Shown: piece after piece, positions 1 to 64,000 of the stretch
How the letters are laid out: every line of letters starts with the position of its first letter
Numbering within the stretch: the stretch's first letter is position 1
Origin: Rhodanobacter sp. DHG33
GTDB taxonomy: Bacteria; Pseudomonadota; Gammaproteobacteria; Xanthomonadales; Rhodanobacteraceae
Assembly (NCBI RefSeq): GCF_014843005.1
Contig: NZ_JACYXM010000001.1
Span: forward strand, 558,001 to 622,000
Length of the DNA: 64,000 bases
Direction of reading: 5' to 3'
Notes under the pieces: model-generated
What the model saw: only the letters and a program-made list of their open reading frames with translations
Database searches by the model: none
Told to the model about the DNA's origin: nothing
Program-made: the position numbers and the translations under genes

Positions 1-464
1 CGCGCCTCGCGCACGCCCGTCTGCATGTTGAGGAAGTGGTAGAAGAAACCGTGGTAGCCGGCAGTGTCGTCTTCGCTGCCGTTCTGCGGCGCATTGGCAA
101 AGAAGCGCAGCGTGGTCAGGGTGCGCTGCACCGCCTGCTCGCGCGTGATGTAGCCGTGCTCCGCGCCGATGCCGTAGGCCGTCAAGCCGAAGCCGACGGC
201 GGCGACGGAGGAGAAGGTGTGGTTCGGCCACGAGTCCGGCACCAGCCCCGTATACGGATCGGCGCTCTGCCAGAACCAGTCGAAGGTGCGGTGTTCCAGG
301 TCGTCGATGAAAGCCCGCTGGTCGGGTGCCAGCGCCTGGTAGGTCAGGGTGTCGGGTTGCGGTGGCGCAATCGGTTGCGCCGCACGTGCAGGCACACCGG
401 CAACCAGAACCGCGAGAGCGGCCGCCGCGAAGACGCGCAGGCCGCGCCAAGGGGATGAAGACAT
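1..464 (-). CDS. Glucoamylase-family secreted protein (N-terminal part)
   Basis: The gene runs off the left edge, so about 154 N-terminal residues are visible. An N-terminal Sec signal (Arg-rich start, Ala/Val/Leu core, cleavage near VPARA-AQ, about residue 28) predicts export to the periplasm or outer membrane. The following stretch (FIDDLEHRTFDWFW, YTGLVPDSW, then a helix-rich segment ending YHGFFYHFLN) is the start of the glucoamylase/glycoamylase-like (alpha/alpha)6 family that acts on glucans. The ATG at 464 is the only start leading directly into the signal peptide. It lies 200 bp downstream of a TonB receptor and LacI regulator on the same strand, so a shared sugar-use role is likely. 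Substrate is not inferable from this fragment. Confidence 0.75.
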   Translation of the reverse strand, partial: MSSSPWRGLRVFAAAALAVLVAGVPARAAQPIAPPQPDTLTYQALAPDQRAFIDDLEHRTFDWFWQSADPYTGLVPDSWPNHTFSSVAAVGFGLTAYGIGAEHGYITREQAVQRTLTTLRFFANAPQNGSEDDTAGYHGFFYHFLNMQTGVREA

Positions 465-620
465 TCGAACCTCGTGTTGATGGAGTGGATCCATGGCTGC
501 ACCACGCCATGCCGACGCCACGGCACGTGCTCAGGCGGTCTCCATCACCGCCGCCGACAAACCCTGTCGATGAAAACCCGGTACACAGGCATCGCACCGA
601 CAGATGCAGCCCACATCTTG

Positions 621-657
621 CGTGAAGAAAGGCTGGGGCGCACCAGGCACCCCAGCC
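621..657 (-). terminator. Rho-independent terminator after the TonB receptor
   Basis: Read on the minus strand, GGCTGGGG (657-650) pairs with CCCCAGCC (638-631) across an 11-nt loop and is followed by TTTCTT. It starts 8 bp past the receptor stop codon, so the LacI-receptor transcript probably ends here and the glucoamylase gene has its own promoter. Confidence 0.7.
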
Positions 658-664
658 CGTGTCA

Positions 665-3600
665 TCAGAAGCTCAGCCCCATCGAGAGCTTGACCATGCG
701 CGGGTAGCCCGTGATGTCGCCGGTGGGGTTGTAGATCACCGGCGTGCGTTGCATCACGCCGTTCGAACCCCAGGTCTCCAGATAGTCGACGTAGTTGCTC
801 CAGTTGAACGCGTTGATCAGGTCGAAGCGCACGTAGGCGTTGAGGTTGCCGTAGAGCTTGAAGTTCTTGGTGGCCTGGAAGTCCAGGTCGCGGTAACCGA
901 AGATCTTGCCGCCGATCAGGAAGCGCCCGTTGCCTGGCGGCGCGATGGCCACCGAACGACAGCCGCTGCCGGCAATGCCGCCACTGTCCACCAGGGTACC
1001 CGTCGCTCCGTAGCAGGCGAGGTTGAGGTCGGGAACCGGCGTGGACAGGGTCAGCTTGGCGCCCAGCACGAAACCCCACGGACCGTCGAACGTGCCCGTC
1101 GCCACGAGGCGGTGCTTGGCCACGCCGGACGAGGTGAACGGGTAGTTGCCGATCGTCTCGTAGTCGAACGCGTACTGGTCGGTGGGATCGTTGTTGTCGT
1201 TGTTCTGGCTGGTGTGCGAGTAGGTATAGGCAATCGTCGCGCCCCAGTGTGATTCCTGCGTATAGGGCTTGTCGGCGGACAGCAGGATCTCGTCGGCATG
1301 CGTCTCCAGTCCGTTGTTGCCGATGATCAGGCTGCCGAAGCCGGGAATGCCGTTGCCCCAGGGCTGGCTGATGCAGCCGGCGCCGCAGCTTGCCCAGAAG
1401 CTGCCGTTCGGGTAACGGTTGCCCAGCGTGTACACCAGGCCATCGTAGCTGCGGATGTCGGTGAACGTCGCGCTGGTGTTCCAGTCGCCGATCTGGTTGC
1501 GCATGCCGATGCTGAACTGGTCGGAATACGGCGCCTTGAGGTTGTTGTTGACCATGTCGACTTCCTTGCCGGCCGTGCTTCCGGCCACCAAGGATTGCAG
1601 CGTCGAAATGTTGAGGTAGGCCGGGTTCCACGCATAGCAGCTGTTCACGCCGACCGTGCACGGCACGTCAGGCGTGTTGAAGAACAGCTGGGGCTGCGAC
1701 AGCACCGACTTGGTCTGCTCGACCTGCAGCGACTCGTACAGATCGCGGTCGTAGGAGCGGCCGATGCCGCCGAAGATCACGTGCTTCTGGTCGCCGTTGA
1801 TGTCGTACGAGAAGCCGAAGCGCGGCTGCCACTCGTTGGTCTGCGCGTGACGGTTGTGGCCGGTGCTGATGTAGTCGTTGACGTTCACGCCGCCCATCGC
1901 CAGCGTCTGCGCGTAGGTCTGTCCGGCCGGCGCGTTCGGATCCTGCATCTGGAAAGCCGACACGACGTTCGCGGGAGTCACGTAGTTGAGATAGGACGGC
2001 GTCTTCTCGTAATCCCAGCGCACGCCCACGTTCAAGGTCAGGTGGTCGTCCACCGTCCAGTCGTCCTGCACGTAGGCGCCGAACTGCTTGTCCGAGCTGG
2101 TCGCCGTCGGGTTCAAGCCCGGTGTGGGCGAACCGAACTGCACTTCGTACGGGATCGACTCCGTGCCGGCAGGCGTCACTGCGTAATTGAACAGCGCGTT
2201 CGAATCGCCGGAGTCCAACGCGGTGAGCTTCACGGCCTTGTACTTGAAGCCCATCTTGATGACGTGGTCGCCGTTCCATTCCAGGTCGTTGAAAGTCAGG
2301 TCGTCCTGGATCGCCGGCCCCTTCTGGCCCTTGTTCTGCTGGGCCAGTGGCGAGTTGCCCGTCACCACGATGGTCTTGTTCTGCTCGGCGCCGATCGGCG
2401 AATACAGGCTGCCGTCGCCGAGAATGATCGGCGTGGGCGCATAGAACGCGTCTTCGTAGGTGAACTGCAACCGGTTGAACCAACTGTAGGCACTGTGATC
2501 CCAGCGCAAGTCGACGCGCTTGTCGGTATTGACCGTGTTGAGTCCTGCCGTGGCGGTATTCGTGCCGCCGACGCCGCTGATGGAGGTCTCGTCGCGGTAC
2601 TTGCCGCTCAATTCGAAGCGATCATGGTCGGTGGGCTCGAAGTCCAGCTTGCCGAACCAGTCGTTCTCCTTGAACGGCAGGCTGGCCGGTCCCAGCTGCG
2701 ACTGCACGCTGGCCGGGAGATAGCTGGTGTAGCCGGTGACGCCGGGCACGACGGTGGTGGGACTGTCGAACTCCTTGCCCTCGTAGGCCACGTAGAAGTG
2801 CGCCATGTCCTTCACGATCGGGCCGCCGAAGTCGAAGCCGTAGTCCTTTTCGTGCGACGGGGTCTTGTAGTCCGCCGCCTGCTCGGCCGGCGTCTCGGCA
2901 CGCATGCGGGTGTTGGTGAAGCTGCCGAACACGTCGCCGTGATACTCGTTGGTGCCGGACTTGGTTTCGGCCGTGATGGCCGCCGAGGAAATCTGGTCGT
3001 ACTCCGCCTTGTAGTTGGAGGTGATGACCTTGTACGAACCGATCGCCAGCTGCGGGAACGGATTGCCCTGGCTGGCGTTCTGGCCGGTGATGCCGCCGGA
3101 GAGCACGTAGTTCTTCTGCCCGACGCCGTCGATGTACACGTTGATGTTGCTGCTGGCCTGGGCGCCGGAACGCAGGCTGGTGGTGCCGTCGGCGTTGCGC
3201 GTGAACACCATGCCCGGCACGATGTCGGCGAGCTCCAGGAAGTTGCGCGAAGCCTCCGGCAGCGCCGCGATGTCGCGCATCGAAACGATGTTGCCGACCT
3301 CGGACGTGGTCACTTCCGGGATGTCCGTGGTCACCGCGGATACCGACACGCCGCCCAGCGTCTTGGCATTGACCGGCGCCGCCGTGCTGGCCGCGGCGGC
3401 GGTCAGGTCGACCGTGCTGATCGAGGCCACGTTGAGCGTGATCGTCTTCTGCACGCCCGCGCCGGTCTGCACCGAGTAGGTGCCCGACGGCAGGCCGACG
3501 ATGGCGAAGCTGCCGTCCTTGCTCGACTGGGTGACGCGCGTCGCGCCGGTGGCGGTGTTCTTGACGGTGACGCTGGTGTTGGGCGCGGCATTGCCGCGCA

Positions 3601-3709
3601 GGGTGGCGTCGGATGTCTGCGCCATCACGATGCCGGGTGCCGACACCATCATGGCCGCGACGACGGCGGCCGGCAGCAAACGCTTCTTGAAAGACTGGTG
3701 ACTGCTCAT
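665..3709 (-). CDS. TonB-dependent receptor, Oar-like, with N-terminal carboxypeptidase-regulatory domain
   Basis: This 1014-residue outer-membrane receptor probably imports an oligosaccharide using TonB energy. A signal peptide spans residues 1 to about 31 (cleavage at VMA-Q). A CarboxypepD-regulatory-like beta domain covers about 34-110, a plug domain about 135-260, and the rest is a beta-barrel ending in Phe (MGLSF), as expected for BAM-inserted barrels. The ATG at 3709 overlaps the upstream lacI stop by 4 bp (ATGA), so the two genes are translationally coupled. The reading frame stays open far upstream through lacI, but only this start leads into a signal peptide. The size and Oar-type architecture are usual for Xanthomonadales sugar receptors. 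The substrate is unknown. Confidence 0.9.
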   Translation of the reverse strand: MSSHQSFKKRLLPAAVVAAMMVSAPGIVMAQTSDATLRGNAAPNTSVTVKNTATGATRVTQSSKDGSFAIVGLPSGTYSVQTGAGVQKTITLNVASISTVDLTAAAASTAAPVNAKTLGGVSVSAVTTDIPEVTTSEVGNIVSMRDIAALPEASRNFLELADIVPGMVFTRNADGTTSLRSGAQASSNINVYIDGVGQKNYVLSGGITGQNASQGNPFPQLAIGSYKVITSNYKAEYDQISSAAITAETKSGTNEYHGDVFGSFTNTRMRAETPAEQAADYKTPSHEKDYGFDFGGPIVKDMAHFYVAYEGKEFDSPTTVVPGVTGYTSYLPASVQSQLGPASLPFKENDWFGKLDFEPTDHDRFELSGKYRDETSISGVGGTNTATAGLNTVNTDKRVDLRWDHSAYSWFNRLQFTYEDAFYAPTPIILGDGSLYSPIGAEQNKTIVVTGNSPLAQQNKGQKGPAIQDDLTFNDLEWNGDHVIKMGFKYKAVKLTALDSGDSNALFNYAVTPAGTESIPYEVQFGSPTPGLNPTATSSDKQFGAYVQDDWTVDDHLTLNVGVRWDYEKTPSYLNYVTPANVVSAFQMQDPNAPAGQTYAQTLAMGGVNVNDYISTGHNRHAQTNEWQPRFGFSYDINGDQKHVIFGGIGRSYDRDLYESLQVEQTKSVLSQPQLFFNTPDVPCTVGVNSCYAWNPAYLNISTLQSLVAGSTAGKEVDMVNNNLKAPYSDQFSIGMRNQIGDWNTSATFTDIRSYDGLVYTLGNRYPNGSFWASCGAGCISQPWGNGIPGFGSLIIGNNGLETHADEILLSADKPYTQESHWGATIAYTYSHTSQNNDNNDPTDQYAFDYETIGNYPFTSSGVAKHRLVATGTFDGPWGFVLGAKLTLSTPVPDLNLACYGATGTLVDSGGIAGSGCRSVAIAPPGNGRFLIGGKIFGYRDLDFQATKNFKLYGNLNAYVRFDLINAFNWSNYVDYLETWGSNGVMQRTPVIYNPTGDITGYPRMVKLSMGLSF

Positions 3710-4785
3710 GAACTCCCCTCCAATTTCGTCGTCGATTCGACGCGCGATGGATTTTCTTGGTTGTGATGATTGAGATTCCGCCCCGATGCTCCCCCACAAG
3801 ACTCGCGCACGACGATGTCGCAGCCGAGCGTGTGTACCGATGCGGCCGATGACCCGGGGCGATTTATCAGGTCGGCCAGCAAATCCATGGCGTTCTTGCC
3901 CAACTCCGCGATCCGTACGCGCACCGTGCTCAACGGCGGCGTGACGTAGCGCGCGATCGGAATGTCGTCGAAGCCGACCAGGGCGATGTCGCCCGGCACG
4001 GCGATGCCGGCCTCCTTGAAGGCCTGCAGGCAGCCCACGGCCATCATGTCGTTGGCGGCGAACACCGCCTGCGGGCGCACCTTGCCGGACAACAGCTCGC
4101 GCCCGGCCAGGTAGCCGGAGGCCTCGCTGAAGTCGCCCGACACGATGCGCGGCGAGGTGCCCGGAACCAGCCGGGTCATCGCCGCGCGGAAACCCGCCTC
4201 GCGCTGCCGGGCGTCGAAGTTGTTCTTCGGTCCGGTGACGAAGGCGATGCGCCGGTGCCCCAGGCTGGCCAGGTGGCGCACCATCGCGTAGGTGCCGGCG
4301 AAGTTGTCGATGTTCAGCACCGCGGCGGCGCCGGCCTTCATGTCGCTGTTGAGCAGCACCGTGGGCAGGCTTTCCGGCAGGTTGGTTTTCAGGAAGGCCG
4401 CGTCCACGCCCGGCGAGGACAGGATCACGATGCCGTCCACGCGGCCCTGCATGGCGCGCAGCGCCGCCGCCGCGTCGTCCGCACCGTTGTGCGAACTGGA
4501 CACCAGCAGGTGCAGGCCGTGCGTGCGCGCCTCCAGGTCGATGCCGCGGATCAGTTCGGAGAAGAACTCGCCGTGCAGGTCGGGCATCAGCGCGCCCACC
4601 GTATGCGTGCGCTTGGTGATCAGGCTGCGCGCGGCGCCGTGGGGCACGTAGCGCAGGCGCGCGGCGACCTCGCGGATGCGCTGCTCGGTCGCGGGCGTTA
4701 CTCCGCCGACCCCGTTCAGGGCGCGCGACACCGAGGCCACCGAGACCTTCGCTTCGCGCGCTACGTCCTTGATGGTTACCGTCAC
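3706..4785 (-). CDS. LacI-family transcriptional regulator
   Basis: The product is 359 residues. Residues 3-50 form the LacI helix-turn-helix plus hinge helix (TIKDVAREAKVSVASVSRALNG), and about 60-330 form a periplasmic-binding-protein-like effector domain (VDGIVILSS, VFAANDMMAVG, ALVGFDDIPIARYVTPPLSTV). The C-terminal 25 residues (about 335-359), rich in Asn/Glu/Ser, lie beyond the usual end of the family. It overlaps the TonB receptor start by 4 bp, so the repressor is the first gene of its own receptor operon. An operator-like palindrome lies about 60 bp upstream, consistent with autoregulation. The effector is probably a sugar taken up by the receptor or released by the glucoamylase. Confidence 0.93.
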   Translation of the reverse strand: MTVTIKDVAREAKVSVASVSRALNGVGGVTPATEQRIREVAARLRYVPHGAARSLITKRTHTVGALMPDLHGEFFSELIRGIDLEARTHGLHLLVSSSHNGADDAAAALRAMQGRVDGIVILSSPGVDAAFLKTNLPESLPTVLLNSDMKAGAAAVLNIDNFAGTYAMVRHLASLGHRRIAFVTGPKNNFDARQREAGFRAAMTRLVPGTSPRIVSGDFSEASGYLAGRELLSGKVRPQAVFAANDMMAVGCLQAFKEAGIAVPGDIALVGFDDIPIARYVTPPLSTVRVRIAELGKNAMDLLADLINRPGSSAASVHTLGCDIVVRESCGGASGRNLNHHNQENPSRVESTTKLEGSS

Positions 4786-4841
4786 GTCCGCCGCCCTCCC
4801 CCGAGTTCGAGCCCCCGGACCGGACCGGGGGCGCGCACAAC

Positions 4842-4853
4842 GTAAACGTTTTC
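4842..4853. promoter_or_regulatory. LacI-type operator upstream of lacI
   Basis: The sequence GTAAACGTTTTC contains the perfect core AAACGTTT (4844-4851) with one asymmetric position in each flank. CG-centred A/T palindromes of this kind are typical LacI-family operators. It sits about 60 bp upstream of the lacI start in an otherwise GC-rich region, where it could block transcription of lacI and the receptor. Confidence 0.6.
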
Positions 4854-4965
4854 ATGCAGCCTTGTAAAGTGCCCCGCCGAGGCGCCCGGCGGACGCACGG
4901 AATGCCGGGCCAGAGCGGTCCGGCAAGTGATGAACGGTGGTTTGGCGCCGTTTCCGGGCGGTCGG

Positions 4966-5166
4966 CTACGGCTCCAGCAGCATCCCCGGGCGCGCGTCAC
5001 GCTGCGCCGCCACCAGCTTCTCCAGCACCGCGAGATCGGTGAGGGCGTGCAGGCTTTCCCTGCCCTGGGTTAGCCGGCTGTGGCGGGTCTGGTTGATCTG
5101 GGCCATCAGCAGGCTGCTCAGCTCGGCCTGCGTCAAATGCAGGTGCAGCACGATCATCGTGTCCAT
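4966..5166 (-). CDS. Small unknown protein divergent from XRE repressor
   Basis: A 66-residue hypothetical protein. The start at 5166 is preferred over an ATG 9 nt upstream because AGGAG then sits at the proper distance. The sequence begins MDTMIVLHLHLTQAEL and is mostly helical with hydrophobic repeats; it has no clear helix-turn-helix or membrane segment. It diverges from an XRE repressor and shares its control region, the arrangement of a repressor with its target or of a cro-like partner. No function can be assigned. Confidence 0.5.
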   Translation of the reverse strand: MDTMIVLHLHLTQAELSSLLMAQINQTRHSRLTQGRESLHALTDLAVLEKLVAAQRDARPGMLLEP

Positions 5167-5249
5167 TGCAGGCATCTCCTACGCCACGGCCGGTGCGTCC
5201 ATGCGTCCCCCGGCAGGAAACCCTCGGAATCCGCGGGCATGGACGCGCG

Positions 5250-5313
5250 ATAATTGCAACCCAAATTTGCGACTGTCAACCATGCTGATTTGGATATCTA
5301 ACATGTCGCAAAT
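5250..5313. promoter_or_regulatory. Divergent promoter/operator region with inverted repeat
   Basis: ATTTGCGAC (5265-5273) recurs in perfect inverted orientation as GTCGCAAAT (5305-5313), centres 40 bp apart, between the small minus-strand gene and the XRE gene. Minus-strand promoter elements are TTGACA (5279-5274) and CAATTA (5256-5251) at 17-bp spacing, so the left repeat lies inside that promoter. The half-sites are likely XRE operators. Confidence 0.55.
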
Positions 5314-5330
5314 GCAACACTCGCTCGTCC

Positions 5331-5714
5331 ATGAGCCCCAGAGCCTCCGCACCCCGCCATTTCGGGCAACGCCTCCACCAGGCGCTCGACCGCACGGCGA
5401 TTCTCCCGGGTCGGCAGCGCACTACCGCCTTGGCCAACCATTACGCCGTCGCCCGCGAAACCGCCCGCCTGTGGTTGGCGGGACGCGCCATGCCCGACAT
5501 CCACCGCCTGGTCGAAATCGCCGACGACTGCCGCGTCAGCCTCGACTGGCTCGCCACCGGCCGCGGCCCCATGGTGATGCCGCCCGGGGTGGGCGAACAG
5601 GCGCATGGCTACGACGTGCTGAGCGCCGACGAAAAGCTCCTGCTGCAGGCCGCCCGCAGGCTCTCGCCGCGCCGCCGCCAGGGCCTGCTGGCGCTGCTCG
5701 ACGTCCGCGACTGA
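5331..5714 (+). CDS. XRE-family (phage CI-like) transcriptional regulator
   Basis: This 127-residue protein has a lambda-repressor-like helix-turn-helix at about residues 28-80 (TTALANHYAVARETARLWLAG, then LVEIADDCRVSLDWLATGRG). A short C-terminal helical tail (LSADEKLLLQAARRLSPRRRQGLL) probably mediates dimerisation. It lacks the LexA-like autocleavage domain, so it is not an SOS-type repressor. It diverges from a 66-residue gene, with a pair of inverted half-sites in between. No other phage genes are present nearby, so it looks like a stand-alone regulator. Confidence 0.8.
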   Translation: MSPRASAPRHFGQRLHQALDRTAILPGRQRTTALANHYAVARETARLWLAGRAMPDIHRLVEIADDCRVSLDWLATGRGPMVMPPGVGEQAHGYDVLSADEKLLLQAARRLSPRRRQGLLALLDVRD

Positions 5715-5807
5715 AGCCGCGCGCCTGCGGCGGCCCGCCGCATTCGGACACCTAGCCGTCTAAACGCCCAAAACTGCGGCATAGAAGTTCTTTTCATGAA
5801 AAAGCGG

Positions 5808-5836
5808 TTGACAGGCCGAACAGGCATGCCTTAGGG
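5808..5836 (+). promoter_or_regulatory. Sigma-70-type promoter of the leu/ilv operon
   Basis: A consensus -35 box TTGACA (5808-5813) is followed after 17 bp by TTAGGG (5831-5836), a weak -10. It lies just upstream of the leader peptide start at 5845 and is the only good promoter seen before leuA. A start point near 5843 would leave the leader ORF with almost no 5' untranslated region, so either leaderless translation or a slightly different start point is likely. Confidence 0.55.
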
Positions 5837-5844
5837 TCGAACCT

Positions 5845-5982
5845 ATGTCGCATCGCAGCAGCCACCGCAACATTGCCGAAACGAACCGTCTCGCGACGGT
5901 CGCCGGCCTGCTGCAACTACGCGGCACCCTCCTTCTTGCCCTTGTACTCGTACTCCTTATTACCAACGGAGGTGCGGGCTGA
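5845..5982 (+). CDS. Leu/Val/Ile-rich leader peptide of the branched-chain amino acid operon
   Basis: A 45-residue ORF contains a run of control codons near its end: residues 29-39 read LLLALVLVLLI, with further Leu at 16, 22, 23 and 25. Such clusters just before an attenuator are the hallmark of leu and ilv leader peptides. The leucine codons in the run are CTC and CTT rather than the CTG favoured in neighbouring genes. The stop codon (5980-5982) falls beside the antiterminator strand, so ribosome position can decide RNA folding. No function as a protein is expected. Confidence 0.85.
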   Translation: MSHRSSHRNIAETNRLATVAGLLQLRGTLLLALVLVLLITNGGAG

Positions 5983-6059
5983 GGGCATGTGTCCAGGTAG
6001 CTAGAAAGAACCTGAAAACACCCAAAGAACCCCGCACCAGAAATGGAGCGGGGTTTTTT
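5971..6059 (+). promoter_or_regulatory. Transcription attenuator (antiterminator plus terminator)
   Basis: The terminator stem AACCCCGC (6028-6035) / GCGGGGTT (6048-6055) is followed by six T residues. GGTGCGGG (5971-5978), at the end of the leader ORF, is exactly complementary to CCCGCACC (6031-6038), which overlaps the terminator's left arm, so the two structures exclude each other. A small hairpin CAGGT/ACCTG (5994-5998/6010-6014) lies between. Ribosome stalling on Leu/Val/Ile codons would free 5971-5978 and prevent termination; completed translation would cover it and terminate transcription before leuA. Confidence 0.88.
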
Positions 6060-6097
6060 GTTGCCCTCGGCGCCGCACCCACACAGCGGAGCCAACC

Positions 6098-7687
6098 ATG
6101 GAAACCCAGCAGAACGACACGCAAAGCGATATCGGCGACGTAGCCGCCGAACACGTGCGCATCTTCGACACCACCCTGCGCGACGGCGAGCAGACGCCCG
6201 GCTTCTCGATGGACCGGCGCGCCAAGCTGCGCATGGCGCAGATGCTCGAATCGCTGGGCGTGGACGTGCTGGAGGCGGGCTTCCCGCAGGCGTCGCCGGA
6301 CGATTTCGCCGCGGTCGCGCAGATCGCCGGCATGCTCACGCAGACCACTGCCTGCGCGCTGGCGCGCTGCGTGCCGGGCGACATCGACAGCGCGGGCCGC
6401 GCGCTGGAATCGGCCAAGCGCTCGCGCATCCACGTGTTCCTGTCCACCAGCCCGCTGCACCGCGAGCACAAGCTCAACATGAGCAAGCAGCAGGTGTTGG
6501 ACACCGCCGTCGCCTCGGTGGAGCGCGCCATGCAGCTGGCGCACGAAGTGGAGTTCTCCGCCGAAGACGCGATGCGCACCGAGCCGGAATTCCTGGTCGA
6601 AGTGTTCAACGCCGCCGCCGCCGCCGGCGCCAGCACGCTGAACGCGCCGGACACCGTGGGCTACATGACGCCCACCGAAATCGCCGACCGCTTCGCCTAC
6701 CTCATCGCCCACGTCAAGCGCGGCAAGCACGTGGTGTTCTCCAGCCACTGCCACAACGACCTGGGCCTGGGCGTGGCCAACAGCCTGGCCGCCGTGAGCG
6801 CCGGCGCGCGCCAGGTGGAATGCACCATCAACGGCATCGGCGAGCGCGCGGGCAACGCCGCGCTGGAAGAAATCGTGATGGCGATGAAGGTGCGCGGCGC
6901 CTGGTTCAACACCGACACGCGCATCGACACCCGCAAGCTCTACCCCGCCTCGCGCCTGCTCAGCGAACTGACCGGGCAGAACGTGCAGCGCAACAAGGCC
7001 ATCGTGGGCGCCAACGCCTTCGCGCACGAATCGGGCATCCACCAGCACGGCATGCTCAAGCACCGCGGCACCTACGAAATCATGCGCCCGCAGGACGTCG
7101 GCATCGCCGAGACCAAGCTGGTGCTGGGCAAGCACTCCGGCCGCGCCGCGCTGCGCCAGCGCCTGCAGGCGCTGGGCCATACCCCCGACGAGACCGCGAT
7201 GGACGCGATCTTCGCGCGCTTCAAGACGCTGGCCGACAAGAAGCGCGAGATCCACGACGAAGACCTGGAAGCCCTGGCACTGGGCCACGACCCCGAAGCG
7301 CAGGGCCCGTGGCAGCTGGTGCAGCTGAGCACCAGCACCCACCTGGGCGGCAGCGCCTCGGCCTCGGTGAAGCTGCGCCACGCCGACGGCCGCGAAACCG
7401 GCGAAGCGGCAATCGGCGACGGCCCGGTGGATGCCGTGCTGCGCGCCATCGAACGCGCCACCGGCAGCGCGCTGGACGTCACCGAATTCCACGTGCGCGC
7501 GGTGAGCGCGGGCGGCGACGCGCAAGGCCAAGCCAACCTCACCGCACGCCACGCCGAGCGCAACTGGCGCGGCCACGGCATGAGCACCGACATCGTGGAA
7601 GCCACCGCGCAGGCCGCGCTGGCCATCGTCAACCGCATCGAACGACAGGCTCCGGCGCCCGCGCCGGCCATCGTCGCCCACCTGTAA
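6098..7687 (+). CDS. leuA: 2-isopropylmalate synthase
   Basis: LeuA condenses acetyl-CoA with 2-oxoisovalerate, the committed step of leucine synthesis. The 529-residue length fits the bacterial type. The TIM barrel starts with D24-TTLRDGEQ, with Asp/Arg catalytic residues, and includes HCHND (metal-binding His, about residue 215) and [10 protein letters not shown]. The region after about residue 400 is the regulatory LeuA dimerisation domain, ending with [13 protein letters not shown], so leucine feedback inhibition is expected. The gene is first in the operon behind the attenuator; the ATG at 6098 follows the terminator by about 40 bp. ilvE follows 18 bp downstream. Confidence 0.97.
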
Positions 7688-7705
7688 GCACGGGAACCTC
7701 AACGC

Positions 7706-8749
7706 ATGAGCAACACTGCCTTCCTCTGGCACAACGGCCGTATCAAGCCCTGGGCCGAAGCCAACGTCCACGTCAGCACGCACGCGCTGCACTACGGCTC
7801 CTCGGTGTTCGAGGGCGAACGCGTGTACGCCACGCCCAACGGCCCGGCCTACTTCCGCCTCGCCGACCACACGCGCCGCCTGTTCGAATCGGCCAAGGTG
7901 TACGAGATCGACGTCGGCTACACCGAAGCCGAGATCGACGCCGCCTGCCACGATGTGATCCGCGCCAACGGCATGCAGTCCGCCTACGTGCGGCCCATCG
8001 TGTTCCGCGGCGCCGGCGGCCTGGGCGTGCTGCCGAAAGACGGCGCGCCGGTGGACGTGGCGATCATGGCGATGGCATGGGGTGCGTATCTCGGCGATGC
8101 CGCCGAACGCGGCGCGGACGTGTGCGTGTCCTCGTGGAACCGCCCAGCGCCCAACACCATCCCCAGCTGGGCCAAAGCCGGCGGCAATTACCTGTCCAGC
8201 CAGCTGATCGGACTGGAAGCGCGCCGCGGCGGCTACGACGAAGGCATCGCGCTGGGCCACAACGGCCTGCTCAGCGAAGGCGCGGGCGAGAACCTGTTTC
8301 TGGTCAAGCGCGGCAAGCTGGTCACGCCGCCGTCCAGCGCCGGCATCCTGGCCGGCATCACCCGCGACAGCGTGCTCACGCTGGCCGCCGAGCTGGGCAT
8401 CGAAGCGGAAGAACGCGAGCTGCCGCGCGAGGCGCTGTACACCGCCGACGAAATGTTCATGACCGGCACCGCCGCCGAGATCACCCCGGTGCGCTCGGTG
8501 GACCGCAAGCCCGTGGGCAACGGCAAGCCCGGCCCGGTGACGCGCGCGCTGCGCGAGGCGTTCTTCGGTTTGTTCGACGGCCGCACCCACGACAAGTGGG
8601 GCTGGTTGGATGTGGTTGATCCGGCCCGTACGGCGACCCTGGGCCAAGGGTTTACCAGTGCGGCCGTCCCTGACCGCGAAGATCAAAAAGCGGCCATCCA
8701 TGGCCGCACTCCTCAACAACAGCCCGCTCCGATGGAAGCCTCGGCATGA
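7706..8749 (+). CDS. ilvE: Branched-chain amino acid aminotransferase with repeat-derived C-terminal tail
   Basis: A class IV PLP-dependent aminotransferase making Leu, Ile and Val from their 2-oxo acids. The PLP-lysine motif is [13 protein letters not shown] and the cofactor phosphate loop is GAGENLFLV. The normal family end is reached at [17 protein letters not shown], about residue 304. A 42-residue tail follows (306-347), low in complexity, that includes [13 protein letters not shown]. Its DNA matches an intergenic repeat found twice at 51.7 kb, so the tail looks like a repeat read into the gene after loss of the original stop. It overlaps the leuC start (ATGA). Catalysis should be unaffected. 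Confidence 0.95.
8661..8715 (+). repeat. Dispersed palindromic repeat inside the ilvE 3' end
   Basis: GCGGCCAT (8690-8697) and ATGGCCGC (8700-8707) form a perfect 8-bp inverted repeat around CC. Just before it is a TGA(C/T)C...GATCA half-hairpin (8671-8684). About 55 bp resemble both units of the tandem repeat at 51681-51806. Here the element is translated as the end of IlvE. Confidence 0.8.
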
Positions 8750-10158
8750 GTGCAAAAACTCTCTTCGAAAAAATCTGGGACGCCCACGTAGTCGCGCCCG
8801 AGACCGCCGATACCCCGGCGATCCTCTACATCGACCTGCACCTGGTGCACGAAGTCACCTCGCCGCAGGCCTTCGACGAACTGCGCTCGCGCGGCCTGAA
8901 GCTGCGCCGCACCGATCGCACGCTGGCCACGCTGGACCATTCCACGCCCACCCTGCCCGCCGGCGCCGATGGCGAGCGCCCCTACGCCAACGCCGAAGCC
9001 AAGGCGCAGGTCGCGCAGCTGGAAGTGAACTGCCGCGAGTTCGGCATCGAGCTGCACGGCTGGGACAGCAGCGAGCGCGGCATCGTGCACGTGATCGGTC
9101 CCGAGCTGGGTGCCACGCAGCCGGGCAACACCATCGTCTGCGGCGACAGCCACACCTCCACCCACGGTGCGTTCGGCGCGCTGGCCTTCGGCATCGGCAC
9201 CACCGAAGTCGGCCACGTGATGGCCACGCAGTGCCTGCTGCAGCGCAAGCCGAAGACGCTGGCGATCCACGTCGACGGCGAACTGCCGAAGGGCGTCGGT
9301 GCGAAGGACCTGATCCTGCACATCATCGGCCACATCGGCGTGGACGGCGGCACCGGCCACGTCATCGAGTACCGCGGCGCGGCCATCGAGAAGCTGTCGA
9401 TGGAAGAGCGCATGACCGTGTGCAACATGTCGATCGAGGCCGGCGCGCGCGCGGGTCTGATCGCGCCGGACGAAACCACCTTCGCCTGGCTGCAAGGCCG
9501 TCCGCGCGTGCCGCAGGGCGAAGCATGGGATCGCGCGGTGGCGCACTGGCGCACGCTGAAGACCGACGACGGCGCGCAGTACGACCGCGAGGTGCGCATC
9601 GATGCCGGCACGGTGAAACCCACCGTCACCTACGGCACCCACCCCGGCATGGCCATCGCGATGGACGCACCGGTGCCCGCCGCGCGCAACGCCGTCGAAC
9701 AGCGCGCGCTGGACTACATGCAGAGCCGCGCCGGCCAGCCCATGCAGGGTTCCAAGGTCGACGTGGTGTTCGTCGGCAGCTGCACCAACTCGCGCCTGTC
9801 CGACCTGCGCGAAGCCGCCAGCGTGCTGCGCGGCCGCCGCGTCGCCAGCGGCGTGCGCATGCTGGTGGTGCCGGGCTCCGAAGCGGTGCGCCGTGATGCC
9901 GAAGCCGAAGGTCTGCACGAAGTGTTCCGCGCTGCCGGTGCCGAGTGGCGCATTCCCGGCTGCTCGATGTGCATCGCGATGAACGGCGACCTGGCGCAGC
10001 CTGGCCAGCTGGTCGTCTCCACCTCCAACCGCAACTTCGAAGGCCGCCAGGGCAAGGGCGCACGCACCGTACTGGCCAGCCCCGCCACCGCCGCGGCCTC
10101 TGCCGTCGCCGGCGCGATCGCCGACCCCCGCGAATATCTGACGGAGGTGGCGGCATGA
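8746..10158 (+). CDS. leuC: 3-isopropylmalate dehydratase large subunit
   Basis: LeuC (470 residues, normal length) with LeuD isomerises 2- to 3-isopropylmalate in an aconitase-type reaction. Iron-sulfur ligands are visible in [16 protein letters not shown] and in the closely spaced pair GCSMCIAMN near the C-terminus. The substrate loops [26 protein letters not shown] and TYGTHPGM are typical of the LeuC branch. The start overlaps the ilvE stop by 4 bp. leuD lies 187 bp further on, separated by a pair of repeat hairpins, an unusually long gap for two subunits of one enzyme. Confidence 0.97.
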
Positions 10159-10177
10159 ATGCGCATGCTGCCTTGCT

Positions 10178-10320
10178 CCCTCTCCCCGCCGGGGAGAGGG
10201 CTGGGGTGAGGGGCCACGGTTGCGAAAGGCCGGCATCAGAGCGCGCCTCGATGCACATCACCGCGAGCACCCGCCCCTCATCCGCCCCTTCGGGGCACCT
10301 TCTCCCCGGCGGGGAGAAGG
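10178..10320. repeat. Pair of inverted REP-like hairpins between leuC and leuD
   Basis: CCCTCTCCCC/GGGGAGAGGG (10178-10187/10191-10200) and CCTTCTCCCC/GGGGAGAAGG (10298-10307/10311-10320) are perfect 10-bp stems with 3-nt loops. Each has a GGGGTGAGG- or GATGAGGGG-type flank, placed in opposite orientations about 120 bp apart. A small GCCCC-TTC-GGGGC hairpin lies beside the second. Neither has a T-tract, so they should not end transcription; they may affect stability of the leuC-leuD mRNA. Confidence 0.75.
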
Positions 10321-10345
10321 GAATTTGTCCTTCGGAGATTTTTTA

Positions 10346-10927
10346 ATGCGCCCTGTCACCCGCATCCATTCGCGCACCGCCGTGATGGCGGACGAGAACA
10401 TCGACACCGACCGCATCATCCCCGCGCGCTTCCTCACCACCACCACGCGCGCCGGCCTGGGCAAGCTGTGCTTCAACGACTGGCGCTACCTGCCGGACGG
10501 CAGCGACAACCCCGCCTTCCCGCTCAACCGGCCGGAGGCGAAGGGCTGCGCCATCGTCGTCGCCGGGCGCAACTTCGGCTGCGGCTCCTCGCGCGAGCAT
10601 GCGCCGTGGGCACTGCTGGACTACGGCATCCAGGCGGTGCTGTGCAGCGAGATCGCGGACATCTTCCGCAACAACGCGCTGAAGAACGGCCTGCTGGCCA
10701 TCGTGGTTTCCGCCGCCGAACACGAGTGGCTGCTGGCGAACCCCGGCATCGAGCTGAGCATCGACGTGGAAGGCCAGTACATCGCGCTGCCCGACGGCGG
10801 CCGCATCGGCTTCGTGCTGGAACCGTTCGCGCGCCATTGCCTGCTGCACGGCGTCGACCAGCTCGGCTACCTGCTGCACAACGAGAAATTGATCGCCCAT
10901 TACGAACAACAGGAGAAAGCGGCATGA
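10346..10927 (+). CDS. leuD: 3-isopropylmalate dehydratase small subunit
   Basis: LeuD is the swivelling small subunit partner of LeuC. The 193-residue product carries the family features [15 protein letters not shown] near the N-terminus and [15 protein letters not shown] in the middle, where the Ser-Arg segment contributes to the active site. The frame is open further upstream, but ATG 10346 has GGAG about 7 bp ahead and matches the family start. The stop overlaps leuB (ATGA), so translation is probably coupled. Confidence 0.96.
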
Positions 10928-12021
10928 AGGCACGCATCGTCACCCTGCCCGGCGACGGCGTCGGCCCCGAGGTCACTGCCGCGGCGGTCGCCGTGCTGGA
11001 GGCAGTGGCCACGCACTTCGAGCACGAGTTCGCGTTCGACGAACACCTGATCGGCGGCGCCGCCATCGACGCCACCGGCGAGCCGCTGCCGGCCGACGCG
11101 CTGCAAGCCTGCCAGGCGGCCGATGCCGTGCTGCTGGGCGCGGTGGGCGGCCCGAAGTGGTCGGACCCGAACGCACCGGTGCGCCCCGAGCAGGGCCTGC
11201 TGACCCTGCGCGCCGCGCTGGGCGTGTACGCCAACCTGCGTCCGCTCACCGTGCATCCCGCGCTGGCCGACCTGTCGCCGCTGAAGAACGAGAAGCTCAA
11301 GGGCGTGGACGTGCTGTTCGTGCGCGAGCTGACCGGCGGCGCGTACTTCGGCGCGAAGACCAAGGGCGCCGACTACGCCACCGACGAGTGCAAGTACACC
11401 GAAGCCGAAGTCGAGCGCGTCACGCGCCGCGCCTTCGAACTGGCCCGCGCGCGCCGCCGCCACGTCACCTCGGTGGACAAGGCCAACGTGCTGGAAACCT
11501 CGCGCCTGTGGCGGCGCACCGTCGCCCGCGTCGCCGCCGACTACCCGGACGTGGCGCTGGAGCACCAGCTGGTCGATTCGATGGCCATGCTGCTGCTGAC
11601 GCGCCCCGGCAGCTACGACGTGGTGGTCACCGAAAACCTGTTCGGCGACATCCTCACCGACGAGGCCGCCGCGCTGGCCGGTTCGCTGGGCCTGCTGCCC
11701 TCCGCTTCGCTGGGCGAAGGCCGCAACGGCCTGTACGAACCCATCCACGGCTCCGCTCCCGACATCGCGGGCAAGGGCGTGGCCAACCCCGTCGGCACCA
11801 TCCTTTCCGTCGCGCTGCTGCTGCGTCATTCGCTGCAGCTGGAGGCGGAAGCGCAGGCGGTGGAAGCCGCCATCGACCACGTGCTGCGGCACGGCCCGCA
11901 CACCCGCGACATCGGCGGCGGCGCCAGCACCGCCGAAGTGCGCGACGCCGTGCTCAAGGCGCTGGCGGACTACGCCGCCACGCACCGCAGCTATTTCGAC
12001 GGAGCACGCGCATGCGGCTGA
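10924..12021 (+). CDS. leuB: 3-isopropylmalate dehydrogenase
   Basis: LeuB (365 residues) oxidatively decarboxylates 3-isopropylmalate with NAD+ to 2-oxoisocaproate. The family signature is complete: [10 protein letters not shown] at the start, [11 protein letters not shown], the [14 protein letters not shown] catalytic Lys region, the Asp metal ligands in the DSMAMLLL and [12 protein letters not shown] stretches, and [18 protein letters not shown]. The open frame extends about 450 bp upstream into leuD, but ATG 10924 overlaps the leuD stop and matches the family N-terminus. It completes the leu part of the operon. Confidence 0.97.
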
Positions 12022-12073
12022 GCGCGCGCTCCCGTTTCCACGGCGAAGGCGTCCGCGCCTTCGCCACCCTTGT

Positions 12074-12177
12074 CCTCCCCTGTGCGCCGCGCACGGCGTC
12101 ATCGGCGACGAATGCCAACTCCCCGGCCATGTCTCGTCGCCACCCCCTGAACGGCGCCGCGCCGCGCGCAGGGGAGG
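12074..12177. repeat. Imperfect inverted-repeat element between leuB and ilvC
   Basis: CCTCCCCTGTGCGCCGC (from 12074) is mirrored, with a few mismatches, by GCGCGCAGGGGAGG (12164-12177), about 85 bp apart, within the 220-bp leuB-ilvC gap. It looks like a short non-coding mobile-repeat relic. No transposase is present and no promoter or terminator is evident in the gap. Confidence 0.5.
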
Positions 12178-12241
12178 CAACCCTCTTCCGCTTCGCCCCC
12201 ACCACACACGCACGCATCGCCATCAACCAAGGAGTCAACGC

Positions 12242-13258
12242 ATGAGCACCACCTCCACCAACGACACGCTGGCCAAGGCTCGCATCGCCGTCCTCGGCTA
12301 CGGCAGCCAGGGCCGCGCCCACGCCCTCAACCTGCGCGATTCCGGTCTCGACGTCGTGGTCGGCGTGCGCAAGGGCGGCCCCTCCTGGGACAAGGCACGC
12401 GCCGAAGGCTTCAGCGTGGCCGAGCCGGGCGACGCCGTGAAGGGCGCCGACCTGGTCGCCGTGCTCACCCCCGACATGGTGCAGCCCAAGCTGTACACGG
12501 AAAGCATCGAGCCGAACATCAAGCCCGGCGCCGCGCTGCTGTTCGCGCACGGCTTCAACGTGCACTTCAAGCAGATCGAACCGCGCAAGGACATCGACGT
12601 CATCCTGGTCGCGCCCAAGGGCCCCGGCGCGCTGGTGCGCACCGAGTACGAGCGCGGCCGCGGCGTGCCCAGCATCTGGGCCGTGCACCAGGACGTCTCG
12701 GGCCACGCCGAAGCCAAGGCCCATGCCTACGCCAACGGCATCGGCGGCGGCCGCGCCATGCTGATCAAGACCGACTTCAAGGAAGAGACCGAGACCGACC
12801 TGTTCGGCGAGCAGGCCGTGCTGTGCGGCGGCGCCTCGTCGCTGGTGCAGGCCGGCTTCGAGACGCTGGTGGAAGCCGGCTACCAGCCGGAGATCGCCTA
12901 CTACGAAGTGCTGCACGAACTGAAGCTGATCGTCGACCTGTTCTACGAAGGCGGCATCACCCGCATGCTGGAGTTCATCTCCGAAACCGCGCAGTACGGC
13001 GACTACGTGAGCGGCCCGCGCGTCGTCGACGCCGCCACCAAGGAACGCATGAAGGGCGTGCTGAAGGACATCCAGGACGGCACCTTCGCCAAGAACTGGA
13101 TCGCCGAATACAACGCCGGCCTGCCCAACTACAAGAAGTTCAAGCAGGCCGACCTCGACCACCCGGTCGAAGTGGTCGGCAAGAAGCTGCGCGCGCGCAT
13201 GCCGTGGCTGCAGTCCGACGCCGCCAAGCCGGCCGAGGCGCTGAAGAAAGTCGGTTGA
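12242..13258 (+). CDS. ilvC: Ketol-acid reductoisomerase, short (class I) form
   Basis: IlvC isomerises and reduces acetolactate or acetohydroxybutyrate with NADPH, the second common step to valine and isoleucine. It has 338 residues (class I). The Rossmann motif is G19-YGSQG and an Arg/Lys-Gly-Gly segment (RKGGPSW) follows the second strand. The C-terminal knotted domain holds the Mg2+ acidic residues ([13 protein letters not shown] and [16 protein letters not shown]). AAGGAG lies 8 bp before the ATG. The 220-bp gap to leuB has repeats but no clear promoter. Confidence 0.97.
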
Positions 13259-13326
13259 TGCACCACCGGGCCGCGCACATCCCCGGCGCGGCCCGCTTTC
13301 ACACACGAACGAACACGAGGTACGCC

Positions 13327-13668
13327 ATGAAACGCTTTCACATCGCACTGGCCGTCGCTGACCTGGACGCTTCCATCGCCGACTACAGCAAGCGCCTCGG
13401 CCAGCCGCCGCAGGCCCTGGTCTATGGCATCTACGCGATGTGGCGCACCGACAGCCTCAATTTCTCGATCCGCCAGCAGCCGGAGAAGGCCGGCCAGATC
13501 TGCCAGCTCGGCTTCGAGGACGACAGCGCGCAGGGCTTCGCCAGCAACACCGACGCCAACGGCATCGAGTGGCAGCGCTTCTCCACGCTGGAGCAGGACC
13601 TGCAGATCATCGCCACCTTCGGCGTGCCGGTGCATCCCGCGGTCGAGCGCGACCTGATCCGCAATTGA
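13327..13668 (+). CDS. VOC-fold (glyoxalase-like) small protein inside the ilv operon
   Basis: The 113-residue protein starts MKRFHIALAVADLDASIADY, the first beta-alpha unit of the vicinal-oxygen-chelate fold, and continues with a second strand set (YAMWRTDSLNFSIRQ) and a C-terminal FSTLEQDLQIIATFG. A Glu/His metal set is not fully obvious, so enzyme activity is uncertain. It lies 68 bp after ilvC and 122 bp before ilvB on the same strand and must be co-transcribed. A link to branched-chain intermediates is possible but unproven. Confidence 0.75.
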   Translation: MKRFHIALAVADLDASIADYSKRLGQPPQALVYGIYAMWRTDSLNFSIRQQPEKAGQICQLGFEDDSAQGFASNTDANGIEWQRFSTLEQDLQIIATFGVPVHPAVERDLIRN

Positions 13669-13679
13669 CGCATGCCATT

Positions 13680-13707
13680 CGTCATCCCGGCGCAGGCCGG
13701 AATGACG
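13680..13707. repeat. Short palindromic repeat before ilvB
   Basis: CGTCATCCCGGC (13680-13691) and GCCGGAATGACG (13696-13707) form a 12-bp stem with one wobble pair and a 4-nt loop. Partial echoes (GCCGGAATGA, ACCGGAAGACGG) follow over 50 bp. There is no T-tract. Confidence 0.6.
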
Positions 13708-13790
13708 GCAAGAGCCGGAATGAGGCAAGAACCGGAAGACGGCAAGAGAAAACCGGACGCCATTGCTCCACCCACCCACAGGAACCCATC

Positions 13791-15659
13791 GTGACCAGCT
13801 CAACGCAGACGGCCATCGTCGCCACCACCCTCGACCAGCACCCGCTCGCCGGCCACGCCATGACCGGCGCCGAGGCGATCGTGCAGGTACTGGCCGACGA
13901 AGGCGCGGGCGTGCTGTTCGGCTATTCCGGCGGCGCCATCCTGCCGGTGTACGACGCGGTGTTCCGCTACAACGCCGAGCACCCCACCGCCGATGGCCGC
14001 GAGCCGATGCCGCTGATCGTGCCGGCCAACGAGCAGGGCGCGGGCTTCATGGCGGCAGGCTATGCGCGCGCCTCGGGCAAGGTGGGCGTGGCCATCGTCA
14101 CCTCCGGCCCCGGCGCCACCAACACCGTGACGCCCGTGCGCGACGCGATGGCCGACTCCACGCCGATGGTGGTGGTCTGCGGCCAGGTGGCCACGCCCGC
14201 GCTGGGCACCGACGCGTTCCAGGAAGCGCCGGTGAGCAACATCATGAGCGCCTGCGCCAAGCACGTGTTTCTGGTCACCGACCCCGCCGCGCTGGAAGCC
14301 ACGCTGCGCACCGCGTTCGAGATCGCACGCAGCGGTCGCCCCGGCCCGGTGGTGGTGGACGTGCCGAAGGACGTGCAGAACGCCGCGCTGCGTTTCGACG
14401 GCGCCTGCCGCCTGCCCATCCCCGGCTACCGCGCGCGCCTGCGCACCGTGGAAAACGCGCGGTTGGACGATGCCGCCTGCGCCGCCTTCTTCGACGCGCT
14501 GATGCGCGCGGAGCGTCCGCTGATCTATGCCGGCGGCGGCGTGATCGCCGCAGAGGCGTCGGCCGCCCTGCGCGAATTCGCCGACACGTTCGGCCTGCCC
14601 GTCACCACCACGCTCATGGGCCTGGGTGCGTACGACAGCACCGCGCCGCGGGCACTGCACATGCTGGGCATGCACGGCACCGCCTTCGCGAACTACGCGG
14701 TGGAAGACTGCGACTTCGTGTTCGCGCTGGGCGCGCGCTTCGACGACCGCGTGGCCGGCGTGCCGGGCAAGTTCGCGCCACGCGCGAAGTTCATCGCGCA
14801 GATCGACATCGACCCCGCCGAGATCGGCAAGGTGAAGACGGTGGACTGGCACCACGTGGGCCTGCTGGTGCCCGCACTGGAGCGCCTCACCGCCTACGGC
14901 CGCGCGCGCGGCCTGCAGCCGCAGCTCGCCGGTTGGCACGCGCACGTTGCCGCGCTGAAGCGCGACCATGCGATGAACTACGACCGCGACAACGCGCTGA
15001 TTCAGCCGTATGCGGTGATCGAGGCGATCAACCGTATCACCCAGGGCCGCGCCATCGTCAGCACCGGCGTGGGCCAGCACCAGATGTGGGCCGCGCAGTA
15101 TTTCGATTTCACGCAGCCGCGCCACTGGCTCACCTCCGGCTCGATGGGCACGATGGGTTACGGCCTGCCCGCGGCGATCGGCGCGCAGTTCGCGCGGCCC
15201 GATGCGCAGGTGATCGACATCGACGGCGACGGCAGCATCCGTATGAACCTCGGCGAGATGGAAACCGTCACCACCTACGGCCTGCCGCTGAAGATCGTGC
15301 TGCTCAACAACAGCGGCGACGGCATGGTGCGGCAGTGGCAGAAGCTGTTCTTCAAGGGCCGCTTCTCCGCCTCGGACAAGAGCCTGCACAAGAAGAACTT
15401 CGTGCTCGCCGCGCTGGCCGACGGCTTCGAGTGGGTGCGTCGCCTCGACGACAAGGCGCAGCTCGACACCACCGTCGCCGATTTCCTCGCTTTCGAAGGG
15501 CCGGCCTTTCTCGAAGTGATGATCGACCCCGATGCCGGCGTGTACCCGATGGTGGGGCCAGGCGCGACCTACGCGCAGATGATCACCGGTGATTTCATCG
15601 CCTCGCGTGGTGCGGTGGCGGTGGAAGCAAACGAGGTTCCGTCGACGTCGATGTTCTGA
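13791..15659 (+). CDS. ilvB: Acetolactate synthase large (catalytic) subunit
   Basis: A thiamine-diphosphate enzyme joining two pyruvates, or pyruvate and 2-oxobutyrate. The product has 622 residues, about 20 longer than usual at the N-terminus. The catalytic Glu is E81 in PANEQGAGFMAAGYAR; the ThDP/Mg2+ motif is IDGDGSIRMNLGE...NN; the FAD-binding middle domain includes ALGARFDDRVAG. GTG 13791 is chosen because AGGAA lies about 7 bp ahead and longer versions run through the VOC gene. An internal ATG (residue 24) would give the standard length. The small subunit follows at 15733. It could equally be called ilvG. Confidence 0.95.
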   Translation: MTSSTQTAIVATTLDQHPLAGHAMTGAEAIVQVLADEGAGVLFGYSGGAILPVYDAVFRYNAEHPTADGREPMPLIVPANEQGAGFMAAGYARASGKVGVAIVTSGPGATNTVTPVRDAMADSTPMVVVCGQVATPALGTDAFQEAPVSNIMSACAKHVFLVTDPAALEATLRTAFEIARSGRPGPVVVDVPKDVQNAALRFDGACRLPIPGYRARLRTVENARLDDAACAAFFDALMRAERPLIYAGGGVIAAEASAALREFADTFGLPVTTTLMGLGAYDSTAPRALHMLGMHGTAFANYAVEDCDFVFALGARFDDRVAGVPGKFAPRAKFIAQIDIDPAEIGKVKTVDWHHVGLLVPALERLTAYGRARGLQPQLAGWHAHVAALKRDHAMNYDRDNALIQPYAVIEAINRITQGRAIVSTGVGQHQMWAAQYFDFTQPRHWLTSGSMGTMGYGLPAAIGAQFARPDAQVIDIDGDGSIRMNLGEMETVTTYGLPLKIVLLNNSGDGMVRQWQKLFFKGRFSASDKSLHKKNFVLAALADGFEWVRRLDDKAQLDTTVADFLAFEGPAFLEVMIDPDAGVYPMVGPGATYAQMITGDFIASRGAVAVEANEVPSTSMF

Positions 15660-15666
15660 AGCACGT

Positions 15667-15689
15667 CCCTTCTCCTGCCGGGAGAAGGG
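15667..15689. repeat. REP-like hairpin between ilvB and its small-subunit gene
   Basis: CCCTTCTCC (15667-15675) pairs perfectly with GGAGAAGGG (15681-15689) around TGCCG, 8 bp after the ilvB stop. It resembles the leuC-leuD hairpins, showing the same repeat family twice in one operon. No T-tract follows. Confidence 0.7.
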
Positions 15690-15732
15690 ATTCACCCGCA
15701 ACGATGCGAATGACCGTGTCGGGAGCAAGACC

Positions 15733-16011
15733 ATGAAACACACCCTCTCCATCCTGCTGCAGAACGAATCCGGTGCGCTGGTGCGCGTGGCCGGCCTGTT
15801 CGCCGCGCGCCACGTCAACATCGACACGCTCACCGTGGCCGCCACGCACGACCCCGCAGTGTCGCAGCTCACCCTGGTGCTGCACGGCGACGAAGGTACG
15901 CTGCAACAGATCCTGCGCCAGGTGCGCAAGCTGGTGGACGTGCTGGACGCCAACAGTCTTTCGCTGGTCGGCAGCCACGACGGCAGCCGGTTCGCCGCCA
16001 CGCCTGCATGA
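15733..16011 (+). CDS. ilvN: Acetolactate synthase small regulatory subunit (single ACT domain)
   Basis: The 92-residue ACT domain protein begins MKHTLSILLQNESGALVRVAGLFAARHVNIDTLTVA, matching the N-terminal half of IlvH-type subunits, including the Asn and Gly that bind valine. It lacks the C-terminal activation domain of IlvH, so it is of the short IlvN/IlvM type. The start at 15733 gives the family N-terminus, although the frame is open upstream into ilvB. The stop overlaps ilvA by 4 bp. ilvM would be an equally acceptable name. Confidence 0.88.
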   Translation: MKHTLSILLQNESGALVRVAGLFAARHVNIDTLTVAATHDPAVSQLTLVLHGDEGTLQQILRQVRKLVDVLDANSLSLVGSHDGSRFAATPA

Positions 16012-17579
16012 ACCTGCAGCTCGCCACGCGCGAAACGCCTTCCGGCGACGCGCCCGCCGACTTCGACCTGCTGCGCCGCACGCTGGCCGCGCGGGTGTAC
16101 GAAGTGGCGCGCGAAACGCCGCTGGAACCCGCCGTGCTGCTGTCCTCGCGCCTCGGCAACCAGGTGTTGCTGAAGCGCGAAGATTTGCAGCCGGTGTTCT
16201 CGTTCAAGCTGCGCGGCGCGTACAACAAGATGGCCGCACTGGGCGAGGCGCAACGCGCGCGCGGCGTGATCGCCGCGTCCGCCGGCAACCACGCGCAGGG
16301 CGTGGCGCTGGCGGCGGCCAAGCTCGGCATCCGCGCGGTGATCGTGATGCCGGTGACCGCGCCGCAGGTGAAGGTGGACGCGGTGCGCCGCTTCGGCGGC
16401 GAGTTCGTGGAGGTGCTGCTGGCCGGCGACTCCTACAGCGACGCGCAAGCCGCCGCCGCACGCATCGAGGCCGAGCGCGGCCTGGTGTTCGTGCATCCCT
16501 TCGATGACCTCGACGTGATCGCCGGTCAAGCGACCGTGGGCATGGAGTTGCTGCGGCAGTTGCCTGCCGCGCCCGATGTGGTGTTCGTGCCGGTGGGCGG
16601 TGGCGGCCTGCTCGCCGGCGTGGCCGGCTACATCAAGGCGCTGTCGCCGCAAACCAAGGTGATCGGCGTGCAGGCGGCCGATTCCGACGCGATGGCACGT
16701 TCGCTGGAAAACGGCACGCGCGTGCTGCTACCTGAAGTGGGCCTGTTCGCCGACGGCACCGCAGTGAAGCAAGTGGGCGCGCTCACTTTCGACCTCTGCC
16801 GCCGCCACGTGGATGCGATGCTGCGCGTGGATGGCGATGCGCTGTGCGCCGCGATCCGCGACGTCTACCAGGAAACCCGCAGTGTGCCCGAGCCCTCCGG
16901 CGCGCTGGCGCTGGCCGGGCTGAAGCAGTACGCCGCGGCGCACGGCCTGCACGATGCCACGCTGGTGGCCATCGTCTCCGGCGCCAACATGAACTTCGAG
17001 CGGCTGCGCTTCGTCGCCGAGCGCGCCGAAGCGGGCGAGCAGCGCGAAGCCCTGTTCGCGGTGACCATCCCCGAAGAACGCGGCAGCTTCCGCCGCTTCT
17101 GCGAAGCACTGGGCCGCCGCAGCATCACCGAGTTCAACTACCGCATCGGCGACGCGCGGCAGGCACACATCTTCGTGGGCGTGCAAACCGCCAGCCGTGC
17201 GGAGCGCACCGCGCTGGCCGCCGTGTTCCGCACGCAGGGTTTCGACGTGCTGGACCTCAGCGACGACGAGCTGGCCAAGCTGCACCTGCGCCACATGGTG
17301 GGCGGCCGCTCGCCGTTGGCGCAGGACGAGCGCCTGTACCGCTTCGACTTCCCCGAGCGCCCCGGCGCGCTGCCCGACTTCCTCGCGCAGTTGCACCCGG
17401 ACTGGAACATCAGCCTGTTCCACTACCGCAACCACGGCGCCGACCAGGGCCGCATCCTGGTCGGCATCCAGGCGCCGGCGGACGAACAGGCCGCGCTGCA
17501 CCGCTTCCTCGCATCGCTGGGCTACCCGCACTGCGACGAAAGCGACAACGCCGCCTACCGCCTGCTGCTGCGCAGCTGA
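16008..17579 (+). CDS. ilvA: Threonine ammonia-lyase, biosynthetic
   Basis: IlvA deaminates threonine to 2-oxobutyrate, the entry to isoleucine. The 523-residue protein has a PLP domain (residues 1 to about 330) with the Schiff-base lysine K67 in SFKLRGAYNK, SAGNHAQGVA and the phosphate loop GGGGLLAGVAGY. Two ACT-like regulatory domains follow (from about 335 and about 430), the hallmark of the Ile-inhibited biosynthetic enzyme rather than catabolic TdcB. ATGA overlap with the ACT subunit gene implies coupled translation. Confidence 0.96.
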   Translation: MNLQLATRETPSGDAPADFDLLRRTLAARVYEVARETPLEPAVLLSSRLGNQVLLKREDLQPVFSFKLRGAYNKMAALGEAQRARGVIAASAGNHAQGVALAAAKLGIRAVIVMPVTAPQVKVDAVRRFGGEFVEVLLAGDSYSDAQAAAARIEAERGLVFVHPFDDLDVIAGQATVGMELLRQLPAAPDVVFVPVGGGGLLAGVAGYIKALSPQTKVIGVQAADSDAMARSLENGTRVLLPEVGLFADGTAVKQVGALTFDLCRRHVDAMLRVDGDALCAAIRDVYQETRSVPEPSGALALAGLKQYAAAHGLHDATLVAIVSGANMNFERLRFVAERAEAGEQREALFAVTIPEERGSFRRFCEALGRRSITEFNYRIGDARQAHIFVGVQTASRAERTALAAVFRTQGFDVLDLSDDELAKLHLRHMVGGRSPLAQDERLYRFDFPERPGALPDFLAQLHPDWNISLFHYRNHGADQGRILVGIQAPADEQAALHRFLASLGYPHCDESDNAAYRLLLRS

Positions 17580-17618
17580 CACCACACTTATCTAATCGAT
17601 CCACGGAGCACGAAACCG

Positions 17619-19493
17619 ATGCCTGCCTACCGTTCCCGCACCACCACCCACGGCCGCAACATGGCCGGCGCGCGCAGCCTGTGGCGCGCCACCGGCATGA
17701 AGGACAGTGACTTCGGCAAGCCCATCATCGCGGTGGCCAACAGCTTCACCCAGTTCGTGCCCGGCCACGTGCACCTGAAGGACCTCGGCCAGCTGGTGGC
17801 GCGCGAGATCGAGGCCGCCGGCGGCGTGGCCAAGGAGTTCAACACCATCGCGGTGGACGACGGCATCGCCATGGGCCACGGCGGCATGCTGTATTCGCTG
17901 CCCTCGCGCGAGCTGATCGCCGACAGCGTGGAATACATGGCCAACGCGCACTGCGCCGACGCACTGGTGTGCATCTCCAACTGCGACAAGATCACCCCCG
18001 GCATGCTGATGGCCGCGATGCGGCTGAACATCCCCGCCATCTTCGTCTCCGGCGGACCGATGGAATCCGGCAAGGCGATGATGAAGGGCGTGCAGCGCAA
18101 GTTCGACCTGATCGACGCCATGGTGGTGGCCGCCGACGAGAGCTACAGCGACGCCGAAGTGGCCGCCGTGGAACGCTCGGCCTGCCCCACCTGCGGCTCC
18201 TGCTCGGGCATGTTCACCGCCAACTCGATGAACTGCCTTACCGAGGCGCTGGGCCTGGCGCTGCCTGGCAACGGCTCGGTGCTCGCCACGCATGCCGACC
18301 GCGAGCAGCTGTTCCGCCGCGCCGGCCACCGCATTGTGGAGCTCGCGCGCCGCTGGTACGAGCAGGACGACGCCAGCGTGCTGCCGCGCGGCATCGCCAA
18401 CCAGGCCGCGTTCGAGAACGCGATGAGCCTGGACATCGCGATGGGCGGCTCCACCAACACCGTGCTGCACCTGCTGGCCGCCGCGCGCGAAGGCGGCGTG
18501 GACTTCGGCATGGCCGACATCGACCGCCTGTCGCGCCGCGTGCCCTGCCTGTGCAAGGTGGCGCCGGCGAAAAACGACGTGCATATGGAAGACGTGCACC
18601 GCGCGGGCGGCATCATGGGCATCCTCGGCGAACTCGACCGCGCCGGCCTGATCGACACCAGCCGCCCCACCGTGCACGCCCCCACGCTGGCCGACGCGCT
18701 GGCGCAATGGGACGTGCAGCGCAGTAACGACGAAGCCACCCACCACTTCTACCGCGCCGCGCCCGGCAACGTGCCCACGCAGACCGCCTTCAGCCAGTCC
18801 GCGCGCTGGGAGTCGCTGGACACCGACCGCGAGCGCGGCGTGATCCGCTCCGCCGAGCACCCCTTCAGCAAGGACGGCGGCCTCGCCATCCTGTTCGGCA
18901 ACCTCGCGCCGGAAGGCTGCATCGTAAAGACCGCGGGCGTGGACGAATCCATCCTCGTCTTCCACGGCACCGCCAAGGTGTACGAGAGCCAGGAAGCCGC
19001 GGTGAGCGGCATTCTCGGCAACAAGGTGAAGGCCGGCGACGTGGTGGTGATCCGCTACGAAGGCCCGCGCGGCGGTCCCGGCATGCAGGAAATGCTCTAC
19101 CCCACCAGTTATCTCAAGTCTAAGGGCCTGGGCAAAGCCTGCGCGCTGATCACCGACGGCCGCTTCTCCGGCGGCACCTCGGGCCTGTCCATCGGCCACG
19201 TTTCGCCGGAAGCCGCCGAAGGCGGATTGATCGCCCTGGTGGAAGACGGCGACCCCATCGCCATCGACATCCCCAACCGCGGTATCCGCCTCGACATACC
19301 GGAAGCAGTGATCGCAGCGCGTCGCGCTGCGATGGAAGCGCGTGGACGGAAGGCGTGGAAGCCGGTGGACCGTGCGCGGCCGGTGTCGGTGGCGCTGCAG
19401 GCGTATGCGGCGATGGCGTCGAATGCGGCGAACGGGGCGGTGCGGGATCTGGGGCGGCTGGGTGTGACGCAGGCTGACGAAGCCACGGCCTGA
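17619..19493 (+). CDS. ilvD: Dihydroxy-acid dehydratase
   Basis: IlvD dehydrates dihydroxy-acids to the 2-oxo acids of valine and isoleucine. It has 624 residues, close to the enterobacterial enzyme. Fe-S cluster ligands are in [10 protein letters not shown] (about residue 123) and C189[18 protein letters not shown]; the other cluster-side signature is [19 protein letters not shown] near the C-terminus. It is the last gene of the operon, 39 bp after ilvA. No T-rich hairpin is obvious in the 79 bp to the convergent DUF4328 gene. Confidence 0.97.
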
Positions 19494-19572
19494 CAGCGGG
19501 CGCATCGTTCCCGGTTTACGGTTACGAAAATCGGCAGAGGCGGGTGCTATCTCTGGTCGCAATAATCAGCGC

Positions 19573-20343
19573 TTAGGACGGCAACGGCGGAAAATCCGGC
19601 TCTAACCGGAGCCGGGATGCTGACCGCATGCGACCGTGCTGATCGAGCTGGCTTCGCGTCAGTCGCAACACGACTACCAGGAAAATGATTTTCGCCACAA
19701 GGTCGACGACTTCGCTGCCTATCGTCACCGACTGCATCTGCACCAGCCCCGCAGGGTCATTCTGGTTGACCGGCAGACGCGCGACAACGCTCCCGTAGAT
19801 GTTGGCGATGAGCCAGAAGGCCCACCAGAAGCGCAACAGGTGCGGTGTCGACATGGATGCCCAACGTACAGGATCCGCGCTGGCCAGCCAGATCTGGTTC
19901 ATGGCGCGGAACGGTCGTACGAGGTTCATGAATGGAACGAAATACCAGCCTACCGCCCAGCCCGGACTGTCGTCGATACCTTTGGCACCGAGCGAGCGCA
20001 CATTGCAACCAATACGGTAAATCCACATGCCGGCAGCGACATAGGTAGCGATCAACACGAGTACCGCCAGCAAAGCCACCCGCACCTGCCATGTGCCGCG
20101 GCTTTGCAGGGTGGCAGCAAGTTCGGCCTGCGCAAGATCATGGTTGATCGCATGTTGCAGCGCCTGCCGCAGCATCACCATGGCGACAACGGTCAACACA
20201 GTCAGAATGATACCGGCGATCAGCAAGCCGGCCGTGACGCGGCTTAATACCTGCGGCGAGCGGAAAACACAGTCGTGCCCATTCGGCTTCGTCGCGTCTG
20301 CCAAGGCGACGTCCGACGCGCGGTACGGATTTTCCTGATCCAT
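19573..20343 (-). CDS. DUF4328 membrane protein
   Basis: A 256-residue inner-membrane protein with about five hydrophobic segments (near residues 35-60, 88-112, 130-150, 165-190 and 220-240). The central GWAVGWYFVPFMNLVRPFRAMNQIWLAS is the diagnostic core of DUF4328. GGGGGAA about 6 bp before the ATG is a good ribosome site. Function is unknown. It converges on ilvD. Confidence 0.85.
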   Translation of the reverse strand: MDQENPYRASDVALADATKPNGHDCVFRSPQVLSRVTAGLLIAGIILTVLTVVAMVMLRQALQHAINHDLAQAELAATLQSRGTWQVRVALLAVLVLIATYVAAGMWIYRIGCNVRSLGAKGIDDSPGWAVGWYFVPFMNLVRPFRAMNQIWLASADPVRWASMSTPHLLRFWWAFWLIANIYGSVVARLPVNQNDPAGLVQMQSVTIGSEVVDLVAKIIFLVVVLRLTRSQLDQHGRMRSASRLRLEPDFPPLPS

Positions 20344-20787
20344 GTTGATTCCCCCCGTCGAGCCTCAGTGGCCAGTTTCCCCTGACCGATTGTGCCGTGT
20401 GCCGTATAAGTTCGGCAATTCTTTCGATTGCCAACGAAGTGCATGCGCCAATGCTGGACAGCGAGCCAGCGCAATCGATGGCGAACACGCAGGGGCAGAT
20501 CGCCAATACTCCAAGAAAACGCACTGTGTCCCTGTTTCGCCTGTTTCGACCCCTGCTTCCGCCTTCGGACGGCTGAGCATGGCACGCACCGACCAAGAGC
20601 TGCCTGACCGCAGCAGCACCCCGGCTTTCGACGCCATGCCCGCACAGACAAGCATGGTGTCGACTCTTCAGCGCCACTATCGGCCGCCCCACAAATGCAA
20701 TGCCCCCACCGCTCGCCCTGAGCGTAGCGCAGCGAAGTCGAAGGACATTAGCAGCGGCTATTCGAGGCCCGGGCCCATAGCCTGGCA
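20344..20787. other. Non-coding gap with degraded repeats
   Basis: No convincing gene. It holds a relic of the AAGAAA-GCACT-CCCTGTTTC repeat (about 20502-20540, compare 23466-23502) and the phrase CCTGAGCGTAGC (20718-20729) followed by GAAGTCGAAGG, related to the element at 61344-61438. ORFs crossing it consist of translated repeat. Confidence 0.6.
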
Positions 20788-21135
20788 TCAAGCGCCTTCG
20801 GCCACGTCCAGCTCGAACACGTGGTTGTCGTAATCGTCGAAGTACAGCGCGCTGTCGCCACGCGCCATCAGGCAGGCGATGCCCGCTGCGCGCAACCGCT
20901 CAGCGCAAGCCGCGAACTCGGTCTTATCTACCGTGAAAGCAATGTGGTCGCCGTTGCGCGTTTCCGGCGGTGTGCCGCACACCAGCACCAGACACACGCC
21001 ACCCAGCCAAACCAGGGTGTCGTGCTCGCCAGTGCCCAGTTGCACCCGCGCATCCTCGAATACCTGCGCGAACAGCTGTGCGCTGCGCGCGGGGTCGCGC
21101 ACCACCAAGGCGATGTGATCGAGTGACTTGGGCAT
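20788..21135 (-). CDS. VOC-family protein (glyoxalase/bleomycin-resistance fold)
   Basis: A 115-residue single-module VOC protein: MPKSLDHIALVVRDPARSAQLFAQVF opens the first beta-alpha-beta unit, GDHIAFTV opens the second and ALYFDDYDNHVFELDV closes it. The likely metal ligands are His7, His in GDHIAF and the terminal Glu of FELDV, the H/H/E set of fosfomycin-resistance-like and extradiol-type members. Substrate cannot be inferred. It is 28 bp after a DUF3147 gene on the same strand and may be co-transcribed with it. Confidence 0.85.
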   Translation of the reverse strand: MPKSLDHIALVVRDPARSAQLFAQVFEDARVQLGTGEHDTLVWLGGVCLVLVCGTPPETRNGDHIAFTVDKTEFAACAERLRAAGIACLMARGDSALYFDDYDNHVFELDVAEGA

Positions 21136-21163
21136 GTCGGTTCTCCTCCGCCTGTACGGAAAA

Positions 21164-21514
21164 TCAGATACGCACGCCGAACCGCCCCAGCACCCACGTC
21201 AGCGCGAAATACACGCCGACGGTGACCAGGCAGGAAAGCCCCAGCGCCGACCAGAACCCCACTCCGTTACGGAGCAGGGTCGGCAGTATCAGGAACAGCG
21301 GCAGCGCCGCGATCACCATCCAGAAGATGCCATGCGACAGCGACGCGATGGCCTCGGCGTTGCCCGTGTCGCGCCAGATCCAGATGAACGCCATCAGCGA
21401 CGTCAGCGGCAGCGAGGTGAGCAGCGCGCCCCAGAACGAACTGCGCTTTCCCAGCTCCGACACGGCCACGATGATGAGGGCCGACACGATGACCTTGAAC
21501 GCGTACTGCAGCAT
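21164..21514 (-). CDS. DUF3147 small membrane protein
   Basis: 116 residues with four hydrophobic segments (starting about residues 3, 28, 60 and 88). SELGKRSSFWGALLTSLPLTSLMAFIWIWRDTG is characteristic of DUF3147. The ATG at 21514 has a weak ribosome site; the frame is open to 21823, but that extension reads through the palindrome array and is not credible. Function is unknown. It lies directly downstream of the 21-bp repeat array, which is therefore in its 5' region. Confidence 0.8.
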   Translation of the reverse strand: MLQYAFKVIVSALIIVAVSELGKRSSFWGALLTSLPLTSLMAFIWIWRDTGNAEAIASLSHGIFWMVIAALPLFLILPTLLRNGVGFWSALGLSCLVTVGVYFALTWVLGRFGVRI

Positions 21515-21658
21515 GGGTTTGTTGTCTGCCGGGATGGGGGAAACGCATCGTAGAACGGGGCTTGCGTGAAGGCGATAGGCCGTTAGGGCGTCGACCTGGA
21601 CCGCCCCATGCCGGGCGCGCTTTCTCCTCGGTAAGCCGGCTCCGATTGGACGTTTGAG

Positions 21659-21925
21659 CTGGTATAGCCGAGATGCGAGCTGCATCGGCCGAGCACCGAA
21701 CTCGGGCTCCCGAGCAAATAACTCGGCGCTCCGAGAAAAGAACTCGGCGCGCCGAGTCCTACAGCTCGGGCCGCCGAGATAAAAACTCGAAACGCCGAGC
21801 TTTTTGCTCGACGCGCCGAGCAAATTTCTCGGTGTGCCGAGCTCTAAGCCGCACCGGCCGAGAAAAAAGCTCGACGGCCCAGGCTAATTTCCTCACGGGC
21901 CGAGCTGTCAGCTCGGCGGCTGCAG
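21659..21925. repeat. Thirteen near-palindromes at 21-bp period
   Basis: Units of the form CTCGG-N4-CCGAG end at 21672, 21693, 21714, 21735, 21756, 21778, 21799, 21820, 21841, 21862, 21883, 21904 and 21925. Every step is 21 bp except one of 22. The best units (21722-21735, 21743-21756, 21807-21820) are almost perfect 14-bp palindromes; outer and some central ones are degraded. Linkers of 7 bp are A/T-rich (AAAAGAA, ATAAAAA, CTTTTTG, CAAATTT). A period of 21 bp is two helical turns, so all sites face one side of the DNA. It lies between the DUF3147 and DUF6869 genes. Confidence 0.9.
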
Positions 21926-22040
21926 CTCGGAACTCCGCACGTCGGGCTCCGGCGCCCTCGTGGGGACCTATGTGTGCGGCGAACCCCAAGGGGCGATATG
22001 GGACAGTGGCCTATTCGAACCGTAGGTGCATTCGCAGGCC

Positions 22041-22424
22041 TCACCATGGCCGGTTACGGTACTTGGCCAGTTTGGACAGCACTTCCGGATGAATTCGGCT
22101 GTCCCAGACACCGTTAAGCAAGAAGCGGAACTCCGGGCTGTGTCGGGCGAGTACCTCGACTTGCTCCACGACAACGCTGCCGTTCTGAGTCAGGAGGTCT
22201 TCCAGCGGACCCGCAGCTAGTGCAGCGAGGAGACGGTTTGGGGATAAGCCATCTATGCGTTTCAGTACCTCGACAATCGACGCAAGGCATAGCTCTGGGT
22301 CTTCTCGTGGAAGCTCCCAATCCAAGCGCGATTCGCCCACATCAGCACCCACGGCCGGGGGATCTACACCAGACCAAGCGCTGGTCCATGCTTCGGCAAT
22401 TTCGATGGCTGATTGAGTGCCCAT
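22041..22424 (-). CDS. DUF6869-like protein
   Basis: A 127-residue soluble protein. The stretches IAEAWTSAW, ASIVEVLKRI, AAGPLEDLLTQNG and ARHSPEFRFLLNGVW match the short DUF6869 family, whose members are often near polymorphic toxins or in accessory gene arrays. ATG 22424 is preferred; a TTG at 22478 would add 18 residues. No toxin gene is adjacent. Base composition here is less GC-rich than the flanking core genes. Confidence 0.7.
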   Translation of the reverse strand: MGTQSAIEIAEAWTSAWSGVDPPAVGADVGESRLDWELPREDPELCLASIVEVLKRIDGLSPNRLLAALAAGPLEDLLTQNGSVVVEQVEVLARHSPEFRFLLNGVWDSRIHPEVLSKLAKYRNRPW

Positions 22425-22507
22425 GAAGCTCAATGCTTGAATTGAATGGAAAATACGGCTCAGAGTATTCTTTTTCAAGAAAGTCCACCCTGCCCCCCTA
22501 TTCCCGT

Positions 22508-22729
22508 CTACTTCATCTCGGTCGGCTTGATATCAGGATGAAGCTTGTATAACGGATTGAGAACCTCAAGGAGAATCTCTCCCATCACCTTCCCTATGGC
22601 CGTGCGATACATCTTGAATTCTTCGGGGCTGCAATTATCTCTGACCATGCTAACCGACTCGTCCAGTTTTCCACCACAGTCGATCATTAGATCACTAATC
22701 GCCTTGGCGACTTCACTCTTAATTATCAT
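22508..22729 (-). CDS. Small helical protein of unknown function
   Basis: 73 residues, all-helical in appearance, with SPEEFKMYRTAIGKVMGEILLEVLNPLYKLHPDIKP in the C-terminal half. AGGAGAG six bases before ATG 22729 fixes the start; the longer ORF from 22777 lacks a ribosome site. It has no membrane segment or recognised domain. Codon use and AT content are unlike the core genes, which suggests acquisition. Confidence 0.7.
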   Translation of the reverse strand: MIIKSEVAKAISDLMIDCGGKLDESVSMVRDNCSPEEFKMYRTAIGKVMGEILLEVLNPLYKLHPDIKPTEMK

Positions 22730-22959
22730 CGTACTCTCCTGCTCTTGAATTAACTTCAAAACACAGATACGAAACAAGAGACCATAATAGAACTCTCAAG
22801 CAAATTTACTCTAAAATCTATTTTGCCTACAAAATAAAGTCGCATGCCTACAATTCCACCTCATCACTCTGACAGATTTTCTTTTTCCATCCCTTTATGA
22901 TGAAAATCGCCACGGCATAATCGCCGACGGCCGGAGAAAACCCGCAAACCCAAAGCAGC

Positions 22960-22993
22960 GCGGGCCGCATGGGCGGCAACCCATGCGACCCGC
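22960..22993 (+). promoter_or_regulatory. Long hairpin in the 5' region of the 118-residue gene
   Basis: GCGGGCCGCATGGG (22960-22973) pairs with CCCATGCGACCCGC (22980-22993) at 13 of 14 positions, the remaining one being G-U-like. The loop is CGGCAA. No T-tract follows, so it is more likely a stability or translation element, or a repeat, 20 bp ahead of the AGGAG of the next gene. Confidence 0.55.
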
Positions 22994-23023
22994 TGACCAC
23001 AACCAACTTATTAGGAGTTGATC

Positions 23024-23380
23024 ATGGCTAAGCCCGATCATACGTCAGCCGCGCACGACGCTGCGCCCGCCCCCATCAACCCGCTCGCGCGCCCCTACTG
23101 GACTCGCGCCGACGCCGGCCCCGACGAACACGACGCCGCCACCCTGGCCGGCCTCACCATCGCCATCCACGCCCTGGCCCGCGTCCTCACCAACAACGAA
23201 GCCTTCCGCGACTTCCACGCCAACTGCCAAGCCCAAACGCTCGACCCCGGCTGCAGCCCCCTCGACATCGCCACCACCGAAGGCCTCTTCGCCGCGCTGT
23301 ACTTCCTCAGCGAACAAGCCGAACAACTCAGCCAGTTACCCGAGCCCATGCTGATCTGCCCGAGCGACATACCGCCCTGA
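23024..23380 (+). CDS. Hypothetical protein, 118 residues
   Basis: The ATG at 23024 has TTAGGAG six bases ahead; the TTG two codons earlier is unlikely. The N-terminal 40 residues are Ala/Pro/Asp-rich and probably disordered (AAHDAAPAPINPLARPYW). Residues 45-118 are helical (LAGLTIAIHALARVLTNNEAFRDF, EGLFAALYFLSEQAEQL). No signal peptide or known domain is visible. It is the only plus-strand gene in the accessory stretch. TGAGCCCGG/CCGGGCTCA (23378-23386/23407-23415) at its end may be a termination or processing hairpin. Confidence 0.65.
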   Translation: MAKPDHTSAAHDAAPAPINPLARPYWTRADAGPDEHDAATLAGLTIAIHALARVLTNNEAFRDFHANCQAQTLDPGCSPLDIATTEGLFAALYFLSEQAEQLSQLPEPMLICPSDIPP

Positions 23381-23465
23381 GCCCGGACCTTGAAGCAGCG
23401 CTATGACCGGGCTCAGCCAGCACCGCTTGCTGGACCCGGCGTCATCGAGTGTCCGCGCAAAGCAC

Positions 23466-23502
23466 CAACACTCCAAGAAAGTGCACTCTGACCCCTGTTT
23501 CT
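23466..23502. repeat. Copy of the GCACTCTGACCCC repeat
   Basis: Contains AAGAAAGTGCACTCTGACCC followed by CTGTTTC. Related text occurs near 20502-20540 and 26932-26960. Such short ends often accompany REP-associated Y1 transposases in related bacteria, but none is encoded here. Confidence 0.5.
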
Positions 23503-23532
23503 TATCCTCGGGTCAGTCACTATTTTCAGAAG

Positions 23533-23556
23533 GTCTGCTTTGGGTCGAAAGCGGAC
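23533..23556 (-). repeat. 24-nt hairpin element, copy 1
   Basis: Arms GTCTGCTTT/AAAGCGGAC around GGGTCG, 7 bp downstream of the 285-residue gene. Member of a seven-copy family (23533-26795), always just past a minus-strand stop codon. Confidence 0.85.
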
Positions 23557-23563
23557 AGTTCGT

Positions 23564-24421
23564 CTACGGGTCAACGGCCGCGAGTGCAACCAATGCCGTC
23601 AGGTCACCTTTCACTTCAGGTGATTCTTCGTCAGCGAGTCGTGTAATAGCCGAATTTTTCGACTTTCTGGCTGCTTCCGAACCGAGCCGAGCAATTACTC
23701 TTGCGCTTGCGCTGCGCGTCAGTGAGTTCGCTTCGTAATGCAGGAGTCCGGTCAAATCTTCCAGATGAAGGTATGCATCAGGATGTGTAGCGACCTGTTC
23801 GACAAGCTTGGCGACGATGTCGCGCCTTGCGACTTGTCGCAGGCCAAGTTCCTTTAAACGTCTCAGCAGGTTCTCGAAGGGCTCCGGGCGCTCCGGAACA
23901 ATGTCGGGCACATGAGGTACGTGCCTCAAGATCCATTTGGCGATGCTTGAGGCACGCAGTATGGAGACCAGCGCGAGCGAGATCTGCAGCAGTTCCGTCA
24001 GCATCGTGACTTTGGCGTTCTCAAGCAGCCAGTTGAATGCCGACTTCCCCAGCTCCGGGGAATTGACGAAGGCCTTGAGCCACAAGCCGGCAAATGGGAC
24101 AACCGACTCCTTAAGCCACCACAACCCCATCAATACGCAGCCGATGACGACGAAGTCGAATCGCGTGATGCGCGCATCGCCTTCATCAGTGACGCCAGCA
24201 AGCATTCTCGCTGCTATCCATCCGCTTAGCGCCCATACGATTAGTGCCGCCAAACCAAAAGCTGCTGCCAGCAGCCAACCGAGCCAAGGTGAAGCCCCGT
24301 AGGGATGCATCATGCTCTGTCGCTCGAAGGCAAAGCTTGCCAGGAGAAGCTGTAGCGCGCTCACGCCGAGCCAGATGGCATAGAGTCGAAAGCCCACTGC
24401 GACAATCGATTTTGATTTCAT
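23564..24421 (-). CDS. Unknown inner-membrane protein, 285 residues
   Basis: The N-terminal half has four probable membrane segments (about residues 8-28, 45-70, 90-112 and 130-152). The C-terminal half (about 165-285) is a cytoplasmic helical region with PERPEPFENLLRRLKELGL and LADEESPEVKGDLTALVALA. It is not recognised as a known family. It is the first, most 3'-placed member of the hairpin-punctuated gene array, and a 24-nt element follows its stop by 7 bp. It lies in the lower-GC stretch. Confidence 0.75.
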   Translation of the reverse strand: MKSKSIVAVGFRLYAIWLGVSALQLLLASFAFERQSMMHPYGASPWLGWLLAAAFGLAALIVWALSGWIAARMLAGVTDEGDARITRFDFVVIGCVLMGLWWLKESVVPFAGLWLKAFVNSPELGKSAFNWLLENAKVTMLTELLQISLALVSILRASSIAKWILRHVPHVPDIVPERPEPFENLLRRLKELGLRQVARRDIVAKLVEQVATHPDAYLHLEDLTGLLHYEANSLTRSASARVIARLGSEAARKSKNSAITRLADEESPEVKGDLTALVALAAVDP

Positions 24422-24528
24422 TTGCTGTTCGTTTCCGGGATGGCCGAGCTGACGTTATTGACGATTGCTTGGAATGAGAAGCGAGTCATTGGGTTTGGCG
24501 GATCGGTGTACGCATCCCTGAAGCAGAA

Positions 24529-24552
24529 GTCTGCTATGGGTCGAAAGCAGAC
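24529..24552 (-). repeat. 24-nt hairpin element, copy 2
   Basis: Arms GTCTGCTAT/AAAGCAGAC around GGGTCG, 18 bp after the 254-residue gene. Compared with copy 4, C-to-T in one arm is matched by G-to-A in the other (GTCTGC/GCAGAC versus GTCCGC/GCGGAC), a compensatory pair. Confidence 0.85.
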
Positions 24553-24570
24553 CTCAGGATTCTCAGTCAT

Positions 24571-25335
24571 TCAAGACTGGTCGGCTACAAAGTAAACGAC
24601 ACCCTGGGGCGGTCCGAGGACAGGGGGTGGTGACTTCCAGTCGAACCTTCGACTGGAAACGGCAACTTGGCTTACGTCGAACTTCGGAGAAACAATGAAA
24701 TTTTGCCTCCAGTTGAGTACCAGAACCTCGCCATCCGGTGCCTCGACCACAGTGGGCGCAAAGCCCATACGAATCTCATCGGCTCGTGACGTGGCGGTCC
24801 TTACTTCTAGGTTCAACGCAAATGGGCTCGGCCGGATTTCTTTGATGTCGCTGGCAAGATAGCAATGGCGCCACTCTTCATATGGGGCGTGCTTCTGAAG
24901 TGAGACTATTGCGAGATCAAACGACTCGCCATGAACCGTGGTCACCGCACATGGCGTCTCGACATATTGGCTTCCATTTCCGTAGACATCCGGCGGGGTC
25001 GACCCAATCGCACCGAGAATTGATACCTGCCCTGGGTTCAAAAGAATCGGCTTATCATTCCATCTACTAACAAGTTCTAGACGGTCTGGCGAGACGTAAT
25101 TCATGAAGGCTGGAGAGCCTGATAGATACCAGTGACTTTGACAGGCACGACATTGATAAAGAGTCCCATACCTCAAAGGTGCGGACGACACAAAGACTGA
25201 TAAGTCACGTCGAAACTGCGGGTTAGTCGCCGTCTGCGCGTAGTCCCAATTAAAGCCGAGAGTGCTGCCGGCGCCGCACTGCGGACAGTCGGCGGACCGT
25301 GCCAATCGGCTCGACGAAATCTGCATCATCGACAT
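24571..25335 (-). CDS. Unknown protein with N-terminal zinc-ribbon-like cysteines
   Basis: 254 residues. Two CxxC knuckles (CPQC near residue 18 and CRAC near residue 62) suggest a zinc ribbon; the rest is beta-rich with no recognised motif (FAPTVVEAPDGEVLVLNW, GPPQGVVYFV). AGGAGA five bases before ATG 25335 supports the start. No signal peptide is present. It is the second gene of the hairpin-punctuated array. Confidence 0.7.
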   Translation of the reverse strand: MSMMQISSSRLARSADCPQCGAGSTLGFNWDYAQTATNPQFRRDLSVFVSSAPLRYGTLYQCRACQSHWYLSGSPAFMNYVSPDRLELVSRWNDKPILLNPGQVSILGAIGSTPPDVYGNGSQYVETPCAVTTVHGESFDLAIVSLQKHAPYEEWRHCYLASDIKEIRPSPFALNLEVRTATSRADEIRMGFAPTVVEAPDGEVLVLNWRQNFIVSPKFDVSQVAVSSRRFDWKSPPPVLGPPQGVVYFVADQS

Positions 25336-25386
25336 ACATTCTCCTGTCCCATAGGGGCCTTTCAGTTCTACGCCACACCCTGAAGT

Positions 25387-25410
25387 GTCCGCTTCGGGTC
25401 GGAAGCGGAC
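25387..25410 (-). repeat. 24-nt hairpin element, copy 3
   Basis: Perfect 9-bp arms GTCCGCTTC/GAAGCGGAC around GGGTCG, 3 bp after the 88-residue gene. The stem-top T-A pair of copy 4 is replaced by C-G here, again with both arms changed. Confidence 0.85.
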
Positions 25411-25413
25411 CTT

Positions 25414-25680
25414 CTATTCGCGGCTAATCGCCGCCTCAAAGTACTTGTCTGCGTCGGCTATCGTCTCGACAACGGCGGGTGCTTCCGCAGTGCCCCAGAA
25501 AGGCAGACGCCATTGCGGATCGTGTTCCTTTCTTAGAACGGAAGCTGACAACAGTCCGTCAGCCCGATTCACGACCACTGTTACCAGGTCGAGGTCCGGC
25601 AGGTGGCGCTCGAACAGCACGGAGTCGCCCTGTCGGAGGGACAGGTTCCAGATTCCGCCATACCTTTCTTCCCATGCCAT
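25414..25680 (-). CDS. Hypothetical protein, 88 residues
   Basis: The start at 25680 (MAWEERYGGIWNLSLRQGD) has AAGGGG in front; the longer frame upstream reads through hairpin copy 4 and is not credible. The product is a small soluble protein with a beta-rich N-terminus (DSVLFERHLPDLDLVTVVV) and an acidic helical end (ETIADADKYFEAAI). No known family. Size and context resemble single-gene accessory cassettes. Confidence 0.6.
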   Translation of the reverse strand: MAWEERYGGIWNLSLRQGDSVLFERHLPDLDLVTVVVNRADGLLSASVLRKEHDPQWRLPFWGTAEAPAVVETIADADKYFEAAISRE

Positions 25681-25716
25681 GACACCCCTTGCCCCCTTTG
25701 GGATTCCAGCAGAAAT

Positions 25717-25740
25717 GTCCGCTTTGGGTCGAAAGCGGAC
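25717..25740 (-). repeat. 24-nt hairpin element, copy 4
   Basis: Perfect 9-bp arms GTCCGCTTT/AAAGCGGAC around GGGTCG, 34 bp after the ParB-like gene; it best represents the family consensus. Confidence 0.88.
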
Positions 25741-25774
25741 CTTAACTGGTGCGCCAGACGCGCAGGAAATCAAG

Positions 25775-26131
25775 TTACCAACGCCCGCCATCGCTAAGTA
25801 CGACGGGAATCTGTGGATATCCCCTTTGCGCAGAAGCATAAAAGCGGTGAAACCCGTTCACGACTCTGTACTTATAGGTTGATGTGTACTCGATTGGGGC
25901 CACGACTATAGGTGGCAAAATCCCTTCTGGGTCCATCATGGCCATAAGCACCGGAACCATCTTGTATTTCTTGAAAGGGTCAACACCCTCTCCCCTAACA
26001 GGTGGCTCAATTTCCGATAGTGGAACCGGCTGAGCATTCGAGTTCTGTTCGTAGCAATAGAAGCGGTAGCCGGGCGACACCATCTCAAAGTCGCAAAAGC
26101 TTAGCCATTCCTCGGGAATTGTGTAGCGCAT
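25775..26131 (-). CDS. ParB-N-like single-domain protein
   Basis: About 118 residues from ATG 26131, which has GAGGCGGG in front; an ATG at 26167 would add 12 residues but lacks a ribosome site. The C-terminal half (VPVLMAMMDPEGILPPIVVAPI, YRVVNGFHRFYASAQRGYPQIPVVL) resembles the ParB N-terminal/sulfiredoxin-like fold, in which the GxHR-type turn binds nucleotide. There is no helix-turn-helix, so it is not a partition protein. Similar lone domains occur in accessory gene arrays. Function unknown. Confidence 0.65.
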   Translation of the reverse strand: MRYTIPEEWLSFCDFEMVSPGYRFYCYEQNSNAQPVPLSEIEPPVRGEGVDPFKKYKMVPVLMAMMDPEGILPPIVVAPIEYTSTYKYRVVNGFHRFYASAQRGYPQIPVVLSDGGRW

Positions 26132-26161
26132 TGGCCCGCCTCTGATTTGCCTGACTTGGTT

Positions 26162-26185
26162 GTCCATTAAGGGTTGGAAGAGGAC
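26162..26185 (-). repeat. 24-nt hairpin element, degraded copy
   Basis: GTCCATTAAGGG then TTGGAAGAGGAC aligns base-for-base over 24 nt with the family, including the following CTT shared by copies 3, 4 and 5, but the upper stem is broken. It lies 6 bp after the 77-residue gene. Confidence 0.6.
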
Positions 26186-26191
26186 CTTCCC

Positions 26192-26425
26192 TCAATCGGT
26201 ATTTTCATTGATCAGGCGATCAACGAGCTCAACTCCCCCAACGATGTCCTCGGTGCCCACAAACCGGGAAACCTCCATATGGCCGTCTTCAAATACGTCC
26301 ACATCGACCCGTTCGCCGACCAGGGTTAGCGAGACTAGAACCGAGTCCGGGCGGTGCCTTCCAAGCCTGAAGTAGATCCCTGCAGCCTCCAAGCGGCTCA
26401 GCAGGTCATAGAGCGCATGCGACAC
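26192..26425 (-). CDS. Hypothetical protein, 77 residues (immunity-like)
   Basis: GTG 26425 with AAGGGG six bases ahead starts MSHALYDLLSRLEAAGIYF; the longer frame crosses hairpin copy 5. The remainder, PDSVLVSLTLVGERVDVDVFEDGHMEVSRFVGTEDIVGG, is a compact beta-sheet pattern like small immunity proteins of polymorphic toxins. No toxin is adjacent. The match is by appearance only. Confidence 0.6.
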   Translation of the reverse strand: MSHALYDLLSRLEAAGIYFRLGRHRPDSVLVSLTLVGERVDVDVFEDGHMEVSRFVGTEDIVGGVELVDRLINENTD

Positions 26426-26446
26426 AAGATTCCCCTTGTTTGCGAA

Positions 26447-26470
26447 GTCCGCTTTGGGTCGGTAGCAGAC
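26447..26470 (-). repeat. 24-nt hairpin element, copy 5
   Basis: Left arm GTCCGCTTT is consensus, while the right arm GTAGCAGAC has diverged; loop GGGTCG retained. It lies 1 bp after the 91-residue gene. Confidence 0.75.
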
Positions 26471-26471
26471 C

Positions 26472-26747
26472 TTACGGTTCCGACAGCAGCAGGCCATTTG
26501 CCGCAAGCAAGCACGCCAGAACATAGTGGCCGAACGCCGCTAACTCGTCTTCGGGTAAATCCAGAGAAGATAGCTCCCCGCGTTCGTAATCCTTGAACGT
26601 CACGAAGACCTCGTGTTGCCATGGCCCTGACTCACCAGGCGCAAGATTCCGGACATCGTTCAGCACCACCCGAAGGCGGCCATCAGGCAGCCCCAGCAGG
26701 CTGCAGGTGACGCCACGCTCGCCCCTTTCTTTGTCGCTGCTATCCAT
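26472..26747 (-). CDS. Hypothetical protein, 91 residues
   Basis: AAGGAG five bases before ATG 26747 fixes the start (MDSSDKERGERGVTCSLLGL). The protein has a beta-rich middle (LRVVLNDVRNLAPGESGPW, HEVFVTFKDYERGELSSLDL) and a hydrophobic C-terminal helix (FGHYVLACLLAANGLLL) that is too short and polar for a clear membrane anchor. No known family. Upstream, the frame would extend through hairpin copy 6, which is rejected. Confidence 0.6.
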   Translation of the reverse strand: MDSSDKERGERGVTCSLLGLPDGRLRVVLNDVRNLAPGESGPWQHEVFVTFKDYERGELSSLDLPEDELAAFGHYVLACLLAANGLLLSEP

Positions 26748-26771
26748 GCCGTCTCCTTGTCTATCGCTCAT

Positions 26772-26795
26772 GTCCGCTTCGGGTCGAAAGCGGAC
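26772..26795 (-). repeat. 24-nt hairpin element, copy 6
   Basis: Arms GTCCGCTT/AAGCGGAC around the GGGTCG loop, extended by a flanking T-A pair. It lies 16 bp after the stop of a short hydrophobic ORF and closes the array. Confidence 0.85.
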
Positions 26796-26811
26796 ATTCC
26801 AGACTTGCCGA

Positions 26812-26913
26812 TCATAGAACCGATGAAAGCATGACAACGAGCAGGCCAATGACGGCACCTGCAAGAAGGACCAGGCAGAGCGCCGGTGCGGAAAGGAAGC
26901 CAAAACAAAACAA
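26812..26913 (-). pseudogene. Short hydrophobic ORF or C-terminal remnant of a membrane protein
   Basis: A 33-codon frame from TTG 26913 ends with a strongly hydrophobic segment (LCLVLLAGAVIGLLVVML) typical of a membrane helix. No good ribosome site precedes it, and a stop lies just upstream in frame. A copy of the GCACTC repeat begins about 20 bp upstream. It is either a tiny membrane peptide or what remains of a larger gene cut by the repeat. Hairpin copy 6 follows its stop, as for the other array genes. Confidence 0.35.
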
Positions 26914-26931
26914 GGATCAGAGTAGAGCTTT

Positions 26932-26960
26932 CAAAAAAAATGCACTCCGCTCCCCTTATT
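26932..26960. repeat. Copy of the GCACTC repeat at the array border
   Basis: An A-run followed by TGCACTCCGCTCCCCTTATT, the third and most diverged copy. It marks the boundary between the accessory stretch and the peroxidase gene. Confidence 0.45.
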
Positions 26961-26967
26961 TCGCCCG

Positions 26968-28302
26968 CTACAGCGCCCCACCGGCCTTGGCCGAATAACC
27001 ATCATCCAGCGTACCAAGGAAGGCAATGACATCGGCAATCTCACGAGCATCGAGCGTGGGCTTGTCGCCCTGCACGCGATCCATCGGCGCGTCGCTACGA
27101 TCCACGTTCGCGCGATAACGCAACGGCAGGTCATCAAACTTCTGCACCTTGCCTCCCACCACCGGATACCACTTCCGTGGATCGGTATCGCGCTCGACAT
27201 AGAAATGCATCATCGCGTCCAGCGTGTGGAAGTAGCCGTTGTGGAAGAACACCCGGCGCGTGGCGACGTTGCGCAAGGTGGGCGTCTTGAACATGCCGCA
27301 GTACTGCGCCTGTCCGGCGAGATCGCTACGCTTGGGGCCGCACAAGCCCAGGTCGTAGTAATGCGGATCGCGGTTGACCGGGATGACCGGGTTGCGCGGC
27401 ACACCCAACGCTTCGTACGAGTAGTCAGTGAACGCCGCCGGCCGCCCGCCCGGTCCGGGCACGTCGATGTGGCAGGACGCGCAATTGCCTTTCTTCGGGT
27501 CGTTGAACAGGGCGTAGCCGTGCAGCTCCTGTGCGGTGAAGCGGGCGTGGCCCGAGACCACCGCGTCGAACTTGCTGGTGTAAGGGTGGAAGCTCGGGTC
27601 TTCGGCCTGGAAAGCCTCCAGCGCGGCGCCGATGTCGTCGAACGCCTGCCGTGGATGCGCGAACACATCCGCGCCGAAGACCTGCTCGAACTGGTGCGCG
27701 AAGACACCCTCGTGCACCGCCGCGACCACGGCCGCCGGTGTGGCGTTGGCCATCTCGTCCGGATCGAGCAGTGGGGCGGCCGCTTGTTGCCGGCGTGATG
27801 CGGCCGCGCCGTCGCGACCGAAGCCGCCGGTCGGCCCTTCGTATTCGGCGTCTTCGGAGCCGGGGGTGAAGTAGTTCAGGGTGAACAGCGGCGTGTTGTC
27901 CAGGTAGCGCAGCGAGGGCACGGCGCGCGTGCCGGCATGGCGTTGGTCGCGGCCACCCAATTGCACCGCGCGGCCGTCCGGCGGCCCGTAGGCGTGCGCG
28001 GGGTCGTGGCAACTGGCGCAAGACATACGCCCGGAGGCGGACAAGGCCGTGTCGAAGAACAGCTGCCGGCCCAGCGCCGCCTGCGCGCTCAATCGTGCCG
28101 GTGGCGACGGATAGCGCACCCATTGGCGGATGGCGGCATCGATTGCCGCGTCTGTCGATGTCGTCGATGCGGCGTGTTCACGCGCGACCACCGGCAGGCA
28201 CACGCCCGCGATACCCATGGCGGCCATCGCCAGCGCCGCGACGATAGCGGGCCGGATCCAGCCGGACCTGCTTCGATACCGTTCCGTCCGCACGAGACGC
28301 AT
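26968..28302 (-). CDS. Di-haem cytochrome c peroxidase (CcpA/MauG family)
   Basis: A 444-residue periplasmic enzyme with two c-type haem sites, CASCH near residue 98 and CASCH near residue 280, the pattern of bacterial cytochrome c peroxidases that reduce H2O2 with electrons from small cytochromes. An N-terminal hydrophobic segment (about residues 17-38, VAALAMAAMGIAGVCLPVVA) is the signal. The family Met/His region appears in MFKTPTLRNVATRRVFFHNGYF. ATG 28302 follows AAGG; the track upstream has only a TTG. It is 44 bp after the phosphoesterase gene and probably co-transcribed. Confidence 0.92.
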   Translation of the reverse strand: MRLVRTERYRSRSGWIRPAIVAALAMAAMGIAGVCLPVVAREHAASTTSTDAAIDAAIRQWVRYPSPPARLSAQAALGRQLFFDTALSASGRMSCASCHDPAHAYGPPDGRAVQLGGRDQRHAGTRAVPSLRYLDNTPLFTLNYFTPGSEDAEYEGPTGGFGRDGAAASRRQQAAAPLLDPDEMANATPAAVVAAVHEGVFAHQFEQVFGADVFAHPRQAFDDIGAALEAFQAEDPSFHPYTSKFDAVVSGHARFTAQELHGYALFNDPKKGNCASCHIDVPGPGGRPAAFTDYSYEALGVPRNPVIPVNRDPHYYDLGLCGPKRSDLAGQAQYCGMFKTPTLRNVATRRVFFHNGYFHTLDAMMHFYVERDTDPRKWYPVVGGKVQKFDDLPLRYRANVDRSDAPMDRVQGDKPTLDAREIADVIAFLGTLDDGYSAKAGGAL

Positions 28303-28346
28303 GGCCTTGCCCAACTCGCGATCACCGCCGACGACGCGATGATGGC

Positions 28347-30758
28347 TCAGAACTGGAACAGCGACATGAGGTCGCCCACCGATGGGCCGTTGACCGGCCG
28401 GTACGGATGGCTGGCCGTGGTCACCGGGTCCGGCAGGTTGTCGCGGCTGCGCGGCGACAGCGGCGGCAGGCGCCAGTTGCGCTCGATGAATTTCAGGATC
28501 GACGCATGATCACCGTACTCGTGATCGACCGCGCCTTTGCGCGCATACGGCGACACCGCCAGCATCGCGATGCGCGGGCCGTCGCCGAAGAAATCCACTG
28601 TCTGGATGTAGCCGGTGTCGAAGTGGCCGCCGCCTTCGTCGGTGGTGATGAGGATCGCGGTGTGCGCCCACAGCGCGGGATCGGCCTGCACCTTGGCGAG
28701 CAGATCCTTGAGGAAGGCTTCGTAGCTGGCCGGTGCGGAATAACCCGGGTGGCCGCTGTCGAAACCCTTCGGCACCACGAAGGACACCGCGGGCAGCGTG
28801 TGGTGCGCGAGGTCGCTGTCGAACGTGGCGAGACCGGCCAGGCCGGACTTCAGCGCCGGATCACCCATCACCTTGGACGACGCCACCAGCGGATCGCCGA
28901 TGTTGTTGTACTGGAGCATCTGCGCCTTAGGCACTGACATGTGCAGCGTGGCCGCGTCCGTGGCGACGTCGGCTGCGTCGCGGCCGCCGGTGTACCACTT
29001 CCAGCTCACGCCGTGCTTTGCCAGCACTTCGGCGATGGTGGGCACGGTCTGCGGCGGGTAGGTGTAGTTGTCCGGGCCGATCGGCTGCACGCGGCCGTCC
29101 ATGTCGTAGCCGGGGTTGTAGTTGTTCACCAGGTAGTAGGCGCCGGGCGCGCACTTGCTGGGGATGTGCCGCGCGTCGAGGAAGGCGCGGATGGCGGCCA
29201 CGCCTGGCTGCTTCGTGTCCGAGCAGTCCACATAGGAGCCGCCCGAGTAACCGTCGCGGGTGTAGAAGTCCGGCGTGCCCGGCATCGGGTCGGGGTTCTC
29301 GATCTGGTTGGCCGGCGGCGTGGCGACCTGGCCGTCCTGGTTGAAGAACGGCACGTCGGCGGTGGCGATGGCGAAGAAGTTGGCGCCGGTGCCGCCCATG
29401 ATGGACTGGTGGTAGTTGTCGCTCAGCGCATAGCCCTGCGCCAGCGCGCGGAACAGCGGCGCGTCGCCTGCGGACATGTTCATGAAGCCCATCAACTCGC
29501 CGCCCTGCGACGGGTTGGCCGGGCTCACGCCCTTGGTGTCGCCGCCCATGCCGGCGCTGGCGGCCACCCAGGTGAACATGTCCAGCTTGTCGTTGTCGCC
29601 GCCGGTCTGCTGCCACATCTGGAAGAAGCGGTGCACTGGATCGCCGGTCACCACCGTCGCCGCGAGGCCGTCCTTGCCGGCGTCGCGGTACGGCACGTAG
29701 CGGGTGATCTGGAACGGCCCGTTGGGCAGGTCGGCGGGGAAGCGCGTGTCCGGCACGCCCGCGGCGTTTTCGAAGGTGACCGGATTCATTTCGCCGATCT
29801 GCAGCGGTTGCGGCAGCGTGGTGTAGCTGCCTGCGCGTTCGGGCTGCAGGGTATAGGCCTGCAAGGGCGCGCCCTTGCTCTGCGCCGCCAGCGCGAAGTT
29901 GGGACCGGGCGTGCCGTCGGCGTTGATGATGCCTTCGGACAGCAGGTTGCGCACCGACTGCCCGGCGGCCGGTGCATAGCCGCCGAACAGGCCGTCGAAG
30001 GTCTGGTTCTCGCCGATCACCACGATGACGTGCTGGATCGGCGTGGTGGTCGGCCCCTGCGCGATGGCCAGCGCCGAAGCCGCCGCGTTTGCCGGCACGG
30101 CGGCGGATGGTGTGCCCTGCGCAGGGATGGAGACGACGACGCGGTCGGCATCGCTGCCCACGCTGACGGTGCCGTGCCGCACGTCGAAGTGGACGACTGC
30201 GAACAACGCGCCCAGCGGGTTGCCGGTATCGGCATGGGATGACGCGCTAGCCGCCGAATCCTTCGCTGTATCGGCAGATACATGGAAGGCCGAATACAGT
30301 GGCGCGAGCACGGTGGCGACATCGTGTTCCGCTGCGGCGATGCGCGCAGCGTCGAAGCTTGCCATCTGCGCCGCATCCGGTGCGCGGTCCAGCACCGCGC
30401 CCAAGGCACGTTGCGTCTGCAGCGTGGTGACCGGATCGAGGTTCGCCACCGCCTGCGTCTGCTCCGACGTGGGAGCGAAGGTCGCGGACAAAGTGGCCGC
30501 AGCGCCATCGTCGTCGTTGAACGGCGCCGTCAGCACGAAGGGGCCCATGCCGTCGAGGACGAGCGAGTAGCGGCCTCGCGCATCGGTCACGCTGGACACC
30601 GCGTGATGTCCCGCATGGTCCGTCGCCGTGACCGGCACGCCCGCCACCGGCACCGCGCCGCCGACCGTGCCGCTGACGGTGACATGCGATACGGCAGCTT
30701 CATGCCCGCAACCGCCAAGCGCGAGCAGCAGGGCCACGGACAACAGGCGATGTTTCAT
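28347..30758 (-). CDS. Phosphoesterase-family (phospholipase C/acid phosphatase-like) lipoprotein
   Basis: 803 residues. A lipoprotein signal with lipobox LGGC (Cys about residue 17) predicts membrane anchoring. Residues about 25-100 form a carboxypeptidase-regulatory/Ig-like domain (VTVSGTVGGAVPVAGVPVTATD). From about residue 215 the PF04185-type phosphoesterase domain begins with VIVVIGENQTFDGLFGGY, whose Glu/Asn/Thr form the metal and nucleophile site; metal ligands recur in LITTDEGGGHFD and EYGDHASI. The ATG at 30758 is preceded by CGGGGA; the frame further upstream has no signal. Substrate (phospholipid or phosphate monoester) is unknown. It lies between a TonB receptor and a peroxidase. 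Confidence 0.88.
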   Translation of the reverse strand: MKHRLLSVALLLALGGCGHEAAVSHVTVSGTVGGAVPVAGVPVTATDHAGHHAVSSVTDARGRYSLVLDGMGPFVLTAPFNDDDGAAATLSATFAPTSEQTQAVANLDPVTTLQTQRALGAVLDRAPDAAQMASFDAARIAAAEHDVATVLAPLYSAFHVSADTAKDSAASASSHADTGNPLGALFAVVHFDVRHGTVSVGSDADRVVVSIPAQGTPSAAVPANAAASALAIAQGPTTTPIQHVIVVIGENQTFDGLFGGYAPAAGQSVRNLLSEGIINADGTPGPNFALAAQSKGAPLQAYTLQPERAGSYTTLPQPLQIGEMNPVTFENAAGVPDTRFPADLPNGPFQITRYVPYRDAGKDGLAATVVTGDPVHRFFQMWQQTGGDNDKLDMFTWVAASAGMGGDTKGVSPANPSQGGELMGFMNMSAGDAPLFRALAQGYALSDNYHQSIMGGTGANFFAIATADVPFFNQDGQVATPPANQIENPDPMPGTPDFYTRDGYSGGSYVDCSDTKQPGVAAIRAFLDARHIPSKCAPGAYYLVNNYNPGYDMDGRVQPIGPDNYTYPPQTVPTIAEVLAKHGVSWKWYTGGRDAADVATDAATLHMSVPKAQMLQYNNIGDPLVASSKVMGDPALKSGLAGLATFDSDLAHHTLPAVSFVVPKGFDSGHPGYSAPASYEAFLKDLLAKVQADPALWAHTAILITTDEGGGHFDTGYIQTVDFFGDGPRIAMLAVSPYARKGAVDHEYGDHASILKFIERNWRLPPLSPRSRDNLPDPVTTASHPYRPVNGPSVGDLMSLFQF

Positions 30759-30837
30759 GAGCGATCCCCGGAAATGATTGGACGCGGACAAGTCCGCGCC
30801 CAGCTGCAACAGTAGCGTTTTCGCGCCCGCATTCCTC

Positions 30838-30861
30838 GTGCCGGCTCCGATCAGCCGGCAC
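30838..30861 (-). terminator. Possible attenuating hairpin after the TonB receptor
   Basis: GTGCCGGCT/AGCCGGCAC is a perfect 9-bp stem with a 6-nt loop, 10 bp after the receptor stop. The minus-strand continuation is not T-rich, so termination would be weak; it could reduce expression of the downstream lipoprotein relative to the receptor. Confidence 0.35.
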
Positions 30862-30870
30862 GGGAAAATG

Positions 30871-33204
30871 TCAGAGCTGCGCGTTGAGGTTGATGAACGC
30901 CTGGCGCGGCGCACCCGCCTGCAGGGTCTGGTTGTAGCCGTTCGGATCGGAGGCGACGTAACCGTTGGTGCCCGTGGTCGCGAAGTAATGCTTGTTGGCG
31001 AGGTTGGTCACGTTGAACGCCAGGCGGATGTCGCGGAAACCCGCCAGCGCGCCGAAGTCGTAGCTCGCGCCCGCATTGAACAGCCAGTACGACGGCACCT
31101 GCGAATCGTTGGTGTAGGTGATGTAGCGCCGGCCGGTGTACTTGCCGTCGAGGGTGAAGTCCCAGGCGCCCACGTGGTAGTTCACGCCGGAGGTGACCAT
31201 CCAGCTCGGGATGCCCACCACGTACTTGCCCTTGGTGGCGACCACGCCGCCGTTGAGGTAGTTGTCCTGGTACTTGGAGTTGTCCGAGGACACGGTGTTG
31301 AGCCAGCGCAGGCCGTCGATGGGACGCCAGATCAGCGACAGGTCGGCGCCCTTGCTGATCACGCTGCCCACGTTGTCGAGCTGGCTGGCGCAGGTCTGCA
31401 CCGCCGAGCACGGCGTGATCTGCAGCAGGCGGTTGCTGAAGCGCGTGTAGTACAGGTCGGCCGCCGCCTCGAAAGTGTCGCCATGCACGCGGTAGCCCGC
31501 TTCCAGCGTCTGCGAGCCTTCCGGCTTGAGCGTGCTCTTGCTGGCGTCGAAGGCCGCCTGCGAGGTGGCGAAGGGCAGCAGGCCGTAGGCATCGATGTTC
31601 TTGCTGTAGGACGCGTAGATGTCCTGGTGTTCGTCCAGCTTGTAGTCCACGCCGGCCTGCGGCAGGAAATTCTTGCTGGCCTTGATGCTGCCCTGCGCGA
31701 ATGCGCTGGTGGCCACCAGCGAATCCGACGTGCTGGTGGAGCGCAGCGACTTGGCGCCGAAGTTGACCGTCAGCCGGTCGTCCATGAAGTGCAGCGTGTC
31801 CTCGGCATAGGCCATGCGCGTGTCGTAGGTGTAGTGCTGCAGGAAGCCGCGCAGGAACGGCGTCTCGCCGTCGTAGAACATCCACAGGCCGGTATAGGGG
31901 CCGTTGAGGTTGAAGTAGTTGCGCTCGATGTTGTTGCTGGAGTCCTCGCCCCACACGCCCACTTCGATGTCGTTGTTGCCGATCGTGTACTGCAGCGAGC
32001 TGGTGACGCCGTAGCGATCCAGGCCGTAGTCGGTGGTGCGCATGGCCAGCGGCAAGCCGGAGACCGGCGACGACACGTACGGCGTGGTCCACTGACCTTC
32101 GCCGCGATCATCGTGGTAGTAGGTGCCCACGTTCCAGGTGATGTCGTTGCCGAGGTTGAAGCTGCCGCTGAGGCCGCTCAGGGTGTCGTTGCGGATGCCG
32201 CCGCCGGCGTAGTAGTTCGAGTCCAGCCAGTCGTAATCGGCAGGCAGGCCGGCAAGCGATGCCGGATAGCCGTTGGCCACGCCGCCGTACTGGCCGGTGG
32301 CCTGGTAGGCCTTGGCGGCCTGCAGCGCGGTATTCCAGTTGGGCTGCCAGTAGTCGAAGTTCCAGCCCAGCACGCGCTGGCTGGTCAGCGACAGGTCCTG
32401 GTAGTCGTATTCCTTGCGGCGCGAGCTGTCCACGAACAGGCTGATGCGGTTGCCGTCGCCCCACTGGTAGAGCGCCTTGAGGTTGGCCTGGTTGGATTCC
32501 TGCGAACCGTAGCCCTTCCACTTGTCGGTGCTGGCGTGGTCGAACGACACGAACAGGGAGAAGCCGCCGAAGTCGCCGGTATCCGCGCGGACGAAGGTGC
32601 GATGGGTATCGTCCGAACCGAAGGTCTGGTTGAAGCGGAAGCCCGCCTGCGCATCCGGGTCGCTCGAATAGAACTGCACGGTGCCGCCCAGGTTGGTGTT
32701 GGACGGCGTGCCCAGCGCGCCGGCGCCCTGCGCCAGCTGCACCGACGCGATGTTGTCCGAGCTGATCGCGCGGGTCACCTGCAAACCATTGCTCACGCCG
32801 TAGGACATGTTGCCGAGCGGGATGCCGTCCAGGGTGAAGCCGAGGCGGCTCTGGTCGAAACCGTGCAGGCTGATCGCGGTGGACCACTCGTAGGCGCCCC
32901 ACGGATCGGACGACTGGAAGTTCACGCCGGGCAGTTCGTTGAGTACCTTCAGCGCACTGGTGCCCGGCGCGACCGCCTCGATGTCCTTGCTGCCGATGGT
33001 CTGGACCTGGCGCGTCTGGCCGGCCGCCACCACGGACACCGCCGTCAGCGACTTGGCGTTGTCCTTGGAGGGCGCGGCCGCCGGAGCGGTGGCGGTGGCG
33101 GTGGCGGACGTATCGTCGGTCGCCGCAGCGATGTTCCCGTGCAGGGTCGCGAGAATGGCCAGGGCGAGGCCCGACAGGTGGATCGAAGTGCGGCGGCTGA
33201 ACAT
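30871..33204 (-). CDS. TonB-dependent receptor
   Basis: 777 residues. The signal peptide covers residues 1 to about 27 (SGLALAILATLHGNIAAA). A Thr/Ala-rich linker precedes the TonB-box region (SLTAVSVVAAG, about 50-60) and the plug domain follows (GTSALKVLNELPGVNFQSSDPWGAYEW, GFTLDGIPLGNMSYG, NTNLGGTVQFYS). The beta-barrel occupies about 200-777. The start at 33204 has AAGGA ten bases ahead. Downstream on the same strand are a phosphoesterase lipoprotein and a di-haem peroxidase, so import of a phosphorylated or metal-bound compound is plausible but unproven. No CarboxypepD domain is present, unlike the receptor at 665. Confidence 0.9.
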   Translation of the reverse strand: MFSRRTSIHLSGLALAILATLHGNIAAATDDTSATATATAPAAAPSKDNAKSLTAVSVVAAGQTRQVQTIGSKDIEAVAPGTSALKVLNELPGVNFQSSDPWGAYEWSTAISLHGFDQSRLGFTLDGIPLGNMSYGVSNGLQVTRAISSDNIASVQLAQGAGALGTPSNTNLGGTVQFYSSDPDAQAGFRFNQTFGSDDTHRTFVRADTGDFGGFSLFVSFDHASTDKWKGYGSQESNQANLKALYQWGDGNRISLFVDSSRRKEYDYQDLSLTSQRVLGWNFDYWQPNWNTALQAAKAYQATGQYGGVANGYPASLAGLPADYDWLDSNYYAGGGIRNDTLSGLSGSFNLGNDITWNVGTYYHDDRGEGQWTTPYVSSPVSGLPLAMRTTDYGLDRYGVTSSLQYTIGNNDIEVGVWGEDSSNNIERNYFNLNGPYTGLWMFYDGETPFLRGFLQHYTYDTRMAYAEDTLHFMDDRLTVNFGAKSLRSTSTSDSLVATSAFAQGSIKASKNFLPQAGVDYKLDEHQDIYASYSKNIDAYGLLPFATSQAAFDASKSTLKPEGSQTLEAGYRVHGDTFEAAADLYYTRFSNRLLQITPCSAVQTCASQLDNVGSVISKGADLSLIWRPIDGLRWLNTVSSDNSKYQDNYLNGGVVATKGKYVVGIPSWMVTSGVNYHVGAWDFTLDGKYTGRRYITYTNDSQVPSYWLFNAGASYDFGALAGFRDIRLAFNVTNLANKHYFATTGTNGYVASDPNGYNQTLQAGAPRQAFINLNAQL

Positions 33205-33558
33205 GCGCAGGCATCCTTGTGCGGCGCGTCTCGCGGAGACGCCGCAGTGGGTGAGGAGAAATTCGGTGACCGTCCGTGACGGCTGCGGCATGGTGCATGC
33301 GCTTTGTGAAAATTCGCCTACAGCCAGATGAAAGCGCGGCCCGTGACAGGTGGCGGCGGCAGTCGCGGGCGCGGCAGGTGGCACGTCACTCTGCGATGGT
33401 CATACGCGCGACACGCGGCCGCGCTCCGCACGCGGCGAATGTGGACGCGATCAATGGCAATGCGATCGAGGGAGATTGAAGGTTTCCGCAACCCTGTCGT
33501 ACAGGGTGCCACCTCAACGGCGTAACCCGGCTTCAGCGCATCGGGCGTCGCCAGCAGG
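33205..33558. other. Intergenic region without a gene
   Basis: 354 bp between the TonB receptor and the TfoX-like gene, both minus strand. ORFs here are short, Arg-rich and in several frames at once. No strong promoter, Fur-type palindrome or T-tailed hairpin is seen, although the receptor promoter must lie here. Confidence 0.6.
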
Positions 33559-33903
33559 CTACTTACCGCGGCTACCTGTCGCCTTGGGCTTTCGTGGCTT
33601 GGGCAGCGGCATCAGCGCCGCCGTTTCCAGGAGCAGGCGACGGACCGCGTCGGAGTCGTCCAGCAATTCGTCGGCCACCGGGTAATCCTTGGCGCCGGGA
33701 TACGGCGGACGCTGCGGCAACGTCGGCGCCAATGTCGCCGCCGCGGCGGAGGGCTTCACGAACAGGCTGTTGTCGCAGGCAAAGGCCACCACTTTGCCGT
33801 CCACGTACAAGGCGTACTCGCCGAACATCTTCTTGTGCGTGAGTCGGTCGCCGAGCGCGACCTGCTCGCTCACGTATTCGATGAAATCGTTGTCGGTAGC
33901 CAT
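33559..33903 (-). CDS. TfoX/Sxy N-terminal-domain protein
   Basis: 114 residues matching the TfoX/Sxy N-terminal domain: DFIEYVSEQVALGDRLTHKKMFGEYALYVDGKVVAFACDN. The separate C-terminal domain of full-length Sxy is absent; the protein ends in a basic tail (KPRKPKATGSRGK). Full-length Sxy activates competence genes with CRP, but single-domain forms are widespread and untested. The comF competence-like gene 2.3 kb away is suggestive only. Confidence 0.85.
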   Translation of the reverse strand: MATDNDFIEYVSEQVALGDRLTHKKMFGEYALYVDGKVVAFACDNSLFVKPSAAAATLAPTLPQRPPYPGAKDYPVADELLDDSDAVRRLLLETAALMPLPKPRKPKATGSRGK

Positions 33904-33948
33904 GCAGGAAGAACCCCAAGTCCAAGTCGTGTCACGCGCTGCGGAATG

Positions 33949-34371
33949 TCAGCGCGAGAAAAACACCAGCAACAGGCCCAGCAAGCCGGGGACCGCCTGC
34001 ACGTAAAGAATCTTGCGGCTCACCGTCATGGCGCCATAGGCACCCGCGACGACGACGCACAGCAGGAAGAAGATCTTGAAGTCGTAGCCCGCCGCGCCGC
34101 GGATGGCGCCCCACAGCAGGCCGGCCGCAATGAAGCCGTTGTACAGACCCTGGTTGGCCGCCAGCACCTTCGTGGCCGCCGCCTGCTCCCTGGACAGGCC
34201 GAATGCCCTTCGCCCGGCCGGCTTGTCCCAGAGGAACATTTCCAGCATTAGGAAATAGCCGTGGAGCAAAGCCACCAGTACCACCACAATTTCGGAGATT
34301 GTTGCCAACACAGTCCACCCCCAGACAATAAGCGCCGACCTTTTCCACATGCCCCGCGATAAGACTGTCAT
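33949..34371 (-). CDS. DUF1304 membrane protein
   Basis: Up to 140 residues with four membrane segments. EIVVVLVALLHGYFLMLEMFLWDKPAGRRAF and ANQGLYNGFIAAGLLWG are diagnostic of DUF1304. The start is uncertain: ATG 34371 and ATG 34350 (MWKRSAL) both have poor ribosome sites, and family members usually begin close to the first membrane helix. Function unknown. It diverges from ubiA. Confidence 0.8.
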   Translation of the reverse strand: MTVLSRGMWKRSALIVWGWTVLATISEIVVVLVALLHGYFLMLEMFLWDKPAGRRAFGLSREQAAATKVLAANQGLYNGFIAAGLLWGAIRGAAGYDFKIFFLLCVVVAGAYGAMTVSRKILYVQAVPGLLGLLLVFFSR

Positions 34372-34534
34372 ACCTTGCCGGCACGCCGGTTTGCGTCATG
34401 CAGGCGACGGTACGCAGGAGCCTGGCGGGCGAAAACATGGCTTTGCATGCCGATGCGCCGCCAAGGACGCTCCATTCTCATTGCCTGCACTGCATCACGC
34501 CATGCCCCTCGCCCACGCACGCTAAACTTCGCCG

Positions 34535-35551
34535 ATGGCCCCCACTCCGCGCAAGCGCCAGCGGCGCAAATCCTCCCCCACGACTTCGTCGCGCGTCACG
34601 AAGGCACCGGCGGTCACCGTCGTGCGCCCCGCCGACAGCTCCACGCGCGCCAACGGCGTGCTGGACTGGCTGCTGCGCAAGCTGCCGCCGCGGTACCGCG
34701 AGAAGGTGCGCGACTACCTGGTGCTCACCCGCATGGACCGGCCCATCGGCGCGCTGCTGCTGCTGTGGCCGACGTGGTGGGCGCTGTGGCTGGCGGCGGG
34801 CGACTGGCCGCCGCTGAAGCCGCTGGCGATCTTCACCCTGGGCGTGTTCGCGATGCGCGCGGCAGGCTGCGCGATCAACGACTTCGCCGACCGCAAGCTC
34901 GATCCGATGGTGGAACGCACCGCCGGGCGGCCCATCGCCAGCGGGCGGGTGACGCCGCGCGAGGCCCTGATCGTGTTCGGCGCGCTGCTCGCGTTCGCCT
35001 TCGTGCTGGTGCTGTTCACCAACCGGCTCACTATCGAACTCTCCTTCGCGGGCGCGGCGCTGGCGGCGATCTATCCGTTCACCAAGCGCTGGACCTACCT
35101 GCCGCAGGTGGTGCTGGGCGCGGCGTTCGGCTGGTCGATTCCGATGGCGTTCGCGGCGGTGGCGGGCACGGTGCCGCCGCTGGGCTGGCTGCTGTTCATC
35201 GCCAACATCCTGTGGTCGGTGGTGTACGACACCGAGTACGCGATGGTGGACCGCGAGGACGATCTCAGGGCCGGCGCGAAATCCACCGCCATCCTGTTCG
35301 GCGACGCCGACCTGCCCATCCTCGGCGTGCTGATGGCCACGCTGCTGCTGGCGATGGTGTTCGTGGGCCAGCGCGCGCAGCTGGGCTGGCCGTACTGGCT
35401 GAGCCTGCTGGTGGCGACCGGCCTGTTCGCCTACCAGCTGTGGCTGATCCGCAAGCGCGAGCGCGGCCCCTGCCTCGCCGCCTTCCGCCACAACAACTGG
35501 TGGGGACTGGCGGTGTGGATCGGCATCGCACTGGCGCTGGCGGTGAAGTAA
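34535..35551 (+). CDS. ubiA: 4-hydroxybenzoate octaprenyltransferase
   Basis: UbiA attaches the polyprenyl tail to 4-hydroxybenzoate in ubiquinone synthesis at the inner membrane. The prenyl diphosphate/Mg2+ motifs are NDFADRKLD (about residue 110) and [13 protein letters not shown] (about 230), set among about eight membrane helices. An N-terminal basic, Ser/Thr-rich extension of about 45 residues ([13 protein letters not shown]) is longer than in E. coli; an internal start near the [13 protein letters not shown] segment is not supported by an ATG there. The gene stands alone, diverging from DUF1304 and converging on the deaminase. Confidence 0.93.
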
Positions 35552-35557
35552 CCCTCG

Positions 35558-36022
35558 TCAGCGCGAGGCGATCTGGCGCCAGTACGCATAAAGATCGCCG
35601 TCCTCGTCGCGCACCGGCACATGCCGCACCGGCAGTTGCTGGTCGTGCACCGGCTTGGCCATTTCCGCGTATACCGCGGCGGTGGAAAGCCCGTAGGGCG
35701 CGCCGTCTTCGTTGGAATACGCATAGGCCGCGTCGCGGATGCCGCACAGGTGCATCGCGGCCAGGCACATCGGGCAAGGGTGGCCGCTGGCGTAGACGCT
35801 GCAGCCGTCCAGCCGGGGCGAGCCCAGGGCGTTGGCAGCCGCGCGGATGGCCAGCAGCTCGGCATGCGCGGTGGGATCGCCGGTGGCGAAGATCTCGTTG
35901 ACGCCGACGGCGACCACGCTTCCGTCCTTGACCACCACGGCACCGAACGGGCGCCCGCCGTGCGCAGCGTTGTCGCGGGCCAGGGCAATGGCTTCGCGCA
36001 GGAAATGCTCGTCTTGGTTCAT
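35558..36022 (-). CDS. Nucleoside/guanine deaminase-type cytidine deaminase-fold protein
   Basis: 154 residues with the zinc deaminase signature: H53-A-E55 and P82-C83-PMC86, where His53/Cys83/Cys86 bind zinc and Glu55 shuttles protons. The architecture fits guanine deaminase or the TadA-like nucleoside deaminases; the sequence after the signature (AAMHLCGIRDAAYAYSNEDGAPYGL) favours the guanine deaminase side over tRNA-specific TadA. ATG 36022 has GGAGGGG five bases ahead; a longer frame to 36109 is not needed. It converges on ubiA with a 6-bp gap. Confidence 0.85.
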   Translation of the reverse strand: MNQDEHFLREAIALARDNAAHGGRPFGAVVVKDGSVVAVGVNEIFATGDPTAHAELLAIRAAANALGSPRLDGCSVYASGHPCPMCLAAMHLCGIRDAAYAYSNEDGAPYGLSTAAVYAEMAKPVHDQQLPVRHVPVRDEDGDLYAYWRQIASR

Positions 36023-36116
36023 GGAACCCCTCCCGGACCTCCGCACGCGCGGATCGTCTTGCCAGAGACGGACAGCGTAGGGGTATCGCGGGTTCCGTTT
36101 GCGTGACACGCGTATC

Positions 36117-36181
36117 GGCTGCGGCTGCGGCTGCGGCTGCGGCTGCGGCTGCGGCAGAGGCAGAGGCAGAGGCAGAGGCAG
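36117..36181. repeat. Hexanucleotide tandem repeat
   Basis: Six GGCTGC units (36117 on) pass directly into about five GGCAGA units, ending at 36181, within the 218 bp between the deaminase and comF. The two motifs differ by two bases, so one probably arose from the other. Such tracts slip during replication. It is not inside a supported gene. Confidence 0.9.
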
Positions 36182-36240
36182 TCAGCATGACAGGTACTTC
36201 CGTAACGGCCGCGGCCTGAACGCGATGCCATGCGGCACCG

Positions 36241-36972
36241 CTAGTTCGGACCACGCGGCGAAGGTGCGCGTGCCAGCGCCCACACATCCACACCCTGCAC
36301 ACCCGCGCGCTTCAGCACCCGCGTGCATTCGGCAACGGTGGCGCCGGTGGTCATCACGTCGTCGAGGATCGCTACGTGCGCGGGCAGCGGAATACCAATA
36401 CGCAAGGCGAAAGCACCGCGCACGTTGCGGCGGCGGCCGGCAGCATCCAGTTCGGTCTGCGCCGCAGTGCCGCGGCTGCGCAACAGCACGTCGTGGCGCA
36501 ACGGCACGCCGAAGTGGCGCGCCAGCGGTTTCGCCAGCTCGTGCGCCTGGTTGTATCCGCGTTGCCGCAGCCGCGCGCGATGCAACGGCACCGGCAGCAG
36601 AAGTGCCGGTTTCGGCAACGGCATGGGTTCGCGCTGCCACAGCATGGCCAGCGCACGGCCGGCGGCAAGGTCGTGGCCGAACTTGAAGCGCGACTCCAGC
36701 CGATCCAGCGGCCAGCCGTAGCGGAACGGCGCCCACGCCGCGTCCCACGGCGGCGTGCGACGCACGCACTCGCCGCACAGGGCGGCGGCCGCGGCCAGCG
36801 GCAGGGCGCAACGCGCGCAGCAATTGCGGTTGCGCGGCAGTTCGGCGGCGCAATCGGCACACAGGTCCACGCCATCCGCGCCCGTGGAACCGCACAACAG
36901 GCAGCGCCACGGCAGCAGCCAGCGTTGCAGCCCGCGCCATGGTTGGAGCCAATCCTTTCCGAATGCCGTCAT
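36241..36972 (-). CDS. comF: ComF-family phosphoribosyltransferase-like protein
   Basis: 243 residues. The N-terminal zinc finger has four CxxC/CxxxC knuckles between about residues 23 and 70 (CLLCG, CADC, CARC, CGEC). The C-terminal PRTase domain has LPVPLHRARLRQRGYNQAHELAK and the PRPP-binding ILDDVMTTGAT near residue 200. Homologues take part in DNA uptake, though the Gram-negative (GntX/ComF) role is poorly defined. ATG 36972 with AAGGAAG upstream is preferred over 37065, which intrudes into the bioB promoter region. Confidence 0.92.
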   Translation of the reverse strand: MTAFGKDWLQPWRGLQRWLLPWRCLLCGSTGADGVDLCADCAAELPRNRNCCARCALPLAAAAALCGECVRRTPPWDAAWAPFRYGWPLDRLESRFKFGHDLAAGRALAMLWQREPMPLPKPALLLPVPLHRARLRQRGYNQAHELAKPLARHFGVPLRHDVLLRSRGTAAQTELDAAGRRRNVRGAFALRIGIPLPAHVAILDDVMTTGATVAECTRVLKRAGVQGVDVWALARAPSPRGPN

Positions 36973-37043
36973 CCTGTCTTCCTTAACGAATGGGACAAGC
37001 CGATGGCGGCGGCTTCCGTCAACCTCGATACCCTGGCGAACAG

Positions 37044-37072
37044 TTGACGCATACCGGCATGCCACCCAAACT
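37044..37072 (+). promoter_or_regulatory. Candidate bioB promoter
   Basis: TTGACG (37044-37049) and CAAACT (37067-37072) at 17-bp spacing lie 27 bp before the bioB ATG, in the comF-bioB divergent gap. The -10 box is weak. No clear BirA-type palindrome is visible. Confidence 0.45.
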
Positions 37073-37098
37073 TTGCGGCCTCAGCCACGGAGTCCCCC

Positions 37099-38142
37099 AT
37101 GTCCGAAGCCATCGTCCGCCACGATTGGACCCGCGAAGAAGTCGCCGCGCTGTTCGCCCTGCCGTTCAACGAACTGCTGCACCAGGCGCACACCGTGCAC
37201 CGCACCTATCACGATGCAAACGCGGTGCAGGTGTCCACCCTGCTGTCGATCAAGACCGGCGGCTGCCCGGAGGATTGCGCCTACTGCCCGCAAGCGGCGC
37301 GCTACGACACCGGCGTGGCAGCGCAGAAACTGATGGAAGTCGACGACGTGCTGGCGCGCGCCAAGGCCGCGAAGGCCGCCGGCGCCAGCCGCTTCTGCAT
37401 GGGTGCGGCGTGGCGCGGCCCGAAGGACCGCGACATCCCCAAGGTCGCGGAGATCGTGCGCGCGGTGAAGGACCTCGGCCTGGAAACCTGCGCCACACTC
37501 GGCCTGCTCGGCGACGGCCATGCGCAGCAGCTCAAGGACGCCGGCCTCGACTACTACAACCACAACATCGACACCGCGCCGGAGTTCTACGGCGAGATCA
37601 TCCACACCCGCGAATACCAGGACCGCCTGGCCACGCTGGAGCAGGTGCGCGACGCCGGCCTCAAGACCTGCTGCGGCGGCATCGTGGGCATGGGCGAAAC
37701 GCGTGGACAGCGCGCAGGCCTGCTGCAGGCGCTGGCCAACCTGCCCGAGCACCCGCATTCGGTGCCGATCAACCAGCTGGTGCCGGTGCCGGGCACGCCG
37801 CTGGGCAACGCGGAGAAGCTCGATCCGTTCGAGTTCGTGCGCACCATCGCGGTGGCGCGCATCCTGATGCCGCTGTCCATCGTGCGCCTCTCGGCGGGGC
37901 GCCAGCAGATGGACGACGCGGTGCAGGCGCTGTGCTTCCACGCGGGCGCCGGCTCGATCTTCTATGGCGAGAAGCTGCTCACCACCGGCAACCCGGACAC
38001 CGAGCACGACCGCGCGCTGTTCCGTCGCCTCGACCTGCATGCGATGGAAGTGGTGGAAGAAGCGGGCACGGTGCATGCGGACATCATGGAAGCTGCGCCG
38101 GCGAGCTGCGGGCATGGATGCGGGTGTAGTGCGGCGGCTTGA
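37099..38142 (+). CDS. bioB: Biotin synthase
   Basis: A radical-SAM enzyme that inserts sulfur into dethiobiotin, the last step of biotin synthesis. The 347-residue product has the SAM-cluster cysteines C56/C60/C63 (CPEDCAYC) and retains the residues around the sacrificial [2Fe-2S] cluster ([31 protein letters not shown], and Arg in SIVRLSAGR). It ends with a Cys/Gly-rich tail ([12 protein letters not shown]). It is the first gene of a bioB-bioF pair and diverges from comF. bioA and bioD are not in the window. Confidence 0.97.
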
Positions 38143-38280
38143 TTCAGCCCTCTTGCGCGATAGGCGTCGCGGCCCCGCCGCGGCGCATCCGGGAGCCGAG
38201 GGCGTCGAGCGGTTGATACGCGATGACGTCCTCTCTCCGTCGCTTTCGGATAGGCGGCTGGGTGCACTTACTTGTCGACT

Positions 38281-39501
38281 ATGACCAGTCCATCGCGCCC
38301 CGACCTGCTTCACCGCCTCGCCATCCAGACGTCCGAGCGCGAGCATGCCAACCTGCGTCGCCGCCTGCGCACCATCGAACACGCGGAAGGTCCTTGGCTG
38401 GAAAGCGGCGGCCGCCGGTTGCTCGGCTTCTGCAGCAACGATTACCTCGGCCTTGCACAGCATCCGCAACTGATCGCCGCACTGAAGCGCACCGCCGACG
38501 ACGAGGGTGTGGGCGGTGCCTCGGCGCATCTGATCTGCGGCCATCGCCGCGAGCACGCGCAACTGGAGGAGGCACTGGCCGAATGGACGGGGTGCGAACG
38601 TGCGCTGCTGTTCTCCACCGGCTACATGGCCAACCTCGGCACCATGCAGGCGCTGCTCGGGCATGGCGACGCGTGCGTGCAGGACAAGCTCAACCATGCC
38701 TGCCTGCTCGACGGCGCGCAGCTCGCCGGCGCGGAACTGAAGCGTTACCCGCATGCGGATGTCGATGCTGCCGCACGCCAGCTGCAGAGCCGCCCGCAAG
38801 CCGCCGCCCTGCTCGCCACCGACGGCGTGTTCAGCATGGATGGCGACGTGGCGCCACTCGCCAAACTCGCCGCGCTGTGCGCGCGCGAACGCGCCACGCT
38901 GATGGTCGACGATGCGCATGGCCTGGGCGTGCTGGGAACCGAAGGTGCCGGCAGCGTGCAGGCCGCTGGCCTGGGCCAGCGCGAAGTGCCCGTGCTGATG
39001 GCCACGCTGGGCAAGGCGTTGGGCTGCAGCGGCGCCTTCGTGGCCGGTCCTGCCGCACTGATCGATGGACTCGTGCAGTTCGCGCGCCCCTACATCTACA
39101 CCACTGCTATGCCGCCGGCGCTGGCCGCGGCGGCCTGTGCCGCCGTGGAAATCGCCCGCGGCGAAAACTGGCGCCGCGAGAAACTGCAATCGCTGATCGC
39201 GCGCTTCCGCGCCGGCTCCGCGCAGCTCGGCCTGCCGCTGATGGCGTCGCAAAGTGCAATCCAACCGCTGCTGCTGGGCGATGCGCAGGCCGCACTGGAT
39301 GCCGCGCAAGCGCTGGAACAGCGCGGCCTGCTGGTCACCGCGATCCGTCCGCCCACGGTGCCGCAGGGACAGGCGCGGTTGCGCATCACGCTGTCGGCGG
39401 CGCACGAGGACGAACACGTCGACCAGCTGCTGGATGCACTGGGCAGCCACTTTCACGGACATGCCCAGGCATCCGGCCATGACGTCACAGGCAGTCGCTG
39501 A
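38281..39501 (+). CDS. bioF: 8-amino-7-oxononanoate synthase
   Basis: BioF (406 residues) condenses pimeloyl-ACP with alanine using PLP. Typical segments are FCSNDYLGLA, GGASAHLICGHRREHAQLEE, DGVFSMDGDVAPL, VDDAHGLGVLG and the PLP lysine in ATLGKALG (about residue 243). ATG 38281 is chosen over a TTG three codons earlier. It is 138 bp after bioB, so co-transcription is likely although the gap is long for an operon. Its 3' end overlaps the convergent secreted-protein gene by 17 bp. Confidence 0.96.
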   Translation: MTSPSRPDLLHRLAIQTSEREHANLRRRLRTIEHAEGPWLESGGRRLLGFCSNDYLGLAQHPQLIAALKRTADDEGVGGASAHLICGHRREHAQLEEALAEWTGCERALLFSTGYMANLGTMQALLGHGDACVQDKLNHACLLDGAQLAGAELKRYPHADVDAAARQLQSRPQAAALLATDGVFSMDGDVAPLAKLAALCARERATLMVDDAHGLGVLGTEGAGSVQAAGLGQREVPVLMATLGKALGCSGAFVAGPAALIDGLVQFARPYIYTTAMPPALAAAACAAVEIARGENWRREKLQSLIARFRAGSAQLGLPLMASQSAIQPLLLGDAQAALDAAQALEQRGLLVTAIRPPTVPQGQARLRITLSAAHEDEHVDQLLDALGSHFHGHAQASGHDVTGSR

Positions 39502-39976
39502 GTCCGTCGTACAGGGTGGCGCCGGTTCGCGGCAGCGGTGCATGCAGCGGATGCGCTCCGGCCAGCGCGGCGAGCAACTCGCGCACCGTGGTGTGCGGCG
39601 CCAGCGGGCTGACGCAACGCCAACCGGGAATCGCGGCATGGATGCGGCCGCGCCGCGTACCAATCCGCTCGTCGCTGGCCGCGAAGCTCCACACGCATTG
39701 GCCGACCTCGCCCGTTGCCGCGTCGGCAGAACAGGCGAAACGCAACGCCGCGATGTTGCTGTAGTCGCCTTCGCAAAAGGTGTCGCCGCAGATCGAGTCG
39801 AAGTCCCGCCGCAAGGCATCGGCGATGCTGTACCACGTGTTGATGTCGTCGTCGTTCTGCAGCGTGGCCACGAGGTCGGTATAGCGTCCGGTTTCGGATG
39901 CTGTCCTCTGCTGCGCGGAGGCCGTGGAAGCCGCAAACCACAGCAATCCGATAACCAGGCTCATGATGGTCTTCAT
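39485..39976 (-). CDS. Secreted protein of unknown function
   Basis: 163 residues with a clear Sec signal ([21 protein letters not shown], cleavage before QQ). The mature part is soluble, with four to six cysteines ([28 protein letters not shown]) suggesting disulfides, and ends [16 protein letters not shown] ahead of ATG 39976 fixes the start. No known domain. It lies antisense between bioF and trhO, interrupting the biotin cluster, and its last 17 bp overlap the end of bioF. Confidence 0.7.
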
Positions 39977-40148
39977 CTCGCTTCCTCTGGAGCGCGCCCC
40001 GGATCGGGGCTGAGAAAGCGTGCTCCGCGAGGCGGCGCGTCGCCTGTCGTCGCGTACCGCGAGGCCTCGTGCGCGCACCTGGCCATGGCATGTCATCTGT
40101 GGCCGGCGACGTTGTACGCCCACCGGCCAGAACCGCGAACACACCACT

Positions 40149-40154
40149 TATAAT
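40149..40154 (+). promoter_or_regulatory. Consensus -10 box before trhO-bioH-bioC
   Basis: A perfect TATAAT lies 28 bp before the trhO ATG in GC-rich DNA. No good -35 box is seen at 16-18 bp upstream, so the promoter may depend on an activator. Confidence 0.55.
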
Positions 40155-40182
40155 TGCGCGTCAGCCCTGCCCCTTCCCCGCC

Positions 40183-40923
40183 ATGCCCGTCATCAACCTC
40201 TCCGCTTACCGCTTCGTCGCACTGGACGACCTGCCCGCGCTGCGCGAGCGCGTGCTCGAACGCGCCGCCGCGCTGGCGCTGAAAGGCACCGTGCTGCTTG
40301 CGCCCGAGGGCATCAACCTGTTCCTCGCCGGTCCGCGCGAGGCGGTGGATGCGTTCATGGCATGGCTGCGCACCGACGCGCGTTTTGCGGGCATGGAGGC
40401 AAAAGAATCGCTGTCCGACGACGCCCCGTTTGGCCGTCTACGCGTGCGGTTGAAGAAAGAAATCATCACCATGCGCATGCCGGCGATCCGCCCCGAGGGC
40501 GGCCGCGCGCCGGCAGTGGACGCCGCCACGCTGAAGCGCTGGCTGGATTGCGGCCACGACGACGACGGCCGCGAAGTGGTGATGCTGGACACGCGCAACG
40601 ACTACGAGACCGACGTGGGCAAGTTCGCCGACGCCGTGGACTACCGCCTCGCCAGCTTCACAGCGTTCCCGCAGGCCGTGGCCGCGGACCGCTCGCGCTA
40701 TGCGGGCAAGACCGTGGTGTCGTACTGCACCGGCGGCATCCGCTGCGAGAAGGCCGCGCTGCACATGCAGGGCCTCGGCATCGAGCATGTGCATCAGCTC
40801 GAAGGCGGCATCCTGAAATACCTGGAGCTCACCGACGGCGCGCACTGGCAGGGAGACTGCTTCGTGTTCGACGGGCGCGGCGCGGTGGATGCCGGCCTGC
40901 TCCCTTCCGGCGAGAGGGCATGA
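40183..40923 (+). CDS. trhO: tRNA uridine(34) hydroxylase TrhO-like, rhodanese family (UPF0176)
   Basis: 246 residues. The N-terminal ferredoxin-like domain ([38 protein letters not shown]) and the central rhodanese domain with active-site C182 ([11 protein letters not shown]) match TrhO, which oxidises U34 of certain tRNAs to 5-hydroxyuridine. E. coli TrhO is about 350 residues; this protein lacks most of the C-terminal extension, as in the short Xanthomonadales form. Its stop overlaps bioH (ATGA), so it is the first gene of a trhO-bioH-bioC unit. Confidence 0.87.
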
Positions 40924-41708
40924 GCCTCTACATCGAAAGGCTGGGCCGCGGTCCCGTCCCGCTGGTACTGCTGCACGGCTGGGCTATGCACGGCGGCGTG
41001 CTGGCGCCGCTGGTGGAGGCGCTGTCCGAGCGCTGCACAATGCACGTGGTGGACCTGCCCGGCCACGGCTACTCGCGCCAATGCGGCCTGCCGCTGGAAC
41101 CCTCCGCCTGTGCCGCCGCCATCGCGGAAGCCACGCCGCCGGCGCTCTGGCTGGGCTGGTCGCTGGGCGGCCTGATCGCGCTCACCGCCGCGCTGGAACG
41201 GCCGCAGCACGTGCGCGGCCTCGCCATGCTCTGCGCCACGCCGAAATTCGCGCGCGACGAAAGCTGGCCGTGGGGCAGCGACGCGACGCTGGTGCACCAG
41301 CTCGCGCTGGATCTGGAAACCGACTACCACGCCACCATCGAACGCTTCCTCGCGCTGGAAGCGATGGGCAGCCCCGATCCGCGCGCCGAGCTGCGCCACC
41401 TGCGTGCGCTGGCTTTCGCACGCGGCGAGCCGGACCTGCGCGTGCTGCAGGAAGGCATCCGCATCCTGGAAACCCGCGACCTGCGCGCACGCTTGCCCGA
41501 GCTGCGCCAGCCAAACATGTGGCTCGCCGGCCGCCGCGACCGCCTGGTGCCGCCGCAGGCGATGGAATGGTCGTCGCAGCAGGCGCAAGGTCACTACATG
41601 CAGATCGAACACGCCGGCCACGCGCCGTTCTTCACTTATCCCGACCAGGTGGCGCAGGCGCTGCAGCCGTTGCTGGACAGCTTTGATGGATGCGGCTCCC
41701 ATGAGTGA
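40920..41708 (+). CDS. bioH: Pimeloyl-ACP methyl ester carboxylesterase
   Basis: An alpha/beta-hydrolase (262 residues) that removes the methyl group after pimeloyl chain assembly. The nucleophile is S81 in GWSLGG (E. coli Ser82), the oxyanion region is [11 protein letters not shown], and the catalytic His lies in EHAGHAPFF near residue 237; Asp is in the [10 protein letters not shown] segment. The placement directly before bioC, overlapping by 8 bp, supports BioH over other esterases. Its start overlaps the trhO stop. Confidence 0.94.
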
Positions 41709-42582
41709 TTTCCACCTCGACCGCGAACGCGTACGCCGCAACTTCGGCCGCGCCGCGCGCAGTTACGAAAAGCACGATGCCCTGCAGCGCGAAGTGCAGC
41801 AGTCGCTGTTGGAGCGTCTGGACGTCTATCTGGAAACGCCCGCGCGCGTGCTCGACGTGGGCGCCGGCACCGGCCGCGGCACCGCGCTGCTGAAGCAGCG
41901 CTACGCCAAGGCCGAGGTGATCGCGGTCGATCTCGCCCTGCCGATGCTGCGCGAGGCCAAGGCGCACAGCGGCTGGCTCAAGCCGTTCCGCCGCGTCTGC
42001 GCCGCGGCTACCGCGCTGCCGTTCCCCGACCACAGCGTGGACGTGCTGCACTCCAACCTGTGCTTCCAGTGGATCGACGACCTTGCCGCGCTGTTCGGCG
42101 AATGCGCGCGCGTGCTGAAGCCCGGCGGCCTGCTCGCCTTCACCACCTTCGGCCCCGACACGCTGAAGGAACTGCGCGCGGCCTGGGCGGCGGCGGACGG
42201 ACACTCCCACGTGAGCCGCTTCCTCGACATGCACGACATCGGCGACGCGATGCTCAACGCCGGTCTGCGCGATCCGGTGCTGGACGTGGAGCGCTACACG
42301 CTCACCTACAGCGAGCCACGCAAGCTGCTGGAAGAATTGCGCGGCCTCGGCGCCACCCACGCAGATGCCGCGCGCGAACGCCACCTCACCGGCAAGGCCC
42401 ACTACCGCGCCATGCTTACCGCCTACGAGGCAATGCGCGTGGACGGCCGCATTCCCGCCACCTGGGAAGTGGTGACCGCGCATGCGTGGGGACCGCCGCC
42501 CGGACAGTCGCGGCGCATGGCCGGCGGCGGCGAAATGGCCAGCTTCTCGGTGGACAGCCTGCGCGGCTCGCGGCGGCGCTAA
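41701..42582 (+). CDS. bioC: Malonyl-ACP O-methyltransferase
   Basis: BioC methylates malonyl-ACP with SAM so the fatty-acid machinery can build the pimeloyl chain. The 293-residue protein starts with RERVRRNFGRAARSYEKHDALQREV, typical of BioC, followed by the SAM motif DVGAGTGRG (about residue 50), ALPFPDHSVDVLHSNLCFQWIDD and RVLKPGGLLAFTTFGPDTLKELR. ATG 41701 overlaps the end of bioH; the longer frame upstream is a shadow of bioH. It converges on pssA with an 11-bp gap. Confidence 0.95.
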   Translation: MSDFHLDRERVRRNFGRAARSYEKHDALQREVQQSLLERLDVYLETPARVLDVGAGTGRGTALLKQRYAKAEVIAVDLALPMLREAKAHSGWLKPFRRVCAAATALPFPDHSVDVLHSNLCFQWIDDLAALFGECARVLKPGGLLAFTTFGPDTLKELRAAWAAADGHSHVSRFLDMHDIGDAMLNAGLRDPVLDVERYTLTYSEPRKLLEELRGLGATHADAARERHLTGKAHYRAMLTAYEAMRVDGRIPATWEVVTAHAWGPPPGQSRRMAGGGEMASFSVDSLRGSRRR

Positions 42583-42593
42583 GGCGCCGATGA

Positions 42594-43991
42594 TCAAAGC
42601 AGGCGATTCACCAGCCTGTCCAGCCGCACGCGGCTGAGACGCCGCAGCAGGCGCCGCACTTCCGGCGGATAGTTACGCGCGCTTTCCAGCGCGTGATGGT
42701 CAACCAGCCGCGTGGCGTGCTGACGCAAAGACGCCCACTCCGCTTCGTGCATTGCATGCAGGCGGCGCGAGGGATCGCGCAGCAACAGGCCGTTCTCCAG
42801 GTCCAGCGCCCAGGCCCGCGGATTGAGGTTGTGGCCGGTGAGCAGGGCGCAGTCGTCGTCCACGAACAGGCCCTTGAGGTGGTAGCTGTTGCCGCCGTCG
42901 CGCCACAACCGGAGGTTCAGCTGGCCGCTGGCGAGCTGGCGCGCATGCGTGCGCGCGAAGCGGCGCAGGTTGTTTTCGTAGAGGTAGGGCAGCAGGCCGA
43001 TGGTGCGGAAGGGCTGCGTGGGCGGGATGTAGAAGTCATTGGCGGTCTTGTCCCCCACCATGATCTCGACGCTGCAGCCGCGGCGCAGCGCCTGCCCCAG
43101 CGCCGCGCGCACCGGGCTCGGCAGATTGAAATACGGCGTGAGCAGCACGATGCGCTGCCGCGCGCCGCGCAGCAGGGCCAGCATGGCATCGTTGAGCGCG
43201 TTGTCGGCGCGGCCGAAACCCTTCAGCGGCGTGACGGCCACGGCGCCATCCGGCAACGCCGCCATCGGCACCACGTAACTCGCCTGCTGCAGTTGCTGGC
43301 GGAACGTGCGGATCGCCGGGAGCAGTGCGCGCGTCGGCGGCGGATCGGGCAGGTCGAGGCGGCGTACCGCCTCGCTGTCGCGGAAATGCCGCTGCACGAA
43401 GGCCGCCATGCTCTCGGCCAGTGCGGCGTCGCGGATGCGATGGCAGCGGTCTAGCCGGTAGCGCCCGTGCTTCGCCAGGTAGACGTCGTTGAGGCTGGCG
43501 CCGCTGTACAGCACCGTGTCGTCGAATACGAAACCTTTGAGGTGCAGCACGCCGAACAGTTCGCGGTTCTGCACCGGCACGCCCCACACGCGCACGCCGC
43601 CGCCGTGGCGCTGCGCGCAATCGCGGTACATCGCCGCGTTGCCCTGGCTTTTCTGCTTGCCGATGAGGCCGCGCTGGGCGCGATGCCAGTCCACGAAAAC
43701 GTCGATTTCCAGCCCGGGCTGCCGCGCATGCGCCGCATAGAGCGCCTCCATCACCTCGCGGCCCGCATCGTCGTCCTGCAGGTAGAGCGTCACGATCACG
43801 ATGCGCCGCGTGGCCTGCGCGATCTGCGCCAGCAACGCCTGGTGGAACGCCTGCGGTCCGTGCAGGGTTCCGACGGCGGTGGCAGGCACGGCGAAGGCGG
43901 GCAGCGCCTCGAGCCACGCCCGCGACTTCGGGCGCAGCGGCGAGACGAGGCGTCGCGCGATGCGGCGCGGCGCATTGATCAGCATGTTCAT
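42594..43991 (-). CDS. pssA: CDP-diacylglycerol-serine O-phosphatidyltransferase, PLD type
   Basis: PssA makes phosphatidylserine, precursor of phosphatidylethanolamine. The 465-residue length and two phospholipase-D-like half-sites, HLKGFVFDDTVLYSGASLND (about residue 150) and HLKGLFVDDDCALLTGHNLNP (about 375), identify the E. coli type I enzyme rather than the integral-membrane type II. It is membrane-associated without transmembrane helices. ATG 43991 (MNMLINAPRRIARRLVSP) lies just after the efflux operon, on the same strand, with a 48-bp gap. Confidence 0.93.
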   Translation of the reverse strand: MNMLINAPRRIARRLVSPLRPKSRAWLEALPAFAVPATAVGTLHGPQAFHQALLAQIAQATRRIVIVTLYLQDDDAGREVMEALYAAHARQPGLEIDVFVDWHRAQRGLIGKQKSQGNAAMYRDCAQRHGGGVRVWGVPVQNRELFGVLHLKGFVFDDTVLYSGASLNDVYLAKHGRYRLDRCHRIRDAALAESMAAFVQRHFRDSEAVRRLDLPDPPPTRALLPAIRTFRQQLQQASYVVPMAALPDGAVAVTPLKGFGRADNALNDAMLALLRGARQRIVLLTPYFNLPSPVRAALGQALRRGCSVEIMVGDKTANDFYIPPTQPFRTIGLLPYLYENNLRRFARTHARQLASGQLNLRLWRDGGNSYHLKGLFVDDDCALLTGHNLNPRAWALDLENGLLLRDPSRRLHAMHEAEWASLRQHATRLVDHHALESARNYPPEVRRLLRRLSRVRLDRLVNRLL

Positions 43992-44039
43992 GCGTCAAAG
44001 AATAACGAATGCCGGTTGCACGCAGGCAACGGCCATTCG

Positions 44040-45509
44040 TCACCTGTCTTTGCTGCTGTCGGCTGGCGCCGCATCGTCCTTGAAGCCGCCGCCCAGTGCT
44101 TCGACCATGCGCACGGCCAGTTCGGCCTGCCGGCTCTGCAGTACCGCGTCGTTCTGCTCGGCCGTAAGCAGCGTGCGGCGGGCGATCAGCGTGTTCAGCT
44201 CCGTGCCCAGCCCGGCCTTGTAGCCGATCTGCGCGTTGTCGTAGGCGCGCTGGGCGTTGTGCAGCACGTCCTGCTGTGTCTGCAGTTGGCTCTGCACCGA
44301 GCGCGACAGGCTGAGCAGGTCGGCCACCTGGTTCACCGCGCGCACCAGGGTCTGGTTGTAGCTGGCCACCGCCCCGTCGTACAGCGCATCGCGCGCATCG
44401 AGACCGGCGCGCAGGCGCTTGCCGTCGAACAGCGGCAGCGAGAGCGCGGGGCCGACGCTATAGGTGCGCGCGGGCATCTGGAACAGCGGTACGTTGTCGC
44501 CCAGCGCGAGAAAACCGGCCATCGCGCTGATGTTGAGGTTGGGCATGAACTGCGCCTTGGCCGCCTTGATGTCCTGCGAGGCGGCTTCCACGCGCCAGCG
44601 CGCGGCCACCAGATCGGGGCGACGGCCCAACAGGTTGGCCGTGAGGTCCGGCGGAACCGCCAGCGACACCGGCTTGAGTCCGGCGGGCGCCGCGATCTGC
44701 AGTCCGCGGTCCGGCCCCTTGCCCAGCAACACGGCAAGACTGATGCGCGCGCTGTCGATGGCCGCGTCGGCCGCAGCCAGGTGCTGCTGCGCAATGCCGG
44801 CTTCGGCGCGCGCCTGCAGCAGGTTGTCGGGCAGGCCCATGCCGCTGGCGACGAGGGTGTGGGTGAGCGCGGCGATGCGGTCCGCGCGCTCGACGTCGCG
44901 CTGCGCGATGTCGCGCAACACGAAAGCCTGGCGCAGCTGGATATAGGCCAGCGCGACGTTCGCCGACAGCTGGATGCGCGCGGCACGGCGATCCACTTCC
45001 GCGGCGCGGCTGCGGCCCAGCGCGCCTTCCCAAGCGGCGCGCTGGCCGCCCCATAGATCCAGGTTCCAGGAAAAATCCACGCCGGCGCTTTGCATCCACG
45101 CGAACGTGCCGACGACCTCCGGCAACACCAGTCCGACTTCCTTCTCGGAAAGCCGCGCACCGGTGGCGGCATAGCTGGCCTCCACGCTGGGATCGCGCGC
45201 GGCGTCGAGCGCCCGCGCCTCGGATTGCGCGAGCCGCGCGCGCGCATCGGCCACGGCGAGGCCGGGGTTGTCGTGCAGTGCTTCGGCGATCAGCGCGTCG
45301 AGCTGCGGATCACCCAGCGCATGCCACCAATCCCGTTGCGGCCATGCGGCGGGACTGACCTGCACATCGGCGAGGCTCTGCCGCGTCTGCAAGCTGTCCG
45401 GCGCGATTTCATGGCCGGTGGGATGTAGGCCGCCGGTAGACGCGCATGCGGCGAGCGCCAGGGTGAGCGCGGCGCAAGCCAGCGTCCGCGGCAAAGGCGG
45501 CACGCGCAT
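44040..45509 (-). CDS. Outer-membrane efflux lipoprotein (NodT/OprM family)
   Basis: A 489-residue TolC-like channel. The lipoprotein signal ends LALAACAS (Cys about residue 22). Two internal repeats of the family are visible (helical segments around 190-260 and 400-470; RRPDLVAARWRVEAASQDIKAAKAQFMPNL). ATG 45509 overlaps the upstream aaeA-like stop as TGATG; a GTG one codon earlier is also possible. It is the last gene of the aaeB-aaeX-aaeA-like operon and supplies that pump's outer-membrane exit, which E. coli Aae obtains elsewhere. Confidence 0.92.
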   Translation of the reverse strand: MRVPPLPRTLACAALTLALAACASTGGLHPTGHEIAPDSLQTRQSLADVQVSPAAWPQRDWWHALGDPQLDALIAEALHDNPGLAVADARARLAQSEARALDAARDPSVEASYAATGARLSEKEVGLVLPEVVGTFAWMQSAGVDFSWNLDLWGGQRAAWEGALGRSRAAEVDRRAARIQLSANVALAYIQLRQAFVLRDIAQRDVERADRIAALTHTLVASGMGLPDNLLQARAEAGIAQQHLAAADAAIDSARISLAVLLGKGPDRGLQIAAPAGLKPVSLAVPPDLTANLLGRRPDLVAARWRVEAASQDIKAAKAQFMPNLNISAMAGFLALGDNVPLFQMPARTYSVGPALSLPLFDGKRLRAGLDARDALYDGAVASYNQTLVRAVNQVADLLSLSRSVQSQLQTQQDVLHNAQRAYDNAQIGYKAGLGTELNTLIARRTLLTAEQNDAVLQSRQAELAVRMVEALGGGFKDDAAPADSSKDR

Positions 45510-46540
45510 CACGGCTGCTCCTGTTTCGATGCGCGGTCGTCGTCGCGCGGATGTGCCTCGATGGTCGCGGTCATGCCGGCGACCAGCACACTGCCCGCGG
45601 GCATCTTGCTGGCATCGATGTCGATGCGCACCGGGATGCGCTGTGCCAGGCGCACCCAGTTGAAGGTGGGATTCACGTCGGCCAGCTGATCCGGGCTACC
45701 GGCGTTGTCGCGATCGGCGATGCCGCGCGCGATGCTGTCGATGCGGCCCTGCAGGCGGATGCCGCCCGCCATCAGGCGCACGTCCACCGGATCGCCCACG
45801 CGCAGCTGCGGCAGCTTGGTTTCCTCGAAATAGCCGTAGATGTAGTAGCTGTGGCTGTCCACCAGTGCGAGCTGCTGCGCGCCCGCATTGGCGAAGTTGC
45901 CCACGCGCACCTGCACGTTGGTGACGTAGCCGTCCACCGGGGCGCGCACCTGCGTGCGTTCGAAGTTGAGCTCGGCATTCTGCACGGCGACCTGCGCCTG
46001 CGCCTGCGCCGACAGCGCCTGGTCACGCGCGGCCCGCGCCTGCTTCAGTGCGGCCTCGGCCTGGTGCCAGGCCGCTTCCGCCGCTTCGGCGGTGGCGATC
46101 GAGTTGTCGCGCGTCTCGCTGGACACCACGCTGCCTGCGGGCACCTGCATGCGCCGCTTCGCCTGCGCGCGGTACATCGCATAGTCCGTCTTGCGCGCAG
46201 CCACGGCGGCGGTGGCTGCGGCGATGTTGGCGTCGCTGGCCTGCACGCTGGCGCCGGCGGCACCGAGATTGGCGCGGGCCTGCGCCAGCGCGAGCTGGTA
46301 GCGCGAGGGATCGATCACCAGCAGCACGTCGCCGCGATGCACGAACTGGTTGTCGCCCACGCGCACCTCGGTGACCAGGCCGGCCACGTCCGGCGCCACC
46401 TTCACCACGTCGGCGCGCACGCGGCCGTCGCGCGTCCACGGCGAGTACAGGTAGTGCTTCCACAGTGCGTGGCCAAGCAGGAGGGCGACCAGCACCACGC
46501 AGGCGGTGATCAGGAGACGCAGCAGCGAAGTCTTGTTCAT
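45509..46540 (-). CDS. AaeA-like membrane-fusion protein (HlyD family)
   Basis: 343 residues. One N-terminal membrane anchor (about 7-28, LRLLITACVVLVALLLGHAL) precedes the biotinyl-lipoyl-like segment (RVRADVVKVAPDVAGLVTEVRVGDNQFVHRGDVLLVID), a long alpha-hairpin rich in Ala/Gln/Arg (about 90-190) and the second lipoyl half (RAPVDGYVTNVQVRVGNF). This is the EmrA/AaeA type of periplasmic adaptor. ATG 46540 is chosen because the longer frame to 46600 lacks a signal. It links the FUSC pump with the outer-membrane lipoprotein. Confidence 0.92.
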   Translation of the reverse strand: MNKTSLLRLLITACVVLVALLLGHALWKHYLYSPWTRDGRVRADVVKVAPDVAGLVTEVRVGDNQFVHRGDVLLVIDPSRYQLALAQARANLGAAGASVQASDANIAAATAAVAARKTDYAMYRAQAKRRMQVPAGSVVSSETRDNSIATAEAAEAAWHQAEAALKQARAARDQALSAQAQAQVAVQNAELNFERTQVRAPVDGYVTNVQVRVGNFANAGAQQLALVDSHSYYIYGYFEETKLPQLRVGDPVDVRLMAGGIRLQGRIDSIARGIADRDNAGSPDQLADVNPTFNWVRLAQRIPVRIDIDASKMPAGSVLVAGMTATIEAHPRDDDRASKQEQP

Positions 46541-46547
46541 GGCTGAC

Positions 46548-46748
46548 TCAACGTAAAAACAACAGGCCGCCCGCCGCGAACAGGCAGGCGAACAGGGCAA
46601 GGCGGAACAATGGCGGGTGCCACACGTAGCGATGCAGGCCGTAGCGGCCGATCAATGCGTCCACCAGCAGGATCAGCGGCAGGCAGGCCAGGAAAATCGG
46701 CAACAGGCCGGGCACCAGCACGCCGCCGATGGAAATCTCATGGGGCAT
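46548..46748 (-). CDS. AaeX-like small membrane protein (DUF1656)
   Basis: 66 residues with two membrane helices (about 9-31 and 44-65) and the DUF1656 start MPHEISIGGVLVPGLLPIF. Small DUF1656 proteins always accompany AaeA/AaeB-type pumps, but their role is unknown. The start overlaps the 3' end of the FUSC gene by 11 bp. The longer frame to 46979 is a shadow inside that gene. Confidence 0.9.
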   Translation of the reverse strand: MPHEISIGGVLVPGLLPIFLACLPLILLVDALIGRYGLHRYVWHPPLFRLALFACLFAAGGLLFLR

Positions 46749-48843
46749 GGGCGGTCTCCTCGACGGCATGGGCGGCAACCAACGGCGACTCGTCGTCGCG
46801 CAGCGCGCCAAGCAACTGGTACAGATGCGTGCGCAACGCAGGAACGGAGGCACAGGCTTCGATCGCGGCGCGCACTTCGTCCTCGGCGTGCTGACGGTGC
46901 GTTTCATCCGGCTGGCGATAGAGCTGCGCCACGGCCTGCACCGAGCGTTCCGCCGCCTCGCGCGCCGCGGCCGGCGCATCGCCGGTGCGCAATTGTTCGC
47001 GCAGTTCGATCAGCACGCGCCCGCCCTCCTGCACCGCCAATGCCCAGCCCAGCAATGCGCGCGACTGGCGGCTGCCCGGCCGGGTATGCGTGATGACCTG
47101 GTGGAACAGGTCGCGACTGGCGCTTTCGAAGCGCCAGCGCAAGCCGTCCAGCGGCGCGGTGGCGGCCTCCACCACCTGCTCGCGCAGCCGGCGGAACTGG
47201 CGGCGGCGCTGCCATCCGCTGCCGGTGACGCGCGGCACGAACACGAAGGACACCGCTGCCATCCCCACGCCGACGAGCTGCGCAACGGCATCGTTCAGCG
47301 TATGCGAGAGGTCGTACACCATCGGGTTCTTGAGCGCGAGGATGTAGACGATGCCGATCGAGTAGCCACCGCCCACGCCGCTGAATTCGGCATGGGCGTT
47401 GAGCCATGGGCCGACGAGCAGCAGCGGCAGGGTCGCCGCGACCAGCATCACGAAACCGTCGCTGCCCGGCAGCAGGCAGTATGCGGCGAAGATGCCCGCC
47501 AGCATGCCGGCGGCATAGCCAATCAGCATGTTGAACGCGGAAGCCAGCGGGTTCGGCGCCGCCGCGAGCAGGCCGCTGAAGATGGTGGCCAGCAGCATCG
47601 CGCTGGCACCGAAGGGCCAGCCGCTGGCGATCCAGAACACGCTCAGCGCGGTCATGGTGAGGAAGGTGCGCAGCACCGCCACCATGGCGCCGGTGGCATC
47701 GGTGCCGCGGCGGAAATGCACGCGCTCGACGCCACCCCGCTGCACCTGCGCGCGCAGCGCCAGTTCCACTTCGACGTAGCCGCACAATTCGTCGAGGAAG
47801 CGCTTCAGCAGGGTGGCGCCGGTGTCGAACGCCAGCTGCGCATGGCCCGGCGCCAGCCCGGTGCGCAGTGTCGCCTCCAGCGCCGGCAGCTGCCGTGCAC
47901 ACTCGCGCAGGCGCGGCACCAACACCGCAGGGTCGTGCAGGTCGGCCGGCGCCGTTTCCAGCGCGCCGCCGATGGGACGGTACAGGGCGATCAGCGCATC
48001 TACTTCGGCGGTGCGCCCTTCGCGCTGCAAGCGGTTGATGAGATGGTGCAGCGACTGGAAGCTGGTCGCCGCGGCCATGTTGTGCTGGTTGAGCAGGCGC
48101 ATGCGCGCGCTGCGCGCACGGACTTCCGGATCCTCGAAGATCACCGAGGCGCGCATGTCCTCCAGCTGGACCGCGGCACGCACGAAGCGCAGATGCGCCT
48201 GCGCCATCGCCTCGCGCGGGATGGCGCCGCCGGTCGAGCCACGCACGAAGTCGATGAAATTGGCGAAATGCGCGCGCGCGTTCTGCCGCAGCGCGAGGCG
48301 TAGCCGATCCGGGAACAGCAAGTCGCTGACCACGGTGGACACCAGGATGCCCAGCATCACCTCGCTCACGCGCATCAGCGCCGAATCGAACACCCCGAGC
48401 GGATTGGCCGCCGCCGGCAACGCCACGATGGCCGCCGTGTAGCCGGCCAGCACGAAGCCGTAGGACATGAAGTTGCGGTACAGCGTGGCGCCGCCGGCGC
48501 ACAGCGCCACCCACAGCGACAGGCAGGGCAGGAACAATTCGCGCTGCTGCGGGAACGCGCACATCAGGGCCAGCCCGAACGTGCTTCCGCACAAGGTGCC
48601 GATCGCGCGATAGAAACTTTTGGCCAGCACCATGCCGCTCTGCGGATGCATCACGATGCCCACCGTGATCATCGCGGTGGACGGTGCCTCCAGCCGCATC
48701 CACATCGCCAGCCACGCGGCCAGGTATACCGCCAGTACGGTCTTGGCCACGAACAGCCAGGCCCGCCCCTCGCCCGCGAACACTTCCGCCAGCGTCGGCC
48801 AACGGTTCGCCGAGGGTTCCAAAGGGGTCGATGCCGCCGCCAT
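46738..48843 (-). CDS. AaeB-like FUSC-family aromatic-acid efflux permease
   Basis: 701 residues with the duplicated FUSC architecture: about six membrane helices in residues 30-190, a long cytoplasmic region (about 190-390), six more helices (about 390-545) and a helical C-terminus. MITVGIVMHPQSGMVLAKSFYRAIGTLCGS and the later PFGASAMLLATIFSGLLAA are family signatures. It probably exports p-hydroxybenzoate-like aromatic carboxylates. It begins 3 bp after the marR stop and overlaps the DUF1656 gene, so the operon is tightly coupled. Confidence 0.92.
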   Translation of the reverse strand: MAAASTPLEPSANRWPTLAEVFAGEGRAWLFVAKTVLAVYLAAWLAMWMRLEAPSTAMITVGIVMHPQSGMVLAKSFYRAIGTLCGSTFGLALMCAFPQQRELFLPCLSLWVALCAGGATLYRNFMSYGFVLAGYTAAIVALPAAANPLGVFDSALMRVSEVMLGILVSTVVSDLLFPDRLRLALRQNARAHFANFIDFVRGSTGGAIPREAMAQAHLRFVRAAVQLEDMRASVIFEDPEVRARSARMRLLNQHNMAAATSFQSLHHLINRLQREGRTAEVDALIALYRPIGGALETAPADLHDPAVLVPRLRECARQLPALEATLRTGLAPGHAQLAFDTGATLLKRFLDELCGYVEVELALRAQVQRGGVERVHFRRGTDATGAMVAVLRTFLTMTALSVFWIASGWPFGASAMLLATIFSGLLAAAPNPLASAFNMLIGYAAGMLAGIFAAYCLLPGSDGFVMLVAATLPLLLVGPWLNAHAEFSGVGGGYSIGIVYILALKNPMVYDLSHTLNDAVAQLVGVGMAAVSFVFVPRVTGSGWQRRRQFRRLREQVVEAATAPLDGLRWRFESASRDLFHQVITHTRPGSRQSRALLGWALAVQEGGRVLIELREQLRTGDAPAAAREAAERSVQAVAQLYRQPDETHRQHAEDEVRAAIEACASVPALRTHLYQLLGALRDDESPLVAAHAVEETAHAP

Positions 48844-48846
48844 CGC

Positions 48847-49341
48847 TCAATCCTGCTCCAGCTGGGTGAGGAACTTCTTGAGCAGGCGCTCCAGTTGTGC
48901 CGTCTCGGCAGGTTTCAGGCCAGCCGTCTGGCGCTCCAGCAACGCGCAGATCGACGGCATGAACTCGTCGATCATCGCCAGTCCCGCACGGCTCAGGCTC
49001 AGGCTGACCTTGCGCCGGTCCGCGTCGCTCGCGGTGCGTTCGACCAGCCCCTTGTCGCAGAGGCTGTCCGCAAGCCGCGTGATGTTGGCCGACTTCTCGC
49101 CCGCTGCCTCGGCCAGCTGCGAGGGGTTCAACGTATAGCCCTCGGTGCCGTACAGCATCATCAGGATGTTGTACTCCGGATGGCTGATGCCCCATGGCTT
49201 GAGGGTGGCGTTGGCAGCGTCGTGCACGCGCTTGTGCAGATGCTTTACCAGCCGCACCAGCACCGCCGGCTCGCGCGGGAATGCGGGCTGGCGTCGGCAG
49301 GTGACGGCGAGGCGCTGTTCGGTGGGGGCGAAGCTGTTCAT
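48847..49341 (-). CDS. MarR-family regulator of the efflux operon
   Basis: 164 residues with a winged helix at about 45-115 (GISHPEYNILMMLYG, NPSQLAEAAGEKSANITRLADSLCDKGLVERTASDADRRKVSLSLS). First gene of the marR-aaeB-aaeX-aaeA-lipoprotein operon. A 16-bp perfect palindrome lies 33 bp upstream in an AT-rich patch, so it likely represses its own operon until an aromatic acid binds. ATG 49341 is used; a TTG four codons earlier is possible and neither has a strong ribosome site. Confidence 0.92.
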   Translation of the reverse strand: MNSFAPTEQRLAVTCRRQPAFPREPAVLVRLVKHLHKRVHDAANATLKPWGISHPEYNILMMLYGTEGYTLNPSQLAEAAGEKSANITRLADSLCDKGLVERTASDADRRKVSLSLSRAGLAMIDEFMPSICALLERQTAGLKPAETAQLERLLKKFLTQLEQD

Positions 49342-49373
49342 GGGCGGGCGCAACCGTTGATGTCTCTGTATTT

Positions 49374-49389
49374 ATTTCATATATGAAAT
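49374..49389. promoter_or_regulatory. MarR-type operator
   Basis: ATTTCATATATGAAAT is a perfect 16-bp palindrome in an AT-rich island between the divergent marR operon and the S46 peptidase gene. Size, symmetry and position fit a MarR dimer site overlapping the marR promoter. Confidence 0.75.
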
Positions 49390-49552
49390 ATATGGTAATG
49401 AATTTTATGCCCGGAACGGCTGGCCTGCAAGCACCCCTGCCGACCTTCACTTCCGCACCTCGGCGGCCGAAGGCCATGATCGTCGCCGGTTCGACACGCC
49501 AATCGCGGGTTCGCGCCATCCGCGCCGATCCGCCCCATACGGAGGAGATGCG

Positions 49553-51634
49553 ATGAAACGCTGGTTGCTCGTTGGGTTTTCCGGCCTGCTGCTGGGCGCC
49601 GCTGGCGGCGCCATGGCCGACGAAGGCATGTGGACGCTGGACCACCTGCCGGTGAAACAGATGCAGCAACGCTACGGCTTCACTCCCACGCAGCAGTGGA
49701 TCGACCTGGTGCAGCACGCGGCAGTGCGCCTGGCGGAAGGCTGCTCCGGATCGTTCGTCTCCGCCAACGGCCTGGTGATGACCAACCACCATTGCGCCAA
49801 CAGCTGCCTTTCCCAGCTTTCCGGCACTGGCCACAACTACATGTCCGACGGCTACGTGGCGATGAAGCAGGAAGACGAGCCGAAGTGCCCCGATGTGGAG
49901 CTCAACCAGCTGGAGAAGATCACCGATGTCACCGACCAGGTGAACGCCGCGACCAGCGGCAAGCAGGGCGCCGAGCGCATCAAGGCCGAGCGCGCGGTCA
50001 GCAGCAAGCTGGAAAAGGAATGCGTCGCCGGCGATGCCAAGACCTGGCGCTGCGACGTGGTGACGCTGTACCACGGCGGCCGTTACGCGCTGTACAAGTA
50101 CCGCCGCTACCAGGACGTGCGCCTGGTATTCGCGCCGGAGCAGAGCATCGCCTTCTTCGGCGGCGATCCCGACAACTTCAACTTCCCGCGCTACGACCTC
50201 GACGTCACCTTCTTCCGCGCCTACGTCGACAACAAGCCGGCGAAGACCCCGCAGTTCCTGCAGTTCGATCCGCACGGGCCCAAGGCCGGCGAGATGACCT
50301 TCGTCGTCGGCAACCCCGGCTCGACCCAGCGCGAGACGCCCTGGCTGCAGCTGTCGGCCATGCGCGACGACATGCTGATCCCGTTCTACGGCTACCTGTC
50401 CGACCTGCGCGGCGTACTGTGGCAGTACGGCCGTGCCGGCGCGCAGCAGGCCAAGGAAGCACAGGACATGCAGTTCGGCATCGAGAACACGCTGAAGGTG
50501 TTCAACGGCTGGCTGGAAACGCTCACCAACGAAAGCTTCATCGCGCAGAAGCAGCAGGACGACGCCGCGCTGCGCGACTGGATCGCCGCCGACCCGGCGC
50601 GCCGCGCGAAATACGGCGATCCGTGGGCCGACCTGGCCAAGGCCCAGCAACGCGGCAAAGAACTGCAGGACCGCTACAACATGATCGCCGGCGGCCGCGG
50701 CTTCGGCGTGGGCACCGAGTTGTTCGCCGATGCGATGACCCTGGTGCGCGGCGCCGCCCAGCGCGCCAAGCCCGATGCCGAACGCCTGCCGCAGTACCGC
50801 GATGCCAACCTGCCCGCGGTGGAGCAGTCGCTGGAAGCGAAGGTGCCGGTGTACCCCGAGTTCGAACGCACCATGATGGCCTGGTCGATGGAGAAGATGC
50901 GCCAGATCCTCGGCGCCGACGACGCCTTCGTGCACCAGACGCTGGGCAAGCAGTCGCCCGACGAACTGGCCACCACGCTGGTGAACGGCACCAAGCTCGC
51001 CGACCCGGCGGTGCGCAAGCAGCTGTGGGACGGTGGCGAGAAGGCCATCGAAGCATCCACCGATCCGATGATCATGTTCGTACGCGGGATCGAACCCACC
51101 GCGACCCAGCTGCGCAAGCAGTACGAGGATGAGGTGCAGGCGCCCACCACCAAAGCCGACGAGGCGATCGCCCAGGCCCGCTTCGCGCGCGAAGGCACCA
51201 GCAACTACCCCGACGCCACCTTCACCCTGCGCCTGTCGTACGGCAAGGTGGCCGGCTGGAAGGAAGGCGACCATGAAGTGCCGCCGTTCACCGACTTCGC
51301 CGGCGCCTACAACCGCGCCACCGGCGCCGACCCGTTCAAGCTGCCGGACAGCTGGATCAAGGCGAAGGGCTCGCTGGATCTGTCCACGCCGTTCGACTTC
51401 GTCACCGACAACGACATCATCGGCGGCAACTCCGGCAGCCCGGTGATCGATCGCGACGGGCATGCGGTGGGCCTGGTCTTCGACGGCAACATCCATTCCA
51501 TCGGCGGCGACTTCGTTTACGACGGCAGCAACAACCGCACGGTGGCGGTGGACACCGCCGCCTTGATGGAAGCGGTCCGCAAGATCTACGGGCTGCCGCG
51601 ACTGGCGGACGAACTGGCCAACGGGCATCTGTGA
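49553..51634 (+). CDS. S46-family dipeptidyl-peptidase (DPP7/DPP11 type)
   Basis: 693 residues, exported by a signal peptide (1-22, AMA-D). Serine-peptidase residues of family S46 are visible: the His in TNHHC (residues 79-80), an Asp in the FFGGDPDNFNFPRYDLD region and Ser627 in GGNSGSPV. These enzymes remove N-terminal dipeptides in the periplasm and are common in Xanthomonadales and Bacteroidetes. The specificity region around FDGNIHSIGGDFVYDG has Gly rather than an Arg, which suggests DPP7-like (hydrophobic) rather than DPP11-like (acidic) preference, but this needs alignment. GGAGG is seven bases before the ATG. Confidence 0.93.
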   Translation: MKRWLLVGFSGLLLGAAGGAMADEGMWTLDHLPVKQMQQRYGFTPTQQWIDLVQHAAVRLAEGCSGSFVSANGLVMTNHHCANSCLSQLSGTGHNYMSDGYVAMKQEDEPKCPDVELNQLEKITDVTDQVNAATSGKQGAERIKAERAVSSKLEKECVAGDAKTWRCDVVTLYHGGRYALYKYRRYQDVRLVFAPEQSIAFFGGDPDNFNFPRYDLDVTFFRAYVDNKPAKTPQFLQFDPHGPKAGEMTFVVGNPGSTQRETPWLQLSAMRDDMLIPFYGYLSDLRGVLWQYGRAGAQQAKEAQDMQFGIENTLKVFNGWLETLTNESFIAQKQQDDAALRDWIAADPARRAKYGDPWADLAKAQQRGKELQDRYNMIAGGRGFGVGTELFADAMTLVRGAAQRAKPDAERLPQYRDANLPAVEQSLEAKVPVYPEFERTMMAWSMEKMRQILGADDAFVHQTLGKQSPDELATTLVNGTKLADPAVRKQLWDGGEKAIEASTDPMIMFVRGIEPTATQLRKQYEDEVQAPTTKADEAIAQARFAREGTSNYPDATFTLRLSYGKVAGWKEGDHEVPPFTDFAGAYNRATGADPFKLPDSWIKAKGSLDLSTPFDFVTDNDIIGGNSGSPVIDRDGHAVGLVFDGNIHSIGGDFVYDGSNNRTVAVDTAALMEAVRKIYGLPRLADELANGHL

Positions 51635-51680
51635 CACCCGCCGGTGCGCGGGCTGGTACCGCGCACCGGTCTGAAGCATC

Positions 51681-51806
51681 TCTTTGCGATCGTCCTTGAT
51701 CGCGAGGATCAAACGGGCGGCCATCCATGGCCGCACTCTTCATTCTTTGCGATCGTCCTTGATCGTGAAGATCAAATGGGCGGCCATCCATGGCTGCACT
51801 CTTCAA
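51681..51806. repeat. Two tandem 63-bp palindromic repeats
   Basis: Units 51681-51743 and 51744-51806 are near-identical, starting TCTTTGCGATCGTCCTTGAT. Each contains a TGATC...GATCA mini-hairpin and the GGCCATCCATGG(C/T)C palindrome, also found inside ilvE (8661-8715). They follow the S46 peptidase gene. Confidence 0.9.
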
Positions 51807-51814
51807 CAAAAACG

Positions 51815-51839
51815 CGAAGGGCGCCGCTGGCGCCCTTCG
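51815..51839. terminator. Bidirectional Rho-independent terminator
   Basis: CGAAGGGCGCC (51815-51825) and GGCGCCCTTCG (51829-51839) form a perfect 11-bp stem with a 3-nt loop. TTCTTTC follows on the plus strand and CGTTTTTGTTG on the minus strand. It serves the convergent S46 peptidase and lipoprotein genes. Confidence 0.9.
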
Positions 51840-51866
51840 TTCTTTCTCACGACGGCAAGGTGCGGC

Positions 51867-52268
51867 TCAGTTGCCCTTGACCGGGAAGGTCTGCGCGCCG
51901 CCACCCTGCGGCGGCTGGGGCTGTCCCGGCGCGTTGGCGGGCTGGATGACGCGCGAGCCGCACTGGTAGGCACCCCAGGGCTGCGAGCCGTCGCTGGGGT
52001 CGGCCAGTGGCTTGATGGTGTCCGCGTGCATGGTGGCGGCCTCGTTGCGCGCCATCACCTGCAGCTCGTCGCGCACCTTGATGTCGTTGCGGTCCACCGG
52101 ACCTACGTGATCCATCACCGAGACGGTGATCTTGCCGAGATCGCGGCAACCCGAAACGTCGCCGTTCCATGCCGTGCGCACGTTCTGCGAGGCCGGCGTG
52201 GGGTTGATGCCCCAGGTGCAGGCGCCGAGCAACAGGGCGGGAACGATCAACAGCACGGTCTTGCGCAT
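51867..52268 (-). CDS. DUF4156-like lipoprotein
   Basis: 133 residues beginning MRKTVLLIVPALLLGACTWG, a lipoprotein signal with Cys17. The body (GCRDLGKITVSV, RDELQVMARNEAATMHADTI, WGAYQC) resembles DUF4156 proteins, short outer-membrane lipoproteins of unknown role. The tail is Pro/Gln/Gly-rich. ATG 52268 is the only start that gives a signal; the longer frame is rejected. Confidence 0.75.
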   Translation of the reverse strand: MRKTVLLIVPALLLGACTWGINPTPASQNVRTAWNGDVSGCRDLGKITVSVMDHVGPVDRNDIKVRDELQVMARNEAATMHADTIKPLADPSDGSQPWGAYQCGSRVIQPANAPGQPQPPQGGGAQTFPVKGN

Positions 52269-52590
52269 TGGACGACTCCGAAGTCGGAATGAAGAAAGGC
52301 CGGACGGCGAACCGTCCGGCCTCCATGCTAACGCGCGATGCTTGACCGCGTCTGTACGCGCGCCAGGGCCGCCGGGCGCGCCCTCGGCGCCAAGCGCCAA
52401 CGCTTTCCAGGGCTGAAACGCACGCCGCGACGCTTCGTTCCGCCGCAAGCCCCCGCGATCGCCCCCGGACACCCCCGGACACCCCCGGCAACTGTCCGCT
52501 TCGCCTGTCCGACCGTCCGCGGACAAACGACCCGTTGCCGGAACCCATTCTTAAATTCTTTTTATTTCAATCACTTGAAGTCTGTTTTCG
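52269..52590. other. Intergenic region upstream of the twin peptides
   Basis: No gene supported. It contains three direct CCCCGGACAC-type repeats (about 52462-52490) and then an abrupt AT-rich segment (about 52545-52590, TTAAATTC, TTTTATTTCAATC) just upstream of the sigma-54 promoter, a plausible site for an enhancer-binding protein or IHF. Confidence 0.5.
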
Positions 52591-52592
52591 GC

Positions 52593-52609
52593 TTGGCACG
52601 CGGATTGCT
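52593..52609 (+). promoter_or_regulatory. Sigma-54 (RpoN) promoter
   Basis: TTGGCACG-N4-TTGCT (52593-52609) matches the sigma-54 -24/-12 consensus TGGCACG-N4-TTGCW at every position, with GG and GC correctly spaced. Transcription would start near 52620, about 35 bp before the first twin-peptide ATG. Such promoters need an ATP-using activator. Confidence 0.85.
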
Positions 52610-52653
52610 CTGAGATAACTGCGGAAACAACCCACCCAAGTCGGAGAGACGCC

Positions 52654-52857
52654 ATGAAATACGAGAACCTGATGTTGCGCGGCCTGTTCGCTGCCTGCCT
52701 GCTGGTCTGCACCTCGGTGCTGGGTTCGATGCTGATGGCCTTCCCTGCAGCCGCCCAAGGGGCCGCTTCCGGCAGCGTCACCAGCGCCCTGCTGGCCAGC
52801 CCCGCTCACTGCGCCCTGCCTGCCGATGGCGTGATCTGCCCGCGCCTGCCGGGCTGA
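52654..52857 (+). CDS. Twin small secreted/membrane peptide, copy 1
   Basis: 67 residues. The first 35 form a signal-like or membrane segment ([20 protein letters not shown], ending FPAAAQ), leaving about 32 mature residues (GAASGSVTSALLASPAHCAL) with two cysteines (HCAL, ICPR). CGGAGAG precedes the ATG. The N-terminal 26 residues are almost the same as those of the next gene, so the pair arose by duplication. No known family. It lies directly behind the sigma-54 promoter. Confidence 0.75.
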   Translation: MKYENLMLRGLFAACLLVCTSVLGSMLMAFPAAAQGAASGSVTSALLASPAHCALPADGVICPRLPG

Positions 52858-52899
52858 GCCCACCCTTCCCATCACGACTTACTTCCCGAGGAGATCGCC

Positions 52900-53067
52900 A
52901 TGAAATACGAAACCCTGATGCTCAGCACCCTGTTCGCCGCCTGCCTGCTGGTCTGCACTTCGGTGCTGGGCTCGATGCTGGTCACCCAGCCGGCCAACGC
53001 CCATGCCGTAGCGACCACCAGCAGCGCCTGCACGACGATTTCGTCCTGCGCAGCGGTGCGCGGCTGA
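52900..53067 (+). CDS. Twin small secreted/membrane peptide, copy 2
   Basis: 55 residues, too short for routine prediction. [20 protein letters not shown] repeats the start of copy 1, then [16 protein letters not shown] looks like a signal-peptidase site, leaving about 19 residues with two cysteines (SACTTISSC). GAGGAGAT is a strong ribosome site. It is 42 bp after copy 1 and presumably on the same transcript. The DNA of both start regions is also conserved (ATGAAATACGA). Confidence 0.7.
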
Positions 53068-53116
53068 TCGCCGGCACGATTGGCCTGCGTGCCCCCGCGC
53101 ACGCGATAATCGCCGG

Positions 53117-53584
53117 ATGCTGCATGTCATCCTGTTCCGTCCCGAAATTCCGCCGAACACCGGCAACGCCATCCGCCTGTGCGCCAACACCGGCGCCACA
53201 CTGCACCTGATCCGCCCCCTGGGCTTCGAGCTGGACGATGCGCGCCTGCGCCGCGCCGGCCTCGACTATCACGAATACGCCCGCGTGAAGGTGCACGACA
53301 GCCTCGACGATTGCCTCGCCACCATCGGCCGGCCACGCGTGTTCGCCTTCACCACCCGCGGCCACGTGCGTCATGTCGATGTGGACTACACCGACGGTGA
53401 CGCGCTGCTGTTCGGCTGCGAAACCGCCGGCCTGCCGGGCGACGTGCTGGACACTATCCCCGAAGCGCAGCGGCTGCGCCTGCCGATGCAGCCGGGCAGC
53501 CGCAGCCTCAACCTTTCCAATACCGTCGCCGTGGCGGTGTACGAGGCGTGGCGGCAACTCGGGTTCGATGGCGCGGGCGCATAG
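53117..53584 (+). CDS. trmL: tRNA (cytidine(34)-2'-O)-methyltransferase
   Basis: TrmL (155 residues) methylates the wobble 2'-O of tRNA-Leu isoacceptors with SAM. It is a minimal SPOUT enzyme: [21 protein letters not shown] at the N-terminus and the trefoil-knot motifs [16 protein letters not shown] and [26 protein letters not shown] at the C-terminus. Length and motifs are standard. The ATG at 53117 opens the family sequence directly. ubiJ follows 49 bp later. Confidence 0.95.
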
Positions 53585-53633
53585 AAACGATCCCGCAGGC
53601 AACAGGCGGCGGTCACGCCGCTACAATCACGCG

Positions 53634-54308
53634 ATGACCTCGCCCATCCCCAACGCCTGGCTGCCCACGCCGCTGCGCAAGCTCGCCGGACGCGCGCTGG
53701 AAACCGCGCTCAACCACACGCTGTCGCTGGACCCCGACACACAGCAGAAGCTCGCCGGCATGAACGGCCGCCGCGTACTGCTGCATCTGCGCGGGCCGGA
53801 ACTGGCACTGGCCGTGACCGTGGAAGACGGCCGCCTGCGCGTCGGGCCACCGGACGATGGCGAAACCGCCGCCAGCACGCTGCGCGTGGCGGCCACGCCG
53901 GGCAGCCTGCTGGCGATGGCGCTGCGTCGCGGCGACGACGGCGTGGCGCCGGGCAAGGTGGAGATCGCCGGCGACGCCGACCTCGCGCGGCGGCTGGAAA
54001 AACTCGCCTCGCAATTCGCTCCCGATTTCGAGGAAGCTTTCGCGCGCACCTTCGGCGACGTGCTCGGCGTGCCGCTGGCGCGTGCCGTGCGCAAGGCGCT
54101 GGTGCATGCGAAGGAAACTGCCGGCCATCTCACCGAGGACGGTGCCGCCTGGCTGCGCGACGAATCGCGCATCGCGCTGGCGCCCGGCGAGGCGGAAGCC
54201 TTCCTCGACGGCGTGGACACGCTGCGCGAGCGCAGCGAGCGGCTGGAGGCCAGACTGGCCAGACTGGAAGCACGCCTCAAGGGCACGCGCAAAGGAGTCG
54301 GCGCGTGA
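53634..54308 (+). CDS. ubiJ: Ubiquinone biosynthesis accessory factor (SCP2 domain)
   Basis: 224 residues. The N-terminal SCP2-like lipid-binding domain (about 10-115; [35 protein letters not shown]) and a helical coiled-coil C-terminus ([20 protein letters not shown], about 190-215) are those of UbiJ, which helps assemble the ubiquinone-synthesis complex. Immediate coupling to ubiB (GTGA overlap) confirms the identity. ATG 53634 is chosen; the longer frame upstream is a shadow of trmL. Confidence 0.9.
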
Positions 54309-55954
54309 CCTCGCTTGCCGTCGTTCCGCGCCTGCTGCGCGTCGCCGTCGTGCTGCTGCGCTACCGGCTCGACGAGCTGGTGGACGCCGCCCACCTGTTC
54401 CGCCCGCTGAAGCTGGTGCGCCCGCTGCTGGGCCGCCCTGCCGTGGACGTGCGCAACCTGCCGCGCGGCGCGCGACTGCGGCTTGCGCTCACCGCGCTGG
54501 GGCCGATCTTCGTCAAGGCCGGCCAGGTGCTGTCCACGCGCCGCGACCTCGTGCCTGGAGACATCGCCGACGAGCTGGCGCTGCTGCAGGACCAGGTGCC
54601 GCCGTTCCCCGGTGGCGAAGCGCGCGCCATCGTCGAGCGCGAGCTGAAAGCGCCCATCGGCAGCCTGTACGCCTATTTCGACGAGACACCGCTGGCTTCC
54701 GCCTCCATCGCGCAGGTGCACGCCGCCACGCTGCCCGACGGCCATGCCGTGGTGGTGAAGGTGCTGCGTCCCGGCATCGACGCGCAAATCGCGCGCGACG
54801 TGAAGCTGCTGCAATCGCTGGGTGCGCTGGCGAACCGCTGGCACCCCAACGCCGACAAGATCCGCCCGCTGGACGTAGTGGCCGAAGTCGAGAAGATGCT
54901 GGAGAACGAGCTGGACCTGCAGCGCGAAGGCGCCAGCGCCAGCCTGCTCCGCCGCAACTTCGCCAGCGGCGTCGACCTCTACGTGCCCGAGGTGTACTGG
55001 GACCTGACCGCGCAGCGCGTGCTCACGCTGGAACGCGTGCACGGCATCAGCAGCGACGACGTCGCCGCCATCGATGCCGCCGGCATCGACCGCAAGGCAC
55101 TCGCCGCCAAGGGCGTGCGGGTGTTCTACGAACAGGTGTTCCGCGACAACTTCTTCCACGCCGACGCCCACCCCGGCAACATCTGGGTCGACGCCACGCG
55201 TCCCACCGAACCGCGCTTCATCGCGCTGGACTTCGGCATCATGGGTTCGCTGCCCGAGGCCGACCAGTACTGGCTGGCGCAGAACTTCATCGCGTTGTTC
55301 GAACGCGACTACGCGCGCATCGCCAAGCTGCATGTCGATGCCGGCTGGATGCCTTCCACCGTGCGGCTGGACGAACTGGAAGCCGCCGTGCGCACGGTGT
55401 GCGAACCCTATTTCACCCGCCCGCTGTCGCAGATCTCGCTGGCCGAACTGGTGGTGAAGCTGTTCCAGACCGCGCGCCGCTTCGAGCTGACCCTGCAGCC
55501 GCAGCTGATCCTGCTGCAAAAGACCCTGCTCAACATCGAAGGCGTGGGCCGCATGCTCGATCCCGAGATCGACATCTGGGCAGTGGCGCATCCGGTGCTC
55601 AAGCGCATCCTGCGCGAGCGCTATAGCCCGCTGCGCACCCTGCGCGAAGTGCGCAGGCGGCTGCCCGAATGGTTCCACCTCGCGCCGCAGCTTCCCGAGC
55701 TGGTGCGCGATTCGCTGGAACGCATCGCCCAGGGCGAACACCGCCTGCTCGCCGATGTGGACACGCTCAGCCATCAGCGCCACCTCATGCGCCGGTTGCT
55801 GCGCATGATCGCGTGCAGCGCGTTCGGCGCCACGCTGATCCTCTGCGCCACCCTGTTGTGGGCGCTGGCGCCGCAGCATGGCTTCTGGCTGCCGGCCGGC
55901 ATGGGCGTGGCCGGCGTCGCGGCGTTCGCCTTCGGCTGGTGGCGCCGTTCCTGA
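54305..55954 (+). CDS. ubiB: Ubiquinone biosynthesis kinase-like protein UbiB
   Basis: 549 residues of the ABC1/ADCK/UbiB atypical kinase family. The KxGQ motif [14 protein letters not shown] (about residue 77), the Ala-rich loop [15 protein letters not shown], the nucleotide Lys in VVVKVLRPG, and the catalytic [13 protein letters not shown] and ALDFGIMG (about 280-310) are all present. Two C-terminal membrane helices (about 500-545) anchor it in the inner membrane. GTG 54305 overlaps the ubiJ stop. ubiE is not in the window. Confidence 0.95.
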
Positions 55955-56031
55955 CTTTTCCTCCTGCTCGCGGCGGCCGAAGCGGCGACTCCGCTCCCTT
56001 GCCTGCGTGACAAGATTTCGCGACGAGATTC

Positions 56032-56754
56032 ATGTCCCCCATTGAAATCCTCCACCAGGACGACGCGCTCATCGCGGTGAACAAGCCCGCGGGTTTGCCC
56101 GTGCACCGTTCGGCGATGGTGAACGACGCCGAGCAATACCTGGTGGACGTGCTGCGCGAACAGGTGGGCGGCAACGTGTACCTCGCGCACCGCCTCGACC
56201 GTGCCACCAGCGGCGTGCTGCTGGTAGCACGCAGCAGCGACATCGCCGCTGCGCTGGGCGAGCAGTTCATGGGCCGCGATGTGCACAAGCAGTACCTTGT
56301 GGTGGTGCGCGGCTGGCCCGAACCGGGGGAAGGCGTGGTCGACTACGCGCTGCCCGGCTCGCGCGAAACCGGCCCGCGCCGCGAAGCACGCACAAGCTAC
56401 CGCCGGCTCGCCACCGTCGAGGTGCCGATCGAGCTCGGCCGCTATCCGCAACAGCGCTATGCCCTGCTGCTGGCCGAGCCGGAAACCGGCCGCTTCCGCC
56501 AGATCCGCAAGCACCTCGCGCACATCCACCATCCGGTGATCGGCGATTGCCAGCACGGCCGTGGCGACCACAACCGCCTCTACAAGCAGCACTTCGCCTG
56601 CCATCGCATGCTGCTGCACGCGTGGAAGCTGGATTTCAGGCACCCGGTGAGCGGCGCGGCGATGACGCTGCAGGCGCCGCTGGATCACGAATACGCCGGT
56701 GTTCTCGAACGCTTCGGCTGGACGCTACCCGTACCCACGGTGCGTTCGGCCTGA
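56032..56754 (+). CDS. truC: tRNA pseudouridine(65) synthase
   Basis: A 240-residue RluA-family pseudouridine synthase with catalytic D56 in AHRLDRATSGVLLVA. The later GRFRQIRKHLAHIHHPVIGDCQHGRGDHNRLYKQHF is the TruC-specific segment, which separates it from RluA/C/D. It lacks an S4 domain, as expected. The gene is isolated by 77 bp from ubiB on the same strand. Confidence 0.93.
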   Translation: MSPIEILHQDDALIAVNKPAGLPVHRSAMVNDAEQYLVDVLREQVGGNVYLAHRLDRATSGVLLVARSSDIAAALGEQFMGRDVHKQYLVVVRGWPEPGEGVVDYALPGSRETGPRREARTSYRRLATVEVPIELGRYPQQRYALLLAEPETGRFRQIRKHLAHIHHPVIGDCQHGRGDHNRLYKQHFACHRMLLHAWKLDFRHPVSGAAMTLQAPLDHEYAGVLERFGWTLPVPTVRSA

Positions 56755-56851
56755 GCGCTGCGGACAGCGTCGAAGGACGGGATGCGCGAACCATCGGTGC
56801 GATGGCCGCCCGAACGGACTCACGACCCGCGCCATCCCCTACACTCCGCGC

Positions 56852-57274
56852 ATGCTGACCATCAGCCGCACCCTTGCCCTGCCCGAATCCGAACTGGTCG
56901 AGCGCTTCCTGCGCGCCGACGGCCCGGGCGGCCAGCACGTGAACCGCACCGAGAGCGCGGTGGAGCTGCGTTTCGACGTGGCGCGCTCGCCCACCCTGCC
57001 GGAGCCGTTGCGCGAACGTCTGCTGGCGCGGCGCGACCGTCGCCTCACCGACGACGGCGTGCTGGTGATCCAGGCGCGCCGCTTCCGCGACCAGGGCCGC
57101 AACCGCGAGGACGCGCGCGAACGGCTGGTCGAAATCGTCCGCGCCGCGCAGGTGGTGCCAAAGAAGCGCGTAGCCACCAAGCCCACGCGCGCCTCGAAGG
57201 AGCGCCGCCTCGCCGGCAAGCAGCAGCGCGGCAAACTGAAGCAACTGCGCGCGAAGAAGCCGGGACTCGAATGA
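56852..57274 (+). CDS. arfB: Alternative ribosome-rescue hydrolase ArfB
   Basis: 140 residues. The release-factor GGQ motif is at residues 26-28 (ADGPGGQHVNRTESAVELRFD), and the C-terminal tail is Lys/Arg-rich (SKERRLAGKQQRGKLKQLRAKK), as in ArfB/YaeJ, which hydrolyses peptidyl-tRNA on ribosomes stalled without a stop codon and plugs the tail into the mRNA channel. ATG 56852 gives the correct family start. Its stop overlaps the next gene (ATGA). Confidence 0.94.
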   Translation: MLTISRTLALPESELVERFLRADGPGGQHVNRTESAVELRFDVARSPTLPEPLRERLLARRDRRLTDDGVLVIQARRFRDQGRNREDARERLVEIVRAAQVVPKKRVATKPTRASKERRLAGKQQRGKLKQLRAKKPGLE

Positions 57275-57867
57275 AGGGAAGCGTTCTCGCGCCGGCGCAA
57301 CTGCCGCCGCATATGCCGCACCTACGCGACGGCTGGCGCCGCAGGCTGTGCCGCAACGTGCTGCAGCTGTGCGGCTGGAGCCTGGTCGGCAATTTCCCCG
57401 ACGTGCCGAAGCTGGTGCTGATCGCCGCACCGCATTCCTCGTGGTGGGACGGCATCTGGGGCCTGCTGATGAAGGCCGCGATCGGCGCCGACGTGCACTT
57501 CATGGCCAAGCGCGAACTGTTCCGCGGCCCGCTGGGCGCGCTGCTCGTCAAGCTCGGCGGCATCCCCATCAATCGCGGCGCCGCTGCAGGCATGGTCGAA
57601 CAGACGATCGACCGCTTCGGTCGCGAGTCCACGCTGTGGCTGGGCATCGCGCCCGAAGGCACGCGCCGCCACATGCCGCGCTGGAAAACCGGCTTCTGGC
57701 GCATCGCCCACGGTGCCGGCGTGCCGGTGTTTCCCGTCGCCTTCAACTACCCCGACAAGACCATCCGGCTCGGCCCCTTGCTCGACACCACCGACGACAT
57801 GGCGGCCGACATCGAACGGCTGCGCGCGTTCTATGCGCCGTTCCAGGGCAAGTACCACGGAATATGA
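57271..57867 (+). CDS. PlsC-like lysophospholipid acyltransferase
   Basis: 198 residues. The acyltransferase motifs are APHSSWWDG (a His-x4-Asp block near residue 54), the following FMAKRELFRGPLGALLVKLGGIPINRG and the glycerol-phosphate-binding APEGTRRHM (about residue 130). The N-terminus is short with one weak hydrophobic stretch. It belongs to the 1-acylglycerol-3-phosphate acyltransferase superfamily; the exact acceptor is unknown. ATGA overlap with arfB and a 4-bp gap to the LysE-type gene make a three-gene unit. Confidence 0.88.
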   Translation: MKGSVLAPAQLPPHMPHLRDGWRRRLCRNVLQLCGWSLVGNFPDVPKLVLIAAPHSSWWDGIWGLLMKAAIGADVHFMAKRELFRGPLGALLVKLGGIPINRGAAAGMVEQTIDRFGRESTLWLGIAPEGTRRHMPRWKTGFWRIAHGAGVPVFPVAFNYPDKTIRLGPLLDTTDDMAADIERLRAFYAPFQGKYHGI

Positions 57868-57871
57868 CGCC

Positions 57872-58501
57872 ATGCTCGGCATCCAGCACTACGACGCCTT
57901 CCTGCTCGCCTGCATCGCGCTGAACCTCACACCGGGGCTCGACACGTTCTACATCCTCGCGCGCAGTGGTCGCGAAGGCCATGCGGTGGGCCTGGGCGCC
58001 GCCTTGGGCATCAACGCCGGCTGCGTGGTGCATACGCTGGCCGCCGTGCTCGGCCTGTCGGCGCTGCTGATGACTTCGGCGCTGGCTTTCGCGGTGCTGA
58101 AATACCTCGGCGCGGCCTACCTGGTATGGATCGGCCTGCGCATGCTGCTCAGTCGGCAGCACGAACGCAGGCCGACACAAACGCGCGGCACCGGCTTCGT
58201 CGCCGCGTTCCGCCAGGGCATGCTCACCAACGTGCTGAACCCGAAGGTGGCGCTGTTCTACCTTGCCTTCCTGCCGCAGTTCGTTTCGCTGCGTGCGCTC
58301 CATCCGCAACTCGGCTTGCTTGTGCTGGGCGCCAGCTTCATCGCCACCGGGCTTGTCTGGTCGATGGTGCTGGCCATGGCGGGTGGGCGCATCCACCGCC
58401 TGCTGCAACGCAAGCAGCAGGTCGGACAGTGGATGGACCGCGTCTGCGGCGTGGTGCTGCTGGGCTTCGGCCTGAAGCTGGCGTTGCAACGGCAAGGCTG
58501 A
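57872..58501 (+). CDS. LysE/RhtB-family amino-acid exporter
   Basis: A 209-residue inner-membrane protein with about six helices. The family start ALNLTPGLDTFYILARSGREG (residues about 16-36), the central GFVAAFRQGMLTNVLNPKVALFYLAFLPQF and a C-terminal FGLKLAL are characteristic of RhtB-type translocators. Substrates in the family are threonine, homoserine or other amino acids; the specific one cannot be told. It ends 14 bp before the convergent LysR gene. Confidence 0.9.
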   Translation: MLGIQHYDAFLLACIALNLTPGLDTFYILARSGREGHAVGLGAALGINAGCVVHTLAAVLGLSALLMTSALAFAVLKYLGAAYLVWIGLRMLLSRQHERRPTQTRGTGFVAAFRQGMLTNVLNPKVALFYLAFLPQFVSLRALHPQLGLLVLGASFIATGLVWSMVLAMAGGRIHRLLQRKQQVGQWMDRVCGVVLLGFGLKLALQRQG

Positions 58502-58515
58502 GGCTCTGCGCCCGC

Positions 58516-59565
58516 CTAGCGCTCCGAGTGCCCCGGCTCGTCGTAGTCGCGATGCGTGAGCAGTCCCGGCCGTATCAGGTCGATGAAGGCGCGCGCTTCG
58601 GCGCTGAGGAACTTGCCCTTGCGCATCACCACGCCGTAGCTGCGCTGCGGGAACCAGCGCTGCATGTTGCGCACGACCAGACGCTCGCGGTCGGCATCGG
58701 TGATGCAGATGCCGGTGACGATGGATATCCCTAAGCCCATCGCCACGTATTCCTTGATGACGTCCCAGCCACCCACTTCGATGGCGACGTGGTAGGGAAC
58801 CTGGTTCTGCTGGAACACCAGGTCCACCAGGCGGTACGTGGATAGCCGCTGCGGCGGCAGGATCAGGCCGTAGGGCGAGAGATCCGCCAGCGCCAATTCC
58901 TCCTTCTCCGCCAGCGGATGCCCTGGCGGCAGGATCAGCATGGGGTCGTACTGGCGCACCGGCGCCCAGGCGATGTCGTGCGGCACATCCAGCATCGAGC
59001 CCACGGCTAAGTCGGCCTTGTCCTCGCGCAGCATCGCCATGCCGTCCTTGCCGGTGACATTGGCGAGCTGCAGGTGCACGGCGGGGTAGCGTTCGCGGTA
59101 GCGGCGCACCAGCTCCGGCAGCAGGTACTGGATGGTGGAGGTGCCGGCGGCGATGGTGAGCCTGCCGGCGGTGAGGCCCTGCACCTTGGCCTGGAAATCG
59201 CGGTCGAGGTTGTCCCAGCCCTCCACCAGCGGACGGGCTAGTTCGTACAGCGCCTCGCCCGCATCGGTGAGGTTGATGCGGCGGCGGCGCCGCTCCAGCA
59301 GGGCCACGCCCAGTTCGCGCTCCAGCGCCTGCAACTGCAGGCTCACCGAAGGCTGGGACAGGTACAGCGCTTCCGCTGCGCGGCTCAGCGTGCCCAGTTT
59401 CACCGTGGCCACGAAGGCGCGCAGCTGCTTGTGACGATTGCCCTTGTAGTAGAAACGGACGGCTTCGCCGCCCGAACCATGCGCAGGCGTACGCTTCTTC
59501 GCTGCACTACGGCGCGGTTTTTGGGGCGATTTCGCCGTCTTGGCTGGGGCTTTTCGTTCTGTCAC
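58516..59565 (-). CDS. LysR-family regulator beside the glyoxylate genes
   Basis: 349 residues. A basic Lys/Ala/Pro extension (1 to about 32, KTAKSPQKPRRSAAKKRT) precedes the winged helix (about 44-105; TLSRAAEALYLSQPSVSLQLQALERELGVALLERR) and a LysR substrate-binding domain (about 125-335). The effector half resembles the CysB/Cbl type. It diverges from aceB with a T-N11-A site between them, so it very likely controls aceB-aceA and itself. The extension is longer than usual for the family. Confidence 0.92.
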   Translation of the reverse strand: MTERKAPAKTAKSPQKPRRSAAKKRTPAHGSGGEAVRFYYKGNRHKQLRAFVATVKLGTLSRAAEALYLSQPSVSLQLQALERELGVALLERRRRRINLTDAGEALYELARPLVEGWDNLDRDFQAKVQGLTAGRLTIAAGTSTIQYLLPELVRRYRERYPAVHLQLANVTGKDGMAMLREDKADLAVGSMLDVPHDIAWAPVRQYDPMLILPPGHPLAEKEELALADLSPYGLILPPQRLSTYRLVDLVFQQNQVPYHVAIEVGGWDVIKEYVAMGLGISIVTGICITDADRERLVVRNMQRWFPQRSYGVVMRKGKFLSAEARAFIDLIRPGLLTHRDYDEPGHSER

Positions 59566-59584
59566 ATCAATGATTTAAAGAAAA

Positions 59585-59603
59585 TATTGATAATAACAAT
59601 ATC
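59585..59603. promoter_or_regulatory. LysR T-N11-A site between LysR gene and aceB
   Basis: ATATTG and CAATAT form a perfect inverted repeat with a 7-bp A/T spacer (59591-59597), the LysR-type T-N11-A layout. It lies 18 bp upstream of the LysR gene ATG and about 75 bp upstream of aceB, within an AT-rich gap of GC-rich surroundings. Confidence 0.7.
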
Positions 59604-59623
59604 AAAAATTGAAATATTTAGTT

Positions 59624-59652
59624 TGTCAAACTTGAAATCGATGGCCTAGTTT
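59624..59652 (+). promoter_or_regulatory. Candidate aceB promoter
   Basis: TTGTCA (59624-59629) and TAGTTT (59647-59652) at 17-bp spacing, 27 bp before the aceB start and just downstream of the T-N11-A site, fit an activator-dependent promoter. Confidence 0.5.
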
Positions 59653-59679
59653 CGAGTCGTCCAACGACCGGAGCCACCC

Positions 59680-61278
59680 ATGGCCATGCCCCGCGAACGC
59701 CTCGCCACCGAAGCCGTGCAGCTGCACGGTCAGCCCAGCCCCGCCCAGCGGGAGGTCCTCGACCCGCAGGCGCTGGCCTTCCTGGCCGATCTGCACCACC
59801 GCTTCGACGGCCGCCGCCGCGAGTTGCTGGCCGCCCGCCGCGAACGGCAGGCGCGCTGGGACGCCGGCGAGCTGCCGGATTTCCGCACCGACACCGCCGC
59901 GATCCGCGAATCGGAATGGACCGTCGGCCCGATCCCGCCCGCGCTGCGCGACCGCCGCGTGGAGATCACCGGGCCGGTGGAGCGCAAGATGATCATCAAC
60001 GCGCTGAACTCCGGCGCGAAGGTGTTCATGGCGGACTTCGAGGATTCCTCCGCGCCCAGCTTCGCCAACCAGCTGGACGGCCAGCTCAGCCTGCGCGACG
60101 CGGTCGCCGGCAAGCTGGACTACACCTCGCCCGAGGGCAAGCACTACCGCGTGGGCGCGAATCCGGCGGTGCTGGTGGTGCGCCCGCGCGGCTGGCACCT
60201 GCCCGAACGCCACATCACGGTGGACGGCGAAACCATGGCTGGCGCGCTGGTGGACTTCGGCCTGTACGCCTTCCACAACGCACGCGCCCTGCAACGTCGC
60301 GACCTCGGCCCCTATTTCTACCTGCCCAAGCTGGAATGCATGGAGGAGGCCGCGCTGTGGGATGCGGTGATGACGCATGCGGAAACCGAACTGGACCTGC
60401 CGCCCGGCAGCATGAAGGTGACCGTGCTGATCGAGACGCTGCCCGCCGCGTTTCAGATGCACGAGATCCTGCATGCGCTGCAGTCGCGCGCCGTGGGCCT
60501 CAACTGCGGGCGCTGGGATTACATCTTTTCCTACCTGAAGACCCTGCGCGGCCATCGCGACCGCCTGCTGCCCGAGCGCGGCCAGGTGCTGATGACGGTG
60601 CCGTTCCTCAAGGCGTATTCGGAGCTGCTGATCCAGACCTGCCACCGGCGCGGCGCGTTCGCGATGGGCGGGATGGCGGCACAGATCCCGATCAAGGGCG
60701 ACGCGGCCGCCAACGAAGCCGCGCTGGCCAAGGTGCGCGCCGACAAGCTGCGCGAAGTGAAGGCCGGCCACGACGGCACCTGGGTGGCGCACCCCGCGCT
60801 GGTGCCGGTGGCGCAGGCGGTGTTCGACGAATACATGCCCGAGCCGAACCAGCGCGACGTGGAGCGCGACGACGTGCGCGTGGGCCGCGAGCAGCTGCTC
60901 GCGCCGTGCCCGGGCACCATCACCCGCGCCGGCTTCGACAACAACGTCGAGGTCTGCCTGCGCTACACGGCCGCATGGCTGGACGGCCAGGGCTGCGTGC
61001 CCATCCATCACCTGATGGAAGACGCCGCCACCGCCGAGATCGCCCGCGCGCAGCTATGGCAGTGGCTGCATCACGGCAAGCTGGAGTTTCCCGACCACGC
61101 GTCGATCGACTTCGCGCTGTTCGACCACGCGCTGGCCACGCACGCCCATCGCCTGCGCGACAGCGACGTGCCCGGCGCGGCGCGCGTGGACGCCGCCGCA
61201 CGGCTGCTGCGCGAACTGATCCACGCCGACGCACTGGCCGATTTCCTCACGCTGCCCGCGTACGAACAGCTCGCCTGA
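59680..61278 (+). CDS. aceB: Malate synthase A
   Basis: Condenses glyoxylate with acetyl-CoA to malate, the second step of the glyoxylate shunt. The 532 residues match isoform A (E. coli 533), not the longer G form. TIM-barrel signatures include EITGPVERKMIINALNSGAKVFMADFEDSSAP, VLIETLPAAFQMHEILHAL, LNCGRWDYIFSYLKTL and the catalytic Asp region DHASIDFALFDH. The ATG at 59680 has CGGAG seven bases ahead. aceA follows after 207 bp that hold a palindromic repeat. Confidence 0.96.
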   Translation: MAMPRERLATEAVQLHGQPSPAQREVLDPQALAFLADLHHRFDGRRRELLAARRERQARWDAGELPDFRTDTAAIRESEWTVGPIPPALRDRRVEITGPVERKMIINALNSGAKVFMADFEDSSAPSFANQLDGQLSLRDAVAGKLDYTSPEGKHYRVGANPAVLVVRPRGWHLPERHITVDGETMAGALVDFGLYAFHNARALQRRDLGPYFYLPKLECMEEAALWDAVMTHAETELDLPPGSMKVTVLIETLPAAFQMHEILHALQSRAVGLNCGRWDYIFSYLKTLRGHRDRLLPERGQVLMTVPFLKAYSELLIQTCHRRGAFAMGGMAAQIPIKGDAAANEAALAKVRADKLREVKAGHDGTWVAHPALVPVAQAVFDEYMPEPNQRDVERDDVRVGREQLLAPCPGTITRAGFDNNVEVCLRYTAAWLDGQGCVPIHHLMEDAATAEIARAQLWQWLHHGKLEFPDHASIDFALFDHALATHAHRLRDSDVPGAARVDAAARLLRELIHADALADFLTLPAYEQLA

Positions 61279-61343
61279 ATCCACCAGAGAAGCGAACGCC
61301 GCTTCGTGATGCCTGATTTGCGACAACCCTCAGCCCACGGATC

Positions 61344-61438
61344 CCGTTCGCACTGAGCGCAGCTTGCGACAGCAAGCGGAGTCGAAGCGTCCGATCCCTT
61401 CGACTCCGACTCTGCTGGCCTACGCCCAGGACGAACGG
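61344..61438. repeat. Nested inverted-repeat element between aceB and aceA
   Basis: Outer arms CCGTTCG (61344-61350) and CGAACGG (61432-61438) enclose the inner perfect stem GGAGTCGAAG/CTTCGACTCC (61378-61387/61398-61407). A fragment with CTGAGCG...GTCGAAGG occurs at about 20716-20744, so this is a dispersed family. No T-tract follows; it may adjust aceA expression relative to aceB. Confidence 0.7.
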
Positions 61439-61485
61439 CAACGACACCCGAAGTTTTACAGCCTCGCATTCACCGGAGCCACGCC

Positions 61486-62781
<1,296 letters not shown>

Positions 62782-62815
62782 GAAAACGAGGGCGTAGCAA
62801 TCGGCGGCGGGGAAA

Positions 62816-62852
62816 GAGGGAATGCGAGGTACACCTGTCTTGGCATTTCCTC
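62816..62852. terminator. Possible bidirectional hairpin after aceA
   Basis: GAGGGAATGC (62816-62825) and GCATTTCCTC (62843-62852) pair with one G-T, and the surrounding GGGG/CTCCC extend the stem. It lies between the convergent aceA and antiporter genes. The T-tract is poor, so termination is only possible. Confidence 0.35.
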
Positions 62853-62871
62853 TCCCGCTTGCCGCTCTTCC

Positions 62872-64000
62872 TCATCCCACATCCTGTTCCAGCGGAGGCA
62901 CCAGGGCAATCACCGTCCAGCCCGGCCTCGGCTCCAGTTCGCGCTTGGTCGAGGCCACACGCAACGCGCCTTTCTCTTCCACGCCGAACAGCAGCACGCT
63001 GTCCGGCCCGTACTCCTCGATGAAGCGCGACCAGTCGAACGCGGCGCTGAGCCGCGTGGTCTTGATGCGCCAGCCGCGTGCGAGCAGATCCGCGAAACGC
63101 GCGTGCGTCATCGCTTCGTCGAACAGCGGCGGCGCCAGCAGCTTGTCGGCCAGCGCGGCGCGGTCGGTATTCTCTTCCGGCGCGAGCACGCGCAGGCGGT
63201 AGACCTTGGTGCGGCCGAACTCCTGCCGGTAATGCACGCAGGCCAGCGTGTTGCGTTCGCGGTGCACGGACATCGCCAGCAGGCGGCCGATGCCGGCGAG
63301 ATCGAGATTGCGCTCCGCATGCGTCGAGGCCGGATTGCCGAAAAAGGTGTTCAACCCTTCCATGCGTGCCCGCCGGATACCGTCGTGGTCGTCGTCCGCC
63401 AGCACTACGCGGAAACCCGCTTCGTGCAGCGCCATGCCTACGCCGCGCGCCACCGCGTCGGAACCGAAGATCAGCACGCCGCGCGGCTCGGGATCGGCCA
63501 CCTTCAGCCACAGCGCCAAGGGCCGCGCCGTGGCGCTCTGCAGGACCACGGTGCCGATGATGAGGATGAACACCAGCGGCACCAGCGCCTGGGCACCCGC
63601 CACGCCCAGCGCCTGCAACCGCAGCGCGAACAGGGCCGACACCGAGGCCGCCACGATGCCGCGCGGCGCCACCCAGCCGATCAGCGCACGCTCGCGCCAA
63701 CTCAACCCGCTACCCAGGCTGGCCACCAGCACGCTGAGCGGCCGCACCAGGAACTGCGCGATGAGGAAGATCACCGCGCCTTTCCACAGCAGGTCGCCTG
63801 GCAGCGGCCACGGCAACCGCGCTGCCAGCAGGATGAACAGCAACGACACCAGCAAGGTGGTGAGGTGCTCCTTGAAGTCGAGGATGTCGTCGACATGCAC
63901 ATCGCGCATGTTGCCCAGCGCGATACCCATGATCGTCACGGTAAGCAGGCCCGAGTCGTGTGCCAGCCAATTGGAAAGCGTGAAAGCCAGCAACACCACG
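62872..64000 (-). CDS. Cation:proton antiporter with TrkA-N domain (C-terminal part)
   Basis: About 375 C-terminal residues are visible; the gene continues past the right edge. The first 165 residues hold antiporter membrane helices (LTVTIMGIALGNM, LVSLLFILLAARLPW, APRGIVAASVSALFALRL, LVPLVFILIIGTVVLQSATARPLA), typical of NhaP/CPA1 Na+/H+ exchangers. A Rossmann TrkA-N domain follows (GVLIFGSDAVARGVGMALHEAGFRVVLADDD), then a cytoplasmic tail. The nucleotide-binding domain suggests gating by NAD(H). It converges on aceA. Confidence 0.88.
   Translation of the reverse strand, partial: VVLLAFTLSNWLAHDSGLLTVTIMGIALGNMRDVHVDDILDFKEHLTTLLVSLLFILLAARLPWPLPGDLLWKGAVIFLIAQFLVRPLSVLVASLGSGLSWRERALIGWVAPRGIVAASVSALFALRLQALGVAGAQALVPLVFILIIGTVVLQSATARPLALWLKVADPEPRGVLIFGSDAVARGVGMALHEAGFRVVLADDDHDGIRRARMEGLNTFFGNPASTHAERNLDLAGIGRLLAMSVHRERNTLACVHYRQEFGRTKVYRLRVLAPEENTDRAALADKLLAPPLFDEAMTHARFADLLARGWRIKTTRLSAAFDWSRFIEEYGPDSVLLFGVEEKGALRVASTKRELEPRPGWTVIALVPPLEQDVG

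Follow-up and report, generated by a model that had tools for sequence, protein, structure and literature searches.

Integrons are the textbook natural system storing single genes as exchangeable cassettes, and CALINs are by definition without the integrase IntI. XerC and XerD occur in practically all bacteria; Xer sites consist of two arms around a short centre, and the arms of dif carry the inner motifs ATAA/TTAT. REP and REPIN sequences are palindromes mobilised by RAYT. An excerpt of PMC8618304 describes attC as a site that works as a folded strand, and an excerpt of PMC11705084 uses the name ‘xrs cassettes’ for Acinetobacter genes flanked by two Xer sites. Here we compare with these systems a repeat array of the soil bacterium Rhodanobacter sp. 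DHG33, located in the stretch of 64 kb that we analysed as a whole (the window).

A repeat search of the window returned seven copies of one element, all in one orientation, as its largest repeat family. A pattern search allowing up to three mismatches found six copies with 0 or 1 mismatch each (0 in 100 shuffles), while the copy at 26162 is decayed (6/24 mismatches). A site matrix, built from 151 copies including the window's own, gave no match of at least 8 bits in the window outside the array. The seven copies that the original prediction placed behind consecutive minus-strand genes are thus six good copies and a decayed one of a single element. The first six of its stop-to-copy distances (7, 18, 3, 34, 6 and 1 bp) match ORFs; no ORF of at least 50 aa precedes the seventh copy in the ORF list, and the gene there is probably truncated.

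All features of the array lie on the minus strand. The last site in gene direction (23530..23559, 44.8 bits) follows by 7 bp the stop codon of a 285-aa gene (23564..24421) that appears membrane-like by eye and has no Pfam family. Beyond the next site (24526..24555, 38.1 bits) lies a 254-aa gene (24571..25335) with a zinc-ribbon match only below cut-off (E 0.036). The site at 25384..25413 (48.1 bits) adjoins a gene of about 88 aa (25414..25680, putative start 25680), whose mechanical ORF begins at 25839, spans the next site (25714..25743, 50.4 bits) and has no Pfam family. The following gene (25775..26167, 130 aa) is ParB_N-like, with an E-value of 1.5e-5 and a score of 25.4 bits just below the Pfam cut-off of 26.3. 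Behind the decayed site (26159..26188, 12.4 bits) come two genes with putative starts, at 26192..26425 and 26472..26747; their mechanical ORFs, reaching to 26524 and 26903, each span the next site (26444..26473, 38.4 bits, and 26769..26798, 48.9 bits, respectively) and have no Pfam family. The site at 26769..26798 is the first of the array in gene direction; the short, probably truncated gene lies at higher coordinates. A segment including the whole array (21576..26972) is absent from the same locus of two genomes of the same genus (G013 and G002), where 13 and 11 bp, with no site, separate the flanking matches. As had been pointed out, the array lies near ilvD; this proximity may be incidental, as the other three arrays of the genome are on other contigs.

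The conservation profile defines an element of about 30 nt, reading AATGTCCGCTTT-CGACCC-AAAGCGGACATT on the gene strand, with 24 strongly conserved nucleotides and three weaker ones on each side. It is built as 12 + 6 + 12 bp, with a 6-bp centre, CGACCC, that hardly varies and, on its two sides, 12-bp arms that are almost identical and inverted with respect to each other. The ‘24-nt hairpin’ of the original prediction is therefore an inverted repeat in sequence, as stated; its length has to be corrected, and a hairpin function is not evident, as the arms hardly covary. Across 316 sites, Watson-Crick pairs account for a fraction of 0.699 of the arms versus 0.692 when the arms are shuffled (P 0.056), with a slight excess of arm pairing in the 258 sites that open a unit (P 0.034; unit length 80-3500 bp). 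Because the arms hardly covary, the site is probably recognised as a duplex rather than as a folded hairpin.

The pattern search of the whole Rhodanobacter genome (up to three mismatches) gave 61 rows representing 60 distinct places, versus 0 for a reversed control pattern. Rather than being mostly random or non-genic, the outcome named beforehand as counter-evidence, 53 of the 60 places fall in four clusters, each with one orientation, that make up 1.6% of the genome. Arrays are present in few genomes. We took 36 array regions from 11 genomes belonging to the family; they contain 318 sites scoring at least 24 bits with the matrix, and 316 of these share the majority orientation of their region. 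The regions were chosen where matches are dense, and these counts describe arrays, not all copies. Both exceptions are in one region (L080) and resemble a second, adjoining array. The largest chromosomal arrays have up to 21 detected sites in one orientation. Among 229 units of 150-1600 bp, the longest ORF is on the site strand in 211, on the opposite strand in 16 and missing in two; the median distance from stop codon to next site is 14 bp, and 158/211 distances are between −5 and +40 bp. Units have a G+C content of 55% versus 66.7% in the window. Besides unknowns, their cargo includes immunity-like genes, glyoxalases and the like (judged from the 25 commonest of 61 Pfam families found among 150 of the 227 cassette ORFs). 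In an all-against-all comparison of 1,704 ORFs around sites, the six largest clusters were, by eye, of LysR, SDR, beta-lactamase-like, two-component, hydrolase and glyoxalase type.

Comparison of arrays revealed 16 pairs of units homologous end to end, i.e. over at least 120 bp and to within 110 bp of the four outer ends; longer units that contain an undetected inner site, for example an 89% pair (L031|12281 and L035|22275), are lost under this filter. In the eight pairs with at least 88% identity the flanks differ by 0.76 and 0.68 versus 0.74 for random pairs, so that homologous units have unrelated neighbours, and identity begins and ends inside the site, around the central CGACCC. Both arms facing the unit are shared: the right arm of the left site has 5/96 mismatches (31.3 expected) and the left arm of the right site 4/96 (25.5 expected). 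Of the two arms facing away from the unit, the one on the right (right arm of the right site) is not shared, with 27/96 mismatches (31.0 expected, P 0.20), and the one on the left (left arm of the left site) has fewer mismatches than random pairs (14/96, 25.8 expected, P 0.0005); the switch is thus less clean on the left side. The eight pairs below 88% identity give no clear signal in the arms. Among the four closest pairs, the switch of one lies a single base outside CGACCC; a further two each carry a single mismatch on the side of the centre where none would be expected, and we take these as later substitutions. Two units, 99.0% and 98.7% identical, are common to genomes G016 and G053 in reversed relative order; these genomes represent different genera, with xerD and xerC regions 76-82% identical. 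Mobility of single units is well supported by these comparisons, and the tags look like exact swap points for single genes between chromosomal sites and between genera. Single gene-plus-site units common to arrays and genera with other neighbours, along with the absence of the array from the same locus of same-genus relatives, bear out the original description of a cassette-like array and the option it left for a ‘different cassette system’.

Sequence comparison has demonstrated the one-gene-one-site layout, the single orientation of each array, the recurrence of the same single units across arrays and genera, and roughly where the exchange takes place. We consider it likely that the array consists of mobile gene cassettes in a row, exchanged at a directional 30-bp site by a recombinase of the tyrosine-recombinase type. 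Each unit would comprise one small gene and one copy of the directional recombination site of about 30 bp. The recombinase would cut and rejoin two sites within the centre CGACCC or at its edge; a unit between two direct repeats would be excised, presumably as a circle with one site, and then be inserted at another site. The two inverted arms, the short centre and the duplex recognition suggest that the enzyme is a tyrosine recombinase in type, which would work in trans.

We searched ten array-rich genomes for this enzyme and found no dedicated recombinase common to them. They contain 60 PF00589 matches, which were clustered and of which 59 were checked for frame (the remaining one, G053:C12, is a fragment without an ORF). 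Only XerC and XerD recur as closely related tyrosine recombinases in all ten: each genome has two strong Xer-type matches (20 proteins), and those of G000 and G016, the two genomes for which the names were taken from NCBIfam, pass NCBI's XerC and XerD cut-offs. No cluster of non-Xer matches (>30% identity, >150 aa) covers more than six of the ten genomes. Looser clustering (>25%, >120 aa) joins 30 of 39 in a single loose group touching all ten, which says only that its members are integrases. The best dedicated candidate, a 361-aa protein, occurs in 6/10 array-rich versus 17/49 other family genomes, fragments included (Fisher P 0.17), and is not diagnostic. Among the placed candidates, the two closest to arrays are L324:8096-9052 (about 7 kb away from an array in G034) and L325:11192-11656 (a fragment lying 0.3 kb from a G041 site); neither clusters with any other at >30% identity. 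Among 36 ORFs run against Pfam, including 28 from array regions of Caulobacter, there was one integrase match; its E-value equals that of L324. A serine-recombinase system was rejected: PF00239 is missing from the Rhodanobacter genome and present in three of the ten.

One alternative, possible although we think it rather unlikely, is that the host's own XerC and XerD recombine the sites, in a chromosomal, head-to-tail form of the mechanism proposed for the xrs/pdif modules of Acinetobacter plasmids. The two Xer-type proteins in every array-rich genome, and the limited spread of every other cluster, speak for it; xerC and xerD being nearly universal, their presence is not diagnostic, and the arrays occur in few genomes. 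The site resembles Xer sites in its two arms around a centre of exchange of about 6 bp, seen in both the conservation profile and the inheritance of half-sites (less clearly for the left arm of the left site). In both systems the genes between sites vary among related replicons, and no dedicated recombinase lies beside the modules. However, the inner TTT/AAA of the present arms looks unlike dif, and the near identity of the two arms to each other suggests one recombinase rather than two. The arrays described here are chromosomal, with long rows of sites in one orientation and one gene per unit, whereas the title of a reference in PMC11705084 describes pdif modules as flanked by inversely oriented sites, and an excerpt of PMC11705084 itself considers it unlikely that a circle is excised between Xer sites of plasmids.

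It is improbable that the array is a decayed or divergent integron, with units that are integron cassettes and an integrase that has been lost or acts in trans (CALIN). The two have in common one small gene and one site per unit, long head-to-tail arrays mostly in one orientation, a cargo low in G+C in which unknowns occur along with immunity-like genes, glyoxalases and the like, and a roughly fixed point in the site at which units are exchanged singly. Moreover, intI is common in the family (16 of 37 family genomes tested), and IntI exceeds the cut-off in two of the ten array-rich genomes (G003 and G041). Yet among the tested genomes only one of seven with at least four sites (G003) has IntI, versus 15 of 30 others, a trend only (Fisher P 0.11). 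In the Rhodanobacter genome itself the best IntI (TIGR02249) stretch scored 75.9 bits and the whole XerC protein 126.9 bits, against a cut-off of 265; CALINs being without IntI by definition, its absence alone does not exclude them. The site differs as well: RYYYAAC/GTTRRRY ends are not enriched (3/316 sites versus 3/954 random positions), no attI was seen, and a 30-bp inverted repeat with hardly any arm covariation takes the place of the attC site described in the excerpt of PMC8618304 as a folded strand. In the genus attC has the form GCCTAAC...GTTAGGC and is 57-64 nt long; it occurs at four of six intI loci, and a 30-bp site reaching 24 bits is present at none of them. As a positive control, these six loci gave 20 end-palindromic attC-like matches in 120 kb (at four of the six); the array regions gave 22 in 769 kb, both strands counted. 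These results agree with the early remark that neither an integrase nor canonical attC ends are visible, and the decayed integron suggested there is not supported, given also that integrons of sister species use the different 57-64 nt site.

Our preferred reading remains an integron-like cassette system with a duplex site of the tyrosine-recombinase type. Its arrays also occur in another class, in Caulobacter sp. 17J80-11; there six genes are on the strand of the site and 15 on the opposite one, so that the relation of gene to site is not fixed. Many proteobacteria have similar sequences at low copy number; in Lysobacter these form inverted pairs with a spacing of 59-60 bp, and in Sphingomonas-type genomes direct pairs with a spacing of 35-37 bp. 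Plasmid and phage collections yielded 54 and 6 records with weak matches; the plasmid records are mostly from Pantoea, Sinorhizobium and Klebsiella, with at most three places per record among the 40 listed. Text searches of the literature with the site 24-mer and 15-mers gave no match, the matches listed for 11- and 12-mers are, by title, biomedical papers outside the subject, and a topic search found no paper describing such a site, judged by title or start of abstract.

It is highly improbable that the element is a REP-like hairpin repeat preferring gene ends, spread by a RAYT-type transposase with no role in gene movement. It shares with REP and REPIN sequences the short palindrome near stop codons, and the low-copy relatives and doublets in other proteobacteria fit this explanation. 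However, its copies are clustered and co-oriented, not dispersed between genes; PF01797 (E 0.001) detects no Y1 transposase in the Rhodanobacter genome with its 60 places, and just four of the ten array-rich genomes give any match. The exchange of units already contradicts this reading: single units recur in other places along with their gene, and the switch is inside the site. It is barely conceivable that the copies close each gene of an operon as transcription terminators or as hairpins that stabilise the RNA: they lie directly past stop codons, and four of five window copies fold, as single-stranded DNA, below all 200 shuffles, but the fifth is matched by 17/200 shuffles, no clear T-run is present on either side (gene strand 5/318, other strand 9/318, random 29/2160), the arms show little or no covariation, no Rfam match was obtained at copies within the stretches scanned, and the Caulobacter sites are opposite to most genes.

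We tentatively propose, with somewhat less than even confidence, that these arrays may represent a second natural cassette system independent of integrons, with its own 30-bp duplex site, chromosomal arrays of single genes, exchange across genera, a distribution over at least two proteobacterial classes (the Rhodanobacter/Dyella family and Caulobacter) and a recombinase not so far described as a cassette integrase. If true, a second system with a simpler duplex site would mean that the cassette strategy arose more than once or can run on housekeeping recombinases. The site pair would be a compact one for genome engineering, and the 30-bp site would serve as a marker for a pool of mobile genes invisible to attC-based tools.

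Between 23.5 and 26.8 kb of the window, which lies on contig C11 of the 3.76-Mb genome, seven copies of one element each follow a consecutive minus-strand gene. The original prediction of seven copies behind consecutive minus-strand ORFs was thus borne out, with six good copies and a decayed one (at 26162); six of the seven deviate from the 24-nt pattern at no more than one position, and no match occurred in 100 shuffles of the window. Comparison of 52 copies from the same genome gave the gene-strand site AATGTCCGCTTT-CGACCC-AAAGCGGACATT (two inverted 12-bp arms and a 6-bp centre), in which the central CGACCC is nearly invariant and conservation ends 3 nt beyond the 24-nt core. The genome contains the site at 60 distinct places (61 rows, with one palindromic place scored on both strands), and the reversed control pattern at none. 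Four clusters, on contigs C3 (15 places), C11 (6), C38 (11) and C41 (21), hold 53 of the 60; each is of a single orientation, and their combined span is 1.6% of the genome.

The mechanical ORFs at 25385-25882 (+) and 26593-26817 (+) of the window, and at 8550-8981 and 8993-9259 of the fetched stretch L373, contain MSA(L/S)G(R/G)(K/E)RT because the site itself is translated, its outer arm giving the ATG; database N-termini of this type may be annotation artefacts. SymR-like RNA matches below the Rfam cut-off (61 bits) were seen near two arrays, at window 22957-23029 (60.8 bits, by the C11 array) and at L036:15253-15325 (50.2 bits, by the C41 array).

At least 10 copies were also found in nine relatives, every one from the same family (G003, G016, G027, G033, G034, G041, G048, G051 and G053); these and the genome under study are termed array-rich. 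We delineated 36 array regions from 11 genomes (the ten array-rich ones and G001), where 316 of 318 sites keep their region's own orientation. The longest ORF lies on the site strand in 211 of 229 units (one small gene plus one site), on the other strand in 16, and is missing in two. The distance from stop codon to next site has a median of 14 bp and falls between −5 and +40 bp in 158 of the 211. Units have a G+C content of 55% versus 66.7% for the window. A Pfam scan of 150 of the 227 cassette ORFs found, among the commonest families, alpha/beta hydrolases (4), YCII (3), SUKH-1 immunity proteins (3), glyoxalase (3) and Barstar (2), with no recombinase in the commonest 25 of 61 families. The six array ORFs of the window had no Pfam match over the cut-off; the fourth array ORF had a ParB_N match just under it.

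An all-against-all comparison of 258 units detected homologous units in different contexts. Sixteen pairs were homologous end to end, and eight of these were at least 88% identical. In these eight, the two 20-bp ends of the unit differ by only 0.081 (first) and 0.056 (last), while the 30 bp beyond the sites differ by 0.758 and 0.679 (random pairs, 0.739). With expected arm mismatches derived from random site pairs, the right arm of the left site (5 of 96 mismatched versus 31.3 expected) and the left arm of the right site (4 of 96 versus 25.5) go with the unit; the right arm of the right site (27 of 96 versus 31.0) stays behind. At the left arm of the left site, mismatches were again present (14 of 96), but fewer than the 25.8 expected (P = 0.0005), which makes the switch less sharp there. 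The switch point of the closest pairs lies from position 11 to 18-19 of 30 (0-based), inside CGACCC or at its right-hand border. Of the four closest pairs, two carry a single extra mismatch beyond the centre on the unexpected side; we read these as later substitutions. Site arms of the remaining eight, more diverged pairs gave no clear signal.

G016 and G053, genomes of different genera, share two units at 99.0% and 98.7% identity, in reversed order in G053; in their xerD and xerC regions, identity between these genomes is 76-82%. Within the genome under study, the C3 and C38 arrays share a unit at 97.9% identity, with different neighbours in each. As far as sequence comparison can tell, this speaks against simple vertical descent of the shared units and against their transfer as a block.

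At the window locus itself, matches flanking window 21576-26972 are separated by only 13 and 11 bp in two genomes of the same genus, G013 and G002, and three others (G008, G007 and G012) have no site at the corresponding locus. No site of at least 16 bits was present in the six syntenic loci fetched, including that of G003, which at this place has other DNA up to the contig end, with a 1494-aa ORF. Adjoining the array, a 21-nt unit, CCGAG(n)CTCGG, occurs at least six times in window 21667-21938; a related stretch occurs at the same locus of G003 (L316:141-223).

For an element working as a folded strand, like attC, REP or RNA hairpins, a change in one arm would be expected to be matched in the other. 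Across 316 sites the Watson-Crick fraction was 0.699 versus 0.692 with shuffled arms (P = 0.056), and the 258 unit-opening sites gave an equally small pairing excess (P = 0.034). At pair 6/23, the mismatches C.A (56) and T.G (35) are far above the compensated T-A (9). Both arms hold the same consensus almost independently, as would two putative protein-binding half-sites in duplex DNA. On sequence grounds, it is well supported that individual gene-plus-site units are mobile at a defined site of this duplex type.

The original prediction had also raised a decayed integron. Xanthomonas integrons are situated downstream of ilvD (PMC12444791), and the nearness of ilvD to the present array may be incidental. 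The decayed-integron reading was not supported. IntI is present in 16 of 37 family genomes tested; among these, of genomes with at least four sites it was found in one of seven (only G003) versus 15 of 30 others (Fisher P = 0.11). The array-rich G041 carries IntI too. G048, G051 and G053, judged by their general integrase matches, had no strong extra match. An integron is argued against by attC-like ends not being enriched (3 of 316 sites versus 3 of 954 random), by no IntI over the cut-off in the genome under study and by separate true attC in sister genomes. At the intI loci of six same-genus genomes, four (L378, L379, L380 and L382) have true attC beside intI, GCCTAAC...GTTAGGC, of 57-64 nt, and the 30-bp site is absent from all six; the genus therefore has two different kinds of cassette array. 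A terminator was rejected for want of a clear T-run (5 of 318 and 9 of 318 versus 29 of 2160 random) and of any Rfam match at site copies in the stretches scanned.

Mobile units would call for a recombinase acting on the site, with an excised circle of a unit as a presumed intermediate. Tyrosine recombinases use two inverted arms and a short centre, at which exchange occurs. Serine recombinases (none in the genome under study, present in three of 10 array-rich genomes) and Y1 transposases (none and four of 10, respectively) were rejected. Every array-rich genome has two Xer-like recombinases (20 proteins, 10 of 10), which exceed the NCBI XerC and XerD cut-offs in both genomes checked; among 39 other tyrosine recombinases, no cluster (>30% identity, >150 aa) spans more than six of the 10. 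Thus either XerC/XerD would use these non-dif-like sites or another enzyme would, perhaps one carried transiently. A 361-aa tyrosine recombinase (L279:1453-2538 and relatives) occurs sporadically across family genomes at up to 92% identity; it was rejected as a dedicated enzyme (six of 10 array-rich versus 17 of 49 other family genomes, P = 0.17), having no clear link with array presence.

At least one copy (up to two mismatches) was detected in 33 of 99 relatives, most genomes outside the array-rich set having 0-2, and in 32 of 398 sampled genomes of the phylum, with a maximum of four apart from the genome under study. A scan of named genomes matched at least 119 stretches; the matches listed include Dyella, Lysobacter, Caulobacter, Sphingomonas, Massilia, Kordiimonadaceae and Nitrospina, among others. 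Caulobacter sp. 17J80-11 has several co-oriented site clusters with genes opposite to the site strand in 15 of 21 cases, so sites do not always go with gene ends. Lysobacter has a variant site (GTCCGCTATCGGCCAGAAGCGGAC) that is inverted relative to the standard one at 59-60 bp, and such pairs recur along the contig, all facing the same way (L194, 6234/6293, 6938/6998 and 7539/7598; L164, 417/476, 1347/1406 and 5175/5234); they are possibly composite sites. Sphingomonas-type genomes have direct-orientation doublets 35-37 bp apart (L208, 1153/1190 and 5078/5115; L157; L162), and plasmids of Pantoea and others bear weakly similar sequences. A 15-kb IMG/VR contig filed as viral (L145) has three good co-oriented sites.

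We class the system among gene-cassette arrays, separate from the integrons. Searches of the open-licence PubMed Central literature yielded no paper that describes the site, and there is a fair chance that these arrays are a new kind of system. Given its relatives in Caulobacter, Lysobacter, Sphingomonas-type genomes and plasmids, the cassette site may be one use among others of a wider palindrome family.
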